From assembly GCA_019695095.1 (NCBI GenBank), contig JAIBAQ010000015.1, positions 1-61,028 of the forward strand: a stretch of 61,028 nt of DNA. The letters run 5' to 3'. This document shows positions 1 through 61,028 of this stretch, one piece after another; within the stretch, counting starts at the first letter, position 1, and each line of letters begins with the position of its first letter. The position numbers were made by a program, and so were the translations under genes. A model generated the notes under the pieces. The model worked only from the letters and a program-made list of their open reading frames with translations, was not told the DNA's origin and ran no database searches. This DNA comes from Candidatus Hydrogenedentota bacterium (GTDB lineage: Bacteria; Hydrogenedentota; Hydrogenedentia; Hydrogenedentales; SLHB01).

Positions 1-27
1 GCTTCGTCAATGCCGTCTCCCCATGAA

Positions 28-64
28 ACAAACAAGCCGTCAGGCCAAAACCCAACGGCTTGTT
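28..64 (-). terminator. Rho-independent terminator of tRNA-Val
   Basis: Read on the minus strand, a ten-base inverted repeat (AACAAGCCGT paired with ACGGCTTGTT, 31-40 and 55-64) encloses a 14-base loop and is followed by a short T-rich run (TTTGTTTC). It lies about 15 bases downstream of the encoded CCA end of the tRNA, so it probably ends that transcript. The T-run is interrupted, so termination strength is uncertain. Confidence 0.55.
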
Positions 65-79
65 CTTAAACAACTTATA

Positions 80-156
80 TGGTGGGCGGTACTGGACTTG
101 AACCAGTGACCCCTTGCATGTCAAGCAAGTACTCTAACCACCTGAGCTAACCGCCC
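80..156 (-). tRNA. tRNA-Val (anticodon GAC)
   Basis: The minus strand folds as a full cloverleaf. The seven-base acceptor stem pairs GGGCGGT with ACCGCCC, followed by discriminator A and an encoded CCA. The anticodon arm is CTTGC-TTGACAT-GCAAG, giving anticodon GAC, which reads GUC valine codons. The T arm carries the GGTTCAAGTCC signature. A promoter and a terminator fit on either side, so it is probably transcribed on its own, downstream of the efflux operon on the same strand. Confidence 0.95.
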
Positions 157-169
157 TCGAAACAAAATG

Positions 170-199
170 AGTGTAGCAAACGATGCGAAAGCTTGTCAA
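170..199 (-). promoter_or_regulatory. Sigma-70-type promoter for tRNA-Val
   Basis: On the minus strand a perfect TTGACA (194-199) is separated by 18 bases from TACACT (170-175, four of six consensus bases). Transcription would start a few bases before the mature tRNA end at 156. The -35 hexamer contains the TGA stop codon of the upstream RND permease gene (196-198), so the box is embedded in the end of that reading frame. Confidence 0.7.
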
Positions 200-3100
200 A
201 GCGGCTGCGCCGGTTCACTCGCGGCAGGCGTCTCCCCACGCAGTGAAGTCATGAGGCCGCCAAAGAAATTGGAGAGCCAAACGCGAGCATCGTCCACCAG
301 CGTATACGTGATCGGCACAATAAACAGCGTTAGGAAAGTCGCGGAGGTCAATCCGCCGATCAGGGCCCGGCCAAGACTGGTGAACGACACCTCCGTCTCG
401 ACTCCTCCACCGCCCATCGCCAAGGGAACGCAACCAAGAATCGTCGTCAAAGCGGTCATCATTACCGGGCGGAACCGATCGTGACCCGCGCTAAGCACGG
501 CCTCCGCCCGTGGGACGCCCCGCGCCCGAAGTTGGTTGATATAGTCGACAAGCACAATCCCATTGTTGACGACCACGCCCACCATCAGAATCATACCGAT
601 CATCCCCACGATGTCGATCGGGGTATCGGTCAGGTACAGGAGCCACACGGTTCCAACTCCTGCGAGCGGCAAGGTGGAAAGTATTGAGATGGGCAGCAGG
701 TACGACTCGAACAACGCCCCCATCACCAGATAGACCAGTATTGCCGCCATGACCAACGAGGTCAGGAAACTGCTCATATTGGTTTCAAGGTTCATGAGTT
801 CGTCGCCAAACTCGATGCTGTACCCTTGAGGCAGTTGGAAACTCGCCAACAGCGCCTTCAGGCCGGTCATCGCGCGCCCCATGTCGGTGCCTCGGAGTTT
901 CGCGTTCAGAGTCACAACGTTCTTGCCGTTCACGCGGCTAATAGCCTTGGGACTCCTTTCTTTCACGAAGTCGACCACCCGGTTGATGGGAAGCTGCTCA
1001 CCGGTCTTGCCGAACAGGCTCACGTTCTCTAGATTGCTCTTGGACTTTCTGTCCTCTTCCTGAAACTGGGCCCACACCGGTATCTCCCGGCCTCCCTGTT
1101 TCAAGTACGAGAGGCGCACGCCACGCAAAGCGAAGTCAACGGTTTGCGCGATTGTCATAGGCGTAAGGCCATACACGTCTGCGAGCGTCGTGTTGACGTT
1201 CAACTGAATCTCGTGCTGCGTTATGCTGATGTCCGTATTGACTTCGGCCACTTGCGGGATATTGGATAGCATGAGAGACTTCAGATTCTCGGCGCATTTC
1301 TCTAGCACTTCGGAATCGCTGCCGCGCACCTGCAACGTAAACGATCGCGCAGCCGTTTCGTTGGCTTCGGCAACCGCATACCGAATCTCGCCACCCGGCA
1401 GCTTCTGGGGCAAACGCTGCCTAAGTATGTCCAACACTTGATCGGTCGTGTAGGGAAGGGTCTCGCCCGGCGCGAGGTCCTCTTGAGTGAGCAAATAGAC
1501 ATCGAAATCGCCGCCGCCGGACGAATAGCGCGAAAAAATGTTCTTGATACCCAATTCTTTGCGCATCGTATCAACCGCTTCGCGGATACTGTTGAATGTG
1601 GCTCGAGCTCCCTCAAGATTGAATCCCTGATCGAGGATAATCGAAACCTCTATGCGGCGGCTATCCACGGAAGGATCGCCCTGTCGATTCAATTTGTACA
1701 TAGGTATCAGCGTAATGAGCGAAACGGCAACCACAATCGACATCGTTGCAAGACGCCAGCGCTGGGTCCAAGCCAGAGTGGCTCCGTACGCATGCACAAT
1801 GGCACGTAATGGGTGCAAACGCGGAAGATGCATGTAGTTGGTGGATGTTCGCCGCGACGTAGTGTCTGCATCGCCACCGCTATCCACCGCATTCTTGCCT
1901 CGGAAAAGGCGCCGCCAGGCAGCCATCCGCCCGCCCCGGTGAAGATCCATCTTGCTGGCCGCAAGGGGAATCAACGTAAGCGCAATCAGCAGGCTCGCGA
2001 GAAGGGACACCGTGATCGGCCCAAAAAACTGCTTCATATATGTGGACATCTCGCCGGCGTCGAGATAAAACATCGGTATGCCTACCACGATCGTCGTCAG
2101 CGTGGAGGCCGTTATGGCCATGGCCACTTCCATCGTGCCAAGTTTTGCGCTCTCTGCCGGACTGTAGCCCAATTGCTGATGCCGGTAGATGTCCTCAATC
2201 ACCACAATTGCATTGTCAACCAACATACCGAGCGCGACGATAAACGAGATCATCGTAACAAGGTTCAACGTCATTCCTGAGAGGAACAGGTAGACCAACC
2301 CGAAAACAACGGAAGTCGGAATCGACAACGCCACAATGATCGTCGGGCGTATGCGCCACATAAAGAGAAAGAGAATTATCACGGCTAGCGCAGCGCCCAA
2401 TTCGCCGGATTGAACCAATCCATTCAGCGCGGCCACAATCGTGTCGGACTGATTGAAGAACGTGAACACCTGAGCACCCCCAAAATCGGGATCGTCCTTC
2501 AGCTTGTTCAGTTCCGCTTCCACCGCCTGGCATGTGCTGATGGTATTCGCTTCGGCTTCCTTCAGAATGACCAGCAACGTGCCCGGTTTGCCGTCAATGG
2601 AGTAATCGGATTCGCGTTCCCTCGCGCGATAACCTACGCGCGCTACGTCGCGCAGCCGCACGGCATTGGGACCAATCACCAATTCGCCCAATTCTTCAGG
2701 CGCGATGAACTCGCCCAGCGCTCGCACGATGTACTTGGAATCACCCTCGACCATGTTGCCAACGGTGAGATTCAGACTGCTTTGCCGCAGCGCGCTGACA
2801 ATTTCGAATAGACTCAACGAACGGCTGCCCAGGGCATCCTGGTCAAACTCGATCAAGACTTCCTTTTCGGGAGTCCCGTAGACCGTTACGTCCGCGACGC
2901 CCTCCAAACGCTGAAGCCGAGGCCTCAGCAGCGTTCGCACCCGATAGACAAGCTCCTCGTCATCCATGCCGCCGTATATGGAGAAGACCATGATCGGCAA
3001 CGTATTGGCATTGAAACGACGGATCGAGATTTGATCGATCTCCGATGGCAAGGTCAGCTTGAGACGCTCTATTCGGTCCCGCACTTCAGCCGTCGCCGCG

Positions 3101-3411
3101 GTCATATCGGCGTTCATTTCAAAAAGCAATTGCACCCGGCAACCATTCGAATCGCTCGTCGAACTGATCCGCTTCAGATGCGATACCGTGCGAAACTCTC
3201 CCTCCGCCGGGATCGCAACTTCCTTCTCCGCCTGCTCGGGCGAGGCACCGATGTAGGGAATCTGCACGAATATGAAGGGGAAATCGAGCGGAGGCAGGAA
3301 CTCGATCGGAGTGCGATAGCGCGCAATCACCCCGAGCCCCATGACCGTTATCGCCACAACCCATACCGTGATTGGGCGGCGCAACGCAATTTCCGGGAGC
3401 GTCAACCTCAT
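196..3411 (-). CDS. RND (HAE-1/AcrB-type) efflux permease
   Basis: This 1071-residue inner-membrane drug/proton antiporter subunit has the usual family length. An N-terminal transmembrane helix (about 13-30) is followed by the porter/docking region, then a helix bundle around residues 335-480 with the TM4 motif VDNAIVV near residue 400, and a second symmetrical half ending with helices near 900-1050. The first TM4 aspartate of AcrB is kept, but the second is Asn, and the TM10 lysine region reads VVNNGIVLVDY, a variant common in HAE-1 relatives. Its start overlaps the stop of the other permease gene by four bases (ATGA), which implies translational coupling and probably a heteromeric pump of the MdtB/MdtC kind. 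Substrate is unknown. No outer-membrane factor gene is visible in the window. Confidence 0.95.
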   Translation of the reverse strand: MRLTLPEIALRRPITVWVVAITVMGLGVIARYRTPIEFLPPLDFPFIFVQIPYIGASPEQAEKEVAIPAEGEFRTVSHLKRISSTSDSNGCRVQLLFEMNADMTAATAEVRDRIERLKLTLPSEIDQISIRRFNANTLPIMVFSIYGGMDDEELVYRVRTLLRPRLQRLEGVADVTVYGTPEKEVLIEFDQDALGSRSLSLFEIVSALRQSSLNLTVGNMVEGDSKYIVRALGEFIAPEELGELVIGPNAVRLRDVARVGYRARERESDYSIDGKPGTLLVILKEAEANTISTCQAVEAELNKLKDDPDFGGAQVFTFFNQSDTIVAALNGLVQSGELGAALAVIILFLFMWRIRPTIIVALSIPTSVVFGLVYLFLSGMTLNLVTMISFIVALGMLVDNAIVVIEDIYRHQQLGYSPAESAKLGTMEVAMAITASTLTTIVVGIPMFYLDAGEMSTYMKQFFGPITVSLLASLLIALTLIPLAASKMDLHRGGRMAAWRRLFRGKNAVDSGGDADTTSRRTSTNYMHLPRLHPLRAIVHAYGATLAWTQRWRLATMSIVVAVSLITLIPMYKLNRQGDPSVDSRRIEVSIILDQGFNLEGARATFNSIREAVDTMRKELGIKNIFSRYSSGGGDFDVYLLTQEDLAPGETLPYTTDQVLDILRQRLPQKLPGGEIRYAVAEANETAARSFTLQVRGSDSEVLEKCAENLKSLMLSNIPQVAEVNTDISITQHEIQLNVNTTLADVYGLTPMTIAQTVDFALRGVRLSYLKQGGREIPVWAQFQEEDRKSKSNLENVSLFGKTGEQLPINRVVDFVKERSPKAISRVNGKNVVTLNAKLRGTDMGRAMTGLKALLASFQLPQGYSIEFGDELMNLETNMSSFLTSLVMAAILVYLVMGALFESYLLPISILSTLPLAGVGTVWLLYLTDTPIDIVGMIGMILMVGVVVNNGIVLVDYINQLRARGVPRAEAVLSAGHDRFRPVMMTALTTILGCVPLAMGGGGVETEVSFTSLGRALIGGLTSATFLTLFIVPITYTLVDDARVWLSNFFGGLMTSLRGETPAASEPAQPL

Positions 3412-6400
3412 GCGATCGTGCTCCGCTTGCGGCTACCGAAGAGATAAAACACCATCGGGATAATTACCAGGGTAAGAATGGTTGAGCACGTCAGGCCCGC
3501 AATGATCGTGATCGCCATGGGCCTGCGAATTTCATCGCCCTCACCCGAAGCCATCGACATCGGCAACAGACCCAACACGGTGGTAAGCGTCGTCATGAGA
3601 ATTGGGCGCATGCGCACACGGCCAGCCTCTACGATGGCCTCGATCCGCTCCATGCCCCGGCTCATCAGTAGATTCGTATAGTCCACCAAGACGATGGCAT
3701 TGTTCACCACGATGCCCGCGAGACAGATTGCTCCGATGTACACCAGGATGCTCAAGTCCACATGCATGGCAACCAGCGTATAGATTACACCGATAGAACC
3801 AAGCGGAACGCTCACCATCACCAGGGCGGGATCGCGAATAGACTCAAACTGACATGCCATAACGGCGTAGACTAGAAACACTGCCAGCCACAGGGCAAAT
3901 TCAAGGCTCTGGAGAGAAACCTGAAGCTCTCGATTCTGACCACCCGCTATGATTTGATAATCCGACGGCATTGCCACTTTCTGAGTGCGTGCAATCACAT
4001 CGTCCATCACGGCTCCCAGATCCCGCCCTTCCACGTTACCGGTCACCACAGCGACTTGGCGCTGATCAATTCGCCGGATCTCACTTGGACCTGGCTGAAC
4101 TTGGATGCTAGCCACCGCCTCGAGCGGAATAGGAGGCAGACCTTCGTTCACGGCCAGCTTGCGAAGGTCATCGACACTGTTCAGCAAGTTCTGATCCGCC
4201 TGAACACGAACTTTGATCTTTTCACCACGCCGGCTGAACTCCGTGGGCAAATCGCCCTGCAACTCTGCGCGAAGCCGCATTGCAACGGTCTCTGGCGTGA
4301 TTCCCTTCGCCGCGAGCAAATCCCGGTCCATTTGAATGATGATCTCGGGGTACCCTTCGCGCATATTCAACTCAAGGTCCTTAATACCCGCAACATCCCG
4401 AATCGAATTGACGACTTCGTCTCCGATACGTTTCAATTCCCGATAGTCGTCTCCGCGAATCTGCAACTCAACGGCCGTCTTAAAGCTGAAAAGCGACGGC
4501 AAAGTGAATACGGCCTTGTCAGACGCGAGCAGGCGAGCATTGACCTGGGAACGCAAGCGCTCGGTAATCTCATCCTGCCGCGCAACGTCCTCCTTCGGGT
4601 TCTTCAACGTCAACGAAAACTCCGCGACATTTTCCCCTCTGTCGGCCGAAGTACTTGTATCTTCCTGCCCGATTTCAACGGAAACCGACCCTATCTCCGG
4701 AATCGCCATAGCGAGTTGCTCAATTTCGTTTGCGCGCCTCGCTGTTTCCTCCAAACGTGTTCCCGCGGGAGTGATTAACTGAATACCAAACTCGCCCTGC
4801 TTCATAGGCGGAATCAGTTCGCGACCCATGGTGGGCACTAAAGAAGCCGAATGCACTGCTAATATGGCGACGATAGCCAGCACGGCCGGACTGAATCGTA
4901 ATGCGCGCCGCATGAAGACGGTGTAGGACCCGCGCATCAAATCGAATCCGCGATTGAAGAGCTCCAGCGGAATCCAGAACACAAAATGGAACACCTTGCC
5001 AACGAGCCACGACGTACCGACAACGATGATTGATACGAACAGCAGAAGCGTGGAAAAAAACTGCTGAGCAAAACCGAGCAGACACTGAATCACAAACAGC
5101 AGTGTCACCAGAATGAGCGGTACAATCGCAACCACCATCCTGACCGCCACGCCAATGCCTCCACCTGAACCAAATACCCACGTAGCGAGCGGTCCGTAGT
5201 TGTCCTTGGCCTGCTGCAACAGCCATTCGGCTACCCCGAGCGCAGAGTAGGGCACCATCATGATCAAAGCGGACAAGCCGCTCTGCCCGGTTTCGGCACA
5301 AGTCCGCCTGTACGCGTTCGTCACCCAGATGACGTTATTCTCACGCAAAAGCGTGGGCTTGGATCTTGATGCAATCATGGGTGTCAAATACAGCGCGACG
5401 AAGAGTGAAGCCATGAGCGAATAGGTTACAACCAGGGCATGGTCCTGAAAGAGCTGGCCGGCTACTCCTTGCACGAAAGCAATGGGCAGGAATACCGCCA
5501 CGCTCGTCAAGGTCGAAGCCGTGACGGCGCCCGCAACTTCCCGCGCGCCGCGGTCAGCCGCATCCACGACTCCATCCCCTTCTTCTCCACACCGGAATAT
5601 GCTCTCGAGCACAACGATAGAGTTGTCGACGAGCATGCCGACGCCCATCGCCAAACCACCCAACGACATGATGTTCAGGGTCATGTTCTGAACAAACATG
5701 GGGATGAAGGTTGCCACCACGGACAAAGGTATCGACAACCCAATAATCATCGTCGATTTGAGTTCGCGCAGAAAGAAGTACAGCACGATGATCGCCAGGA
5801 AACCGCCAGATACCGCGCTGCTCTGCACTTCACGGATTGCAGAAATAATGAAACGAGACTGATCGCTGATGGCATGCGCCGTGACTTCTTTCGGGAGCTT
5901 CTCAAGAAGCGTGCGCTTCTGCCTCATCTGCTGCGCAAACTGAATCGCTGCCAGTTCCGGCGGCAAATTAGAATCCGAAGGCGGCTTGTTCATCCACTCG
6001 GTGATCCTCTCGAGCATGTTCTTCTCGCGAGGAAAACCGAACAAGTCCTTCACCGTGTTGCACACGCGAACCGTGTTTGCATCGCCCCACTTGTAGATCT
6101 GAAGCTCGACCGCCTCGACGCCGTTGATTCGCACCACAGACTTCTGTTCGGTCTTGCCGATCGTAACATTGCCGATCTCTTTCAGCCGAATCTGTTTGCC
6201 CGTGGGAGTACTGAGGATACTACTCTCTATGTCCTGAAGGCTTTCCCACTCGTTGCGGGTGCGCACAAGGTATTCAGTCTTGCCTTCGCGCAGGCTGCCT
6301 CCGGAAAGATTGATGTTCTGCTGGCGCAATTGCTCCGCCACAAGTTCGACCGAAAGCCCCAGACTCTTCAGCCGATCGGCATCGATTTCTACTTTAACTT

Positions 6401-7016
6401 CTTCTTCTCGCCCGCCTTTCACGGAGACTTGTGCAATACCCGATTCCGCTTCGAGGTCTCCTTTGACATACCGCTCCGCCGCTTCGCGGATTTCGGTCAA
6501 CTGCCGCTCATTCTCGATCGCACGTTGCTTCGGATCCTGGATTCCGCTCAGATCGCGCCCAACCAAACCAACACGAAACACGGGGTCGAGCGTCGGATCA
6601 TACCGAAGAATAACGGGCTTCTCAGTGACTTCCCTCGGCGGATCGAACAAATCCAACCGGTCACGGACGTCCTGTTGCGCCAGGTTCATATCCGTGCCCC
6701 AGTTGAACTCCATCACGATTTCGGAAAGCCCAGGCGACGAAACGCTGCTCACCTCCACGAGTCCGCTGACAATGCTCAACGTTTCTTCAAGCGGCCGTGT
6801 GACGAGTTTCTCGATATCTTCGGGGGCCGCGCCTTCGTATTCCGTCCGTACCGTTAAAGTCGGATACGAAATATCCGGCATGAGGTTGATGGGAAGGTCC
6901 TGGAACGACTTCCAGCCGAATACAAGCGTGCTCACGAAAATCATCGCCATCGTAACGGGGCGGCGAATGGGCAAGCTGTAGTGTTTTGCTTCAGGAACGA
7001 CGCTCGGGTCAGACAT
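3408..7016 (-). CDS. RND efflux permease with extra hydrophobic insert
   Basis: This is the second AcrB-family permease of the operon, 1202 residues against about 1040 for typical members. The family hallmarks are present: first helix near residues 17-35, porter domains, the TM4 motif VDNSIVVLESIF in the first bundle, and the TM10 motif VVNNAIVLVDY in the second. The extra length sits between the two halves, roughly residues 570-720, where AcrB has only a cytoplasmic amphipathic helix. Here there are several long hydrophobic stretches, for example one around VAIVPLILVTLLFVIQCLL. It follows the adaptor gene after 169 bases in which I see nothing else. Its start has only a weak upstream GGGA. 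It probably pairs with the 196-3411 product. Confidence 0.93.
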   Translation of the reverse strand: MSDPSVVPEAKHYSLPIRRPVTMAMIFVSTLVFGWKSFQDLPINLMPDISYPTLTVRTEYEGAAPEDIEKLVTRPLEETLSIVSGLVEVSSVSSPGLSEIVMEFNWGTDMNLAQQDVRDRLDLFDPPREVTEKPVILRYDPTLDPVFRVGLVGRDLSGIQDPKQRAIENERQLTEIREAAERYVKGDLEAESGIAQVSVKGGREEEVKVEIDADRLKSLGLSVELVAEQLRQQNINLSGGSLREGKTEYLVRTRNEWESLQDIESSILSTPTGKQIRLKEIGNVTIGKTEQKSVVRINGVEAVELQIYKWGDANTVRVCNTVKDLFGFPREKNMLERITEWMNKPPSDSNLPPELAAIQFAQQMRQKRTLLEKLPKEVTAHAISDQSRFIISAIREVQSSAVSGGFLAIIVLYFFLRELKSTMIIGLSIPLSVVATFIPMFVQNMTLNIMSLGGLAMGVGMLVDNSIVVLESIFRCGEEGDGVVDAADRGAREVAGAVTASTLTSVAVFLPIAFVQGVAGQLFQDHALVVTYSLMASLFVALYLTPMIASRSKPTLLRENNVIWVTNAYRRTCAETGQSGLSALIMMVPYSALGVAEWLLQQAKDNYGPLATWVFGSGGGIGVAVRMVVAIVPLILVTLLFVIQCLLGFAQQFFSTLLLFVSIIVVGTSWLVGKVFHFVFWIPLELFNRGFDLMRGSYTVFMRRALRFSPAVLAIVAILAVHSASLVPTMGRELIPPMKQGEFGIQLITPAGTRLEETARRANEIEQLAMAIPEIGSVSVEIGQEDTSTSADRGENVAEFSLTLKNPKEDVARQDEITERLRSQVNARLLASDKAVFTLPSLFSFKTAVELQIRGDDYRELKRIGDEVVNSIRDVAGIKDLELNMREGYPEIIIQMDRDLLAAKGITPETVAMRLRAELQGDLPTEFSRRGEKIKVRVQADQNLLNSVDDLRKLAVNEGLPPIPLEAVASIQVQPGPSEIRRIDQRQVAVVTGNVEGRDLGAVMDDVIARTQKVAMPSDYQIIAGGQNRELQVSLQSLEFALWLAVFLVYAVMACQFESIRDPALVMVSVPLGSIGVIYTLVAMHVDLSILVYIGAICLAGIVVNNAIVLVDYTNLLMSRGMERIEAIVEAGRVRMRPILMTTLTTVLGLLPMSMASGEGDEIRRPMAITIIAGLTCSTILTLVIIPMVFYLFGSRKRSTIA

Positions 7017-7185
7017 TCACATGCATCCCATTGTCGATTGGTTCTCAGACTTCCGCAATCGTTATTCGCACACGAACAAGGAGTGGCATCGCAAGTAGGC
7101 GGGAAAGGCGAGATTCATTCGTGCAAGACTTCAGCAGTCACGGTCCTCGGCTGCTTCGGCGCCATCTCCCCCGCGGTCTCAACAA

Positions 7186-8436
7186 CTACTCGGCGCCGGC
7201 GTCCTTCTTCTCTTTCTCGGTCTTTCGCTCGGCCTCGGCTTCCTTGAGCGCCTCATCCGCGCTCAGCCCTGCTTTGGCCATCAACTCTCCATCCATCGTC
7301 GTGACTTTGACCTCGGAACCGGACTTGAGCGTCTGCTGGCCCAGTGTGACGATCATGGAATCGTCCTTCACGCCCGAAACGACTTCGATGAGATCCTTGT
7401 CTTCCAGCCCGGTTTCGATTTCCACTCGATTCGCCAGAAGCACGGGCTCGCCCTGAGCCGCCGCGGCGGCGGAAGCATCCTCTGCTTTCTTCTCAACGAT
7501 AAACAGATACTTGCGCGCATTCTCTTCAACGACGGCGTCTTTGGGGACGCGCAACACGTTGGGACGCGTCTCCAAAACCAGCTGCACGCGCGCAAACGCG
7601 GCATCACGCAGTTTCGCCATCGTCGCCGAATCAAAGTCAAGGGTGACCTTCACGGTACCCGTCTCGGCTTCAACGCTCGGGTTAATGCGACGCACCTTCG
7701 CTTCAAACTCTTGGTCGCCCGCGGCATCCACCTCTACGCGCGCAACCTGCCCAACTTTAATGCGGCCCACATCCTTCTCAGGCGGCTGAATGGTCAGCAT
7801 GTAGGAATTCGGATCCACCACTTCAAATGCCGGAGACCCTGACGAAACCAATTGACCGCGCTGTACAAGCTTCTTTGTAATGATTCCATTGATGGGCGAC
7901 CGGATCGTCGTGTCGTCCAACTGCACCTGCAACTGGTTCACGCTTGCCAACTGCTGCTCATACGCATAACGCGCATTGTCGAATTCAACCGGAGCCGACA
8001 GCCCTTCGCTTACAAGTTGCTTCGAACGATCGTAATCACTCTTCAATTTCTGCAACTGCGCCTTGGCAGAACGCATCTGAGCGCTCAGTTCCGCTTTATC
8101 CAGTTCGGCCAACACGTCTCCCGCGCTAACCTTATCCCCCTCTTCAACGTTGACGCTAAGGCACTTGCCTACGCCTTCCGAGGTGACCTGGACACGCTTT
8201 TCGGCCTCTACGCGTGACGTCGTGTCGAAATACTGCGCCATGTCGCCTCGCGTCGGCGCGGACACCTCGACGGGAATAGCGACTTTGTTCTCCGAAGTCT
8301 CGGTCTTAGCCGCGGCCGTGCTCGACTCGGTATTGCCTGAACACCCCACAACTACAAATGCTGCCAGGACCACTCCAAGCACACTCAACGCTTGGAAAGG
8401 TCTCAGACAACTCAAATCCACCATAACGCGTTTCAT
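7186..8436 (-). CDS. RND efflux periplasmic adaptor lipoprotein (membrane fusion protein)
   Basis: This 416-residue HlyD/AcrA-type adaptor would bridge the two RND permeases to an outer-membrane channel. A hydrophobic signal ends in a lipobox (VVVGC, Cys32), so it is probably lipid-anchored. The two halves of the barrel-sandwich domain are visible (around VNVEEGDKVSAGDVLAELD and SPINGIITKKLVQRGQLVSS), separated by a coiled coil at about residues 115-165. A beta-barrel domain and a membrane-proximal domain follow, and the C-terminus is a highly charged Glu/Lys tail. A strong Shine-Dalgarno (AAGGAG, five bases from the ATG) fixes the start. It is first in the adaptor-permease-permease operon. 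Confidence 0.93.
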   Translation of the reverse strand: MKRVMVDLSCLRPFQALSVLGVVLAAFVVVGCSGNTESSTAAAKTETSENKVAIPVEVSAPTRGDMAQYFDTTSRVEAEKRVQVTSEGVGKCLSVNVEEGDKVSAGDVLAELDKAELSAQMRSAKAQLQKLKSDYDRSKQLVSEGLSAPVEFDNARYAYEQQLASVNQLQVQLDDTTIRSPINGIITKKLVQRGQLVSSGSPAFEVVDPNSYMLTIQPPEKDVGRIKVGQVARVEVDAAGDQEFEAKVRRINPSVEAETGTVKVTLDFDSATMAKLRDAAFARVQLVLETRPNVLRVPKDAVVEENARKYLFIVEKKAEDASAAAAAQGEPVLLANRVEIETGLEDKDLIEVVSGVKDDSMIVTLGQQTLKSGSEVKVTTMDGELMAKAGLSADEALKEAEAERKTEKEKKDAGAE

Positions 8437-8756
8437 ATCAGCTCCTTACGCGAAAAAGCAGCAAGAGAATACACTACTTCTCAATGCCTTAGACTCTGTT
8501 CAGCTTGCGCAGGTTTCCACAAAAAAACAGTCCGCGAAAAAAATGGGCAATTACCCCGAATTCCGACTCGCAGCCAGCACCCCTGCCTCCTGGAGAAAGA
8601 GTACGCGCACAATAACGTTTCATCACAACCGAAGCCGCGCCCTGCCCCTCTCAAAAGGCCAATTGTACACAATACCCGATTTTCACGAAAAAGTCACATT
8701 GCGCCAACCCCTGCAACCTTGCGGCTCTGCTGCGCCGTGCTCGCTGGTGTGTACCC
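8437..8756. other. Leader region of the efflux operon
   Basis: These 320 bases hold the ribosome-binding site of the adaptor gene (AAGGAG on the minus strand, just upstream of 8436) and several A/T tracts. I could not find a convincing -35/-10 pair and see no coding sequence or repressor gene here. Confidence 0.4.
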
Positions 8757-9065
8757 TCATTCGTCCTTGCTGTCCTTGCTGTCCTTGATGTCCTTGCTGT
8801 CCGTGCTAGTCCGTGTCGGTCCGTGTCGGTCCGTATCGGTCCGTGCAAAGCGCGAAGCGAAGCCGGCGACCAGATTGACCACGCCCCCAAAGAGTCGAAT
8901 ACCAAGTAGAAACGCGGCATTTCGCCGGAAGTACTGATGATGGTAGACGAGCGCGATGAACTCATGAAGGAGGTATACGCCCTGGGCGTCAAACGAAACG
9001 CGACCTACACGGGACCGCCGAGCCAGGCGCTCCCATCTACATACCCGAAACGGACTCCCGTGTCC
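8757..9065 (-). pseudogene. C-terminal relic of a membrane-type protein with repeat-derived tail
   Basis: A minus-strand frame of 102 codons is open from a TGA at 9066-9068 to a TGA at 8757-8759 but has no ATG, GTG or TTG start. The middle part reads like genuine protein: an aromatic stretch (HEFIALVYHHQYFRRN), then a hydrophobic helix (FGGVVNLVAGFASRF). The last 28 codons are translated tandem repeat and give a Thr/Asp/Ser/Lys tail ending in KDSKDSKDE. Coding-like text continues upstream in other frames (for example VRFGYVDGSAWLGGPV around 9010-9060), which suggests frameshift decay. I cannot name the family. A chance open frame remains possible. Confidence 0.35.
8763..8846. repeat. Tandem 9-mer and 10-mer array
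   Basis: Four to five copies of GTCCTTGCT (one variant GTCCTTGAT) pass through GTCCGTGCTA into three to four copies of GGTCCGTGTC (one GGTCCGTATC). The two unit lengths sit directly next to each other and share the GTCC core. There are no spacers, so it is not a CRISPR array. Confidence 0.85.
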
Positions 9066-9536
9066 TCAAAAACGATTCCCCTCCACCGGGATAACGCTCT
9101 CAACCGGCCGCCATGCCCAAGTGCTCGCAAAAAGCGGCCTCAAGATCCTGCCCCTGAGCAATTCGCGCCGGCACTCCGTTGCGCCAGTGCAAAGTTCGGA
9201 CTCTTCATCGTGTGAATCCTGTTAATCATGTCCAACAATTCCGGCCATAAGAGCGCTCGTCAGCCAATTCGAGTTGCCCACCACGATACATTTCGCATAA
9301 GCTCTTCGCTTGCGCAACCGGACACGTGCACGACTTCGAGGTTATGCAAGGTGCATTTCTCACGAACACACTCTGTTCGCGGTGCATCGCTCTGTCTCTT
9401 ACGGCTAGACTCGTTTTGCGCTGGTTACGAAACAGGTTTGTGTCTGTTCATGAGAAATCCAGACTATGCATAGGAACTCAATGGTTAAACCACGCGAAAC
9501 GCGCAGGCAAAGCCCCACTTTAAACCTGGAGTTAAG
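9066..9536. other. Gap with no confident gene
   Basis: This 471-base stretch lies upstream of the amidohydrolase gene. The part nearest 9066 continues the decayed minus-strand coding-like text. Further right I see only short low-quality open frames without ribosome-binding sites, plus a 'tgttaatcatg' stretch resembling dispersed intergenic text of such genomes. No clear promoter was found. Confidence 0.35.
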
Positions 9537-10247
9537 ATGAAACGTCCACTTATCGGTGTTACGAGCGATTACCTGGTTTCCGAGCGCGGAAGACCGTGGA
9601 GCAATTCGGCCTGTTTGGCGAGCTATGCAGACGCCCTTGACCTTGCCGGCGCCATACCAATGATTCTCCCCCTGGCGTCCAAGACATTCTGCGGAGACGC
9701 CTTGGCTCGATTGGATGGAATCATCCTATCCGGGGGCGACGACATTCCCGCCGAGGCGTTTGGGCAGACTGCGCACCCGAAATCGCATCCACTGCCCAAA
9801 GAACGCTGGGACAGTGAATGCATGTGGCTCAATGCCGCCCTCGACGCCAACAAACCGGTTCTGGGCATCTGTTTGGGAATGCAGACCATGTGTGTCGCAG
9901 CAGGGGCAGAGATTTTGCAGGACATCCCCGATCTGTGCCCGAACGCCTTCACGCACGGTACCCCTAGCCGAAAACACCCACATGAGATCGATCTCGTCAG
10001 CGGAACCATGCTGTCACGCTTTGCTCCAACGCCCCGCGTGTCCATCTGCTCCTCACACCACCAAGCCGTGAAGAGCGTCCCCGCACCCTATACGCTTGCC
10101 GCACTCAGCCCCGACGGCATAATAGAAGCCGTCGAGGATCCCACCCGTCCCTTCGTTGTGGGCGTGCAATGGCACCCGGAGCGAAACGACGCCCAACCCG
10201 ATTGGCTCTTGACAGCCTTCGTGCAGCATTGCGCGGAAACACTCTGA
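9537..10247 (+). CDS. Gamma-glutamyl-gamma-aminobutyrate hydrolase-like (peptidase C26)
   Basis: This 236-residue class I glutamine-amidotransferase-fold hydrolase is of the PuuD/peptidase C26 family, which cleaves gamma-glutamyl amide bonds of small molecules. The N-terminus (RPLIGVTSDY) is typical. The nucleophile elbow GICLGMQ carries the catalytic Cys, and the GVQWHPE motif carries the catalytic His-Glu. Ribosome-binding site GGAG lies five bases before the ATG. It is followed closely by an M28-family gene. The substrate cannot be told from sequence; folate or peptidoglycan gamma-glutamyl bonds are alternatives. Confidence 0.88.
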   Translation: MKRPLIGVTSDYLVSERGRPWSNSACLASYADALDLAGAIPMILPLASKTFCGDALARLDGIILSGGDDIPAEAFGQTAHPKSHPLPKERWDSECMWLNAALDANKPVLGICLGMQTMCVAAGAEILQDIPDLCPNAFTHGTPSRKHPHEIDLVSGTMLSRFAPTPRVSICSSHHQAVKSVPAPYTLAALSPDGIIEAVEDPTRPFVVGVQWHPERNDAQPDWLLTAFVQHCAETL

Positions 10248-10326
10248 TTTGAAGTGCCGGTTTGTGTTTGCGGGCTGCGCTGGCCATAATGCTAAAAATG
10301 CTCTTCGCACTGAGGAACGCGTATAC

Positions 10327-11322
10327 GTGAACAATCAAGGCCGAACCGCCCTGCGCTTCATCATTGCCTTTGGCGTGATGGTCTTCTGTGGTCTCATCCT
10401 ATTTGCATATGGCCTGCGGCTTGCAACGAAGCGCGACGAAAATCAACGCGCGGCTGCCGGCGCCAAATCTCCATTTAACGGCCAGCGCGCCTATGAAGAC
10501 CTGAAACGCATCGTCGCCATTGGCCCGCGCCCGCCGGGTTCGCCTCAAGCCGACCAATTGCGCGATTTTCTTCGAGAACAGCTTACGCAAATCGGCATTC
10601 CATATCGAGAACATCGTTTCGAAGCAGACACGCCCATCGGCAAAATCACGATGCTCAACCTGGTGGCCGAGATAAAAGGCTCAACACCCGGCACAATCCT
10701 GATAGGAAATCACTACGACACGAAGTACATGCCGGGCATAACGTTCGTGGGAGCCAATGACGGCGGTTCCACAACCGCATGGATGCTCGAAATGGCAAGA
10801 GCCATTGGACCTTCACGCAAAGGCCGTACGCTGTGGCTGGTGTGGTTCGACGGAGAAGAAGCCATCAAGGAATGGAGCGACACGGACGGACTCTACGGCA
10901 GCCGCGAGTTCGTGCGCGACCTCCGCCGCCGCAACGAACTCAAGTCCATCCACGCAATGATCAACGTCGACATGATTGGCGACGTCTATCTGGGAATTGT
11001 CCGAGATCCAGGTGCGCCACCCTGGCTAAGCACCCTCGTTTGGACCCAGGCCGCCGAGCTCGGGTACAGCAGCCATTTCCTGCCGACAAGCATGCCGGTC
11101 CAGGACGACCACATGCCTTTCAGGCTGGCGCAAATACCCGCCTTGGAGCTCATCGACTTTGAGTATGGGGGTTCCGCGCTGGAGCACCGCTCCAATTGGC
11201 ACACGGAGCGTGACACCATCGATCGTGTGGATCCGCGCAGTTTGCAGGTCGTCGGAGACGTGCTCTATCATGCGCTTCCTACTATGGATCAACTGCTCGA
11301 CGAAGGCGTGGCGGGACGATGA
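10327..11322 (+). CDS. Membrane-anchored M28 family protein, glutaminyl-cyclase-like
   Basis: An N-terminal transmembrane helix (about residues 9-28) anchors an extracytoplasmic M28 metallopeptidase-fold domain. The zinc-ligand set of the family is in place: His-Tyr-Asp in GNHYDTKY, Asp in GANDGGS, the Glu pair in WFDGEEA, Asp in NVDMIGD and a late His in NWHTERDT. The pattern and the HTERDT motif fit glutaminyl-peptide cyclotransferases better than aminopeptidases, which is an inference. I chose GTG 10327 because GAGGA precedes it by ten bases; an ATG at 10249, two bases after the previous stop, would add 26 unlikely residues. It overlaps the next gene by four bases. Confidence 0.82.
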   Translation: MNNQGRTALRFIIAFGVMVFCGLILFAYGLRLATKRDENQRAAAGAKSPFNGQRAYEDLKRIVAIGPRPPGSPQADQLRDFLREQLTQIGIPYREHRFEADTPIGKITMLNLVAEIKGSTPGTILIGNHYDTKYMPGITFVGANDGGSTTAWMLEMARAIGPSRKGRTLWLVWFDGEEAIKEWSDTDGLYGSREFVRDLRRRNELKSIHAMINVDMIGDVYLGIVRDPGAPPWLSTLVWTQAAELGYSSHFLPTSMPVQDDHMPFRLAQIPALELIDFEYGGSALEHRSNWHTERDTIDRVDPRSLQVVGDVLYHALPTMDQLLDEGVAGR

Positions 11323-12620
11323 GTACGGGCTCAAATGCAAACACTCCTTGGCTGGAAGCCGTTTCGCCGGAGGATCTTCGGCGAATCGTCGACGCGCTCT
11401 ACCGGGTTCACCGTTTTCTTGTCGTTATCACAGACCTCGACGTCTTGCTCGAACGCATCATGGAAGAAAGCAAGCACGTAGCCCAGGCCGAGGCCTGTTC
11501 CTTGCTCCTGTACGATTCCATCGCTGAAGAGCTCTACTTTGAAGTGGCCCTGGGCGAGTCCGGCGACCAACAGGCGCTGAAACGCATGGTGCGGCTCAAA
11601 CTTGACCAGGGTATCGCGGGAGCCGCCGCCACGTCGCGTCAGACTATCAACGTCCCCGACGTGTACTCGGACCCCCGCTTCTATGGAGATGCTGACGCAA
11701 CAAGCCATTTCAGAACCCATTCGCTCTTGGCAGTGCCTCTGGTCGACAGGGACAAGCTGGTCGGGGTCCTCGAAGTCGTGAATAAGATTGGCGGCGGCCC
11801 ATTCACGGGAATCGACAGCCGCATCATGGAAATGTTTGGAGGCCTCGTGGCTTCGGCGATAGCGAACGCCCGGCTCATTGAGGAAAATCTGCGAGCCGAA
11901 CGTCTCGCCGCTATTGGTCAAGCCATCGCTGGTTTGTCGCACTACACCAAAAACATCATCACCGGCATGAGCGGCAGCGTGGACCTCATTGACCAAGGTC
12001 TGGAACGGGATAACCAGGAACTCGTGAAGCGTAGTTGGCCCGTATTCAAACGCACCACAAAGCGGATTGCCAACTTCGTGGAAGATATGCTCGCGTTCTC
12101 CAAGCCCCGAACACCGATTCTCGAAACGTGCCTGATTGGCGAAATCATCGACGACGCCGTGCAGACCTTTCAGGAGACTCTGGTTCGTAAAGAAGTCAGT
12201 CTCCAAGTGGACTATTCGCAGGCGCCAATTCCTGTCCAGGTCGAACCTCAGGGCATATACCGCGTGCTGCTCAATCTGATGATCAATTCGTCGGAGGCCG
12301 TACCCAAGAAAGATGGTATCCTTCGAATCGAAGCCAGGCAGTCCGAATCGGGAGATCTCTTGCTTGAGGTAGCCGACAACGGTCCCGGAGTGCCGGACAA
12401 TTTGCGCCGCAAGATCTTCGAACCGTTCTTCTCCACAAAAGGCACCCAGGGCACGGGGCTTGGTCTCGCGGTCACGCGCAAGTTGATCCGCGAACACGGC
12501 GGCGAAATCGAGATCGACAGCAGTCCCGAAGGCGGAGCGCTATTCCGTATCCGCATACCTAAGACACCCAAACCCAGAGACGAAAGAAGTCATGGCAAAG
12601 AAGCAATCCAAGAAATTTGA
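11319..12620 (+). CDS. GAF-domain sensor histidine kinase
   Basis: This 433-residue soluble kinase has no transmembrane segment. A GAF sensor domain spans about residues 25-188. The phospho-acceptor region follows with His208 in the motif GLSHYTKN, not the usual HE(L/I)R-x-P box. The HATPase domain has its N box (LLNLMINSSEAV, about 316-328), G1 box DNGPGVPD and G2 box GTGLGLAVT. No response-regulator gene is adjacent, so its partner is unknown. It starts inside the M28 gene (ATGA overlap) and its own end overlaps the next small gene, so the three are probably co-translated. Confidence 0.9.
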   Translation: MSTGSNANTPWLEAVSPEDLRRIVDALYRVHRFLVVITDLDVLLERIMEESKHVAQAEACSLLLYDSIAEELYFEVALGESGDQQALKRMVRLKLDQGIAGAAATSRQTINVPDVYSDPRFYGDADATSHFRTHSLLAVPLVDRDKLVGVLEVVNKIGGGPFTGIDSRIMEMFGGLVASAIANARLIEENLRAERLAAIGQAIAGLSHYTKNIITGMSGSVDLIDQGLERDNQELVKRSWPVFKRTTKRIANFVEDMLAFSKPRTPILETCLIGEIIDDAVQTFQETLVRKEVSLQVDYSQAPIPVQVEPQGIYRVLLNLMINSSEAVPKKDGILRIEARQSESGDLLLEVADNGPGVPDNLRRKIFEPFFSTKGTQGTGLGLAVTRKLIREHGGEIEIDSSPEGGALFRIRIPKTPKPRDERSHGKEAIQEI

Positions 12621-12846
12621 TGCCGTAGGGTGGAAATTCTGGGCAGTGGCATTTGTGGTGCTGTTGACGCCTTCCGTCTATGGCATGTCGCAAATTGTCC
12701 GGGAGAATACCAAGTACTTCGTGATCGTCTTTATGGCGGTTCTGGCGGCGGGCGCCGCGGCAGCCCTTGTCACCTGGGCCGTCAATTCAATCATTCAACT
12801 GGTGATCAGCAGCAATCGAAAGAAACAAAAGAAGACACACCGGTAA
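12592..12846 (+). CDS. Small two-helix membrane protein
   Basis: An 84-residue protein with a basic N-terminus, two transmembrane helices (about 15-33 and 43-70) and a basic C-terminal tail (RKKQKKTHR). It starts 29 bases before the kinase stop codon, with a purine-rich AAAGAAG just upstream, so it is probably coupled to the kinase. I do not recognise the family. A role as membrane partner of the soluble kinase is only a guess from position. The next 204 bases up to 13050 hold only a short inverted repeat (CCGGTAACACCGG) and no gene I can support. Confidence 0.65.
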   Translation: MAKKQSKKFDAVGWKFWAVAFVVLLTPSVYGMSQIVRENTKYFVIVFMAVLAAGAAAALVTWAVNSIIQLVISSNRKKQKKTHR

Positions 12847-13050
12847 CACCGGTTGAGAAAATGCAGGTTCGCGCGATGATGGCATTGCTCTCTCGTGAGC
12901 GCGAGATATCACGGAACGTATGTTCTTCGTTGAATCGGGCTTTTCAGACGCCATGCACACAAGAACGTCCGTAGTCCGGGTGTCTCACCGGCGAAGCAAA
13001 ACGCCGGAGTGGAATGCGGAGTAGCACGTTGAGGGATCAAGGGTAGTCGG

Positions 13051-14523
13051 ATGGCGCACCATACGAAGGATTCGAGCGACTCGATGGCAGATCTTGAAGA
13101 ACTGTCTAAATACGTCGCCTCGCATCCCGACGACTACACCCAACGCTGGCGGCTCGCCAAAAAGTTGTACATGGCGTGGGAATACAACGATGCCATCAAG
13201 CACCTGCTCATTCTGAAAAAGAACTGGACCCGCCGCCTCAATGTGCTTCGCTATCTTGCGGCCACCTACTACCGGCTCGGCAAATACGAAGAATCCATCA
13301 CAGAGTTGAAGGAAATCCTGCAGCAGTGGCCCTCCGAAACCGCCGTGTGGGAACAACTGGCGCGCGTCTACGAAATTGCTGACCAGCCCGAATCCGCGGC
13401 GCAGGCATGGGAGCACGTCTTGCTCCTGGAACCCAATCATCCGATCGCGGGACGCGCCGTCGCGAGGCTTCGCTCATCCAGGCCGGTGACTCCCAGAGAG
13501 AACCTCCGGCTCAACGACAGCGACAGTGGGATTCATATCAATCGAGGCGTCATCTGTCCCTCGTGCGGGGCTCAGAACAGCGCGGAATTCGAACGATGCT
13601 GGCAATGCCACGGCATCCTGCAAGAGTTCTCCATGGCCGATGATGCGCCCGCAATCGTGCCCGACGTTAAGCCGGCACATTGGGGTCTGACTTTGGTGGG
13701 CGGATTGGCAACCGTTGCTGTGCTTTCCCTGGCAGTCCATTTCACCGTTGCATACTTCAAGCAGTTGGACTCGGACACTGCTCCACTGACCGTCCATGCC
13801 GTGCTTGCAACGGCCTTCTTCGTTCCGCGTCTTGTTGTGTGCGGCGTGCTGTTGTTGGTGTGGCCCATCGTGTTGCGAATCGCCGTTCGCTTGGCGCGCG
13901 CCCCAAAACCGTCAGCCACAGGATTGCTGGGGACCGGCAGCTTCCTTGCCTGCGCCTGCTACGCACTCACGTGGATTCCCACCCAGTATCTGATTGCCGT
14001 GCCCGTTCCGATGGCTATCCTGTCCTTTGCCGCTGTGATGATGATGGGCAAGTTCTCGTTGGGACAGGGTATTCGGATCTGGTTGATTCAGGGTATCGGC
14101 GCGCTTGCCACAATAGCCGCAGTCTCTATCGCACAGTTGGGTCCAGCGCCGCTTGCGGAAATCTACAGAATTTCCGCTGCTGCCAAGGCCGTGGACTCAG
14201 ACGTTTCGGCAAGTACGGTCGAAGCTGGCCAAGGCTCGACGCCCCTGGTCTGGACCATTACGTGGCAATCGACGGGGTCGCGTTGGCTTGATGCTCAGGC
14301 CGCGGATGTAACGTTTACGGTTACGCCGGAACCCCAAGGCGCCGCACTAAGCGTCGGCCTGCGAAAGGATGGTCAATTCTGTCACTACGCCGATGCCCCG
14401 CCCTATCGATTCACCACGGCGGTGTCGCCGGATTCAAGCTACCAACTTGCTATAAATGGAGCGCCCGGCTCCAAAGCCAGCGTCACACTTCAGGGAGTAC
14501 TGCGCCCCCGCGTTGTCCCCTGA
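13051..14523 (+). CDS. TPR / zinc-ribbon membrane protein
   Basis: A 490-residue protein. Residues 15-150 form three to four tetratricopeptide repeats, the clearest around YNDAIKHLLILKK and YEESITELKEILQQWP. A zinc ribbon follows with Cys169, Cys172, Cys183 and Cys186 (CPSCG ... CWQCHG). Residues 210-380 contain about five hydrophobic helices resembling a Yip1-like bundle, and the last 100 residues look like an extracytoplasmic beta-domain. AAGG lies nine bases before the ATG. Its 3' end overlaps the convergent O-antigen-ligase-like gene by 34 bases. Function is unknown; the order of domains suggests a cytoplasmic interaction platform tethered to the membrane. Confidence 0.8.
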   Translation: MAHHTKDSSDSMADLEELSKYVASHPDDYTQRWRLAKKLYMAWEYNDAIKHLLILKKNWTRRLNVLRYLAATYYRLGKYEESITELKEILQQWPSETAVWEQLARVYEIADQPESAAQAWEHVLLLEPNHPIAGRAVARLRSSRPVTPRENLRLNDSDSGIHINRGVICPSCGAQNSAEFERCWQCHGILQEFSMADDAPAIVPDVKPAHWGLTLVGGLATVAVLSLAVHFTVAYFKQLDSDTAPLTVHAVLATAFFVPRLVVCGVLLLVWPIVLRIAVRLARAPKPSATGLLGTGSFLACACYALTWIPTQYLIAVPVPMAILSFAAVMMMGKFSLGQGIRIWLIQGIGALATIAAVSIAQLGPAPLAEIYRISAAAKAVDSDVSASTVEAGQGSTPLVWTITWQSTGSRWLDAQAADVTFTVTPEPQGAALSVGLRKDGQFCHYADAPPYRFTTAVSPDSSYQLAINGAPGSKASVTLQGVLRPRVVP

Positions 14524-16316
14524 TGACCGGTCTCTCTATCCAATCTCTGCACAGTCTCCTCATCCAGCCAACGACGCGCCGAATTCAGCGCAGTCTCTCT
14601 GGATTCACCCACACTGCCCGCGAGAATCCCTCGCCATGCAGTCTCATTCTGAGGCCAGCGCCATATTGCCGCGTCGAAGTGTCCAAAAGCTGTCTGCCCA
14701 TCGTGGCGCTCCACCGCTAGCAATGCCAGCGCGAGATGCACCGCGCCCGTATCGATTCCTTTAAGCGCCCGCTCAAACTGGCGGCGCGCCTCCTCCTTTC
14801 GTCCCGCATTCAGCAACGCGATCCCGTAGTGCTCGTGGGCCGTAGGCCGTTGCAGCGGCCACGCCAACGCGCGCTCGTACGCGTCAAACGGTGGTGCGCC
14901 CGTTAGATGAACGTCTTGCGCGTAACGCAGCAGACAACTACCCGGAGAAACCAGGGCGACATACCCAGCCCCCAATCCCACCGAAATGACCCCAACAAGC
15001 GCCGCGCATGCACGGCTGGGAGTAGCATATCCTGGCTCTTGTCCTACCCCATTCGTTGAACGTCGTCGCGCCAATAGCATTCCCGCCAGCAGCAACGCCG
15101 CAAGCACATGGGGCGGGCTTCGAAACGGGAATGACACACAGGCGACCGCGCCAAGCGCAACCAGCGAACCCCACTCCGGGCCTCGACATCTCAACACAAT
15201 GACAATCATTACCAGCCAGATGATCGCACCCACTGCCCCGGTTTCGGCAAGAATCAAAAGGGGCTCGCAATGGGGGTCTTCAACCAGCAGTTCATTGTGC
15301 GCCAAACGTTCGCCTCCCGGCGCCCATAGCGCCTCCCCCATGTAATACGGAGAGCGATACGCAAACGTGCCTGGACCAGTCCCTACGAGCCAATGGTCCC
15401 GAATCATCCGGCGGGTCCCATCCCAGAACCAAAGACGCAGGTTGCCCCCCGAGTCCTCACGCGACATGGAATGGGACAGCCGTTCAACCGTTCGGTCGGG
15501 CGCGGCATACACAGCGGCGAAGATTGCCAACGGCGCGACTAGCCCGACGACGAAGGCCCGCTTGGGTGTTACACCACGCGCGCCCAATGCCACAATCGTT
15601 CCGGCAAGAGCTGCGCCCCACGCTCCACGCGATCCTGTCAGACCCAGTATCAGTAGAAACAGCAGCAATACGATCGCATCGACAATCCACATTCCGATGC
15701 CGGATCGCTTCTCCTCGGAATCGCCGCATTCACGAAGACCTGATGCCATCCGCCAAACAAGCAGCGGGACCAGCACGGCAAGATAAGCCCCCAGCAAATT
15801 GGAATTTCCGAACACGGAGTAAAGAGGCTGGGCTTTGCCATCGTAGGTCGGAAACCAAGCGGGAAATGCGTCGGCAACCTGCACAATGGCCGCAAACGAG
15901 ACCAAGATGCCCGAGAAGATAAGCATCGCCAAGAAACGCTTGCGCCATCTCGCCTCTTTTAAAAGATCGAACGCCGCTATGGCAAAAAGGACGGACAGCA
16001 CCTGAGGCCACGTTTCATAGGGGAAATCGTGAAATCGCGAATCGTCGCGAAAGATGTGCAGCCCGGTGGCGACTGCAAAGAACAAGGCCAGCAGGCTGTA
16101 GGTGCGCACACCTTCCCAGGGCAGCCGTCCACGCAGAATCGTCAACAACCCCATGCATATCAGAAGCACCCCAAGGACGGCCGCCTTGGCATCCAGAAAA
16201 GTCTCCATATGCACCGAATACGCGCAGGCCGTTCCCGCAATCGCCAGACACACGACCGCGCCGCGCGCACCATCCAGGAAAACGTTTGCACTCTTTGTTT
16301 CGAGCGAAGGCTCCAT
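14490..16316 (-). CDS. O-antigen ligase/polymerase-like (Wzy_C) membrane protein with TPR tail
   Basis: A 608-residue polytopic protein with 10 or more hydrophobic helices. Motifs typical of the O-antigen ligase family are present: FGNSNLLGAYLA, LTGSRGAWGAAL, and VGTGPGTFAYRSPYY followed by AHNELLVE in the large loop. The last 150 residues form TPR-like helices (for example EHYGIALLNAGRKEEARRQF), as in many Wzy_C proteins of this kind. It probably transfers or polymerises surface glycans at the periplasmic face. I start it at ATG 16316, behind GGAAGAGGGAATAGG; an in-frame ATG at 16361 lacks a ribosome-binding site. Confidence 0.85.
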   Translation of the reverse strand: MEPSLETKSANVFLDGARGAVVCLAIAGTACAYSVHMETFLDAKAAVLGVLLICMGLLTILRGRLPWEGVRTYSLLALFFAVATGLHIFRDDSRFHDFPYETWPQVLSVLFAIAAFDLLKEARWRKRFLAMLIFSGILVSFAAIVQVADAFPAWFPTYDGKAQPLYSVFGNSNLLGAYLAVLVPLLVWRMASGLRECGDSEEKRSGIGMWIVDAIVLLLFLLILGLTGSRGAWGAALAGTIVALGARGVTPKRAFVVGLVAPLAIFAAVYAAPDRTVERLSHSMSREDSGGNLRLWFWDGTRRMIRDHWLVGTGPGTFAYRSPYYMGEALWAPGGERLAHNELLVEDPHCEPLLILAETGAVGAIIWLVMIVIVLRCRGPEWGSLVALGAVACVSFPFRSPPHVLAALLLAGMLLARRRSTNGVGQEPGYATPSRACAALVGVISVGLGAGYVALVSPGSCLLRYAQDVHLTGAPPFDAYERALAWPLQRPTAHEHYGIALLNAGRKEEARRQFERALKGIDTGAVHLALALLAVERHDGQTAFGHFDAAIWRWPQNETAWRGILAGSVGESRETALNSARRWLDEETVQRLDRETGHQGTTRGRSTP

Positions 16317-16352
16317 CTTTGCGCCTATTCCCTCTTCCCACTGTCTCGGAAG

Positions 16353-16381
16353 TTGACACATACTACACCGGTCACTACGAT
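16353..16381 (+). promoter_or_regulatory. Sigma-70-type promoter for the GH2 gene
   Basis: A perfect TTGACA (16353-16358), a 17-base spacer and TACGAT (16376-16381, four of six). Transcription would begin near 16388, leaving a leader of about 55 bases. The site lies in the divergent spacer shared with the O-antigen-ligase-like gene. Confidence 0.65.
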
Positions 16382-16396
16382 ACCTGAATCTTGGGA

Positions 16397-16418
16397 GCGG
16401 CGGCTTTACGCCCGCCGC
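16397..16418. promoter_or_regulatory. GC-rich inverted repeat in the GH2 leader
   Basis: GCGGCGG and CCGCCGC form a seven-base-pair hairpin around an eight-base loop. It begins about ten bases after the predicted transcription start and 24 bases before the GH2 start codon. It could be an operator or an mRNA hairpin that modulates translation; no T-run follows, so it is not a normal terminator. Confidence 0.4.
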
Positions 16419-16442
16419 GATTCATCGTAGGGGTAGTAAGCA

Positions 16443-19400
16443 ATGATCAGTCACCGAGCCTTTCTGCTTGTTTTCTTGTCCATTTCGACCACTGCCATGG
16501 CCTGGGACAATCCCGATCTTCATCCCCGCCCCGACTGGTCCCGTCCGTACGTCAATCTCAATGGCTCCTGGCGATTCGATTTTGACTCCAACGACGCCGG
16601 GGTGAAAGAGGCATGGTTCGAGAAACACGACTACACAAAGACCATAAACGTGCCCTATCCATGGCAAAGCAAGCTTTCGGGCATCCAGGCCGTCGATTAC
16701 AACGGTGTCGCGTGGTACGAGCGCGATATCACTATCCCGGCCGATGCTGGTCCCCGCGTCTTCGTCGTTTTTGGAGCAATCGACTGGAAGGCTACGGTCT
16801 ACGCAAATGGCAAAGAACTCGTCACGCATGAAGGTGGGTACGTCCCCTTTGAAGTGGAACTGACCGACGTAGCAAAGCCCGGCGAGAACGTGCGGCTGAC
16901 GGTCCGCGTGGAAGATCGCTCTGAGGCGGACCTGCCCACCGGGAAACAGGTTCATTGGTACACGCAGACCGGCGGCATATGGCAGACGGTATATCTTGAA
17001 TCTCGCGGAACCGCATTCTTGAGACAGACACACGTCTATCCCGATATCGATAACGCGAAGGCAGGGTTTGAAGTATCCGTAATCGCGCCAAAGGATGGTT
17101 CCTATACGCTATCCGTCACGGCAAGCCGCGACGGTCAGACTCAGTCCGCGAAGCAGAAAATCGCGTGCAAGACCGGTGAAAACTTGGCCAATGTGACCCT
17201 CGCCATTGCGAATCCAGCCCTGTGGTCGCCGGACTCCCCCAACCTCTACGACGCCGTCATCGAGCTGCTTCAAAACGGCAAGGTCGTGGATTCCGCGAAG
17301 ACCTACTTCGGCATGCGCAAAGTCTCGCGAGGTACCTACGGCGGCAGCGAGTACGAGTACATCCTGCTCAACAACAAGCCCATCTACCTTCGCGGGGCAT
17401 TGCATCAGTCATTCAATCCCGATGGCATACACACACACCCCGACGATGCCTATATCCGGCGCGACTACGAGAAGACAAAGGATCTGGGTCTCAACTTCCT
17501 GCGTATTCACATCAAGACCGAAGAACCCCGCGCCCTCTACTGGGCCGATAAGCTTGGTGTGCTCATCATGAGCGATGTCCCCAATTGGTGGACCAAATCC
17601 GACCGCTCTCGAGGCGCGTGGGAAGCCACCATGCGAGGCCAGATTGCCCGCGATTTCAATCACCCCGCCGTATTTTCCTGGTGTCTATTTAATGAAACGT
17701 GGGGCATTGGAGACAAGGGGTACGACAAAGACACGCAGAATTGGGTGGCCGAGAAATACCACGAAGCCAAGAAGCTTGATCCAACCAGGCTGATTGAGGA
17801 CAACTCGGCCTGCAATTACGACCACGTCATTTCCGACATCAACTCCTGGCACTTCTACACGGACAACGTGCAGGATGCAAAGGACAACATCGACCAAATT
17901 GTCGCGAAGACGTTCCCCGGCTCCGATTACAACTACGCCAAGGGTTGGAAGCAAGACACTGCGCCGCTTATCAACTCGGAATACGGCGGTGTCAGCGCAG
18001 GCTCCGGAGATCGGGATATTTCGTGGGTCTTTCTCTTCCTGACCAATCTGCTCCGCAAGCACAACAAGATCTGCGGTTATGTCTACACCGAACTCGAAGA
18101 CATCGAGTGGGAACACAACGGGTACATGAACTACGACCGAAGCGATAAAGTCTTCGCGTATCCCGCAGGCATCAAGGTCGCCGATTTGCAGGGCGCCGAG
18201 TACCCGGTTCTCGATTGCCCGCCGTACCAAGCCGTGAACCCCGGCGACAAGGTGAGTGTCCCCATTCTGCTCAGCCATTGGTCCGAAGACACGGGGCTTA
18301 CCCTTCGCATATCCGCGGCGGGCAAGTCGACCGACGGGCAGGAATGGTCCGCCAGCATTGCTCCCGTCGAACGGCCCGTGACAGACGCAAAACCGTTTAC
18401 GGTTTCACCACAGGGCACGTTTGACTTCGTCGCGCCCAAAAACAACGGCCTGATAAGCGTCGTTGCCGAAGTCCTTAAAGATGGAAAACGCATTGGCGCG
18501 AACTACTGCGTTGTGCACGTTAAGAACAGCCCGATCTGGAATGCACCTGGGTTGTACTGCGCATCGTTCCCAGTCGACGCGTTCAGCGAATATACGTTCG
18601 CCGCGCCCGGCGCAATCCCACCCAAGAACACCAGCAAGACCTTCGGTTACAAGAACGGCTCCGTTGCCTATCGCCTCAAGATGCCTTCCGATCTCAAAGT
18701 TGATGCGATCCAAGAGTGCCGCCTTGTCGCGGAACTGGGCGCACAAGCGGAAGACGAGCGCAAAGACTGGCCGCAACGCAAGCATCCTCAAGACTATCCA
18801 CAGACCGATGGCAAGGCGTGGCCAACCGATATCGCAATCACGGTAAATGGCGTGGAGATCAAGACCGTTTCCGTCGACAACGATTTCGCGGATGCGGAAG
18901 GCATTATGTCGCACGTCGCCGGATTCCACCACGGATCGCACGGCCAAGTTTTTGACATCCGCATCGAGGGAGCGGCACTGGATGCGTTGAAGGCATCGCT
19001 CAAGAAGAAGAAACCCGTCGAACTACGCTTCGAGGTAAAAAGCGATGCGGCGCACGTCGGCGGACTCGCCATCTACGGCGCGAATATGGGTTCCTACCCA
19101 GCCGATCCCGCCCTGCTCTTCCAGTTGAAGCCGGGCGCGACAGTCCCTTCCAAGCAGCCTGAAATCGTGGATTCGCAAGTGAATTCCGTGATTGAAATTG
19201 TCAAGCGCGGCCCGGACGGCCACGTCTGGCAATACACAACCACCGATCCCGGCGCAGACTGGAACCAGCCCAGTTTCGATGACAGGAATTGGCAAAGCGC
19301 CCCGGCCGGTTTTGGCACAAAAGGCACCCCGGGGGCCTTGGTCGGCACCGAATGGAACACGCCGAATATCTGGTTGCGCACAGAGGTCTCCATACCCAAA

Positions 19401-19652
19401 GACTTTGCCAATCGGCCCATATGGCTAGACCTGCACCATGACGAAGACGCGCAGGTCTACATCAACGGGCAACTGCTGGTTGAGCGAAAGGGCTATACCA
19501 GCTCGTACGAACGGATCGTGTTGTCCGAGGGCAAAAGAGCCCTCTTCAAGGCGGGGCAGAAGAACGTTATCGCCGTGCATTGCTCCCAGACCGCAGGCGG
19601 CCAGTTCGTCGATCTGTCGCTGAGCACCGTCGGCAAAGTACGCCGCAAATAA
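16443..19652 (+). CDS. Secreted glycoside hydrolase family 2 protein
   Basis: A 1069-residue exported enzyme of the beta-galactosidase/beta-glucuronidase clan. A signal peptide (about 1-20, cleavage near AMA-W) precedes a GH2 sugar-binding jelly roll (25-190), an immunoglobulin-like domain (190-290) and a TIM barrel (about 295-590). Acid/base Glu418 lies in FNETWG, and the probable nucleophile Glu513 in INSEYGG. The C-terminal 450 residues are extra: an Ig-like part, a beta-rich part and a second jelly-roll domain at about 915-1060 (DWNQPSFDDRNWQSAP, VYINGQLL). Substrate is unknown. GGGG lies about nine bases before the ATG. Confidence 0.93.
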   Translation: MISHRAFLLVFLSISTTAMAWDNPDLHPRPDWSRPYVNLNGSWRFDFDSNDAGVKEAWFEKHDYTKTINVPYPWQSKLSGIQAVDYNGVAWYERDITIPADAGPRVFVVFGAIDWKATVYANGKELVTHEGGYVPFEVELTDVAKPGENVRLTVRVEDRSEADLPTGKQVHWYTQTGGIWQTVYLESRGTAFLRQTHVYPDIDNAKAGFEVSVIAPKDGSYTLSVTASRDGQTQSAKQKIACKTGENLANVTLAIANPALWSPDSPNLYDAVIELLQNGKVVDSAKTYFGMRKVSRGTYGGSEYEYILLNNKPIYLRGALHQSFNPDGIHTHPDDAYIRRDYEKTKDLGLNFLRIHIKTEEPRALYWADKLGVLIMSDVPNWWTKSDRSRGAWEATMRGQIARDFNHPAVFSWCLFNETWGIGDKGYDKDTQNWVAEKYHEAKKLDPTRLIEDNSACNYDHVISDINSWHFYTDNVQDAKDNIDQIVAKTFPGSDYNYAKGWKQDTAPLINSEYGGVSAGSGDRDISWVFLFLTNLLRKHNKICGYVYTELEDIEWEHNGYMNYDRSDKVFAYPAGIKVADLQGAEYPVLDCPPYQAVNPGDKVSVPILLSHWSEDTGLTLRISAAGKSTDGQEWSASIAPVERPVTDAKPFTVSPQGTFDFVAPKNNGLISVVAEVLKDGKRIGANYCVVHVKNSPIWNAPGLYCASFPVDAFSEYTFAAPGAIPPKNTSKTFGYKNGSVAYRLKMPSDLKVDAIQECRLVAELGAQAEDERKDWPQRKHPQDYPQTDGKAWPTDIAITVNGVEIKTVSVDNDFADAEGIMSHVAGFHHGSHGQVFDIRIEGAALDALKASLKKKKPVELRFEVKSDAAHVGGLAIYGANMGSYPADPALLFQLKPGATVPSKQPEIVDSQVNSVIEIVKRGPDGHVWQYTTTDPGADWNQPSFDDRNWQSAPAGFGTKGTPGALVGTEWNTPNIWLRTEVSIPKDFANRPIWLDLHHDEDAQVYINGQLLVERKGYTSSYERIVLSEGKRALFKAGQKNVIAVHCSQTAGGQFVDLSLSTVGKVRRK

Positions 19653-19677
19653 TAGTCGCTATACGCATAGGAGCGCG

Positions 19678-20304
19678 ATGAGCAACAAGGTACGTAAAGA
19701 CGAAGGATTACAGCAGGCTCAGTTTCTTGCGGCAAAACTGGATCCCGATCCGGCGCACTCCGTTCACGTCTGCGCCCTTGCTTCGCAATTGTTCGATGCC
19801 ACAACTTCGGTGCATGGCCTGAACCTGCGCGAGCGCCTGCTTCTTCAGGCCGCCGCGCTACTGCACGATACAGGGCACTCCGTCGATCCGTTGATACATC
19901 ACAAGAAATCGCGTGACATTATCCTCGCGTCAAAGCTCACTGGGTATACAAAGAACGAAATGCGAATCGTGGCCTGTATCGCGCGGTATCATCGGAAAGC
20001 CCATCCCAAGCCAGACCACAAAATCTATCGAGATTTGGATCCAGAAGCTCAGGAAGTCGTGCGGCGTCTCGCGGCACTGTTGCGCATCGCGGATGGGCTT
20101 GATCGTTCACACACGTCCTCCGCGCGAAGTCTGCACTTCGAGACTACTGACCTTGGATTCCGCATCGTAGTCACGCAGTGTTCGCCAAACGATACCGACC
20201 TTGGCGGCGCAAACCGCAAGCGCGGCCTCTTCGAGGAAGTATTCGGCAAGCCCGTGGAAATCGCCGGCATCAGCGCAAAGGTCGAACTCAAAGTGATTTC
20301 ATGA
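19678..20304 (+). CDS. Stand-alone HD-domain protein like the C-terminus of Ppx/GppA
   Basis: A 208-residue HD-superfamily protein. The metal-binding pair is His63-Asp64 (LLHDTGHSV), with an earlier His at HSVH. The segments VACIARYHRKAHPKP and LAALLRIADGLDRSH match the C-terminal domain of exopolyphosphatase/guanosine pentaphosphatase. The ASKHA phosphatase domain that normally precedes it is absent, so this is the HD part alone. AGGAG lies four bases before the ATG. It overlaps the next gene by four bases, and a CHAD protein follows, so a link to polyphosphate is likely but inferred. Hydrolysis of another phosphate ester is the alternative. Confidence 0.87.
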   Translation: MSNKVRKDEGLQQAQFLAAKLDPDPAHSVHVCALASQLFDATTSVHGLNLRERLLLQAAALLHDTGHSVDPLIHHKKSRDIILASKLTGYTKNEMRIVACIARYHRKAHPKPDHKIYRDLDPEAQEVVRRLAALLRIADGLDRSHTSSARSLHFETTDLGFRIVVTQCSPNDTDLGGANRKRGLFEEVFGKPVEIAGISAKVELKVIS

Positions 20305-21005
20305 TGCATCCTATACGACACATGGCGTTAACAGTCTTCATGCTCCTCGCGGGGCTAGGCTGCGCATCAATGCATAACACGCCGGGCACGGAATTCCAGC
20401 CGCAGCTCGGCGATCTGCTTTTTCAGGATCTCGATTGCGGGCCGCTGTGTGACGCGATCGAAACCGTAACGCAGGGAGTGGACGGCGCGCATTTCTCGCA
20501 CGTTGGCATGGTCAGTCGCATAGAAGGCCGCCGCGTATGGGTCATCGAAGCCGTGGGCAAGGGAGTAGTCGAGACACCTCTGCGCTCGTTTCTCAGAAGA
20601 AGTGCCGTCAAATCCGGCGAATCCAAAGTGCTCGTCGGTAGACTGGATAGCGAAACAGCGAGACTCATACCTGACGCTATCGCCGCAGCGCGCACCTATC
20701 TCGGCCGGCCATACGACAACGTCTACGTAATGGACACGGAAACGTTCTATTGCTCGGAACTGGTCTATGAGGCATTTCTTGAGGCCAATGGCGGACAGCC
20801 CGTTTTCGATCTAGCACCCATGACGTTCAAAGACCCCGTTTCGGGCGAGACTTTTCCTGCGTGGAAAGACTATTATGCGGGCCTCAAAGCATCTGTCCCT
20901 GAAGGTCAACCCGGATTGAATCCCGGCGGGATATCACGCTCGCCGCATGTGCGCATTGTTCACGCCTACGGCTCGCCCGAAGGTTGGAATGGCCGGCTGC
21001 AATGA
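20301..21005 (+). CDS. NlpC/P60-like (YiiX/YebB family) lipoprotein hydrolase
   Basis: A 234-residue lipoprotein: a short signal ends in the lipobox LAGLGC (Cys21). The mature part follows the YiiX/YebB-type permuted NlpC/P60 pattern: GDLLFQDLDCGP, then the catalytic-type His in HFSHVGMV, and the catalytic-type Cys in FYCSELVYEAF. Such enzymes cleave amide or ester bonds in the envelope; the substrate is not known. The start is ATG 20301, overlapping the HD stop (ATGATG). The end overlaps the CHAD gene by four bases, so it sits in the middle of a coupled trio. Confidence 0.85.
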   Translation: MMHPIRHMALTVFMLLAGLGCASMHNTPGTEFQPQLGDLLFQDLDCGPLCDAIETVTQGVDGAHFSHVGMVSRIEGRRVWVIEAVGKGVVETPLRSFLRRSAVKSGESKVLVGRLDSETARLIPDAIAAARTYLGRPYDNVYVMDTETFYCSELVYEAFLEANGGQPVFDLAPMTFKDPVSGETFPAWKDYYAGLKASVPEGQPGLNPGGISRSPHVRIVHAYGSPEGWNGRLQ

Positions 21006-21937
21006 GTCACAAAAACAAAACGTGTTCACTCGCCCACGACGCTGCTTCGAGGCTCCTCACAAATTACACGTCCGAACTGCGCAAGCATGCGAAAGCGGCT
21101 GCTTCTCACGACGTTGAAGGTGTCCATGACTTGCGCGTGGCATCGCGCCGCCTTCGTGCCGCGCTTGCCGCGCACACTCACCTCTTCAAGAAGAAAAAGC
21201 GCAAAGAGTTTCAGGCCGCTATCCGGGACGTTACGCGCAGTCTCGGCAAGGCCCGCGAACTGGATGTCTCCATCGCTGCACTCACCAAGCGGCGCAACCG
21301 GCTGCACGGCCCATCGCGTGCCGCCGCGGGCGAAGTCCTTCGATACCTGCGCGGTCTGCGCAGTGCGGAGTGCCCGCAAGTCGACCACGCGGTCGAGGTC
21401 GTCTCCGCTTCAGGTTTCGCGGAGCTCTGCAAAGCGATGCTTGAACGTTCCAAACCCGCGCACACCTGCTATATCGTAGACGCGGAAAAGACCCTTCGCG
21501 AAGAGTTCGGTGAACTGCTGCGACGCTTCAGCGCGTGGCAGCTCGAACCCAACGAGGAATCCCTGCACCAAGTCCGCATCGCGTTCAAGAAACTGCGTTA
21601 TCATTGCGAAATCTTGGGCAAGCTCTACGGCGCGCGCATGACGCATTTCATCGAGGATTTGAAGGCATCTCAGGAAGTCTTGGGCGACTGGAACGATATT
21701 CGCGTCCTTCGAGACTATGTCGCCGCGGCACCTGGCTGCGACACCGAGGAGATCCTTGCTGGCCGCGAGGAGTTGGTCGCGTCGCTCAACGCCGAAGTGA
21801 ATTCCTACTTTCAAGCGTTCTCCACCACCGCGCTCGACTTCTTCTCTGAAGCAGGTTGCGAGCGCGCGTCGGAGTTGTTCGCGTCGCCCAAAGAGTCGTG
21901 TTGTACGCCGGCCTTGAGCCAAGGTACGTCCGGCTGA
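21002..21937 (+). CDS. CHAD domain protein
   Basis: A 311-residue alpha-helical protein made of one CHAD domain, the family known for conserved histidines and basic residues that bind inorganic polyphosphate. Both signature helices are visible: VHDLRVASRRLRAAL (about 36-50) and LHQVRIAFKKLRYHCEIL (about 190-207). Fused CYTH triphosphatase domains are common in relatives but absent here. I start at ATG 21002, in ATGA overlap with the upstream stop; an in-frame ATG at 20984 is possible. The context is the HD/NlpC-like/CHAD trio. Confidence 0.92.
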   Translation: MSHKNKTCSLAHDAASRLLTNYTSELRKHAKAAASHDVEGVHDLRVASRRLRAALAAHTHLFKKKKRKEFQAAIRDVTRSLGKARELDVSIAALTKRRNRLHGPSRAAAGEVLRYLRGLRSAECPQVDHAVEVVSASGFAELCKAMLERSKPAHTCYIVDAEKTLREEFGELLRRFSAWQLEPNEESLHQVRIAFKKLRYHCEILGKLYGARMTHFIEDLKASQEVLGDWNDIRVLRDYVAAAPGCDTEEILAGREELVASLNAEVNSYFQAFSTTALDFFSEAGCERASELFASPKESCCTPALSQGTSG

Positions 21938-21974
21938 CACAATTCCCACGAGCAAACCTATCCGGAGCCACACT

Positions 21975-22826
21975 ATGCGTCTCACAGTCATCACACTCGT
22001 GCTTGTCCTCAGTATTGGCATAGCCACTGCGGCCGCCGAGGAAGTCAAGCTTACCGTCTTGTCCTTTAACGTGCGATACGGCACGGCCAAGGACGGTGAA
22101 AACGCTTGGGAGAAGCGCAAGGACATTCTCGTCGACACCATTCGGCAAGCCAACCCGGATATCATTGGCACGCAGGAGTGCCTCGATTTTCAGGCGGACT
22201 ATATCGTCGATAAGCTTCCCGAATACCGTTGGTTTGGTGTAGGACGCGAGGCGGACGGCAACGGCGAGCGAATGGCCGTTCTCTATAAGAAGGATGTCGT
22301 GAGTCCACTAGACGTCGGCAATTTTTGGCTGTCGGAGACTCCCGAAGTTCCAGGCTCCCTTTCGTGGAATTCGTCATGCACTCGCATGGTTACCTGGGCG
22401 CGCTTCTACCACCACGCGAGCAAGCGCTTCTTCGTGCATTTCAACACGCACTTCGACCACAAGAGCGAACCAGCCCGGCAAGGAGCCGCCCGCGTGCTGC
22501 TTGAACGTATCAAGCAGCTTCCCGAAAACACCCCTGTCATCGTCACCGGCGACTACAATTCCGCGGCGGGAAAATCGGTCGCGTGGACCACACTCACGGA
22601 AGGCGGACTTGCCGATGCATGGTTGGTGGCAGCGAAGCATTCCGGCCCGACCATTACCTTTGGGAGTTTCGGCCCCCCCAAAGAAGGCGAGGATTCTCGC
22701 ATCGACTGGATCATGTTGCGTGGCCCTGTTCGAGCCGACGAATGCGAAACAATCACCTACAACAAAGACGGCCGCTATCCCTCGGACCATTTTCCAGTTC
22801 GAGCAGCACTGACTATCACGGACTGA
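21975..22826 (+). CDS. Secreted endonuclease/exonuclease/phosphatase-family hydrolase
   Basis: A 283-residue protein with a cleavable signal peptide (about 1-21). All landmarks of the EEP fold appear in order: LSFNVRYG, GTQECLDFQ, the His-Asp region HFNTHFDHKSE, GDYNSA, SRIDWIML and the terminal SDHFPV. Exported EEP proteins of this size act on phosphodiesters, phospholipids or sugar phosphates; the target here cannot be read off. GGAG is seven bases from the ATG. It follows the CHAD gene after 37 bases and may belong to that transcript. Confidence 0.9.
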   Translation: MRLTVITLVLVLSIGIATAAAEEVKLTVLSFNVRYGTAKDGENAWEKRKDILVDTIRQANPDIIGTQECLDFQADYIVDKLPEYRWFGVGREADGNGERMAVLYKKDVVSPLDVGNFWLSETPEVPGSLSWNSSCTRMVTWARFYHHASKRFFVHFNTHFDHKSEPARQGAARVLLERIKQLPENTPVIVTGDYNSAAGKSVAWTTLTEGGLADAWLVAAKHSGPTITFGSFGPPKEGEDSRIDWIMLRGPVRADECETITYNKDGRYPSDHFPVRAALTITD

Positions 22827-22856
22827 CACCGTGCAAAGGGGCGCGAACCAAGCAAA

Positions 22857-23010
22857 TCAACCACCGATAGACACCGATGAACACCCATGCGAGGAAGAAT
22901 TAAGCTCGAATAAGCTCACACCACGGGGAGCACGGGTGCGGTGGAGCCTTCGGTCGCAAGAGTGGCGCGGTCAGGAGACCACGCCACAGCGTGATTAGAA
23001 TCTGACCACG
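22857..23010. repeat. Mosaic intergenic repeat, copy A
   Basis: This spacer carries blocks shared with the spacer at 53487-53640: a 'caccgatgaacacc' block, an AAGAGTGG block, and AGGAGACC followed within two bases by GCCA. The stretch to the GT39 gene holds no open frame I would support. The copies differ by indels, as expected for old non-coding repeats. Confidence 0.55.
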
Positions 23011-23118
23011 AATCAAAAGAATTACACGAAAAGAAGAACAATCAGCCATTAAGGACTTCAAGCCTCGGGGAACACGGGGTTATTCGTGAAACGGACACAG
23101 AGTATTTCAGAGAGTAAC

Positions 23119-24954
23119 ATGAATTCGAAACGATTCTTCATTTTGCTGATTCTTGCGGCCTGCTTCTCGGTGGGGCTGCACCTTGGCCACATGGACGTGG
23201 TTACGGACAACGAAGGCCAGCGGGCGACTCCACCCATGGAGATGCTGCGCGACCACAACATGCTCATCCCGACGATCAACGGCGTCGATTATCTGGTCAA
23301 GCCGCCGCTCCTCTACTGGGCGATTGCGTTCGTCTACAAGACCACGGGGGTCATCTCTCCGCTCACCGCGCGCATACCGACGGCGGCATGCGGCATCGCG
23401 CTTGTCCTCTGCGTGTACTTCCTGCTCCGCCGTGAGGGTGGTGAATTGCAGGCGCGTTGGGGCGCTCTGATCATGGCGGTCGCTCCCTACGCGCTCGACC
23501 GCATGCGATGGGCCGAACTCGATATCCCGCTGACACTCGGTGTTTTCCTCAGCATCGTTGCGCTGTGGAGGGCCGCTCGCGCCGAGCGTGCAGGCCGCGC
23601 CGCGTTTATAACCCTGGCAGGAGGCGTTGCATTCGGTGCGGCGATCATGTTGAAAGGTCCCGCCGCGTTCCTGTTTCTGTGGGCTGCCGCTGCCGCAACG
23701 CTCATCGTGAACGGAGACAAACCGAACCGGCGCCTGATCTCCTGCATCAAGTGGTGTGCGGGAGCGTTCGTGCTCGAAGTCCTTCTCAAATGCGCCGCAG
23801 CCGCGATACCGTCGCTGTCAAGGCCCCTCGGAACGCCAGTCGCCTTGGCCATCGTATTGCTCGCGTGCAGTCATCACGCGTGGTACGGCGCGCCACGGCT
23901 CCGCCTGCGCGTTCTCGCCTGCTGGCTCGGCATCATGCTTGTTGGCATTGCACTTGCCGCGCCGTGGGGCATCGCCGTGCTTCAGACCAAGGGCTGGGAC
24001 TACATCAGCGCCATGCTGAACAATCAAGTGGTGGAGCGCACGTATACCGCGAGTAGTATCAATAGTGGCCCGCCTTGGTACTACTTCGTCGCCTTGCCGG
24101 TCATGCTCGCGCCATGGGGGCTCCTGCTCCCGCTACATCTGTCCCCCAATCGCTGGAACTCTGGAACGACTATGTACCGCTTCTCCGTGCTCATGGGCAT
24201 GCTCAGCGTGCTTGTCTTCTCGCTCATCGCGGGCAAAGAATACGAATACGTCTTGCCCTGCGTACCGTTCATCGTCTTTGCCCTCGGGGTGCACCTCACC
24301 ATTCTTCCGAAAAACCTGAGCCTAAGCTTCGGCCAAGCATGGACCATGTTCTGGATCAGAGCATGGACCTACTTCGCACCTGTGGCGGCGATTGGTGCCG
24401 CGATAGCTTTCACAACGCAGATGCAGGAGATACGCTTAAACTTGGCAATTCCCGAGTCTCAACTGCTCGTAACCATATGGATACTCGCGGTAATTGCTGC
24501 TGTGATACCTTTTGTCTTGCGAGGCGTAGCGGTCCGTCGCGTCATTTGTGCGTATATATTGGCCCTGTGTGCGGTTGGCATAAATTTCACGTTTCTCAGC
24601 TACAAAAACACCGGCAAGCGTTCCCCGAAGGAAATCGCCACCCTGGCCGGCGAAATCCGGCGCGGCGGGTACGATATTGAGGCGGCAAAGGTCTACCCCG
24701 CCTTCGCCTTCTACGCGCGCACCCCAATTCCGTTAAACATTGATCCTGCGGCCATCCGTGCGAAACTCGCTTCCGACAAGCCATTCTTCTATGCGGTCCG
24801 GAAGCGCGATTTGAACTTCACCGTCCTTCAGAGCGGACCGATCGAGGGACTCCGGACCCTGGTTGAGTCGAAATACAAAAACGACATGCTCATCGTTGGG
24901 AACACGGATCTCCCAGAACTGCCTAAAGAACAATCTGACAAGGGTTTACGATGA
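23119..24954 (+). CDS. Glycosyltransferase family 39 (ArnT/PMT-like) membrane protein
   Basis: A 611-residue polytopic protein with about 11-12 hydrophobic helices. The first periplasmic loop carries the GT39 landmarks: an acidic TDNEGQRAT motif soon after TM1 and YLVKPPLLYW further on, both typical of ArnT-like enzymes that transfer sugars from polyprenyl-phosphate donors to lipid A or other envelope acceptors. A short soluble C-terminal domain follows. I prefer ATG 23119; an in-frame GTG at 23086 would add eleven hydrophilic residues before the first helix. Acceptor and sugar are unknown. Confidence 0.88.
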   Translation: MNSKRFFILLILAACFSVGLHLGHMDVVTDNEGQRATPPMEMLRDHNMLIPTINGVDYLVKPPLLYWAIAFVYKTTGVISPLTARIPTAACGIALVLCVYFLLRREGGELQARWGALIMAVAPYALDRMRWAELDIPLTLGVFLSIVALWRAARAERAGRAAFITLAGGVAFGAAIMLKGPAAFLFLWAAAAATLIVNGDKPNRRLISCIKWCAGAFVLEVLLKCAAAAIPSLSRPLGTPVALAIVLLACSHHAWYGAPRLRLRVLACWLGIMLVGIALAAPWGIAVLQTKGWDYISAMLNNQVVERTYTASSINSGPPWYYFVALPVMLAPWGLLLPLHLSPNRWNSGTTMYRFSVLMGMLSVLVFSLIAGKEYEYVLPCVPFIVFALGVHLTILPKNLSLSFGQAWTMFWIRAWTYFAPVAAIGAAIAFTTQMQEIRLNLAIPESQLLVTIWILAVIAAVIPFVLRGVAVRRVICAYILALCAVGINFTFLSYKNTGKRSPKEIATLAGEIRRGGYDIEAAKVYPAFAFYARTPIPLNIDPAAIRAKLASDKPFFYAVRKRDLNFTVLQSGPIEGLRTLVESKYKNDMLIVGNTDLPELPKEQSDKGLR

Positions 24955-25034
24955 CGCTCCGTTCGTGCCTCCGCGTGTAACCTCTCCCCCGTTTGCGCCC
25001 ACAATGAGGCGTAACAGAGTCACGAGGTCGAAAC

Positions 25035-25706
25035 ATGAGTTCCATCGCCCTGAGTTGGACCCACGCGATATTCACCGGCGGCGCGGGGTTGCTTCGCGAG
25101 CCGAATCCAGTCAAGCTGTCTGCCATGCATTCCGCGGAATCCTGTTCTCCTGGCAGCGTATCGATTGACGCCGACCGCGCCGACGTGGCCGCGTGTAAGG
25201 GTGGCGACGAATCGGCCCTACGGCGAATAATCGAACGCAACCAGAATCACGTGGCCTCGATTATGTGGCGGTTCACTCGCGACCGGAATCTCCACGCGGA
25301 ACTCGTCCACGACGTATTCGTTCAAGCGTATCTGAGCCTGCACACCTACCGCGCGGAGGCTCCCTTCGCGCATTGGTTGTCTCGCGTCGCGTTGCGCGTC
25401 GGGTACCGATATTGGAGAAAAGCGCGCCGCGACACCGATCTGGAGCGCCGTGTCTCGGAGGAGTGGCGGCGAACGCCGGACTCCAACGATACGTCCCCCG
25501 GTGAGGCTGCGGAACTTATCCATCGCACGTTGGCCTTGCTTCCACCCCGCGACCGGCTGGTACTTACGCTGCGCTATCTGGAAGATAAGACCGTGGAGGA
25601 AACGGCCGACTTGCTAGGATGGACACGATCCATGGTGAAGGTACAAGTCTGGCGGGCTCGCGCGAAATTGCAGCGCATCATGTCCGAATTGGAGGCTGAG
25701 TCGTAG
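25035..25706 (+). CDS. ECF-type RNA polymerase sigma factor
   Basis: A 223-residue sigma-70-family factor. Region 2 is at about residues 55-125 (AELVHDVFVQAYLSLHTYR, then FAHWLSRVALRVGYRYWRK). Region 4 is at about 160-215 (LPPRDRLVLTLRYLEDKTVEE, then a helix-turn-helix with VKVQVWRARAKL). The first 45 residues are an unusual extension. GAGG seven bases before ATG 25035 supports the long form; an ATG at 25125 would remove most of the extension. Two small membrane-protein genes follow in the same unit, a typical place for regulators and targets of such sigma factors. Confidence 0.9.
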   Translation: MSSIALSWTHAIFTGGAGLLREPNPVKLSAMHSAESCSPGSVSIDADRADVAACKGGDESALRRIIERNQNHVASIMWRFTRDRNLHAELVHDVFVQAYLSLHTYRAEAPFAHWLSRVALRVGYRYWRKARRDTDLERRVSEEWRRTPDSNDTSPGEAAELIHRTLALLPPRDRLVLTLRYLEDKTVEETADLLGWTRSMVKVQVWRARAKLQRIMSELEAES

Positions 25707-25708
25707 TC

Positions 25709-25984
25709 ATGCCGTCTCTCAATGACCTGGAAAGACTGGCCCAACGCGCCAAACAGGACGTCGCACCGTCTGTGTCCGTTGCGGGTCACGTTATCGCGAC
25801 ACTTGCGGAAAACCGTTCCGCCCCATCGGTATTGCCGATTCTCGCGATGCGCTCCTTTGCGTTGGCTGCCTCCTTTTCGGCGGCCATTGCCGCGCCCGCG
25901 GCGTATCTGGTGTTTTACCTGGATTCCGTTGCCTCGGACCCGTGGATAGACCTGCTTTATGCCGTCACTGGAGGTGTCCTATGA
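25709..25984 (+). CDS. Small single-helix membrane protein in sigma factor unit
   Basis: A 91-residue protein with a soluble N-terminal half and one or two hydrophobic stretches (about 45-72 and 80-91). It starts two bases after the sigma stop and overlaps the next start by four bases (ATGA). I do not recognise a family, and no zinc-anti-sigma motif (HxxxCxxC) is present. Its position and topology are those of an anti-sigma or membrane sensor, which is an inference only. Confidence 0.6.
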   Translation: MPSLNDLERLAQRAKQDVAPSVSVAGHVIATLAENRSAPSVLPILAMRSFALAASFSAAIAAPAAYLVFYLDSVASDPWIDLLYAVTGGVL

Positions 25985-26460
25985 ACGAGCCGACCGTCAC
26001 CGAATCCGCCGAGGCGTCTCCCGACACGATAGCGCCGCCTGTGCACAAGACTACTGTGCGTCGCCCGCGCTTCTTCCACTGGCCCACACTGCTCTTGGCG
26101 TTCGTGGTGTTGATTTGCGGCATTGTCATCGGTGCAGCCGGCACCACCGCGATCATAGGCAAGCGCATCGTCGACGCGGTCCAGCATCCCGAATCGAACG
26201 CGTCTCGTGCCGCCAACCGTCTCCGGCGCCAACTGGATCTTACCGATGACCAGACCCAGCAGGTTGAGAAGATCCTTGCGGAACGCACAAAGGCATTCGG
26301 CGCCATTTACCGCGATAACCTGCCCAGGATCGCCCAAGAGTTCGCCCTCACCAAGCAGCAAATTGCGGAGGTTCTCACGCCGGAGCAGCAACAAGAGTGG
26401 CAAGAGCGTATGGCCCGGCTCGAACGTATTGCCCAACTCCGAACTCCCCAATCGCCTTGA
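25981..26460 (+). CDS. Spy/CpxP-like periplasmic protein with membrane anchor
   Basis: A 159-residue protein: a cytoplasmic N-terminus of about 35 residues, one transmembrane helix (about 38-60), then a periplasmic helical domain. That domain has an LTDDQTQQVEKIL segment and a later LTPEQQQEWQERMARL segment, the paired LTxxQ pattern of Spy/CpxP and heavy-metal sensor (CnrX/ZraP-like) proteins. It is the last gene of the sigma-factor unit. It may sense or buffer envelope stress or metals for that sigma factor. No metal-binding His or Cys cluster is visible. Confidence 0.75.
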   Translation: MNEPTVTESAEASPDTIAPPVHKTTVRRPRFFHWPTLLLAFVVLICGIVIGAAGTTAIIGKRIVDAVQHPESNASRAANRLRRQLDLTDDQTQQVEKILAERTKAFGAIYRDNLPRIAQEFALTKQQIAEVLTPEQQQEWQERMARLERIAQLRTPQSP

Positions 26461-26533
26461 TACGCGCAATCTCTTAAGACCTGTTTCCGCTTCTCGTCGT
26501 AGAGCCTCTCGTCTTCGCCTCCCGTATTTGCGC

Positions 26534-26539
26534 TATACT
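26534..26539 (+). promoter_or_regulatory. -10 element of the RNase P RNA promoter
   Basis: TATACT (five of six consensus bases) ends eight bases before the 5' end of the RNase P RNA helix. No good -35 hexamer sits at 16-18 bases upstream, so the element is supported mainly by its position. Confidence 0.55.
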
Positions 26540-26547
26540 AATCGCAT

Positions 26548-26912
26548 GTGAGCAGGCCGGGCGGTCGCGGCGCGCTTCGGTGCGTCGAGGAAAGTCCGAG
26601 CTCCACAGGGCAAGGTGCTTCGTAACGCGAAGGCGGGGCAACCCGACGGAAAGTGGCACAGAAACTACACCGCCTACGTCCCTTTGAGACCGGCAAGGGT
26701 GAAAAGGTGCGGTAAGAGCGCACCAGCGGATTGGCAACAGTCCGGCTGGCTAAACCCCACCTGGAGCAATTCCAAATAGGGGAGCGATGGAGTGGCCCGC
26801 TCTGCTCCCGGGTAGGAAGCTTGAGGCGTGCGGTGACGTACGTCCTAGAGGAATGGCCGCCTCGGGACGCTTCGGCGTCCTAGACAGGACTCGGCTTACA
26901 GGCCCGCTCACA
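26548..26912 (+). ncRNA. rnpB: RNase P RNA (M1-like, type A)
   Basis: This is the catalytic RNA that matures tRNA 5' ends. The 5' and 3' ends pair as P1 (GTGAGCaGGCC with GGCCcGCTCAC). Inside are the universally conserved blocks GAGGAAAGTCCGAGC (CR I), the ACAGAAACTACACC and AAAAGGTGCGGTAAGAGCGC regions (CR II/III), TAAACCCC with its downstream partner ATAGGGG, and the 3' ACAGGACTCGGCTTACAG block (CR V). The length of about 365 bases is normal for type A. The ends are set by the P1 helix and may be off by a few bases. It lies between the sigma-factor unit and a convergent ceramidase-like gene. Confidence 0.96.
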
Positions 26913-26919
26913 CGATTCC

Positions 26920-26962
26920 GGCGCCGCGGTGAACCAATGGGTTTGCCGCGGCGGCTTTTTCT
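26920..26962 (+). terminator. Rho-independent terminator of RNase P RNA
   Basis: A very strong hairpin pairs CGCCGCGG with CCGCGGCG, with further pairing of GAACC and GGTTT inside, and is followed by TTTTT at 26956-26960. It begins about ten bases after the RNase P RNA 3' end. Confidence 0.85.
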
Positions 26963-27028
26963 CTCTACATGCTTACCGACTATCCCAGGTTGTCGTTTCC
27001 CACTTGGTTCGGTTGGTTCAGTCGGCTC

Positions 27029-27051
27029 ATGGGACCTATGGGTCCCATAGG
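27029..27051. repeat. Overlapping palindromes between convergent genes
   Basis: Two alternative perfect eight-base inverted repeats overlap: ATGGGACC-TATG-GGTCCCAT (27029-27048) and CCTATGGG-T-CCCATAGG (27035-27051). They sit five bases past the stop of the ceramidase-like gene. No T-run follows on either strand, so this is either a stability hairpin or a repeat element, not a standard terminator. Confidence 0.6.
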
Positions 27052-27055
27052 ACTC

Positions 27056-28513
27056 CTAATTCCCTTCGGTTTCCGCCACCTTGGCTAACAACCTCAATGC
27101 CGCCGCTCGTATCTGTTCCTCGGCGTCCACGGCAAGAAAGCTCGCCGAACACCGCCACGTTTCATACCCGCCCAGTTCATGCTGTTCCCGAGTTGGCAAA
27201 TAGCCGCCGTAGCCATTCGCCAACTCGATGGTAAACGTGGGCTTCAAGACGCTTTCACTTTTCAGCGCCAGTCCTGTCTCGCAAAACACCTCGCACGGAA
27301 TGGCCGCAATGCCTACGTCTCCAATCCGCAACGCTTGCAGCACCACCCGCGCCGCCGCCGGGTAATTCGCCAGCCGCACCGTATCCAGCGCATACATATC
27401 CGCGATATCGGTCAACCCTTCTGCTGGTGCCTTCGCGAGCCTTGCTTTGGCATCTTCCACCTCTTCCAATGATGGCAGCCTAACCGCGACGTCCAACGTT
27501 TCCAGGGCCGCATTCAACGACACCCACGGTTTCCACTGAAGTCCCCGATACACCCGGTACACTTCCTTGGCCAGCTTGTCGCCCACCTGCTGCATCCGCG
27601 TATACGGCTCTTGCTCGGGTTTCTCCTTGGTCCTGTCTATGTTGTTGATGTCGCCGCTTGTCCCATTCGACAAGATGCCCACAAACGGAGGGTCTTGCCG
27701 CTCCGCTTTCAACAGAGTCTCAATACTCCGCGCGAAATATCCAAAGTAGTCCGCGGAAACGTGCGTCTCCTCTCCCTCTTCACCCACATAATGCAACGAA
27801 TAATTCGCGAGCAGCGCGATCGGAGATCCACCCGGCTTCCGCACAGCGACAAACGCAACCTCCGGGTCCGTAGGCCCAGCCGGTTCCATCAAATTCGGAT
27901 CGGCAACGCTTGGATTGGTCTTCACCAGATCCGTCGTTCCTCCAAACGGGTCGGGGGGAATCGTACCCGGCTTCATCCGCCAACGCCGGTTGAAGACTTC
28001 GTCCGCGACCGTCCCCGTCCCCCAGGCAATCTCCGCAGGTACCATGTTCTCCACGGCAATGCGCACCGCGTCGACGATTCGCGAAGTTTGAAATCGTACG
28101 TATTCGGGATCCGGTTTCGACTGCCGTCCCTCGATTGTGCACGGCCCCGTGTGCGTGTGCGTCGCTGCGATCAGGACTTGGGCGCCGGGAATTCCGACTG
28201 TCTCTTCGATGCGCTTCTTCGCGGGGTCAACAATGCTTGCGGGCATCTTGCACGAATCGACGATGACAATGGCAATCTGGATTGTTCCATCACTCAGCAC
28301 CAGACAACGTGCGTGCAATTCGTCATGCACGTACGTCGCGATGCGGTTGTGAAGTTGTCCCGCCAAATCCACGCCTAAAGGCGGCGTGATGTTTGTTGTC
28401 GCCGCACCCGCCGTGAAGTGCTTTTCATTTTCTTCCCCCTCCGCGGCAAAGGCAGAGCATGCCAACGAAACGCATATAGCCCCAATCACAGACAATCGCA
28501 CACCCGAATGCAT
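27056..28513 (-). CDS. Secreted neutral/alkaline ceramidase-like protein (N-terminal domain)
   Basis: A 485-residue exported protein with a signal peptide (about 1-23). It matches the neutral/alkaline non-lysosomal ceramidase N-terminal domain: AGAATTNITPPLGVDLAG near the mature start, ELHARCLVLSDG, the zinc-type motif AATHTHTGP near residue 116, and SNGTSGDINN near residue 290. The full-length ceramidase C-terminal immunoglobulin-like domain is missing, as in many environmental homologues whose true substrate is uncertain. GAGGA lies eight bases before the ATG. It is read toward RNase P RNA. Confidence 0.88.
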   Translation of the reverse strand: MHSGVRLSVIGAICVSLACSAFAAEGEENEKHFTAGAATTNITPPLGVDLAGQLHNRIATYVHDELHARCLVLSDGTIQIAIVIVDSCKMPASIVDPAKKRIEETVGIPGAQVLIAATHTHTGPCTIEGRQSKPDPEYVRFQTSRIVDAVRIAVENMVPAEIAWGTGTVADEVFNRRWRMKPGTIPPDPFGGTTDLVKTNPSVADPNLMEPAGPTDPEVAFVAVRKPGGSPIALLANYSLHYVGEEGEETHVSADYFGYFARSIETLLKAERQDPPFVGILSNGTSGDINNIDRTKEKPEQEPYTRMQQVGDKLAKEVYRVYRGLQWKPWVSLNAALETLDVAVRLPSLEEVEDAKARLAKAPAEGLTDIADMYALDTVRLANYPAAARVVLQALRIGDVGIAAIPCEVFCETGLALKSESVLKPTFTIELANGYGGYLPTREQHELGGYETWRCSASFLAVDAEEQIRAAALRLLAKVAETEGN

Positions 28514-28592
28514 AGGGAGTTCCTCGTTGGTTCGAATTCCGCGCGAATCCTAGCACGCGCGCGAAGCCATTGGCACGTGATGGATAAAGATG

Positions 28593-30452
28593 CTAGTGCT
28601 GCGCGGGGCTATCGAGCCACTTCAGATGTTGCTGACGAGTCTTTCGTGCAGTGAATAAATCGAGCACCTGTTGACGCTCTTCGTCTGACAGCCGCGCTAT
28701 GCCTTTGTCGTCAAGCCAGCCGTTGCTTGTAGCGACCGGTGTATCGTAATGCTCCACCCCGAACTTCGTCCATTCGAAGTTCTTCACCGCACTCCAATTG
28801 CACGACCACAGCACATTGCGGTAATTCGGGAAGATGCCATACGGCCACACAGAGGGTCTGCTATGGCTATCCTGATACGTGCCGTGCGCGGCGATCGCGT
28901 AGGGAGGCACGTCAAGCCAACGTGTCTTGTCATCCGAAGTACCACCGATGCAATCACTCGTCAGAAAGGCCAGTTTGCTGTTGTACGTAGTCGTCATCTG
29001 CGTCAAATCACGCACAAGGCGCATGAATGTGGGTGCGATGTACTGCTTGGTTTCCGCCTTCTCAGACGCCACGGCCCCGTTGCGCACCATGAACGTCTCA
29101 TCCCACACGAACGCATCGACTTCGTTTCCGTACTCCTCAAGCAACGCTTTCATGTAGTCGAGATACCAGGAATACACATCCCGATTCGACGGATCCTGTG
29201 AATAAGCCTTTCCGACCGTGTCAGGGCCATTCCACCCGCCCCACGACAGCAACCTGTCTTCGCTGAAACGTCCCGCGGCGTCGCATGCCGTCAATCCATC
29301 CGCGAAATAGATGGCAACACGCACGCCGCGATCCTTTGCGTACTTGATGCGCCGATGCATTTCCGCCTTCGACATCGGTAACGCTTCCGAGGTCGGGAAA
29401 CGGTCCTTTACGGCGGCTGCATTCGGAAACGCTGTCCAGCTATCGTCGAGCTTGCCCTTCTCCGCATCGTAGGTATACCTTCCCAACACGTCATACCAAC
29501 CGTGCAACGCAAAGATGACCTTGCCTCTGTCTTCACGCGCAACGTACTTGTCAACCGCATCGAGGTCCTCGAACCAGCCTTGTCCCCCGTGACTCAGGTA
29601 GTCGTAATGCTGCCACGCAATGTCGTGTAGCCAATCCGGGCCCGCAGGCACGTCCGCCAGCGCCGTCGCATACCACGCCTTCATCGCCTCTGCCGGTTCG
29701 CCCGAATGAATCACGGTCCAAAACGTCCGCGTAAGCTCATGGAAAGGAAGGTCGCTAGTAATGAGATAACCGGAACTGAAGGCGAGGTGCTCTATTCCTA
29801 TGTGGAAGCCCGCCGACCAATATGGATCGGCCACGAAGGTAACGCGGTCCGAATTATCTTTGTTCGCAACACTCAACATTGGTATCGCGAGCGATTCGCC
29901 GGCGTCACCGTCGCGGAACGGCTTTGCCGTAAGGGGCCACGAGGCGCGCAGGTGATTGGAAAAGGGAATGTCCATGCCAACGCCATCTTGCCGCGGGATA
30001 AAGATGTGAGGCTTTCCCCCACGCGATGAGCAAAGCGGAAAGGTCAAATCCAAAGCACCTGTAAACGGGGGTTCCGAGGGATACAGTGTTACCGTCTGCC
30101 GCAAGACCGGCCATCCCAATATGGTCTCGGGCACCATCAGGCGCCGAATTCGCAGAGAACATTCGCTGGACAAGTCGTATTCAAGTTCGACACCGGAATC
30201 GACGAGCTTTGCGGATATCGGAGAATACAGCGAATAGGATTCCTTCACCTCGTCGCCATCGTAAAGCCGCAGCGTAAGAGCATCGGAGGCTATATGGGCG
30301 AGGTCGATCCCCTTACTGTTTCGCATACTGTCAATTCGCCCCTCGGGAGAGACCCGGATCGTCCAATCGCCGTTGACAGAAGTCTGCTCCTTATCGACCA
30401 CTTGCGCTGCGACGCACCCGGCAAAGAACAAAAACACCACTATGTGCTTCAT
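28593..30452 (-). CDS. Secreted glycosidase-like protein of unknown family
   Basis: A 619-residue protein with a signal peptide (KHIVVFLFFAGCVAAQ). Residues 30-260 look beta-rich, like the N-terminal sandwich of GH31/36/97-type enzymes. Residues 270-560 look like a TIM barrel: HGWYDVLGRY, VRVAIYFADG, then DAFVWDETF around residue 450, where a catalytic Asp could sit, and FLTSDCIGG. I cannot assign it to a named family. ATG 30452 is chosen over ATG 30470 because GGAGGGG lies nine bases upstream of it, and because the small upstream frame ends in ATGA exactly at this start. Confidence 0.72.
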   Translation of the reverse strand: MKHIVVFLFFAGCVAAQVVDKEQTSVNGDWTIRVSPEGRIDSMRNSKGIDLAHIASDALTLRLYDGDEVKESYSLYSPISAKLVDSGVELEYDLSSECSLRIRRLMVPETILGWPVLRQTVTLYPSEPPFTGALDLTFPLCSSRGGKPHIFIPRQDGVGMDIPFSNHLRASWPLTAKPFRDGDAGESLAIPMLSVANKDNSDRVTFVADPYWSAGFHIGIEHLAFSSGYLITSDLPFHELTRTFWTVIHSGEPAEAMKAWYATALADVPAGPDWLHDIAWQHYDYLSHGGQGWFEDLDAVDKYVAREDRGKVIFALHGWYDVLGRYTYDAEKGKLDDSWTAFPNAAAVKDRFPTSEALPMSKAEMHRRIKYAKDRGVRVAIYFADGLTACDAAGRFSEDRLLSWGGWNGPDTVGKAYSQDPSNRDVYSWYLDYMKALLEEYGNEVDAFVWDETFMVRNGAVASEKAETKQYIAPTFMRLVRDLTQMTTTYNSKLAFLTSDCIGGTSDDKTRWLDVPPYAIAAHGTYQDSHSRPSVWPYGIFPNYRNVLWSCNWSAVKNFEWTKFGVEHYDTPVATSNGWLDDKGIARLSDEERQQVLDLFTARKTRQQHLKWLDSPAQH

Positions 30453-30655
30453 CGGTACTCGCCCCTCCATTCGCCCACCTCACGTCCAGGACCCGCATCC
30501 TTTTTACTATCATTGCCCTTGGTCTTCGCCAAATTCCACACGCTAAAGTCTCCGGCATACCCAATCCGCGGCTCCGGCCTTCCCTGCGTGGCCATGATGG
30601 TCCGGCACGTCCAACTTTCCATGGCGACCTTTAACCAACCGCGCTCCTCAGTCAT
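30449..30655 (-). CDS. 68-residue protein of unknown function, coupled to the glycosidase-like gene
   Basis: A short soluble protein with no signal peptide, rich in Lys, Arg, Gly and Trp. Two features argue that it is translated: GGAGG only three bases before its ATG, and a four-base ATGA overlap with the start codon of the secreted protein downstream. It resembles no family I know. It could also be the remnant 3' end of a larger gene. Confidence 0.45.
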   Translation of the reverse strand: MTEERGWLKVAMESWTCRTIMATQGRPEPRIGYAGDFSVWNLAKTKGNDSKKDAGPGREVGEWRGEYR

Positions 30656-30856
30656 ATACCTCCATCATTCATCTGATTGACCGGTCCTATACAAGAGGTG
30701 TAAGATCTCACGGATCGGGTTTCCAACAGAATCGGGAGCAAGCGTCCGGGGAAGGGGCTTCTTTTCGTCTTTTGAGCGTGACGACGTGGCTCAAGGCGAA
30801 CAATCGGGATGACAATGCCCCGCACAGGCGTTTCCACTTTGAACTTTGGGTGTACT

Positions 30857-31318
30857 ATGAGCGTTTTTGGACTGGTAATCGAACCTTCAGCCGTCTGCAT
30901 CTACCCGGATCAGATCTCCAAGCACGAAGCCTTGGACTCCGTGGTGGATGCGATCGCTTCCTCTGGCGTCGTTTCCGACCTGGATGAATTCCGCCGCGCG
31001 GTTCACGAACGCGAATCCGTTATGAGCACGGGCATCGGCTCCGGTGTGGCCATCCCCCACGTACGAATCGACGCGATTCGCCGGGCCACAGTCGGTGTGG
31101 GCATTTCTCACAGCGGCATCGACTTCAATACCCTCGACAATAACCCGGTGAATATCATTGTTTTGTTCGCAATGCCGTCGGGTTCCCAAAAGGAATACCT
31201 TACCCTGCTCGCTCAAGTGATGACCGCCATGAAGCAGGAAGGTTTCCGTCAGCAGCTTGCAACCTGCAAAACCCCGGAAGAAGTGGTTGCCCTGCTCAAT
31301 ACCGATAAGAGCCACTAG
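30857..31318 (+). CDS. PTS IIA (PtsN/fructose-type) domain protein
   Basis: A 153-residue stand-alone EIIA domain of the fructose/mannitol/nitrogen class. The phosphorylatable histidine is His68 in STGIGSGVAIPHVR, and the ISHSGIDF and VIVLFAMP-like strands follow in the correct places. No PTS permease, HPr or EI gene is nearby, so a regulatory PtsN-like role is more likely than sugar uptake. ATG 30857 gives a family-like N-terminus; ATG 30809 is an alternative. Ribosome-binding signals are weak for both. Confidence 0.85.
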   Translation: MSVFGLVIEPSAVCIYPDQISKHEALDSVVDAIASSGVVSDLDEFRRAVHERESVMSTGIGSGVAIPHVRIDAIRRATVGVGISHSGIDFNTLDNNPVNIIVLFAMPSGSQKEYLTLLAQVMTAMKQEGFRQQLATCKTPEEVVALLNTDKSH

Positions 31319-31993
31319 CCACTCGCAGTCCCGGCCGGGATTCTCTCAGGCTCACTGAGGCAGAGCAGAATCGTCATCAAGCGCAAATGATTGTCGATAA
31401 AGCACTTGCCTCAAAGTGCGACTCATCGTTCACTCGACAGCGAAGCGCGGAATGACTCTCAGTTCGACAGGCAAGTCATCCGGTCTTTCACAAGCATGCC
31501 GTTCGTCAAACTGTCAATTCTTCTACAGCGCTGGCAGACAGTCAAATATGGGAAGACGCGACGCCGGCAATAGTATGCCCGCGCTGCTAACTGTTTATTT
31601 CTGATGAAATCCAATTTGTCAACCAAGTCCATTAAAACAAAGTTCCAATATGGTTCAATTTGTGACATATGCCCTCATTCAGGCCACATACCTTTAACAA
31701 ACTACTCCTTCTTCTTGCCACCCCTCTGTCACTTCCTTTGTCACCTATCGTCCGTTTGTCAGTTTTACGAATCCTCTCCGTCACTTCTCCACCCCATCCA
31801 ACAGGAATCCCGAATCTACGTCGAGCAGACTGAACCAGCGCAACTGATCGCACATTGGGCTTTCGGTCATTTATGCACAGAGAACTACTTGGACGGGCGA
31901 CAAAAGCACATCGTGCCGCAACCAGATAACCTTGTACCGCCCGACTCCAGCGCATAACTCATATGTGCCAGTGCCATAGCGATCAGTAGGGAA
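31319..31993. other. Long A/T-richer spacer with no supported gene
   Basis: This 675-base gap is lower in GC than its neighbours, especially 31590-31800, which is rich in T, C and 'gtcac' words. Open frames exist on both strands (for example 31604-31957 plus), but their composition is unlike the flanking genes and they lack ribosome-binding sites. It may be a horizontally acquired or decayed stretch, or a long leader of the operon that follows. Confidence 0.4.
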
Positions 31994-32022
31994 TTGTTAC
32001 GCCATGCGCAGCATCGTATACT
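31994..32022 (+). promoter_or_regulatory. Sigma-70-type promoter of the MoxR/ABC operon
   Basis: TTGTTA (31994-31999, four of six), a 17-base spacer and TATACT (32017-32022, five of six). A start near 32029 leaves a leader of about 20 bases before the GGAGGG ribosome-binding site of the first gene. It is the only convincing promoter seen before the eleven-gene run. Confidence 0.72.
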
Positions 32023-32048
32023 GAAGGTCATCGGATGGAGGGACTGAG

Positions 32049-33557
32049 ATGGATTCGTTGACCGCTGTCCTTCGCTCGCTGCGGTTCAGACTGACTGTTC
32101 GCCTGTGGCTAAGCTCGACGAGCACGGCTCTGCTCATCGCCTTCTCGCTCGCATGCATTTGGATGACCGTCACGAAACTATTTCCTATGCTGGGCGACTC
32201 GCTTCCCGTTGGCGGTAGTCTGACGGCTCTGGGTGTGCTTTGGGCCGTCGTCTACACCTACGTCAAGCGCCCAAGCCTGTTGCAGGCAGCCATCCTGGCA
32301 GACGAGAGACTTGGCCTGCAGGAGCGGCTTACGAGCTCGCTCGAACTGGCCGAAGTCCACACACCGATGGTGGACGCAGTTCACGAAGACGCCCGCGCGC
32401 ATCTGGGCAAAATCATTCTCCATCGCGATTTCCCGGTAGGCATGCCGCGGCGCTTCCGCTACCTGACGGTTCCTATTCTGGTCTTCGCCCTGGGCTACGT
32501 GTTACTGCCTGAATTCGATCTCCTTGGTCAACGCGCCCGCGAAGCAGAGGCAAAACAGCATGAGCTTGCCATGAAAGAGCATGCTGAACGGCTTCGGTTG
32601 GCGGCGCAACCCGTGAAAGAAGCCGCCGCTCAGAATGACGAACAATTGCAGGAGCTGGCAGAGGAAGTCGAGCGAATCGCGGAGAAACTAGAGGGAGGCG
32701 AGCTTTCTCAGAAGCAGGCCACGGCTAAGCTGAGCAACGTCATGACGGAGTTGGCCGAGCGCCAGGAAAAGCTAGGCACGGAATCTAAGATTCCAAAGAT
32801 GAAAGGCGATACCTCCCGCCTGGATTTGACCAAAGAACTGGCTCAGAACATACAGAAGGGCAATTTCGACAAGGCTGCGGAAGAAGCCCAGAAAATGCTG
32901 CAGAAGCTTCAGGCTGGCGAGATGGCCCCCGCCGACCAGGAGAAGCTCGCCGAAGAGCTCAAGGAGCTGTCCAAACTGGTCGGGGGAGAAAACTCGGAGT
33001 TGGGCAAAGCGCTGGCCAACATTTCAAGCGGGCTGAGCATGAAGGACATGCAGGATGCTCTCAAGAATCTTGAGAAGTTGGAGCTGTCTTTGGAAGACCT
33101 TAAAGCGCTTTCCGAACAAATGAAGAAGCTCCAGGCGTGCATGGGCAAGTTCGCGGACTGTCGCGCCAAAATGTGCGAAGGCGATTTCGAAAAGTTCTGT
33201 GCCTACTGCAACGGCAAGGGATGCGGCCAGTGCGGAAAGCAGGGGTTGGGGATGCGCGGTCCCGGTCAGGGTCAGGGCAATACGATCGGTGAGCTACCCG
33301 ACGTCGACGCTCAGTACGATCCCAGCATGTTGTCCGGCGACATGACCAAGGGAAAGATTCTCGCCGATTTGATGCAGCGGGCCGCTCCCCAGAAAGAGGG
33401 AGATGCGGAGCGGAGCTTTACGTCCGAGGCGCTGATTCAGGTACAGCAACAGTCGGAACAAGCCCTGACGAAAGAAGAGATCCCTGTCGGGGCGCGCGAG
33501 TACGTACGCCAGTATTTCGGGTCGCTCGAACCGGATTCGGCAACCACACAGCAGTAA
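32049..33557 (+). CDS. DUF4175-like coiled-coil membrane protein with CxxCxGxG-type cysteine cluster
   Basis: A 502-residue protein, first in the operon, with GGAGGG before the ATG. Three hydrophobic helices (about 27-42, 58-74, 136-152) are followed by a long charged coiled coil (about 155-360). Then comes an unusual cluster of seven cysteines: Cys364, 371, 376, 384, 387, 392 and 395. The last four form CAYCNGKGCGQC, close to the CxxCxGxG zinc-binding repeats of DnaJ, and are followed by a Gly/Gln-rich stretch. The C-terminal VGAREYVRQYF segment is seen in proteins encoded next to MoxR/vWA genes. A structural or chaperone-adaptor role is inferred. Confidence 0.75.
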   Translation: MDSLTAVLRSLRFRLTVRLWLSSTSTALLIAFSLACIWMTVTKLFPMLGDSLPVGGSLTALGVLWAVVYTYVKRPSLLQAAILADERLGLQERLTSSLELAEVHTPMVDAVHEDARAHLGKIILHRDFPVGMPRRFRYLTVPILVFALGYVLLPEFDLLGQRAREAEAKQHELAMKEHAERLRLAAQPVKEAAAQNDEQLQELAEEVERIAEKLEGGELSQKQATAKLSNVMTELAERQEKLGTESKIPKMKGDTSRLDLTKELAQNIQKGNFDKAAEEAQKMLQKLQAGEMAPADQEKLAEELKELSKLVGGENSELGKALANISSGLSMKDMQDALKNLEKLELSLEDLKALSEQMKKLQACMGKFADCRAKMCEGDFEKFCAYCNGKGCGQCGKQGLGMRGPGQGQGNTIGELPDVDAQYDPSMLSGDMTKGKILADLMQRAAPQKEGDAERSFTSEALIQVQQQSEQALTKEEIPVGAREYVRQYFGSLEPDSATTQQ

Positions 33558-33575
33558 GAAGCCATTATTTATTCA

Positions 33576-34529
33576 ATGACGAAGACGCCGAGCCGGAGGA
33601 AACCGATCCGCGTGACTCGCCGAACGTTTCTTGTGTCTACCCTGCTTACAGCCGTGTTGGGTTGTGCCAAAGGAGGAGTGCCGAAGACCCGCGTACATAC
33701 GTGGGGGCATTCCGGCAAACGCGAAGGCACATTCCAACGGCCTCGTGCTTTGATGGCGACCAGCACCGAGTTGTATGTGGCGGACACGACCGGAAGGATT
33801 CAGGTCTTCGATCACGAGGGGATCTTCAAGCGTAAGTGGTCCATGCCATCCGCCGAGAATGGCACGCCGACCAGCATCACACTTGCCGCTGACGGGCGAG
33901 TGATAATCCCGGACACGCATTACAGCCGCATCATGGAATACTCGCCTGAGGGAACGCTGCAGCGCCAGTGGGGTTCCAGCGGAACGGGCAACGGCGAGTT
34001 CGTCTACCCCACTGACATCGTGGAAGCCCCCGACGGAACGCTTTACCTCTCCGAATATGGCACGGGCGCGGAACGTGTGCATATATTCGATGGCAAAGGA
34101 AACTTCCTGCGTCAATGGGGAAAACACGGAGAGAACCCGGGCGAGTTCTCGCGGCCCATGGCCATTACGTTTGCAAAAGACACCGTGTATGTATGCGATA
34201 CGGCAAATCACCGCGTTCAATGCTTCTCCCCCGACGGCAAGCACCTCCATACCATAAGCGAAGCAGGCGACGAACCGGGGCGCTTGAAGTTCCCACACGA
34301 CCTTGCCTTGGCGCCCGGGGACTCTCTGATTGTTTGCGAGTATGGAAACAATAGGCTTTCCATCTTTGGCCTTGACGGAACGTTTCGCTCGTGCGTCGGC
34401 GGGCCCGGACGCGAACCGGGGCTATTCGCCGCGCCGCGCGGGGTTGCCGTTTCCCCCAACGGTTATGTGTTTATTGCCGATACGGACAACGACCGCATCC
34501 AACGTCTCTTGTGGGAGGATGTCGCATGA
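33576..34529 (+). CDS. Tat-exported NHL-repeat lipoprotein
   Basis: A 317-residue protein. The N-terminus combines a twin-arginine motif (TRRTFLV, Arg15-Arg16) with a lipobox (AVLGC, Cys30), so it is probably exported folded and lipidated. The mature part is about six NHL repeats forming a beta-propeller; repeats recur around FQRPRAL, FVYPTDI, FSRPMAI, LKFPHDL and FAAPRGV, each followed by an (A/C)DTxNxR-like strand. NHL propellers mediate protein contacts. Its stop overlaps the next start (ATGA). The ribosome-binding site is poor. Confidence 0.85.
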   Translation: MTKTPSRRKPIRVTRRTFLVSTLLTAVLGCAKGGVPKTRVHTWGHSGKREGTFQRPRALMATSTELYVADTTGRIQVFDHEGIFKRKWSMPSAENGTPTSITLAADGRVIIPDTHYSRIMEYSPEGTLQRQWGSSGTGNGEFVYPTDIVEAPDGTLYLSEYGTGAERVHIFDGKGNFLRQWGKHGENPGEFSRPMAITFAKDTVYVCDTANHRVQCFSPDGKHLHTISEAGDEPGRLKFPHDLALAPGDSLIVCEYGNNRLSIFGLDGTFRSCVGGPGREPGLFAAPRGVAVSPNGYVFIADTDNDRIQRLLWEDVA

Positions 34530-37468
34530 GCCGAATCATCGACCTCCTCGGCACGCTCGACTTGAAGTACATTCGCTTTACGTTTCCGCTCGGATTGGCC
34601 TTTTTGATCCTGGTTCCTTGGACTATCGGGCTAGGCTCGAAGCTTCGTTCCTTGTCCGCAACCCGCAAGTGGACGGCAATCACAATACGCGTCATTGTCT
34701 TGCTCTGCATGATATTTGCGCTTGCCGGAGCGGAACTGGTCAAGATAAACGACAAATTGGCCGTGTTCTTCCTGCTTGACCGTTCATACAGTATTCCGGA
34801 GGCCACACGTCTCGCCGCGGAACAGACTGTGAAAACGATGACTCAGGCCAACATGACTTCGAAGGACGAAGCGGGAATCGTGGCCTTCGGCGAGAACCCG
34901 AGTATCGAGCTGAGCATGGGTCCCACGCTGGAACTCGACACGGTGCAGTCATACGTCGGCGGCGAGCAGACGGATATCGCCGCCGCGATTCGGCTCGCGA
35001 TGGCGGCATTTCCGCAGGGATGCATGCGCCGCATTGTGATCATGAGCGATGGCAACGAAACGTATGGTTCACTGCTTGAGGAAGCGAAGCTGGCACAGGC
35101 GGCGGGCGTGGGAGTCGACGTGCTTCCCATCGTGCTTGGTCAGCAACCGGAAGTGCGGATGCGGGAAGTTGCGTCGCCAAACCGCGTCAACGCGGATGAA
35201 CCGTTTAAGCTCCGCGTTGTAGTGGAGGCCGACCAGGATAGTCAGGCCACCTTGCGTTTGTACCAACGAGGCCGTGAAGGGCGTCAGTTGATGCAGACGG
35301 CTCCGGTCACCCTGCAGAAAGGAGACAATGCCTTTCTGTTGCCGCTCGAACTGAGCAATTCCGGTTTCTACGAATATGAAGCCGTCGTGGAATCGGAGTC
35401 GGACACCACGTATGCGAATAACGAGGGCCGTTCGTTCACGGTTGTCTACGGCGAACCCAACGTGCTGTACGTGGACGCGGATTGGGAGCACAGCCAGCGT
35501 TTGCTGCCGGCGCTTCAGTCAGAAGGCGTTCGTGTCACCCAGGCCAAACTGGGAGATCTGCCAACTTCCCTCGCGCAATTCCAGAACTATGACTCGGTTG
35601 TATTGGCCGACGTAAGCGCGACGGACCTAAGCACCGATCAGCTCAATGCGCTCGAAGCCATGGTTCGCGACTTGGGGATTGGACTCGTCATGATAGGCGG
35701 TCCGAACTCGTTTGGCGCAGGCGGATACCACCAAACGCCTGTGGAGCGAGCGCTCCCAGTAAACATGGATCTCACGCAGCGCAAGGTGTTACCGCAGGGA
35801 GCGCTGGTCTGCGTACTGCACACGTGCGAATTTCAGGATGGCAATGCATGGGCGCGAGCCATCGCGCTCTCGGCGCTGGACGTATTGTCGTCGCAAGATC
35901 TGATGGGTGCGCTCGCCTACGATTGGGAAAGAGGAGAAGCGTGGCTGTTCAATCTTCAACCAGTCGGCGACAAGTCCGCGATGCGCTCCGCATTGAATAC
36001 GACGACCATTGGAGATATGCCCAGCGTCGATCCGACTCTCGAAATGGCCTACGAAGCGCTGGCCAACTGCTCGGCATCCGTCAAACGCGTCATTGTCATT
36101 TCAGACGGCGATCCCGCCGCGCCTCAAGCCAGCCTTCTGAACAAGATCAAAGATGCGAAAATCTCCGTGAGCACAATTTGCATCAACCCACACAGGCAAT
36201 CCGACCAAGACATGCTGCGCTGGGTGGCGTATCAGACGGGCGGCAACTACTACTATGTGACCGACCCACGCAAGTTGCCGCAGATCTTCACCAAGGAGGC
36301 GGCGGTCGTAAAGCGCGGCCTCGTGGTGGAAAAACCGTTTGTACCCAAAGTTACGTATGACTCCGAGATTGTACGCGGGATAGATCCGAATTCCTTTCCG
36401 TCTCTACTCGGGTACGTGGCAACCACGCCCAAGGACAGCGCCATTGTGTCGATGATTTCACAGGACAGCGATCCTGTTCTGGCGCAATGGCGTTATGGCC
36501 TGGGCAAGTCCGTTGCTTTTACTTCCGATGTCACGACCCGCTGGGCGCCCGATTGGCTCAAGTGGGAAGGCTTCAACCAATTCTGGTCGCAGGCGACGCG
36601 CTGGTCGTTGCGCGAGACCAGCCCCGCAAGCTTCTCCGTGGATACGCGTGTGAAAGACGGCAAAGGGCACATCCGGATTGACGCCGTGGACGACCAGGGA
36701 CGGTTTGTGAACTTCTTGCGGCCCGAAGGCGTGGTGACAGGCCCATCGCCACAATTCACGCGAGGCGCATTGGAGCTAATCCAGACCGCTCCGGGGATCT
36801 ATGAAGGGACCTTTCCACTCGAAGGTTCCGGTACCTACATGGTCAACTTAACGTATGAACGTGAGGACGGTTCCAGGGGCATGATGGTGACGGGCCTGTC
36901 GATGAACTACTCGAAGGAGTACGAATACAACACAACCAACATCGCAATGTTGGAACAGGCTGCCTCTGTAGGAGGCGGGCGCATTCTGGAGCCCACCTCC
37001 AATCCTTTCGAGCACAATCTCACGACGACCCCCGCCATAACGCCCATTTGGCCCTATCTGCTTGCGGTGGCGGCGTGCATGTTCCCCTTTGACGTGTTTG
37101 TGCGGCGTGTCGTAATCGACTTCACCATCGTGTTCCGTTGGCTGCTGGCGTTCCTGCGCATCTTGCCCGGCGTGAAGCGTCTACTGCCGAAACCGAAGCC
37201 AAAGCGCGCGCCACTCACTGGAGTGTATGGAGCTGGGACCAAGGCTGCCACGACACTCTCGTACAGCCGTGTTGGGGGAGACTTGCCGAGAAGCTTGCAG
37301 GACATGCCTGCCCCTCCGCCAGGGCAGCCGTCTGCACTTGAAGACATGCCTGCAGAAGACACCGAAAAACAAGCACCGCGGAGCGAATACACCCAGCAGC
37401 TTCTCGCGGCAAAGGAACGCGCGCTTGATAAACGTATGCGACGCGGCAAGCAAGATAGCGACCGATAA
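34526..37468 (+). CDS. Large membrane protein with vWA and GATase-like domains
   Basis: A 980-residue protein. Two N-terminal helices (about 16-32 and 48-68) lead into a von Willebrand A domain whose MIDAS motif is DRSYS (Asp85, Ser87, Ser89), with the later SDGNETYG motif. A CARDB/Ig-like section follows, then a glutamine-amidotransferase-like fold around residues 310-480 (IGGPNSFGAGGYH) that lacks an obvious nucleophile Cys. A second vWA-like portion has ISDGDPAAP, and a C-terminal helix (about 835-855) ends in a basic/proline-rich tail. The start is the ATG overlapping the NHL stop. Such proteins accompany MoxR ATPases and are probably remodelled by them. Confidence 0.85.
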   Translation: MSRIIDLLGTLDLKYIRFTFPLGLAFLILVPWTIGLGSKLRSLSATRKWTAITIRVIVLLCMIFALAGAELVKINDKLAVFFLLDRSYSIPEATRLAAEQTVKTMTQANMTSKDEAGIVAFGENPSIELSMGPTLELDTVQSYVGGEQTDIAAAIRLAMAAFPQGCMRRIVIMSDGNETYGSLLEEAKLAQAAGVGVDVLPIVLGQQPEVRMREVASPNRVNADEPFKLRVVVEADQDSQATLRLYQRGREGRQLMQTAPVTLQKGDNAFLLPLELSNSGFYEYEAVVESESDTTYANNEGRSFTVVYGEPNVLYVDADWEHSQRLLPALQSEGVRVTQAKLGDLPTSLAQFQNYDSVVLADVSATDLSTDQLNALEAMVRDLGIGLVMIGGPNSFGAGGYHQTPVERALPVNMDLTQRKVLPQGALVCVLHTCEFQDGNAWARAIALSALDVLSSQDLMGALAYDWERGEAWLFNLQPVGDKSAMRSALNTTTIGDMPSVDPTLEMAYEALANCSASVKRVIVISDGDPAAPQASLLNKIKDAKISVSTICINPHRQSDQDMLRWVAYQTGGNYYYVTDPRKLPQIFTKEAAVVKRGLVVEKPFVPKVTYDSEIVRGIDPNSFPSLLGYVATTPKDSAIVSMISQDSDPVLAQWRYGLGKSVAFTSDVTTRWAPDWLKWEGFNQFWSQATRWSLRETSPASFSVDTRVKDGKGHIRIDAVDDQGRFVNFLRPEGVVTGPSPQFTRGALELIQTAPGIYEGTFPLEGSGTYMVNLTYEREDGSRGMMVTGLSMNYSKEYEYNTTNIAMLEQAASVGGGRILEPTSNPFEHNLTTTPAITPIWPYLLAVAACMFPFDVFVRRVVIDFTIVFRWLLAFLRILPGVKRLLPKPKPKRAPLTGVYGAGTKAATTLSYSRVGGDLPRSLQDMPAPPPGQPSALEDMPAEDTEKQAPRSEYTQQLLAAKERALDKRMRRGKQDSDR

Positions 37469-37530
37469 CATGAACTCAATCAGAGAATGCGGAATTACAG
37501 TGCAACCTGAAAACGAGAGGAGCGAGGCTC

Positions 37531-38529
37531 ATGGATGTGCATAAGGAAGCGGAAGAATTCCGTCAGGACTTCCAGAAACTGCACGACGAGATTGCCAAGG
37601 TAATCGTCGGCGGAGAATCCGTCATTGACGGGGTACTCACGTGCCTGTTCGCCGGCGGGCATTGTCTTCTGGAGGGTGTGCCTGGACTCGGCAAGACACT
37701 TCTCATTCGAACGCTGAGCGAAGCACTGAGCCTCCAGTTCTCGCGTATACAGTTCACTCCCGACTTGATGCCCGCCGACATTATCGGGACCAACATCATC
37801 GCGGAGAACGAGGAAGGCGGCGGACGTGAGTTTCGATTCCGGCCAGGCCCCATCTTTTCGAACATCGTCCTGGCAGACGAAATCAACCGCGCGACGCCAA
37901 AAACACAGTCGGCTTTGCTTGAAGCCATGCAGGAACACACGGTCTCGGTAGCTCGCCAAATTCACAAGCTGGAAGAACCCTTCTTTGTGATGGCGACACA
38001 AAACCCAATCGAAATGGAAGGCACGTACACACTTCCGGAGGCCCAGCTTGACCGGTTCTTCTTCAAGCTGCTTGTCGAATATCCGTCTCAGGAACATCTC
38101 ACGACCATTCTTGAGCGCACAACGCAGAGAGACATTCCTCACGGCGAACGCGTGATGGATGCTGTTCGCATCAAGCAGTGGCAGGAATTTGTCAGGGACG
38201 TCGTGTCTGCACCGCAGGTGACCGACTACGCAGTTCGACTTGTCATGGCCACGCAGCCGCGCAGTCCGTTCAGCACGGAGTTGGTTAACAAGTATGTGCG
38301 CTTCGGTTCGAGTCCGCGAGGAGCGCAAGCATTGCAGTTGAGCGGCAAAGTCAACGCGCTGCGATCGGGACGCTACAACGTCAGCTTCGATGATATCCGG
38401 GCGTCTGCGTTGCCCGCGCTGCGCCACAGGATCATTCTCAACTTCGAGGCAGAGGCCGATGCAGTCACGGCGGACGCTATTGTCGAAGATTTGCTGGCGA
38501 GAGTGGAGACAAGCGCCAAGGTGGCGTAA
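37531..38529 (+). CDS. MoxR-family AAA+ ATPase
   Basis: A 332-residue cytoplasmic ATPase of full family length. Walker A is GVPGLGKT (Gly49-Thr56), Walker B is NIVLADEINRA, followed by the MoxR-typical KTQSALLEAMQE and MATQNPIE (sensor 1) and a C-terminal lid domain. MoxR proteins act as chaperone-like ATPases that load metal or rearrange vWA-domain partners; here three vWA proteins flank it. A ribosome-binding GAGGAG lies ahead. The 62-base gap before it is one of the largest in the operon. Confidence 0.95.
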   Translation: MDVHKEAEEFRQDFQKLHDEIAKVIVGGESVIDGVLTCLFAGGHCLLEGVPGLGKTLLIRTLSEALSLQFSRIQFTPDLMPADIIGTNIIAENEEGGGREFRFRPGPIFSNIVLADEINRATPKTQSALLEAMQEHTVSVARQIHKLEEPFFVMATQNPIEMEGTYTLPEAQLDRFFFKLLVEYPSQEHLTTILERTTQRDIPHGERVMDAVRIKQWQEFVRDVVSAPQVTDYAVRLVMATQPRSPFSTELVNKYVRFGSSPRGAQALQLSGKVNALRSGRYNVSFDDIRASALPALRHRIILNFEAEADAVTADAIVEDLLARVETSAKVA

Positions 38530-38541
38530 GGAATCCAAACC

Positions 38542-39438
38542 GTGTCTGAGAATGTGACAGCCGAAACGCTCCTTGATGCCGAGTTTCTGCGAAAGCTTGA
38601 GCGCCTTGCCATTTCCGCGCGCAAGGTTCAGTTGGGCTTGGCTAAAGGCGAGCGCAAGAGCAAGCGCAAAGGAAGCAGCGTTGAATTCGCGGACTATCGC
38701 GACTACGTGCAGGGCGACGATCTGCGCCACGTCGACTGGAACATCTATGGGCGTTTGAACGCGCTCTACCTCAAGCTCTTTCAGGAAAGCGAGGACCTGA
38801 CCGTACATCTACTCATCGATGCCAGCCGCTCCATGGCCTACGGCACGCCTTCGAAGATTGGTTTCGCTACACGACTTGCCGCCGCTATTGGCTATGTGGG
38901 ACTCATTGGTTACGACCGCGTAAGCGCCGAGGCCTTTTCACAATCGGGCACGTCGCGGCTAATCCCGTGCCGCGGCAAGGCCAAAGCCAGACTGTTGCTG
39001 TCGTTTCTCGCTTCGATCACCCCCGAAGGGGCAACACACCTTGCGCAATCGACCCACACATACGTCCTGCGCAATCGGGCCAAAGGTGTGGCCGTGTTGT
39101 TTTCCGATCTCATGGATCCCGACGGTTTTGAGCCGTGCTTGCGCAAGCTCCAACAATCGGGGTCGGACTGCTATGTCGTCCACGTCTTATCGCCCGATGA
39201 AATCGACCCGCCCATCGTAGGGGATTTGCGCCTCGTCGACAGCGAAACCGGCGAATTCATCGAGATATCGTCGAGCCCGATGCTTCTCAAACGATACAAG
39301 GACAATTTGACCGGATTCTGCGAGGCCGTTCGCAAATTCTGCCTGGCCCGTGGTATTGGATACATTTTTGCGCCGAGCGACACCTCCTTTGAACGACTCA
39401 CGCTTGAAGTCATGCGCAGAGGAGGTCTGTTCCGATGA
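38542..39438 (+). CDS. DUF58 vWA-like protein
   Basis: A 298-residue soluble protein starting at GTG. It has the DUF58 signature around residues 45-75 (EFADYRDYVQGDDLRHVDWN) and a vWA core with the MIDAS-type DASRS (Asp93, Ser95, Ser97). DUF58 genes nearly always follow moxR genes, and the product is the usual direct partner of MoxR. The stop overlaps the next start by four bases. Confidence 0.92.
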   Translation: MSENVTAETLLDAEFLRKLERLAISARKVQLGLAKGERKSKRKGSSVEFADYRDYVQGDDLRHVDWNIYGRLNALYLKLFQESEDLTVHLLIDASRSMAYGTPSKIGFATRLAAAIGYVGLIGYDRVSAEAFSQSGTSRLIPCRGKAKARLLLSFLASITPEGATHLAQSTHTYVLRNRAKGVAVLFSDLMDPDGFEPCLRKLQQSGSDCYVVHVLSPDEIDPPIVGDLRLVDSETGEFIEISSSPMLLKRYKDNLTGFCEAVRKFCLARGIGYIFAPSDTSFERLTLEVMRRGGLFR

Positions 39439-41396
39439 ACGCCATGTGGACAAACTTCGTAACAAGCGTAGACAAGGCGTTGAATGCGGCCTTCCTCGCA
39501 CCGCCTTTCCTATGGCTGTTGAGCCTGATACCGATTATTATTCTTCTGTACTTCCTGAAGCTCCGTCGCACACCGGTGGTGATATCGAGCACCCTGCTTT
39601 GGATGAAAAGCCTGCAGGACATCACGGCCAACGCTCCATTTCAGAGGTTACGTCGCAATCTACTCCTTTTGCTTCAAATACTCGTGCTGCTTCTGGCAGT
39701 ACTTGCATTGGCGCGCCCGTTCGTTAAAGCCGAAGGGAGCGCGGGACGCAACCTGTGCCTTCTCGTGGATCGATCGGCAAGCATGAAGACAAACGAGAAT
39801 GGACGGCCTCGAATGGATCTCGCCAAACAGGAAGCCCTTCGCATCGTGGACGAGATGCAGCGGGGCGACAAGGTGATGCTGGTGTCCTTCGCTGACAAGG
39901 CGGATGTCTTGTGCGAATTGACCGATGATCGACCTCGATTGCGTGCCGCCATCGAAGACATTCAGCCCACCGACACGCAAACGAAAGTGCGCGACGCTTA
40001 CTTCGTCGCTTATTCGCTTCAGCTTACAACGCGCGACCTCCACTCGGTAATCATCAGCGATGGAGACATCTCGGACCTTGACGAGATTGTTCCCCGCAAC
40101 TTTGGTCCTGTTCGTCAAGTGTCCGAGCAGTCCACGGAGGCCAGGGCGCGTTTCTACGATCTGAGTTTCGTGAAAGTAGGCTCAAGCGTAAAGAATGCCG
40201 GAATCGTTGTGTTCAGTCTCCGGGAGCCATCCGAAGGGACCACGGGGGACCGCCAAGTCCTGGTTCTGGTGCACAACGCAGACACCGAGCCGTTATCGAC
40301 CACGGTAACATTGTCCTTTGAGGACACGACTCTGGCGGTTGAGGAAGTGTCCGTTGAACCTGGACAAGACGCGGAGTTGGTCTTTCGGTTGCCGGAGATT
40401 GGGGAAGGCATCTTGAAAGCAGAACTGGACCACCAGGACGATTTTCCCACCGACAACGTAGCCTGGCTATCATTGCATCCCGCTGCGAAGATACGCACAC
40501 TCGTCGTTGCTGAACCAACCGCTACGGGTACCTATTTCCTTCAGAGGGTTCTCACTCCCGATCCGCGAGTCGAGTTGAGTACGATCGCGCCCGCTTCGTA
40601 CTCGAACTCAGACGACTATGACCTAACCATCTTCTACGGTTTCGCTCCTGAGCAACTGCCCGCCGGTACGCTGCTATTCATAAACACGCTGCCCAAACTG
40701 GAAGGCTTAGGCTCCGAATCGGCGATCGAGGGTCCCCCAATCTTGTCGTTGGATGCCGAGCATCCGCTCTTGCGCTTCAATGTCAACCCGTCAAATGTGT
40801 CGATACGAAGCGCGATGAAAGTCGTGCTCCCCGACTGGGCCCGGCCTGTAGTCTCGACGACCAGCGGGGCACTCATTGGCGACATCTCGCGCGGCGCCCA
40901 GCATATGGCATTCATTGGGTTTGATATCGCCGAATCGGATTGGCCGCTCAATCTTTCGTTTCCTCTCTTCTTCCAGAACGTGCTCGCGTGGACGACACGC
41001 GCTGCTCTGAGCGCGGATGTCTCGATCCCGGCGGGAAAACCGCTGACGCTGGTTGGGGAACCGGACGTCGCCAACGCAACGATAACGCTACCGGATGCAT
41101 CGAAAGAGCAAGTAGCACTCGACCCGATGCGTCCGGTCTATTTCAGCAACACCAATCAGATTGGCATTTACACCGTTGCATATGGAGAGCGCAAAGAGCG
41201 GTTCGCAGTCAATCTTCTCGATAAGGTCGAGTCTTCAATAGGGCCGTCCGATAAGCTGGCAATTGGCCAGGGTGAATTCGAAGCAGAACGTGGACGGATA
41301 CGCCAGAATCGCGAGCTGTGGCGGTATTTGCTGGCTGGGGCATTGTGTGTAATCGCCTTGGAATGGTGGTTATTCAGCAGGAGGGCGTGGATGTGA
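39435..41396 (+). CDS. BatA-like vWA membrane protein
   Basis: A 653-residue protein. The N-terminus matches the aerotolerance-regulator (BatA) module: a helix (about 22-38), LKLRRTPVVISSTLLWMK, then a second helix (about 73-92). The vWA domain follows with MIDAS DRSAS (Asp112, Ser114, Ser116). The rest is an Ig-like domain, a region with a degenerate GATase fold, and a single C-terminal helix (about 632-648). Both termini overlap neighbouring genes, so it is translated as part of the tightly packed MoxR block. Confidence 0.88.
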   Translation: MNAMWTNFVTSVDKALNAAFLAPPFLWLLSLIPIIILLYFLKLRRTPVVISSTLLWMKSLQDITANAPFQRLRRNLLLLLQILVLLLAVLALARPFVKAEGSAGRNLCLLVDRSASMKTNENGRPRMDLAKQEALRIVDEMQRGDKVMLVSFADKADVLCELTDDRPRLRAAIEDIQPTDTQTKVRDAYFVAYSLQLTTRDLHSVIISDGDISDLDEIVPRNFGPVRQVSEQSTEARARFYDLSFVKVGSSVKNAGIVVFSLREPSEGTTGDRQVLVLVHNADTEPLSTTVTLSFEDTTLAVEEVSVEPGQDAELVFRLPEIGEGILKAELDHQDDFPTDNVAWLSLHPAAKIRTLVVAEPTATGTYFLQRVLTPDPRVELSTIAPASYSNSDDYDLTIFYGFAPEQLPAGTLLFINTLPKLEGLGSESAIEGPPILSLDAEHPLLRFNVNPSNVSIRSAMKVVLPDWARPVVSTTSGALIGDISRGAQHMAFIGFDIAESDWPLNLSFPLFFQNVLAWTTRAALSADVSIPAGKPLTLVGEPDVANATITLPDASKEQVALDPMRPVYFSNTNQIGIYTVAYGERKERFAVNLLDKVESSIGPSDKLAIGQGEFEAERGRIRQNRELWRYLLAGALCVIALEWWLFSRRAWM

Positions 41397-43912
41397 GGGG
41401 ACGGGGCTTGTTCGGATGGCTTGTGTGTGCATTCGCGTGCGCTGCCGCATGGACACAAGATGACGCATCCATGCGGGAAGGCGAATTCACCGTTGAGATT
41501 CCGCCACGTTTTGTCACGGCCTACCGTGACGGCACATGGGTGCCCGTGGATGTCATCGTTAACAACAACCGCAAAGATGTCTCCGGCTACGTCCAGGTTG
41601 AGCTTCTGTCTGCGATGGGCGTTCAGAGCCCTGTTTACGCAGTGCCTGCGGAGACTCCGAAGGCGTCGCGGAAACGGTTTCGCGTTTACTGCAACTTCAC
41701 AGGCACGAGTGAGGTTCAAGCTGGCGTCTTTCAGAAAAAGTGGCGATCGGTGGACATGCCCACGCGCATCGCATTGCGCCCAATTGACCCCCAAGATTTG
41801 CTGGTCCTGGTTATTGATGACGATGCGCCTTCGTACGGGTTTCTCTACAATGCGCTTCAGTCTGGCGCAACACAGCGCGCGGTGCACCGCATCGAGATCC
41901 GCAGCAACGAACTTGACCTCCTTCCGGAACAATACGCCTGCTATGATGCCTACGATGCAATTATCATGGGCAAGACCGAGCCAGCGGCGCTTACTGCCAA
42001 TCACCGCAGTCTCATGGAACGCTATGTGCAGGATGGCGGCGTCTTAATCATCTGTACCGGCGAATATGGCAATCGCTATCAGGGGACGTGGCTGGAGGAA
42101 CTTGCTGGCGTTCGAATCTCCGGTCAGACCAGTCTCTCGGAGAAGGCGCTTGCCGATGCCGCGCTCCCCGCAGGTCAGCAGATAGGCGCACGAGACGACA
42201 AGCAAGTCGTACTTGCTCAGTTGACTCCACAGTTGCCTGAAGTCGTCGTTCGCAGCAAGAATCCCGTTCTTGCCACCAGACGACCGATCGGCAGCGGATT
42301 CGTAGCCGTAATCGGAGTCGATGCACCAAGCAAGTCGCTGCAGGATAGTCCGGGATATCTGGCACTTTGGCAGGAGCTTTGTGAGTGGCGGCCCCGTGTT
42401 TCCCAGCCCAATGTCGACGCCGTGATTCAGCATTTTACCTATTCCATGCCTTCGCGCATCGGCATTCGCATCGTGCCTCGGTCCACGGTCATCGCGTTTC
42501 TTGGCCTGTATATTTTGGTTGGGGTCATTGGAAACTGGGTGTTCTGGAGTCTGCTGAAAAAACGCGAAATGGCGTGGGTCTGCCTCGTCGTGTTCAGTTT
42601 CGGATTCACGGGTTACGCATTGGTGTTTGGAACCGCGGGCCGAGCGAAATCCACCGAACTGCACGAGATTGGTATTGCGAGGTTTCCCCTCCACGGAGAT
42701 ACGGTTCACCAGAATGCCGTGACGGGCATCATCTCCGCGCGTTCCGCGCAATATTCGTTCGACCTTGCCAATCCCGATTCTCTCGTCACCGAAATGACGC
42801 CCCTGCAAAACACAGTCTACGGCGGGCCGTCATTCGCAGGTTCAATTCGGCCAAGCCGCTTAGTACAAGGACAACCTCCGCGTCTTGAGGACTTTCAGGT
42901 GGGCGCAAGCGTGTTTCGCGTGTGTAATGTCGAGTCTGAAGCGGTTATGTCCGGCGGAATACAAGGCGTCATTACCGCCGACAAGAGCGGATTGCACGGA
43001 ACGCTCACCAATTCCACCGGCTGGGCTATCGAATCTGCTGCGATTCTCTATAAGGGTCACCTAATCAATTTGAAGGGCAGCGGACCTGAATGGCATGTCG
43101 AGACATCTACGGACGTGTTTGGCCCGCCATCCTCGAGTTCAATTCGAGATACGATGCCAGCTTATTTCCGACCGATGCGTCCTGGAGACGCGAAACTGGA
43201 ATCGATGCGGCCTGAGATTACCGAGGCGCTCCTGCAGAATCCGAAAGTGCCTGGAATACTCGACACATCCCTTCCCCCGCTCTTCTGCGGGTGGACCTCG
43301 CAGGCGAACCTTCAGGGAATCATACCCGCTCAGGGAATGGCAAGGACCTCGACTCAGACATTGGTAGTGGCCGATCTGGAAGTCCTCTACGATGGGCTTG
43401 CCGAAGTGACGGCCACACCACTTTCTCCTGACTATGGCGCCGCCGGTTCCCAAATGAACCAGAGCGGAATGTTCCCCCCGGGTTACATCAACAATGGCTC
43501 CATCTACAACCTGATGCCCATTGACCAAAGCGGATCGACTCCTTACAGCATCCGGATTCCAGCTGCCTTTACGGAAATACCGGAAGCCGTGGTGTATGTG
43601 GACGTGTATTGGCAATCCGAAGCTTCAAGTATCTTCTACAAACCCGATGCGGCGGAGGCGGCTTGGCCGATGACGCATACCATCGAGACTCGGCAAGTCA
43701 CTCCCAACGGCAATCGAATGAACCTGACGACGTATCGCGTAGAAGATTGGAAAAAGTACTACGACAGCACCAGGCAATCTCTGGCCGGTACAGTCAACAT
43801 GGCGCGGACCTCTGAAGGGAGAGGGAGGAGCTGGTGGGGCAGTTTTTACGCCACCGCGCGCGTTGAGATGCCAGCAGAAACGCAAGATAGGGGATGGACA
43901 TCATGGCAATAG
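41393..43912 (+). CDS. Secreted/anchored protein with GATase-like domain
   Basis: An 839-residue protein. The start is GTG 41393: it overlaps the upstream stop (GTGA) and has AGGAGGG seven bases before it. Signal peptide (about 1-20), an Ig-like extracytoplasmic domain, a GATase-like Rossmann region around residues 185-300 (LMERYVQDGGVLIICTGEYG), two or three helices at about 365-425 and a beta-rich C-terminal domain. The pattern recalls the extracytoplasmic partners of ABC-2 exporters such as GldG-type proteins, but I see no direct family match. It ends inside the ABC ATPase gene. Confidence 0.78.
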   Translation: MRGRGLFGWLVCAFACAAAWTQDDASMREGEFTVEIPPRFVTAYRDGTWVPVDVIVNNNRKDVSGYVQVELLSAMGVQSPVYAVPAETPKASRKRFRVYCNFTGTSEVQAGVFQKKWRSVDMPTRIALRPIDPQDLLVLVIDDDAPSYGFLYNALQSGATQRAVHRIEIRSNELDLLPEQYACYDAYDAIIMGKTEPAALTANHRSLMERYVQDGGVLIICTGEYGNRYQGTWLEELAGVRISGQTSLSEKALADAALPAGQQIGARDDKQVVLAQLTPQLPEVVVRSKNPVLATRRPIGSGFVAVIGVDAPSKSLQDSPGYLALWQELCEWRPRVSQPNVDAVIQHFTYSMPSRIGIRIVPRSTVIAFLGLYILVGVIGNWVFWSLLKKREMAWVCLVVFSFGFTGYALVFGTAGRAKSTELHEIGIARFPLHGDTVHQNAVTGIISARSAQYSFDLANPDSLVTEMTPLQNTVYGGPSFAGSIRPSRLVQGQPPRLEDFQVGASVFRVCNVESEAVMSGGIQGVITADKSGLHGTLTNSTGWAIESAAILYKGHLINLKGSGPEWHVETSTDVFGPPSSSSIRDTMPAYFRPMRPGDAKLESMRPEITEALLQNPKVPGILDTSLPPLFCGWTSQANLQGIIPAQGMARTSTQTLVVADLEVLYDGLAEVTATPLSPDYGAAGSQMNQSGMFPPGYINNGSIYNLMPIDQSGSTPYSIRIPAAFTEIPEAVVYVDVYWQSEASSIFYKPDAAEAAWPMTHTIETRQVTPNGNRMNLTTYRVEDWKKYYDSTRQSLAGTVNMARTSEGRGRSWWGSFYATARVEMPAETQDRGWTSWQ

Positions 43913-44832
43913 TTGAGACGGTCGGCCTAACCAAACGTTACAACGACTTTACGGCCCTCAGCGATTTCAATCTCGAAATCGAAGAAGGCGACCTATTTGG
44001 GTTTATCGGTCCCAACGGCGCAGGAAAAACCACGACTATTCGTATTCTGTCCACGCTTCTTGAACCGACATCCGGGCTCGCGAAAATCGACGGCATTGAT
44101 GTCACTCAGAAGCCGTACGAGATTAAGAAGATTCTTGGTTACATGCCCGACTCCTTCGGCGTCTACGATGGGATGCGGCTTCGCGAGTATCTCGATTTTT
44201 TTGGGGCCGCGTACAAGATTCCCAGCAAGAAGCGAAAGGTCATCATCGACGACGTGCTTGAGTTAACGGACCTCACCGGCAAGGCCGACGACTTTGTCAG
44301 CGCGTTCTCGCGCGGAATGAAGCAGCGATGCTGTCTTGCCAAAACCCTGCTTCACGATCCCAAGGTCCTTCTCCTGGATGAACCGGCCAGCGGACTGGAC
44401 CCGCGCGCCCGCATCGAGATGCGTGAACTCCTCAAGACGCTCCAGCGCATGGGAAAGACCGTTTTGATTTCTTCGCATATCCTCTCGGAACTCGGAGACA
44501 TGTGCAATAAGATTGGCATCATCGAGCACGGCAAACTTCTCGCGGCCGGAGAATTTCGCGCGATTCTCAATGGGATGAAGCAAGAACGCGAGGTACGAAT
44601 CGACGTACTTGATGGCGCGACAACGACCATGCGAATCCTCGAGGAAACACCGGGGATCTTCAATATCGAACAATCCGGAAACGAGTTCCATATGAACTCC
44701 AACCTAGACCGCGCCGAATTGGCAGGACTCAACACCAGATTGATTCAGGCTGGCATCCCCGTGCTTACCTTCGCCCAGGAGGAAGGTTCGCTGGAGGATG
44801 TGTTCTTGCAGATCACAAAAGGGGGCCTGTGA
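43894..44832 (+). CDS. ABC transporter ATP-binding protein (exporter type)
   Basis: A 312-residue ATPase with Walker A GPNGAGKTTT, a signature loop SRGMKQR (the first Gly of LSGGQ changed, as in many ABC-2 exporters), Walker B LLLDEPASGLD and the H-loop histidine in ISSHILSE. The C-terminal 80 residues form the extension usual in DRA/CcmA-type exporter ATPases. It presumably drives the three permeases encoded directly after it. ATG 43903 is an alternative start three codons later; the first overlaps the previous gene by 19 bases. Confidence 0.94.
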   Translation: MDIMAIVETVGLTKRYNDFTALSDFNLEIEEGDLFGFIGPNGAGKTTTIRILSTLLEPTSGLAKIDGIDVTQKPYEIKKILGYMPDSFGVYDGMRLREYLDFFGAAYKIPSKKRKVIIDDVLELTDLTGKADDFVSAFSRGMKQRCCLAKTLLHDPKVLLLDEPASGLDPRARIEMRELLKTLQRMGKTVLISSHILSELGDMCNKIGIIEHGKLLAAGEFRAILNGMKQEREVRIDVLDGATTTMRILEETPGIFNIEQSGNEFHMNSNLDRAELAGLNTRLIQAGIPVLTFAQEEGSLEDVFLQITKGGL

Positions 44833-44836
44833 TTTC

Positions 44837-46540
44837 ATGTTCGTGTTTCCCACAATCGCGATACTACGGCGCGAGTTCGCCGCCAACCTGCGCCGTACAC
44901 GGACTTTCTATTTTGTCCTGCTGTTGCTGTCTCTGGCAGTCTTGGTGACTACAACGTACTGGCCAAGCGAGCGGCTTACCATCCGCATGGCCGCATCCAC
45001 CTCCGAACAGATCGTCACGCTGATCACACTCTTGCTCTTCTACGGATGCGCACTGGTGGTGCCAGCACTGGGAGCAGCCAGCATAACCGTAGAGCGCGAG
45101 CAGGATACGTTCGACATGCTGTACCTCTCTCTGATCCGCCCGAAATCTATCCTGCTGGGGAAACTGCTGAATACATGCGGCGTCTATCTGGTTGTCGTGC
45201 TTGCTGCCTTACCGGTCTTTGCCAGCGCACTCTTCGCGGTCGGTCTGGACACGCGCCAGCTACTGTATGCCTTCGTGATTCTCATTATGCTGGCCCTTTA
45301 TTGCGGGACCATCGGCATACTGATGTCGACCCTTTTCACTCGCGGCATAGTCGCGCTTGTCGCTTCATATATCCTCGTTGCTATTCTCATGGGCGGTCCG
45401 CGCTTTCTTATCGCAGCCATCTTCAGCCTTCTCAATATTGGCTTCTACAGCGGCAGACTAGCGGGCGGGTTTGGACCGGCAGGTTCGTACTCCCTCTTCA
45501 CGTTCTACTCGCCTGCGGGTACGACGTTTTCCCTGCTCAACGGCACATTGACTGCGTCCGCATTTGTCGCCGCAATTTCCGTTCAGCTCGGATTCGTTTA
45601 CCTCGGCTTGAGCATTGCATCCCGAAGGCTGCGGCGGCAGTCTTCGCCCAAGTTGGTGCGTAACGAGGTCATCATCGATGATGCCGAAATACTCGAAGCG
45701 CGCCGGAAGCAATTCCCCTACTACTTGATCGATCCTTCGCGGCGGCGGGCGACGATTGAGGATGGGCGGAATCCGATGATGGTGCGTGAAATACGTTGGG
45801 GACTCTTTGCGCGCGGGTCAACACTTATACGCGTCTTCTACGTTACAGCCACGGTGTTTGGCTTCATCTTCATCGCCATCACCATGTTCGCAGACCCCTC
45901 CGATTATGCGGGAACGTTTGCGTGGGCGATTAGCCTCGAACTGCTGACTTTAGTGAGTTTCGCGCCGGTCATCATGGCGAATTCCTTCACGAAAGAGCGA
46001 GAACTCGGGAATATCGACATGCTCCGAATGACCTTGCTGCAACCCAGCGATATTGTGCGAGGTAAAGCGGTGGCCGGCGTGTTCGTCCTGTTGCCAGTCA
46101 TCGCGGCCATTGCTATCGCAGCGATTCCGATGATACTCGTGGATTTCAGCTTTTCGGGGATGGTGCTTGCTTTCTATGCGACCATGCCCATTTGCGCATT
46201 GATGGCCGTGAGCCTTGGACTTCTTGTTTCGCTTCAGTCCCAGCGCACGAACAGCGCCATTGCCGGCGGAATTATTCTGAACGCCATATTCTTCCTTGGC
46301 ATAGGCCTCCTGTACTTCCTTTACCTTGCGTTTTCTCAGAGTCAGTCACGTCAAGCTCTCTACCCAATGGACTTGATGCCTTACATCTCTCTTGTCGGGG
46401 GATACTACGTCGCATTTGCCTCGTCGAGAGGTCCACTCACAGGCTGGATACTCAGTCAGGTTCAGTTTCTTGTCTTGGCGCTGGTTCTGTTGAAGCTGGC
46501 GGAGCGAATCTTCCACGCGCGTCACATGAGAGATGTCTAG
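44837..46540 (+). CDS. ABC-2 type permease 1 (duplicated module)
   Basis: A 567-residue protein with about 12 transmembrane helices arranged as two similar halves. Each half carries the same cytoplasmic motif after a helix: EREQDTFDMLYLSLIRPKSILLGK in spirit at about residues 92-115 (shortened here: QDTFDMLYLSLIRP), and ERELGNIDMLRMTLLQP at about 390-406. The halves are joined by a basic linker with ARRKQFPYYLIDPSRRR. It starts four bases after the ATPase stop; an upstream ATG at 44798 lies inside that gene. It is the most divergent of the three permeases. Confidence 0.88.
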   Translation: MFVFPTIAILRREFAANLRRTRTFYFVLLLLSLAVLVTTTYWPSERLTIRMAASTSEQIVTLITLLLFYGCALVVPALGAASITVEREQDTFDMLYLSLIRPKSILLGKLLNTCGVYLVVVLAALPVFASALFAVGLDTRQLLYAFVILIMLALYCGTIGILMSTLFTRGIVALVASYILVAILMGGPRFLIAAIFSLLNIGFYSGRLAGGFGPAGSYSLFTFYSPAGTTFSLLNGTLTASAFVAAISVQLGFVYLGLSIASRRLRRQSSPKLVRNEVIIDDAEILEARRKQFPYYLIDPSRRRATIEDGRNPMMVREIRWGLFARGSTLIRVFYVTATVFGFIFIAITMFADPSDYAGTFAWAISLELLTLVSFAPVIMANSFTKERELGNIDMLRMTLLQPSDIVRGKAVAGVFVLLPVIAAIAIAAIPMILVDFSFSGMVLAFYATMPICALMAVSLGLLVSLQSQRTNSAIAGGIILNAIFFLGIGLLYFLYLAFSQSQSRQALYPMDLMPYISLVGGYYVAFASSRGPLTGWILSQVQFLVLALVLLKLAERIFHARHMRDV

Positions 46541-46543
46541 ACG

Positions 46544-48265
46544 ATGAAGTATGAACTGGAATTGCCGTTCATGGCACTGGTTCGCCGCGAGCTACTGCGC
46601 AGTATGCGAGCTCGCTACCTTGCGGGCGTGTTTATGCTCCTGTGCGGCCTGGGTTCGGTTCTCCTCATCCCTCTGTGGCCCGATGGAGACCTTCCTCTCA
46701 TTGCGCTAGGCGCAGTTTCCGTTTCTGTAACGGGGGTCTTCGCCGTTATAGCAGCGGCGGCCGCTGTCCTCCTGCTCCCCGGCCTTGCCGCAGGAACGTT
46801 GGCAGAGGAGCGCGATCAAGAGACCTACGACCTCATGCGCATGACATTGATCCGTCCAGTGGGAATTCTTGCGGGGAAATTCCTCAATTGCATCGGCGCC
46901 TTCCTTCTACTGCTTATTGGGGCAATGCCGCTCTTGGCGACCACGTATTTTCTGGTTGGCACAAATTGGGATGTCCTCCTGCGTATCTTCTTCATTGTGG
47001 CGACATCATCCATCACCTGTGTGGCCATTGGGCTGGCATGTTCGGCGCGTTACCGTTCCCCACTCCCGTCCATCATCGCCTCCTATCTCTTGTGTGCCTT
47101 CATGATGGGTGGCTACGTACTCCTCTTCTATTTCTTTTTCCTGCTCTGGTTTCTTGTCGGTGATGCTGACTATGTCAACGTGCGTGCCGGGGCAACTTTG
47201 TCCTCTGTTTTCGCCACAACGCCGCTAGGCAATCTGATTTCCGTGTTGGCAGGCGGCGTAATCGTTCCGAAGCTCTGGGGAATGGCATGTATCCAGACTG
47301 TCGCTTCAATCATCGCCCTAATCGTGGCCTGGCGGGGCCTTTGTTCACCCCAAGGCGAGCAATCCGTTGCCTCTCCGCCGGCTTCCAGAGTCCGCAGACC
47401 CCTCCTCCCCATCTTCGCATGCCGCGAGTGGCCTCCTATACCCGATAGAGGCAATCCGATTTTTGTGCGCGAATGCCGGCACATTCGACTCCTTCAAAAT
47501 GTCCCCAGGTGGCGCAGAGTGGTTGTCTACACCGCTCTAGTAATCGTGTCGCTCACCTTGCTTCTAGGTTTGATGTATGTTTCTCAGTATCCCAATTGGC
47601 AAGACGATTTAATTGGACTCTGTCTTCAAGTGACTTTTGTGACGGCTGTAGCGTTGATACCGCCAATCGCTGCCACTTCTTTCGTGCGCGAAGAGGAACG
47701 GAACACCAAAGACTTGCTTACGATGACGCTGCTCACGCATCAAGAGATCGTGAGCGGCAAGATAATGTACTCGGTTGTCGGGCTGTTTCGTGTACTCTCG
47801 CTGTTCCTGCTCGCAACCTGGCCATTCCTAAGTGTCTTTGCCTTCACTGCAAATCCGTCGAAAGCAACGCTATTCGCCGGGGTATACACCGTCATAACGG
47901 TTGCCTCGGCACTCTTTGTTTCTATGATTGCCTCCATGTCCGCGAAACGCACGGCAACTTCGGTTCCCCTGGCTTACGGCCTTTGTGCCGCGATGTTCTT
48001 TGGACCAACCTTCACAATCCTGGCAGTGGCCGATTACTTGCGAAGATACGGCGTACACACGGATTTCGAAGAGTTTGCATTGCTTCTATCGCCCATCGCA
48101 TATGCGCTTGAGAACATTGACAGCGTAGCGTACGGGAAGGCGGCTGATGCCGAGTGGCCCGCAGTCACCCTTCTCCATACGCTTGTGGCCTTTGTACTAT
48201 TTGCCACGGCTATACGTTTCGCAGGCACCTATTGGATGCGGCGCTCAAACAGGTTACATCTATAA
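46544..48265 (+). CDS. ABC-2 type permease 2 (duplicated module)
   Basis: A 573-residue polytopic protein built like its neighbours. An N-terminal amphipathic segment (LPFMALVRRELLRSMR) is followed by about six helices with ERDQETYDLMRMTLIRP, then a linker with NPIFVRECRHIR, and six more helices with EEERNTKDLLTMTLLTH. It shares long similar stretches with permease 3, including LLATTYFLVG and LPFxALxRRELLR, so the two are recent tandem paralogues. The stop overlaps the start of permease 3 (TAATG). Confidence 0.88.
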   Translation: MKYELELPFMALVRRELLRSMRARYLAGVFMLLCGLGSVLLIPLWPDGDLPLIALGAVSVSVTGVFAVIAAAAAVLLLPGLAAGTLAEERDQETYDLMRMTLIRPVGILAGKFLNCIGAFLLLLIGAMPLLATTYFLVGTNWDVLLRIFFIVATSSITCVAIGLACSARYRSPLPSIIASYLLCAFMMGGYVLLFYFFFLLWFLVGDADYVNVRAGATLSSVFATTPLGNLISVLAGGVIVPKLWGMACIQTVASIIALIVAWRGLCSPQGEQSVASPPASRVRRPLLPIFACREWPPIPDRGNPIFVRECRHIRLLQNVPRWRRVVVYTALVIVSLTLLLGLMYVSQYPNWQDDLIGLCLQVTFVTAVALIPPIAATSFVREEERNTKDLLTMTLLTHQEIVSGKIMYSVVGLFRVLSLFLLATWPFLSVFAFTANPSKATLFAGVYTVITVASALFVSMIASMSAKRTATSVPLAYGLCAAMFFGPTFTILAVADYLRRYGVHTDFEEFALLLSPIAYALENIDSVAYGKAADAEWPAVTLLHTLVAFVLFATAIRFAGTYWMRRSNRLHL

Positions 48266-50010
48266 TGAAACGTATTGGGATTGCCTTGGCGACACCTCCA
48301 TTGCCCTTTGTTGCCCTAATCCGGCGTGAGCTATTGCGCGGCATTCGCACGGTGCGGCTTTTTGTCGCCTTGCTTCTCCTCACTGCAATCGGCGCCATGG
48401 GCTTGATGGGGATGTGGCCCCGCGGATCCTTGCCCCTGGTTATGATTGGCAACGCGTCATACGAGATCATGATGTGGTTCGGTGCTTTGATGATTGGCGC
48501 GGCCTGTGTGCTGATACCCGGTTATGCGGGAAGCATGATCTTGGAGGAGCGGAATCAAGACACGTTCGATCTGCTTCGCACCTCGCTCATTCGCCCCATT
48601 GGCATCCTGTTCGGCAAATTCATCAATGTAATCGGTCTGTTTGTACTTCTAATGCTTGCTGCCATGCCCCTCTTGGCAACTACCTACTTTCTGGTTGGAT
48701 TGAACACCGACGTTTTGATTGTACTTCTCTTCGTTCTTTCCCTCGTCACCGTGACGTGCACATCCATCGGAATCTCGTGCTCGGCCGTGCAGAAGAGCGC
48801 ATTGCGCGCAATCCTGCATTCGTACATCTGGTCCGCCTTTGCTCTGGGCGGTTACGTGATTCTCGTGTATCTCGGTGTCCTTGCTTTTGCCATGTTCGTG
48901 GACCCGTACAACCTAAACCGAAGGGCCATAGAGAGGACGTTGGAATGGTTCGTTCGTGGGTCTCCTTTCTATCTTGCATTCAGAGGCTTTTCGGCAGGGG
49001 TGAAACTGAGCGACGTTCTCTTCGTGACCGCTTCACAGTCCATCTTCAGTCTATTTGCGTTGCTCGTGGCATGGAGAAGGCTTGTACGCCCCAAAGAGGA
49101 GACTGCCGCACGGCAGAAGTCCTTCTTTAAACTTCGCGAGCCTATCCGAAGACTTCACCCTCCAATGCCTACGTTCCGAAACCCTGTGTTCTTACGCGAA
49201 TACAGGCACACCGGCGCATTTCGAGAGATGAACCGGTGGCGCAGGATGCTGCTAATCGCTATCGTTGTAAGCACGAATCTGTTTCTCGTTTATTTATTCT
49301 ACATTTGGAAAGAGAAGCCCACCTCCTCCAGTGAATTCAGAGATGTTACCTATGGCTGGTCCGTCTTTGTGGGCCTCTTTGTCCTTTTTGCCGCGCCAGC
49401 CGTCCAGTCGGTCGCGTTTGTGCGTGAAAAGGAACAGGACACCCTCGATCTCCTTAAGTCATCGCTTCTCACGCCGATCGAGATCACTACAGGAAAGCTC
49501 AAAGCCGGGATCATGCAACTCGTTCAGTTGCTTCTCTTCGCGTATCTATGCTCTTTTCCGGTAATCGGAATTGTTCTTATGGCGCCAAAGGGACTTCAGA
49601 TCACGTTCTGGTTTGCAGTCTGGACCCTGCTCTGCGCCGCGGGTTCAATTACCTTGGGAGCCATTGCGTCCATGCTGGTGCGGCGCACCTCCGTAGCCGT
49701 TCCATTGAGCTACGCCTTAAGTGTCTTCTATTTCGCCGGGCCTTCGGTGGGCATAGTCTTTCTGAGCGAGGTGCTTGGCAGTTCCTTTCCTCGTCGATTC
49801 GCGGAGGATGCTTTAATTGTAGTTTCGCCGATAGCCAGCGGCTTTCAGTTCATTGGGACCATAATTGGCAGCGGCTGGGAGTGGTCGAGCAATCTTCGTG
49901 CAGAGTCGTTCTACTTGTTGCTGCTGCATGTTCTCGTGATTGTCTTGTTTCTTGTCATTTCCGTCGTGATAGCCAATCGCCGCTGGTTAGGATATGAGAG
50001 AACGTCTTGA
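48265..50010 (+). CDS. ABC-2 type permease 3 (duplicated module)
   Basis: A 581-residue polytopic protein, the last of the tandem trio. The N-terminal LPFVALIRRELLRGIR and the first-half motif ERNQDTFDLLRTSLIRP are nearly the same as in permease 2; the second half has EKEQDTLDLLKSSLLTP. The linker carries NPVFLREYRHTG. The start is the ATG overlapping the previous stop. A 113-base gap follows before the iron-type transporter, with no terminator visible in it. Confidence 0.88.
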   Translation: MKRIGIALATPPLPFVALIRRELLRGIRTVRLFVALLLLTAIGAMGLMGMWPRGSLPLVMIGNASYEIMMWFGALMIGAACVLIPGYAGSMILEERNQDTFDLLRTSLIRPIGILFGKFINVIGLFVLLMLAAMPLLATTYFLVGLNTDVLIVLLFVLSLVTVTCTSIGISCSAVQKSALRAILHSYIWSAFALGGYVILVYLGVLAFAMFVDPYNLNRRAIERTLEWFVRGSPFYLAFRGFSAGVKLSDVLFVTASQSIFSLFALLVAWRRLVRPKEETAARQKSFFKLREPIRRLHPPMPTFRNPVFLREYRHTGAFREMNRWRRMLLIAIVVSTNLFLVYLFYIWKEKPTSSSEFRDVTYGWSVFVGLFVLFAAPAVQSVAFVREKEQDTLDLLKSSLLTPIEITTGKLKAGIMQLVQLLLFAYLCSFPVIGIVLMAPKGLQITFWFAVWTLLCAAGSITLGAIASMLVRRTSVAVPLSYALSVFYFAGPSVGIVFLSEVLGSSFPRRFAEDALIVVSPIASGFQFIGTIIGSGWEWSSNLRAESFYLLLLHVLVIVLFLVISVVIANRRWLGYERTS

Positions 50011-50123
50011 TGGCAGGTCATGTCACGTTCCAAAATGCCGCGCACTCGGGCACAATGACCAAAGTTGCCGACGGCCGGTTTCCTTGAAGTCCACGTCTTA
50101 CACCTGATAGAGGATTGCACTAA

Positions 50124-51176
50124 ATGAGAAGTAGTAATTGGCCAAGCCAACGTGCATTACTGTTCTGGTGCGTCACACTATTTACCGCTGTTGTTGTCAG
50201 CACCGCAATTGCGTCCGGCTGCAGTAGCCGGACTCAACCTGAAGTCGTCGTATATACGGCTCTCGACGAAATGTTCTCCAAACCGATACTTGACGCGTTC
50301 GAGAAGAAGACGGGAATCAAGGCGTTGCCGGTATTTGACACGGAAGCATCAAAGACCACGGGGCTCGTGAGCCGTATCATCGCCGAGAAGGACCGCCCGC
50401 GCGCTGATGTTTTCTGGAACAACGAGATTGTTCAGACGATCATGCTTAAGCAGAAGGGACTTCTTGCACCGTATCATTCTCCGTCTTCGGACGCCATTCC
50501 CAGCGGATTCAAGGACCCCGAATTCTTTTGGACGGGTTTCGCGGCGCGTGGCCGCGTGATTATCTTCAACCCGGAAACGACAACAACTCCGCCCACGTCC
50601 ATTCGCGATCTTCTTAAACCGGAGTGGAGCGGTAGGGCAGCCATCGCAAAACCTATTTTCGGAACGACTGCCGCGCATGCCGCCGTTCTTTTCGCCGCTT
50701 GGGGCGAAGAAGAAGCCAAGACCTATTTCCGCGGACTACTCCAGAACAATGTGGCTGTGCTTGCGGGCAATGCCACGGTGCGGGACATGGTTGCCAACGG
50801 AGAATATGCGGCGGGGATGACAGACACCGATGATGCCAACGGGGCAGTCCTAGATGGAAGACCGGCGAAGTGGCTTTTCCCCGATCAGGAAGAGGGCGGC
50901 ATGGGCGCTCTCATAATTCCGAATACCGTCGCCCTTGTGAAAGACGCGCCGCACCCGGATGCCGCGCAGAAGCTAATTGACTATTTGCTCAGCCCGGATG
51001 TGGAAGAGGCGCTTGCGAAATCGCGCTCGCTGCAAATCCCGCTCAACCCGGCAGTACGCGTGCCGGATGGCGTACCCACGCTATCAAGCATCCGCGCGAT
51101 GGCCGTCGATTTCGAGAAAGCTGCCTCTCTGTTCGAGAAAGCGGCCGACTTCATCCGTTCCGAGTTTCTGAAATGA
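50124..51176 (+). CDS. Fe3+-type ABC transporter substrate-binding lipoprotein
   Basis: A 350-residue periplasmic binding protein with a lipobox (IASGC, Cys33). The mature N-terminus (VVVYTALDEMFSKPILDAFEKKTG) and later motifs (ADVFWNNE, TGFAARGRVIIFNPE, GEYAAGMTDTDDAN) fit the FbpA/FutA-like extracellular solute-binding family 1 proteins that bind ferric iron, although other anions or polyols are possible. GAGG lies ten bases before the ATG. Its stop overlaps the permease start by four bases. No Fur box was recognised upstream. Confidence 0.87.
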   Translation: MRSSNWPSQRALLFWCVTLFTAVVVSTAIASGCSSRTQPEVVVYTALDEMFSKPILDAFEKKTGIKALPVFDTEASKTTGLVSRIIAEKDRPRADVFWNNEIVQTIMLKQKGLLAPYHSPSSDAIPSGFKDPEFFWTGFAARGRVIIFNPETTTTPPTSIRDLLKPEWSGRAAIAKPIFGTTAAHAAVLFAAWGEEEAKTYFRGLLQNNVAVLAGNATVRDMVANGEYAAGMTDTDDANGAVLDGRPAKWLFPDQEEGGMGALIIPNTVALVKDAPHPDAAQKLIDYLLSPDVEEALAKSRSLQIPLNPAVRVPDGVPTLSSIRAMAVDFEKAASLFEKAADFIRSEFLK

Positions 51177-52768
51177 TCTCTCGTTCGCGATTGGAGCGCG
51201 GCGTATTCGCATTCTTCTCCGTGGCAGCCTTTTCTGTGCTTGTCGTCGTTCCGGTCGTGTGCGTTGTGTTCAAGGCTGTGGACATTGAACCGAAGTCCGC
51301 GTCGAACGTCTTCTTGGACGCGCGCCAATGGGGTCTTTTGCGAAACAGCCTCATACTTGCGGTTGGCACTTCGGCGGTGGCCGGGCTTGCCGGCGTCATG
51401 TCCGCCTTCGCCATCGCAAACGTTTCCTCTAGTCTGCGGGGAGTATTGCTCGGGCTGCTTGCTGTGCCTCTACTCATCCCACCGCACATCTCCGCCATTG
51501 CATGGGTGGATCTGCTTGGACGCAACGGTATTTTCGTCGTTCAGTTCACTGGATTGAACACCAAAGCCCTCACGTGGCCGGGCATGTTTCACATGAGCGG
51601 TGTGGTGTGGTCGCTTGGCCTTGCGTCTTACCCGATTGTGATGGTCGCAACGCTTGCGGCCCTGCACCGATTCGATTCGCGATTGCTGGAAGCCGCACGC
51701 ATGGGCGGCCAACGCTGGCGCGCATTTTCCGGAGTGCAACTGCCTCTTGTACTGCCTGGGGTCATTGCGGGAATGCTTCTGGTATTCGTATACACGCTGG
51801 TAAGTTTTGCGGTCCCGTCGCTTTTGCAGGTCAACACGTATCCCGTCGAGATTAACGCGCTAAGCGCTGTCTTCGATTACACCGGTGCTACGTTACAGGC
51901 CCTGCCACTGGCCGTTCTTTGCGGCCTGGCCGGTCTCGTATGGATCCTATACGTACGTCCGCGGCACGCGTGGCTTACTGGACATGTCCGCCCGGCTAAC
52001 GTCGTTGCAGATCCTGTTGTTCGATCTGTTTCAACTCTCGTCTGTCTTGCGCTCATCGTGGTCGCGGTCTTCCTTCCTCTTGGAGTGACTTTGGCGCGCG
52101 CATTACCGTTGCGGACCTTTCACGATGTGTGGGCAACGGCACGTCATGAGATGCTTACCAGTCTCTTCGTCTCGATGATGTCCGCGACCCTTGCAACGAC
52201 CCTGGCTTTCCTGATGACCACGGCGTTGCGCAGGTGGACACAGGGATTTTCAGTGGCGTTGAGCGCGCTCCCTCTGGGCATCACGGGCGGTGCCTTCGGA
52301 CTTGGACTCATCACGCTGTGGAATCATCGCGGCCCTGCCGGATTGGTCTATGACTCGCTTGCTGTTGTCATCGTTGCCTGCACGGCTCGCTTCTTTGTCT
52401 TTGCTTTGGCGGGAGCTTTGTCGGGAGCGCGGCGGATGGATGCACGTCTCGACGAAGCCGCGGCTGTAGCGGGCGTCACGTGGATTCGCCGCGCAGGCGC
52501 TATCTGGTTGCCGCTGCTCTCTCCGCATCTCGCCGCGACATGGGGACTGATATTTGTGTTGACGATGGCGGAGGTCGACACGAGTGTACTTGTCTGCCCA
52601 CCCGGTCAGACCACGTTGGCCATTCGCCTGTTCAGCCTCATGCATTATGGCCCCGACTCGTATGTTGCCGCACTGAGCCTGCTAACATGCGTTTTAGTGA
52701 TGACCATTGCAGCGTGCGTCGCTTTCGGCTACGCGAAACTTCGGAATTGGACCCATGCCGGATATTGA
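51173..52768 (+). CDS. Fe3+-type ABC transporter permease (two fused domains)
   Basis: A 531-residue FbpB/ThiP-like permease with about 12 transmembrane helices. It contains two BPD-type permease domains, each with an EAA-like loop: EAARMGGQRWRAFSGVQLP in the first half and EAAAVAGVTWIRRAGAIWLP in the second. Both coupling motifs are intact, so the protein can form the whole channel by itself. It overlaps its neighbours at both ends. Confidence 0.92.
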   Translation: MISRSRLERGVFAFFSVAAFSVLVVVPVVCVVFKAVDIEPKSASNVFLDARQWGLLRNSLILAVGTSAVAGLAGVMSAFAIANVSSSLRGVLLGLLAVPLLIPPHISAIAWVDLLGRNGIFVVQFTGLNTKALTWPGMFHMSGVVWSLGLASYPIVMVATLAALHRFDSRLLEAARMGGQRWRAFSGVQLPLVLPGVIAGMLLVFVYTLVSFAVPSLLQVNTYPVEINALSAVFDYTGATLQALPLAVLCGLAGLVWILYVRPRHAWLTGHVRPANVVADPVVRSVSTLVCLALIVVAVFLPLGVTLARALPLRTFHDVWATARHEMLTSLFVSMMSATLATTLAFLMTTALRRWTQGFSVALSALPLGITGGAFGLGLITLWNHRGPAGLVYDSLAVVIVACTARFFVFALAGALSGARRMDARLDEAAAVAGVTWIRRAGAIWLPLLSPHLAATWGLIFVLTMAEVDTSVLVCPPGQTTLAIRLFSLMHYGPDSYVAALSLLTCVLVMTIAACVAFGYAKLRNWTHAGY

Positions 52769-53429
52769 ATTTCGCACTGTATCCAAGCGCTTCGGCGATA
52801 CGCTCGTCCTCGAGCGTATATCACTGCGCGTGGAACATGGCAAAGGACTCGGGCTGTTTGGACCTTCGGGTTCGGGCAAGACTACCGTTCTACGCTTGAT
52901 TGCGGGTCTGGAACGCGCGGATTTCGGCGAAATCGTTATCAACGGCAAGTCTGTAATACAGGGTTGGTGCGAGGCGCGCCTGAAAGGTCTCGAAGTTGGC
53001 ATGGTCTTCCAAGACCTTGCCCTATGGCCTCATATGAACATGGAGCGACACCTGGAGTTTGTGCTTCGCGGGCGAGGGTTGTCGAGAAAAGAGCGATTGC
53101 ATCGTGCCCATGCTTTGCTGGAGTTCTGTGGGCTTGATGGGAAGCGCCGTGCATACCCTGCATCGCTTTCGGGGGGTGAGCAGCAGCGGTTGGCCATCGC
53201 CCGCGCTCTCGTGACTGAACCCGACGTGCTGTTGCTTGACGAGCCGTTTGCCAACCTCGACGAGACGTTGCGGGAACGGTTTGTTGAGGAGTTCAATTCA
53301 CGCAAGACGAAGAAGATGACGACACTGGTGATTTCGTCTCACGACCGCGGGGATTTCGCGCGACTTGCCGATCAGGTAGTTGAGATGAGCCGGCCATCAC
53401 TTGCGGATACTGAGCGCGAGACTACGTAA
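52755..53429 (+). CDS. Fe3+-type ABC transporter ATP-binding protein
   Basis: A 224-residue import ATPase: Walker A FGPSGSGKT, signature LSGGEQQR, Walker B LLLDEPFANLD and H-loop SSHD. It is shorter than FbpC because the C-terminal TOBE domain is missing. I start it at ATG 52755, which overlaps the permease stop by 14 bases; an ATG at 52707 is less likely. It completes the binding protein-permease-ATPase importer. No terminator is evident downstream. Confidence 0.92.
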   Translation: MPDIEFRTVSKRFGDTLVLERISLRVEHGKGLGLFGPSGSGKTTVLRLIAGLERADFGEIVINGKSVIQGWCEARLKGLEVGMVFQDLALWPHMNMERHLEFVLRGRGLSRKERLHRAHALLEFCGLDGKRRAYPASLSGGEQQRLAIARALVTEPDVLLLDEPFANLDETLRERFVEEFNSRKTKKMTTLVISSHDRGDFARLADQVVEMSRPSLADTERETT

Positions 53430-53486
53430 AGACTGAACGCGGCAGTGTGCAGGGCAGCAGGGGCGCAACCAACGTGTCTCATCCAC

Positions 53487-53640
53487 CGATGAACTCCGAT
53501 GAATTCTCAGAGCGCCGCGATCGCCGAGCGCGGCGTGAGTTGTTGTGGTGGTGGGGAGACTCTCGATAGCCAAGAGTGGTCCGCCGCGGCGGACTAGGAG
53601 ACCCTGCCATAACACAATAAACCGCGGACTAAAAAGACTC
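53487..53640. repeat. Mosaic intergenic repeat, copy B
   Basis: The block order is 'caccgatgaactccgatgaa', a 23-base hairpin unit (53513-53535, CGCCGCG pairing with CGCGGCG), a GTGGTGGGGAGACT block, CCAAGAGTGG, CCGCCGCGGCGG and AGGAGACCCTGCCA. It shares blocks with copy A (22857-23010), and its hairpin unit with 57573-57595 (21 of 23 bases identical). No gene is present. Confidence 0.65.
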
Positions 53641-53644
53641 TCCC

Positions 53645-56600
53645 CTATTCTGCCTTCGCCACTCTTGGAGTTGGGCCAGGCCGCTCGTTTCTGTTCACGT
53701 AGTCCGGCCACAACGGGCAGTTGAGGTCGATCCACGTTTTTACGCGGAGCACTTCATCACGGGTAAGCGTCACGTCGTGGTGTCCTGCATTGAGGACTTC
53801 CCACAGCTTGCTCTTCAGCGTACCGAGCGACAGCGGCTCAATCTTCTCGCAGCCGCCCGCGTTCCATTGCATATCGGCGTAGTGGACGTAGCCCTTCGAT
53901 ATGAGTGTCCGGTAAGAGGCAGGGATTCTGTCGGCGTCTATATCTCCGCGCAGGTCCACCCCCAACTTATTTGTTGCATCGTGGCATCGTACGCACTTGG
54001 CGTCAAAGACAGGCTGTACCACCTTCTCGAAGGAGAACGGTTGCCCCTCCCACTCCGCCAGCGTAGGCTGCACCGGCTGTTGGGCTACATAACGGCCCTT
54101 GTTTGCAGGGGCCATCTCGCGGTGTTCGTGACACCCGATACAACTTCTCCGTTCGCCGGGCTGCAGTTGAACAACACTGCGCATGCGTTGCAGCTCGTTG
54201 AAGTTTTCGTCGAGCACTTCGAAGTAGAGCACCTTGCCCGCGGGAGCCTTGAAACTCGCGGAGCCGTCTTCCGCCACAGGCACCAGACCGTGCGGAGCCT
54301 TGGCAACGTAGGTGGGCCATCCGTAGGGCCCCCAGACGATGTGAACCGGAGATGCATACCAATCCTGGAATTGGGGATCGTGGTCCGCCCGATACTTGCC
54401 GTCTGGCATTACTTCGAGATTGGCGCGCACTTCTTCGCACACACGAAGGTACTTCACTTTCCCGCGCTCAACGGGTGGCGATATCCCTTCATATACGTCA
54501 CGCACGATAAACTCGCCGTACTCTTCGGCAATTTGTGTCGTATCCTGGGGCGCAATAATCGGAGGCGGTGCCTGGGCTTTGAATACAGTCGGGCACATGC
54601 TGGAAATGGCCGGGTCTCCGTAGATGAGTTCGCGATTACCGAAGCGGTCGATTACAAACAACTCGAAACGGTATTGCGGCGCGTGCGAACACACGAAATA
54701 ATCTCGCGCAATGGGATACGCGTCGCGGAAACACTCCTCGCTCGGCCACATCCCCGGCCAAGGAACTTCGGGCGTCAGACAGGTAATCGCTTTGGGATTG
54801 AAACGGCCTTTGTCGATATCGACCAATGCGATTGGACCATTGAGATCACCGAAGTGAGAAATGAGTGTGCAGCATATCTCATTGGTTCCAGGCACTTCCC
54901 TGCCGTTGGCGTAACCATTGGGTTGGATGATGGTATTGCCGAAGACCAATTCCGGTTTGCTGCCATCCGGATGAATCGACCAGAGCGTATGACCAAAGTC
55001 GGCGCCTTTGTCCTGATACTCGGAACGGGTCCAGATGATGCGGCCGTCGCGCATGACCGAAGGAGCCCACTCGCTCAGGTTCGCGAACGACAAGGGGGTG
55101 AATTCCTTCCCCTCCGCGTCCATGCGAAACATGACATAGGCTTGAGGACGCCAGCACAGGAAACGCATGTGACACCGCGTACTGATAACCGCAAGCCCGC
55201 CGTCCGGTAACGGACATGGCCAGAAATCGTGGAACGGGCCATCGGTGAGTTGCGTCAGATTGCTGCCGTCGGCGTTCATGCGCATGATGTGGAAATAGCC
55301 GTCTTCCGAAGGACGGTAGGCAAAGTAGATCTTGCTGCAGTCAAAAGTCGCGGCTGGCGTGCGCGCAATGCCGCCGCCAGACTCGAAGAGGTGCTTCACC
55401 TCCGCTTGCTCGGGTACAAGCCGGTCGCCGTCTCGCGGGATGTGCAGCGTCGCAACCGCGCCGCCGGGCCGATACGGGGCATCCAGCAAGTCACTGTAAT
55501 TGTGCGACGGTTCAAACGGCATGCGCTTCGCAAACAGGAGGTCTTCCATCGGCGCGAGTTCAGGTTCACGCATGAACAGATCGCGCTTCGCCGTGCGCGC
55601 CTCGAAGAACGTCTCACGCTCGCGTGTCACGTCCGGTTTAAGCGAGTCCGACAATTGCCGTTGCCGCTCGCGGAATGACGTTAGTTGCTCGCGCTCTTTG
55701 GTTACGTCGATTCCTTTGGCAGCGAAGCGATCGACCATCGCGCTCATGAGATTCAAGGTACGTTCCAACGGATCGTATCTGAGCAGGCTCAGTGAATACT
55801 CGTGGCCCTGATCGTCGGCGAACTCAAGATTGCATTCGGGTCCGATGTCATTCTTGGTGGCTTTGAACGAGATGACTCGCGATTCACCCGGCGCAAGCGT
55901 GATCCCGTCGCCCAACTCGAGTGCGTTGCCGGAAAGTTTGATCGGAGTGGAATCGTTCGATTGCTTGGATTCGGCCATCGCAAAACGCACGGGGAATGTC
56001 CCCTCGGAGCAAGGACCTGCCTGCGCGATGCTCACGTTGGAGAACGTGAACTGCACGGGACGCCCAAACCGATCCGTGTGTTGCCCTCCCATACCGAGTC
56101 CAACGCGCAAGCCCTTCTCTTGACACGCAGGAAAGAGCGAGAAGGGCAAACGGACTTCCCAGCGTGTCATTGAGTCATTGCATGCGCATTCCACTGGCGT
56201 GGAAGAGGACTCCTTCCCGCCTTCGTACTGCTTGAAGGCAAGGGCCTTCCCGTCGCACACAAGTACACCGCAACCTTGTCCGTCCGCGGTCGACAACACC
56301 GCAATGTGACTGCTCAGAAGCTGGCTGAAGTCGAAAGCGAGACAGAGGTCGCTCTCGAACCAACCTGCCGTGACGGCAATTTCTACGAGCGGACCCGCCT
56401 CGAAATCGTAGGGATACGCCACTCGGGCGACACCACGTGACGCTTCGTTCCAGCAGTCGTCGTTGAGTCGGCCGTCGATCTTTGGCTCGCGCGAGAGCGG
56501 CGGGAGCGGAAGTCGGTCATCAAGCACGTGGCGCGGATACTGCTTGACGCGGCCATTGTACGGTACCAGACGCGGGCTCAGGTCCGCGCGTCCGTAGGTC

Positions 56601-57337
56601 TTCAACCATGCATGCTCTTCGCCCAAGTAGGCCAGCTTAAGTTGTTCGGCATAGTCGCGGGGAGGCTGCGAGAGCACCGTCTCTTTGTCCCGGCCGCGCT
56701 GAAGCGGCGGGGGTGGATTGGGCACATCGCCCGAAAAACCGGACGCGTTTTGCTGACGAATAACGACTGCTCCCGCCGTTGCCGTCACGTCGGAGACGGT
56801 AGTCCACGTCTGGCCGTCCATGGACAACTGCACGGAGAACACGATGGGCATGCGGTCGGCATAGTTGCGGTTACGGTCGCGCGAAAACACGACGCGCGCG
56901 ACCGAGACGGCGGCTGGCAATTGAATCTGCGCCCATTCGTCCGCCATGGCAACGGGAATCCAACTGTTGTCGTTGCCGTAGAGTCCGTCATTGAGATGTT
57001 CAATCCGGTGTGCCGCGTACCCGTTCAGGCTGGAGGAGGCCGACGCTTTTGCGCCCTTCGAGGCGAGCGCCAAGTTCTGTTCCGCGTCCGTGCCGTAGAC
57101 TTCGAGTTCATCGATACACGGTTGCGAACCATCGCTCGTAGCCTTCACCAAGAAACGCACATACTGCGCCTCCTGCGGCGGAAATTCGACGGCGTTGGGT
57201 TTGTCCGAGAAGACGACCGTCTCGGCAAAGGCTAGAGGTGGGGCAAACCACACGAAGCACACACCAGCGGTACAAAGCAGCAAAAGCGCCGTGCTTACCG
57301 GACAACGTTTCCACACAGAGCCTGCGATACGTCTCAT
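53645..57337 (-). CDS. HzsA-related secreted di-heme multidomain protein
   Basis: A 1230-residue exported protein with a signal peptide (about 1-38). Domains in order: a discoidin-like F5/8 region (about 45-190), a CBM9-like beta-sandwich (about 275-450, DGRLNDDCWNEASRG), a helical segment, a TolB-like propeller related to the middle part of hydrazine synthase alpha (about 650-1000, MNADGSNLTQLTDGP), then two c-type heme motifs: CIGCH (Cys1066, His1070) and CVRCH (Cys1115, His1119). NCBI-style annotation calls such proteins HzsA-related. No other hydrazine synthase subunit is present, so anammox activity is not implied. CAGGAG lies eight bases before the ATG. Confidence 0.85.
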   Translation of the reverse strand: MRRIAGSVWKRCPVSTALLLLCTAGVCFVWFAPPLAFAETVVFSDKPNAVEFPPQEAQYVRFLVKATSDGSQPCIDELEVYGTDAEQNLALASKGAKASASSSLNGYAAHRIEHLNDGLYGNDNSWIPVAMADEWAQIQLPAAVSVARVVFSRDRNRNYADRMPIVFSVQLSMDGQTWTTVSDVTATAGAVVIRQQNASGFSGDVPNPPPPLQRGRDKETVLSQPPRDYAEQLKLAYLGEEHAWLKTYGRADLSPRLVPYNGRVKQYPRHVLDDRLPLPPLSREPKIDGRLNDDCWNEASRGVARVAYPYDFEAGPLVEIAVTAGWFESDLCLAFDFSQLLSSHIAVLSTADGQGCGVLVCDGKALAFKQYEGGKESSSTPVECACNDSMTRWEVRLPFSLFPACQEKGLRVGLGMGGQHTDRFGRPVQFTFSNVSIAQAGPCSEGTFPVRFAMAESKQSNDSTPIKLSGNALELGDGITLAPGESRVISFKATKNDIGPECNLEFADDQGHEYSLSLLRYDPLERTLNLMSAMVDRFAAKGIDVTKEREQLTSFRERQRQLSDSLKPDVTRERETFFEARTAKRDLFMREPELAPMEDLLFAKRMPFEPSHNYSDLLDAPYRPGGAVATLHIPRDGDRLVPEQAEVKHLFESGGGIARTPAATFDCSKIYFAYRPSEDGYFHIMRMNADGSNLTQLTDGPFHDFWPCPLPDGGLAVISTRCHMRFLCWRPQAYVMFRMDAEGKEFTPLSFANLSEWAPSVMRDGRIIWTRSEYQDKGADFGHTLWSIHPDGSKPELVFGNTIIQPNGYANGREVPGTNEICCTLISHFGDLNGPIALVDIDKGRFNPKAITCLTPEVPWPGMWPSEECFRDAYPIARDYFVCSHAPQYRFELFVIDRFGNRELIYGDPAISSMCPTVFKAQAPPPIIAPQDTTQIAEEYGEFIVRDVYEGISPPVERGKVKYLRVCEEVRANLEVMPDGKYRADHDPQFQDWYASPVHIVWGPYGWPTYVAKAPHGLVPVAEDGSASFKAPAGKVLYFEVLDENFNELQRMRSVVQLQPGERRSCIGCHEHREMAPANKGRYVAQQPVQPTLAEWEGQPFSFEKVVQPVFDAKCVRCHDATNKLGVDLRGDIDADRIPASYRTLISKGYVHYADMQWNAGGCEKIEPLSLGTLKSKLWEVLNAGHHDVTLTRDEVLRVKTWIDLNCPLWPDYVNRNERPGPTPRVAKAE

Positions 57338-57572
57338 GTCAACGCTCCTGTCTCAGCTATTCGCGCGCGTCATCGCGACAAACGGCCGGACACCTGACAG
57401 AAGTCCCCCTTAAGTTGCTACTCGCGCACCGAATTACGGTGCCTTGTCTATTCTATATGGAAACAGGGTCCCGGCCAACCTTTATTGACCGGACATACGG
57501 ATGCTGGTAGAACACGTAAGTCAGCAACGCATACGGAGATAGGGGAAGACAGTGAACATGGTTGCCGAGTAA
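57338..57572. other. Spacer with no gene
   Basis: This holds the ribosome-binding site of the HzsA-related gene and a six-base hairpin (GCACCG-TAATT-CGGTGC, about 57429-57445). I found no open frame with a start signal and no clear promoter for the minus-strand gene. Confidence 0.4.
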
Positions 57573-57595
57573 CGCCGTGATCGCCAAGCGCGGCG
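57573..57595. repeat. 23-base hairpin repeat, second copy
   Basis: CGCCGTGATCGCC plus AAGCGCGGCG differs from 53513-53535 at only two positions. One of the changes (C to T) turns a stem pair from C-G into T-G, so the hairpin is still possible. It is part of a dispersed intergenic family in this genome. Confidence 0.7.
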
Positions 57596-57624
57596 TGGTG
57601 TGGTCCGAGGGTTGCGAAGCGGAT

Positions 57625-57681
57625 TTGGGGGACTGACCCAAGCGAAGCGAACGTAGTGAGCGCAGACGGGTCTGTCCCCAA
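57625..57681. repeat. Long imperfect inverted repeat
   Basis: TTGGGGGACTGACCC (57625-57639) pairs with GGGTCTGTCCCCAA (57668-57681) with one bulge and one mismatch. The loop contains the near-repeat words AGCGAAGCGAACG and TAGTGAGCG. It lies just upstream of the promoter for the lipoprotein/radical SAM pair and could act as a transcription barrier or a REP-like element. Confidence 0.65.
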
Positions 57682-57695
57682 TTCCGCGCCACTTC

Positions 57696-57724
57696 GTGAC
57701 ACCCAAGTCCTGAAAGGGTATACT
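57696..57724 (+). promoter_or_regulatory. Sigma-70-type promoter of the lipoprotein/radical SAM unit
   Basis: GTGACA (57696-57701, five of six), a 17-base spacer and TATACT (57719-57724, five of six). Transcription would start near 57731, about 50 bases before the lipoprotein start codon. It has the best combined match to consensus among the protein-gene promoters in this window. Confidence 0.72.
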
Positions 57725-57781
57725 TGATAGCAGAGTCACGTGAAGGGCATTTCGCTTCACATGGACTCAGGGGGATTTGCT

Positions 57782-57982
57782 ATGGCAGCACAAGCGGCAC
57801 GTTGGGGAAAGAAGGCCAGGCGCGCGTGGATATTTCTGCGTATCGCCGTTCTGACGGTTGTGTTGGGTGCAATCGGGGTTGTCGTTTCCGGCTGTCCACC
57901 GGTCGTGTTGTACGGACCGGCGCCGGAGTATGGCGTGGTGCCCGTGTATGGCGTGCCCGTGGACTACAACCTAGACAAGTAA
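57782..57982 (+). CDS. 66-residue lipoprotein with hexad Tyr-Gly repeats, putative radical SAM substrate
   Basis: A very small lipoprotein: basic N-terminus, hydrophobic signal (about 17-35) and lipobox VVSGC (Cys38). The mature peptide is only 29 residues. Its tail repeats every six residues on the pattern x-Tyr-Gly-x-x-Pro: Tyr at 44, 50 and 56 each followed by Gly, with a fourth Tyr at 62 in a degenerate last unit. GGGGG lies seven bases before ATG 57782; an ATG at 57740 is in frame but less well placed. A radical SAM/SPASM gene follows after 30 bases. The arrangement recalls the described rSAM/lipoprotein pairs (TIGR04133/TIGR04134), which is from memory and needs a profile search. Confidence 0.78.
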   Translation: MAAQAARWGKKARRAWIFLRIAVLTVVLGAIGVVVSGCPPVVLYGPAPEYGVVPVYGVPVDYNLDK

Positions 57983-58012
57983 CCCCGTTTGCCAACCTGA
58001 ATCGGACTGATC

Positions 58013-59107
58013 GTGGCGGCGAATCCAACCAAAGTCCCGTGGCTGAAGCGCGGCGCGCTGAACATCTTCCGGCGGTATCGCCGGGCGCAAACCGCGCTGC
58101 ATGAACTCACCTATCTCTTCTGGGAATGCACGCTTCGGTGCGATTTGTGCTGTCGGCATTGTGGAAGCGACTGCCGCCGGGAAAGTGAAACGCGGGATAT
58201 GCCCCTGGCGGACTTTCTCCGTGTCTTGGACGAAGTCGCGAAGCATCAGAGGCCTTCCAAAATCATGCTTGCCCTGACGGGCGGCGAACCCCTGTTGCGC
58301 CACGATTTGGAGGAATGCGGGGCGGCATTTCGCGACCGGGGATTTCCGTGGGGCATGGTTTCCAACGGCTACAGCCTCACCGCTGAACGCCTCGCGAGAC
58401 TACTGGACTCCGGTTTGCGGTCGCTCACTATCAGCCTTGACGGCCTCGAAGAAAGCCACAACTGGCTGCGACGGCGTCCCGATTCCTTTGAGCGGACTCT
58501 GAACGCAGTCACGTTACTGGGCCGGAACCCGGGGCTTACGTCCGACGTCGTCACGTGTGTCAATCAGAAGAACTATGGCGAGTTGGGCGATATCAGGCAG
58601 TTGCTCATCGACAAGGGCATCCGCAGGTGGAGGCTGTTCACCATCTTCCCGAAGGGTCGCGCTGAAGACGAGCCGCTGCTGGATATCTCCGGCGCGCAAC
58701 TGCGCGACCTCCTGGAGTTCATTCAGCAGACCCGGCGAGAAGGCTCCATTCTGGCCAGCTACTCCTGCGAGGGTTTTCTGGGCGCTTATGAAGGTACCGT
58801 GCGTGATTCATTCTACTGGTGCAGGGCGGGCATCAACGTGGGTTCGGTACTGGCCGACGGCTCGATTTCCGCGTGCCCGAGCCTGCGCGGCGACTATATC
58901 CAAGGGAACATCTACCGGGACAGCTTCTGGGATTGCTGGGAGAACCGGTTTCAGGTCATGCGTGACCGAAGCTGGACGAAGACAGGTTGCTGCGCTGACT
59001 GCTCCGCCTACTGTTGGTGCGAGGGCAACGGACTCCATTTACGCGACCAACAAAGCGGAAAACTGCTGCGGTGCCATCTGAAGATGCTGGACGGCGCGGG
59101 GGAGTAG
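58013..59107 (+). CDS. Radical SAM/SPASM domain protein (rSAM/lipoprotein system type)
   Basis: A 364-residue enzyme starting at GTG. The radical SAM cluster motif CxxxCxxC is Cys42, Cys46 and Cys49 (LRCDLCCRHCGSDC), followed by LTGGEPLL for SAM binding. The C-terminal SPASM region (about 265-355) is rich in Cys: YWCRAG, ISACPS and CCADCSAYCWCEG can hold auxiliary 4Fe-4S clusters. Such enzymes modify residues of small peptides. The lipoprotein encoded just upstream under the same promoter is the obvious candidate substrate. Heme-maturation homologues (AhbD-like) are an alternative family assignment. Confidence 0.9.
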   Translation: MAANPTKVPWLKRGALNIFRRYRRAQTALHELTYLFWECTLRCDLCCRHCGSDCRRESETRDMPLADFLRVLDEVAKHQRPSKIMLALTGGEPLLRHDLEECGAAFRDRGFPWGMVSNGYSLTAERLARLLDSGLRSLTISLDGLEESHNWLRRRPDSFERTLNAVTLLGRNPGLTSDVVTCVNQKNYGELGDIRQLLIDKGIRRWRLFTIFPKGRAEDEPLLDISGAQLRDLLEFIQQTRREGSILASYSCEGFLGAYEGTVRDSFYWCRAGINVGSVLADGSISACPSLRGDYIQGNIYRDSFWDCWENRFQVMRDRSWTKTGCCADCSAYCWCEGNGLHLRDQQSGKLLRCHLKMLDGAGE

Positions 59108-59249
59108 CGGCAGGCTTCCGGTCAGTCTGATAGTCGCATGGCTATACTCACCTTGTTATTCGAGCAGCGATTGCGCAGAGTCCCCCTTCGTGGTATCGTG
59201 ATAGCATAGTCGCTCGGCCTCGAACGACGTACGGGGCGACGGTCAGGGG

Positions 59250-59939
59250 ATGGAGGATATGAAGAACCTCGGGATAGAGAAATGGCTGGCAATCGTGGCG
59301 ATTATCGTGGGCGGCTGCTGGATCGCATATGTATTTCTCAGTCTCCGGGGTCCGGCGATGAATGACCATTCCCTAATCGGTCTTCTGTTCCTGGTAGTGT
59401 CCTCAAGCTTTATCTGGATCCCCGCTGCGTTCAGTACTTACTTTGGGATAGCCCTGTTACGAGACACGACCAAAGAGAACATCCGAGTCACCGTGGGTGC
59501 TCTCGTCGCCTGGACTTTAATAACATTGGTCTTTGCGGTACCGGTCCCCAATGTCGATGAGGAAGACATCGATTTGATTCACAGCGTGCTCCTGCTGGCG
59601 GGTACGATTGCGGCGATTCCCGTCCACATGGTTGTTTGCCACGCGGTGGTACGGCGTGCGGGAATGGTGACCAGGGGCCGTCGCGAGTTCTTCAGTAAGA
59701 TTGCACTGGCCATCGCAATAATACAAATCCTTCACGTTGGCCCAAACCTCGCTGAGCGATTTGCAGCAGAGAACCCCCGTTTCCGGCACGACGTCACGAG
59801 GCCTTGGGTGGCGGGCGGTTATCTAGGTTCCCTGATCCTGGCGTGGGCCTTCTACCGCGTCACAGTGTGGCTGGTCAAGCGCGGGCAACCCGTCGCGCAG
59901 AGCGTTGTGCACGCCCGGGAACCGCAGCAAAGCAGTTGA
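59250..59939 (+). CDS. Polytopic membrane protein of unknown function
   Basis: A 229-residue protein with six hydrophobic helices (about 10-30, 41-66, 78-96, 111-131, 147-165, 185-207). It has basic loops, an acidic PNVDEEDIDLIH segment between helices 3 and 4 and a hydrophilic tail. I do not recognise a family. ATG 59250 follows CAGGGG directly and an in-frame ATG at 59259 follows GGAGG by two bases; both have awkward spacing. The 142-base gap before it contains a TATACT at 59143-59148 without a good -35. It converges on the epimerase gene. Confidence 0.7.
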   Translation: MEDMKNLGIEKWLAIVAIIVGGCWIAYVFLSLRGPAMNDHSLIGLLFLVVSSSFIWIPAAFSTYFGIALLRDTTKENIRVTVGALVAWTLITLVFAVPVPNVDEEDIDLIHSVLLLAGTIAAIPVHMVVCHAVVRRAGMVTRGRREFFSKIALAIAIIQILHVGPNLAERFAAENPRFRHDVTRPWVAGGYLGSLILAWAFYRVTVWLVKRGQPVAQSVVHAREPQQSS

Positions 59940-59991
59940 CGCCTGCTTGTCTCGGAGCGCGTGTCCCGAGTCTGGCTCAGCCCACTCTAAC

Positions 59992-60942
59992 TCACTTGGC
60001 GTCTCGCAGCCACTTCACGAACTTTGCCAGTCCTTCCCGCATCGTTGTTTTGGGGTCGTACCCGAGCATGGTCTTCGCCTTGGAGACGTCGGCGAAGGTG
60101 ATTTCCATGTCGGCCTTGTCGAAGGGGAGTTGCTTAATCTGGGCGGGTTTGCCGAGGGCCTCGGAAAGGAGGTCGATCAGCTCTTTGAGGCTGGTGGTAT
60201 GGCTTTCACCCAGGTTAAATATCTCATACTCAAACGGCATATCCACCGCCTTCAAAACACCATCCAGAATGTCCTCAATGTAGGTGTAGTCCCGGCGGGA
60301 AGATCCATCCCCAAACATGGGGATCGGCTCGTTTTTATCGATGAGTCGTGCAAACTTGTGAATGGCCATTTCGGGGCGCTGCCGCGGGCCGTAGACGGTA
60401 AAGAAGCGAAGTAGGGTAATCTTTTGCGAGTAAACGTGATTATACACGTGAGCCATGAGTTCGTTCATGCGCTTCGTGGCGGCATAGGGACTTACGGGAC
60501 GGTCCACAAACATGTCTTCGCGGAAGGGGGTTTCCTTAAGACCACCGTAAACGGACGAGCTGGACGCAAAAACAATGTGGGAAACAGGGTGCCGGCGGCA
60601 GGCGTCCATTAGGTTTTGAGAGCCGATGATGTTCACCGAGTGGTAGAGGTTGGGGTCCTCCAGCGAGGGACGTACCCCGGCGCGCGCCGCAAGATGGACG
60701 ACTACGTCGGGCCGTTCGGACTCGAAGACGGTTTCGAGAGTCTGCTGGTCGCGGATATCCAGTTCATGGAGTGAGAATCGCTCCGAGGTCAATGCCCCGG
60801 CGAGGTTCCTTCGCTTTACACCGGGGTCGTAGAACGTGTCGAAATTGTCCACACCAATGACACGATCACCCCTTGCCAATAAAGCGTCGGTAACCGAAGA
60901 TCCGATGAATCCCGCCGCCCCAGTCACCAGTACTTTTCTCAC
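59992..60942 (-). CDS. NAD-dependent nucleotide-sugar epimerase (UDP-glucuronate 4-epimerase-like)
   Basis: A 316-residue extended short-chain dehydrogenase. The NAD-binding TGAAGFIGSS motif is at the N-terminus, the active-site Ser run is SSSSVYG, and the catalytic pair is in SPYAATKRMNE (YxxxK). The FFTVYGPRQRPEMAI and GDGSSRRDYTYI motifs fit UDP-glucuronate epimerases best. It would supply sugars for envelope glycans. I choose GTG 60942, five bases after AAGGAG; a GTG at 60948 would overlap that ribosome-binding site. The remaining 86 bases to the window edge are its leader. Confidence 0.92.
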   Translation of the reverse strand: MRKVLVTGAAGFIGSSVTDALLARGDRVIGVDNFDTFYDPGVKRRNLAGALTSERFSLHELDIRDQQTLETVFESERPDVVVHLAARAGVRPSLEDPNLYHSVNIIGSQNLMDACRRHPVSHIVFASSSSVYGGLKETPFREDMFVDRPVSPYAATKRMNELMAHVYNHVYSQKITLLRFFTVYGPRQRPEMAIHKFARLIDKNEPIPMFGDGSSRRDYTYIEDILDGVLKAVDMPFEYEIFNLGESHTTSLKELIDLLSEALGKPAQIKQLPFDKADMEITFADVSKAKTMLGYDPKTTMREGLAKFVKWLRDAK

Positions 60943-61028
60943 GGTCACTCCTTACGATTTAATCGCGCTACCCCGCGCTATATAAAGACTTACGAATCCA
61001 TCCGCAGTGGGAACAATCAGGTCGCTCT

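Follow-up and report, generated by a model that had tools for sequence, protein, structure and literature searches.

Which residues of a short lipoprotein could a neighboring radical SAM/SPASM enzyme modify, and by which chemistry? This question is raised by a pair of adjacent genes, P0001 and P0002, in the window (the whole stretch of DNA that was analyzed, 61,028 nt). The lipoprotein carries four equally spaced tyrosines, three of them followed by glycine, and we asked whether the spacing or the Tyr-Gly motif itself matters, and what the relatives of the enzyme suggest about its action.

The lipoprotein and enzyme genes

The features of the locus are given below, with their state in its two closest relatives (L039 and L040) where this is informative.

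57696..57724, + strand: promoter GTGACA-N17-TATACT, sigma-70-like (10/12 in the consensus scan)
57769..57774, + strand: likely ribosome-binding site AGGGGG (direct reading)
57782..57982, + strand: short lipoprotein P0001, the likely substrate (66-aa ORF)
57782..57892, + strand: lipoprotein signal peptide, residues 1-37, proposed to be the leader too (lipobox VSG-C38; partner signal peptides share an LG motif near the Cys)
57908..57916, + strand: X-Tyr-Gly site 1, L43-Y44-G45 (kept in L039/L040)
57926..57934, + strand: X-Tyr-Gly site 2, E49-Y50-G51 (inside the hexad missing from L039/L040)
57944..57952, + strand: X-Tyr-Gly site 3, V55-Y56-G57, YGVP (kept in L039/L040)
57965..57967, + strand: Tyr62, with no Gly after it and not a predicted site (absent from L039/L040)
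58013..59107, + strand: TIGR04133 radical SAM/SPASM enzyme P0002, 364 aa (GTG start at 58013)
58040..58099, + strand: N-terminal helix, residues 10-29, preceding the radical SAM core
58139..58162, + strand: radical SAM cluster C43-x3-C47-x2-C50, in the context WExT..C...C.HCGS
58772..58792, + strand: GFLGAYE, residues 254-260 (GYYGPYE is the counterpart in the TIGR04103/TIGR03913 clade)
58820..59074, + strand: SPASM region C270-x12-G-x4-C288, C327-x2-C330-x5-C336, C354 (lacks the Cys normally found in the Cx3C step)

The lipoprotein reads MAAQAARWGKKARRAWIFLRIAVLTVVLGAIGVVVSG-C38-PPVVLYGPAPEYGVVPVYGVPVDYNLDK (Cys set apart): a cationic n-region is followed by a hydrophobic stretch and the lipobox V-S-G-C38, and the mature protein comprises 29 residues counted from Cys38. 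The gene of P0002 begins 30 nt further downstream. The first-pass annotation had described a 66-aa lipoprotein with 29 residues left after lipidation, a radical SAM/SPASM gene 30 bases downstream and a near-consensus promoter shared by both genes, and all of these were recovered. The promoter is unlikely to be a chance match because GTGACA-N17-TATAAT precedes the orthologous lipoprotein-enzyme pair at the same position in both L039 and L040, and this upstream sequence is probably under constraint.

We compared both proteins to family profiles. P0002 is a member of TIGR04133 (548.2 bits for a cut-off of 425, covering positions 3-349 of 350). P0001 has the lipobox signal peptide followed by Tyr-Gly-x-Pro that is typical of TIGR04134 (VSG-C38, then Y56-G-V-P), and lacks the carboxypeptidase-regulatory-like beta domain of that family (29 mature residues; no such Pfam match). 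It presented no match to TIGR04134 even at E ≤ 1 (cut-off 39.8 bits), which rules out membership, and no Pfam family above its cut-off; P0001 is therefore placed among the short partners that are common beside TIGR04133 enzymes. The earlier suggestion that the pair belongs to the TIGR04133/TIGR04134 profiles thus held for the enzyme but not for the lipoprotein.

P0002 possesses the CxxxCxxC motif and the SPASM cysteines of its superfamily. Across TIGR04133, C270, C288, C327, C330 and C336 are invariant and C354 is nearly so, one canonical SPASM Cys is missing, and two extra cysteines (C54 and C252) are invariant. The AlphaFold model of P0002 (pLDDT 92) is closest to solved folds that include SuiB, CteB (5why), anSME and ChlB (Z ~26), all of which modify peptides or proteins; no PDB entry named as a splicease was present among the sequence or fold matches. 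Our guess is that helix 10-29 could hold the signal peptide.

The next gene downstream of P0002 (59250-59939) presented no Pfam match. On the other side of the pair, 53645-57337 (- strand) encodes a 1230-aa protein in which a hydrazine synthase alpha middle domain (PF18582, 4e-19) is combined with an F5/8 type C domain and heme motifs of the CxxCH type.

X-Tyr-Gly proteins beside TIGR04133 enzymes

The two partners co-occur across genomes. Among 119 genomes of one Bacteroidota order, TIGR04134 was found over its cut-off in 14, all of which (14/14) also encode TIGR04133, itself present in just 30/119 at the threshold used. Likewise, the best three matches to P0001 among 68 Hydrogenedentota genomes (E up to 5e-14) come from the same three genomes that possess TIGR04133 over its cut-off, and the fourth-best match drops to E 9e-5. 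Strong homologs of P0001 are thus found in only two other Hydrogenedentota genomes, both with TIGR04133 over its cut-off.

We then surveyed the neighbors of TIGR04133 enzymes in 76 testable loci of several phyla, in all of which 500 nt or more precede the enzyme gene. An exported X-Tyr-Gly protein adjoins the enzyme in 72 of them, 59 detected by automatic scan and 13 by inspection (L073, L080, L083, L085-L088, L091, L097, L101, L113, L114 and L116). The question of whether homologs of the enzyme occur with or without such a partner, on which the substrate proposal had been staked, is answered in favor of the pairing. Among the 76 loci, four Prevotella loci presented no X-Tyr-Gly partner nearby, which counts against the splicease reading developed below. 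The Prevotella loci L098, L102 and L118 carry an upstream peroxiredoxin-like gene with KSMYGRKYMG; we treated this motif as a coincidence because it is presumably native to that enzyme family.

The motif YG.{1,2}P was found in 87/100 upstream lipoprotein-like ORFs relative to 2/119 such ORFs from other parts of these loci (P = 5e-44, a value that is overstated since homologous loci are not independent). The conserved unit across partners is X-Tyr-Gly, usually X-Tyr-Gly-x-Pro, where the X position is filled in most cases by Glu, Met, Leu, Ala, Cys or Val. Among the partners are long lipoproteins as well as short ones, whose site lies close to one end or the other; some partners carry multi-site arrays, and two are T9SS-sorted. 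The long Bacteroidota partners match TIGR04134 (e.g., 94.5 bits for the partner of L074, with a cut-off of 39.8) and tend to carry a carboxypeptidase-regulatory-like domain. Since partners are otherwise diverse and include T9SS-sorted proteins, their common factor is X-Tyr-Gly rather than lipid anchoring, and this shared Tyr motif is therefore the likely substrate site. The first-pass annotation had taken the Tyr array as the substrate: the Tyr motif stood, being common to the partners of 72/76 loci, but its periodicity and the fourth Tyr did not.

Several partners present unusual architectures. Upstream of the enzyme in the Fibrobacter loci L085, L087 and L088 (e.g., L087:2802-3794) we observed Ser-rich lipoproteins in which X-Tyr-Gly occurs about four to six times (LYGCP, KYGVP, LYGVV, KYGVV and VYGPP). 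The two T9SS-sorted proteins (L080:3029-3871 and L091:2573-3418) are TIGR04134-like and carry X-Tyr-Gly, with a T9SS sorting tail replacing the lipobox. In eight loci (L092, L099, L109, L110, L112, L115, L117 and L123), Tyr-Gly directly follows the lipidated Cys, and the X of this Cys-Tyr-Gly would be the lipidated residue itself.

Probable kinship with the PlpX clade and candidate chemistry

The splicease PlpXY cuts tyramine out of X-Tyr-Gly, its natural sites being MYG and LYG, and tags such as GGPIRPLYGLPI were designed from its site; PlpX belongs to IPR026482 (PMC10533398; PMC11002830). PlpXY is capable of several rounds on one precursor (PMC10373908). On a Nostoc plasmid, a TIGR04103 enzyme (853 bits) adjoins a Nif11 precursor ending in SIALYGLPPELF. 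We assume that TIGR04103 corresponds to IPR026482 in InterPro, and the Nif11-cluster setting agrees with this.

In a maximum-likelihood tree, TIGR04133 is sister to the TIGR04103 (PlpX) clade (support 99/95, and 93/85 without long branches). Profile comparison points the same way, with scores of 376 between TIGR04133 and the PlpX clade and 318 between TIGR04133 and AhbD/TIGR04053-like proteins, and TIGR04133 is the next best family of the Agathobacter, Tropicibacter and Aureibacter enzymes after TIGR04103/TIGR03913. Both groups have in common S52 of HCGS, W206 and the G254..E260 signature (GFLGAYE/GYYGPYE), which are absent or rare in the outgroup; G254 and E260, common to TIGR04133 and the TIGR04103/TIGR03913 clade, reach only 5% and 0% in outgroups. 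However, a grouping of TIGR04133 with AhbD/TIGR04053-like proteins is not rejected by the AU test (P = 0.31), and P0002 itself scores 127.9 bits with TIGR04053 and 122.5 bits with TIGR04103, far below the 725-bit cut-off of the latter. In Hydrogenedentota genomes, TIGR04103 was not found at E ≤ 1e-50. The PlpX clade includes further relatives by sequence, the GDL-motif maturases, which lie beside DUF1843 peptides, some with LYGGA, PYGVA or PYGAG.

Some loci of this wider clade are of interest in their own right. On an Agathobacter rectalis plasmid (NZ_CP143948; L120 2743-2949), a radical SAM gene that resembles TIGR04103 but stays under its cut-off (235 bits) is directly preceded by an unannotated small ORF ending in NLFGPVMYGTGVRM (VMYGTGVRM); this ORF is a candidate splicing precursor in a human gut bacterium. 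In L132:1028-1743 and L121:2156-2869, DUF1843 peptides occur in threes before GDL-motif-type maturases, and near their N-terminus some copies have [LP]-Tyr-Gly and others Tyr-Ala or Tyr-Met; the GDL-motif maturase clade may also be splicease-like. On a Tropicibacter plasmid (L135:2174-5865), a TIGR04103/TIGR03913-like radical SAM gene adjoins a trypsin-like protease and an M23 peptidase.

The first-pass annotation had named no chemistry. Tyramine excision is the reaction suggested by both the kinship with PlpX and the X-Tyr-Gly motif. We propose, with a probability of roughly 60%, that P0001 and P0002 are a maturation pair in which a splicease-like maturase acts at the Leu43, Glu49 and Val55 Tyr-Gly sites. 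P0002 would bind unexported P0001 in the cytosol, with the signal peptide as leader, and radical SAM chemistry would act at L43-Y44-G45, E49-Y50-G51 and V55-Y56-G57. Each site would lose C8H9NO (computed 135.068 Da, up to 405.205 Da for all three sites) and leave an alpha-ketoamide derived from Leu43, Glu49 or Val55. Sec export and lipidation of Cys38 would then leave a short peptide at the membrane that bears as many as three alpha-ketoamides; we infer the leader role and this order of cytosolic modification, export and lipidation. X-Tyr-Gly is well supported by sequence conservation as the predicted site of action, and we have moderate confidence that the chemistry would be splicing. Given the AU result, the TIGR04053 score and the cysteine pattern proper to the family, we regard the splicease assignment as a well-motivated reading.

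Spliceotide products are reported to inhibit proteases (PMC10373908; PMC11117315), and the most natural guess, which we make with low confidence, is therefore that the modified lipoprotein could trap serine or cysteine proteases covalently and reversibly. Extended to the whole family, the proposal becomes an even bet: TIGR04133 would be a family of surface-protein spliceases in Hydrogenedentota, Bacteroidota, Spirochaetota, Fibrobacterota and Neomarinimicrobiota, removing tyramine at X-Tyr-Gly of exported lipoproteins before export. If so, alpha-ketoamides in the protein backbone would be exposed by the cells, and in some lineages the lipidated Cys itself (Cys-Tyr-Gly) would carry one.

Alternatively, the enzyme could act at Tyr-Gly by another chemistry, such as a crosslink between Tyr and a neighbor, epimerization or C-H functionalization without backbone excision. 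We consider this fairly unlikely. SPASM enzymes vary widely in their chemistry and the nearest solved folds of P0002 include thioether formers, while the missing SPASM Cys and the two extra invariant Cys set TIGR04133 apart. In addition, X is Glu at 46/120 YG sites, unlike the natural Met/Leu sites of PlpXY, and an aromatic residue is conserved at Tyr+7 in long partners, for which splicing offers no explanation; both observations count against splicing. However, the tree position and the shared signature link TIGR04133 to the PlpX clade, and the MYG/LYG-x-Pro context resembles known splicing sites. A fixed partner residue is also ill-suited to the variable Tyr+2 position (T, V, C, S, A or M), and the aromatic is frequently absent from doublets and from C-terminal sites (e.g., AMYGVRP).

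It is improbable that X-Tyr-Gly-x-Pro is a recognition or sorting element, with modification occurring elsewhere, for instance at the lipidated Cys or in the signal peptide. The motif does lie mostly near the lipidated Cys, and an LG motif is common to the signal peptides (LG[FILVYA] near the Cys in 57/88 partners relative to 3/119 controls). But X-Tyr-Gly-x-Pro is also found far from the Cys near the C-terminus (AMYGVRP at 35-45 residues), in tandem arrays and in the T9SS-sorted proteins of L080 and L091, which have no lipobox.

The idea that four equally spaced tyrosines are modified iteratively and that the period itself is important is very improbable. The tyrosines of P0001 do lie at positions 44, 50, 56 and 62, and four Tyr at any equal spacing within 29 residues are expected with P ~0.005. 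The x-Tyr-Gly-x-x-Pro pattern of the first-pass annotation was nonetheless only partly regular: the hexad spacing of Tyr is as described, but the distance to Pro is +4 for Y44 and Y50 and +3 for Y56, and Asn instead of Gly comes after Y62. The lipoproteins of L039 and L040, with tails VLYGPVPVYGVPTADSLDR and VLYGPVPVYGVPTADALDR (the second given as ...ADALDR), lack one of the hexads and any Tyr corresponding to Y62, so that just two X-Tyr-Gly units are common. Across 83 YGxP sites, 67 present an aromatic at +7 (family motif YGxPxA[DE][F/Y]), and Y62 is most likely the family aromatic at +6 with one residue missing. The count of Tyr-Gly units ranges from one (59/88 proteins) to about six (Fibrobacter). 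Six is the commonest interval between successive YG (10 intervals), next to 5, 7, 10, 15 and more; Bacteroidota and Neomarinimicrobiota repeatedly have doublets with this spacing (e.g., YG[VI]xPxYG), and the partner of L063 has a triplet with spacings of 6 and 7, which suggests that arrays grow and shrink. A strictly periodic array as a conserved variant is thus contradicted by the relatives, and we ruled out the six-residue period as the key feature.

Finally, it is scarcely credible that the two genes are chance neighbors—an enzyme that acts on a small molecule or cofactor, as AhbD/NirJ do, next to an unrelated lipoprotein—since, even with AhbD and TIGR04053 among the next best families and an AU test at P = 0.31, an X-Tyr-Gly partner is present in 72/76 loci and TIGR04133 in 14/14 TIGR04134 genomes.

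Comparison with known systems

The enzyme family and its pairing with a lipoprotein are already known as the profiles TIGR04133/TIGR04134; a text search of the available literature found no papers naming either one, and the splicease assignment for TIGR04133 may be new. This assignment gives both profiles a precise prediction, a loss of 135.068 Da per X-Tyr-Gly. Should it hold, electrophilic proteins with an edited backbone would be present at the membrane or surface of many bacteria of the gut, the rumen and the environment, where they could trap proteases, and the family would be a new source of splicing enzymes for protein labeling.

AhbD, NirJ2 and TIGR04053 are the next nearest families to P0002 by HMM score and have the same fold. 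AhbD and NirJ act in the heme pathway, and P0002 lies far below their cut-offs; the HCGS and G..G.YE signature of P0002 is absent or rare in these families.

The TIGR03913 GDL-motif maturase belongs to the same clade as TIGR04103, with 48% identity to the Nostoc enzyme. Some of the DUF1843 peptides of this system have LYGGA, PYGVA or PYGAG, resembling X-Tyr-Gly, whereas others have Tyr-Ala or Tyr-Met. These small peptides have no evident signal peptide, and the enzyme is ~30% identical to P0002.

The PlpXY/TIGR04103 spliceotides have the X-Tyr-Gly motif, often with Pro after the next residue, as in the pair of the window. HCGS, the W and G[FY]xGxYE are common to PlpX/TIGR04103 and TIGR04133, which are sister clades in the tree. 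The substrate in the window has a signal peptide where spliceotides have a Nif11 or NHLP leader, it is lipid-anchored, and no PlpY-like protein was seen at the locus. Relative to the Nostoc TIGR04103 protein, TIGR04133 lacks one SPASM Cys; the Nostoc protein starts near the radical SAM core, with no counterpart seen of helix 10-29 of P0002.

The TIGR04133/TIGR04134 pair itself (NCBIfam) resembles P0001 and P0002 in the order of lipoprotein and enzyme, the enzyme family, the signal peptide and the Tyr-Gly-x-Pro after the lipidated Cys. P0001 differs from TIGR04134 in its three X-Tyr-Gly units, its 29 mature residues and the absence of the beta domain, and this short multi-site lipoprotein is a variant of the known pair.
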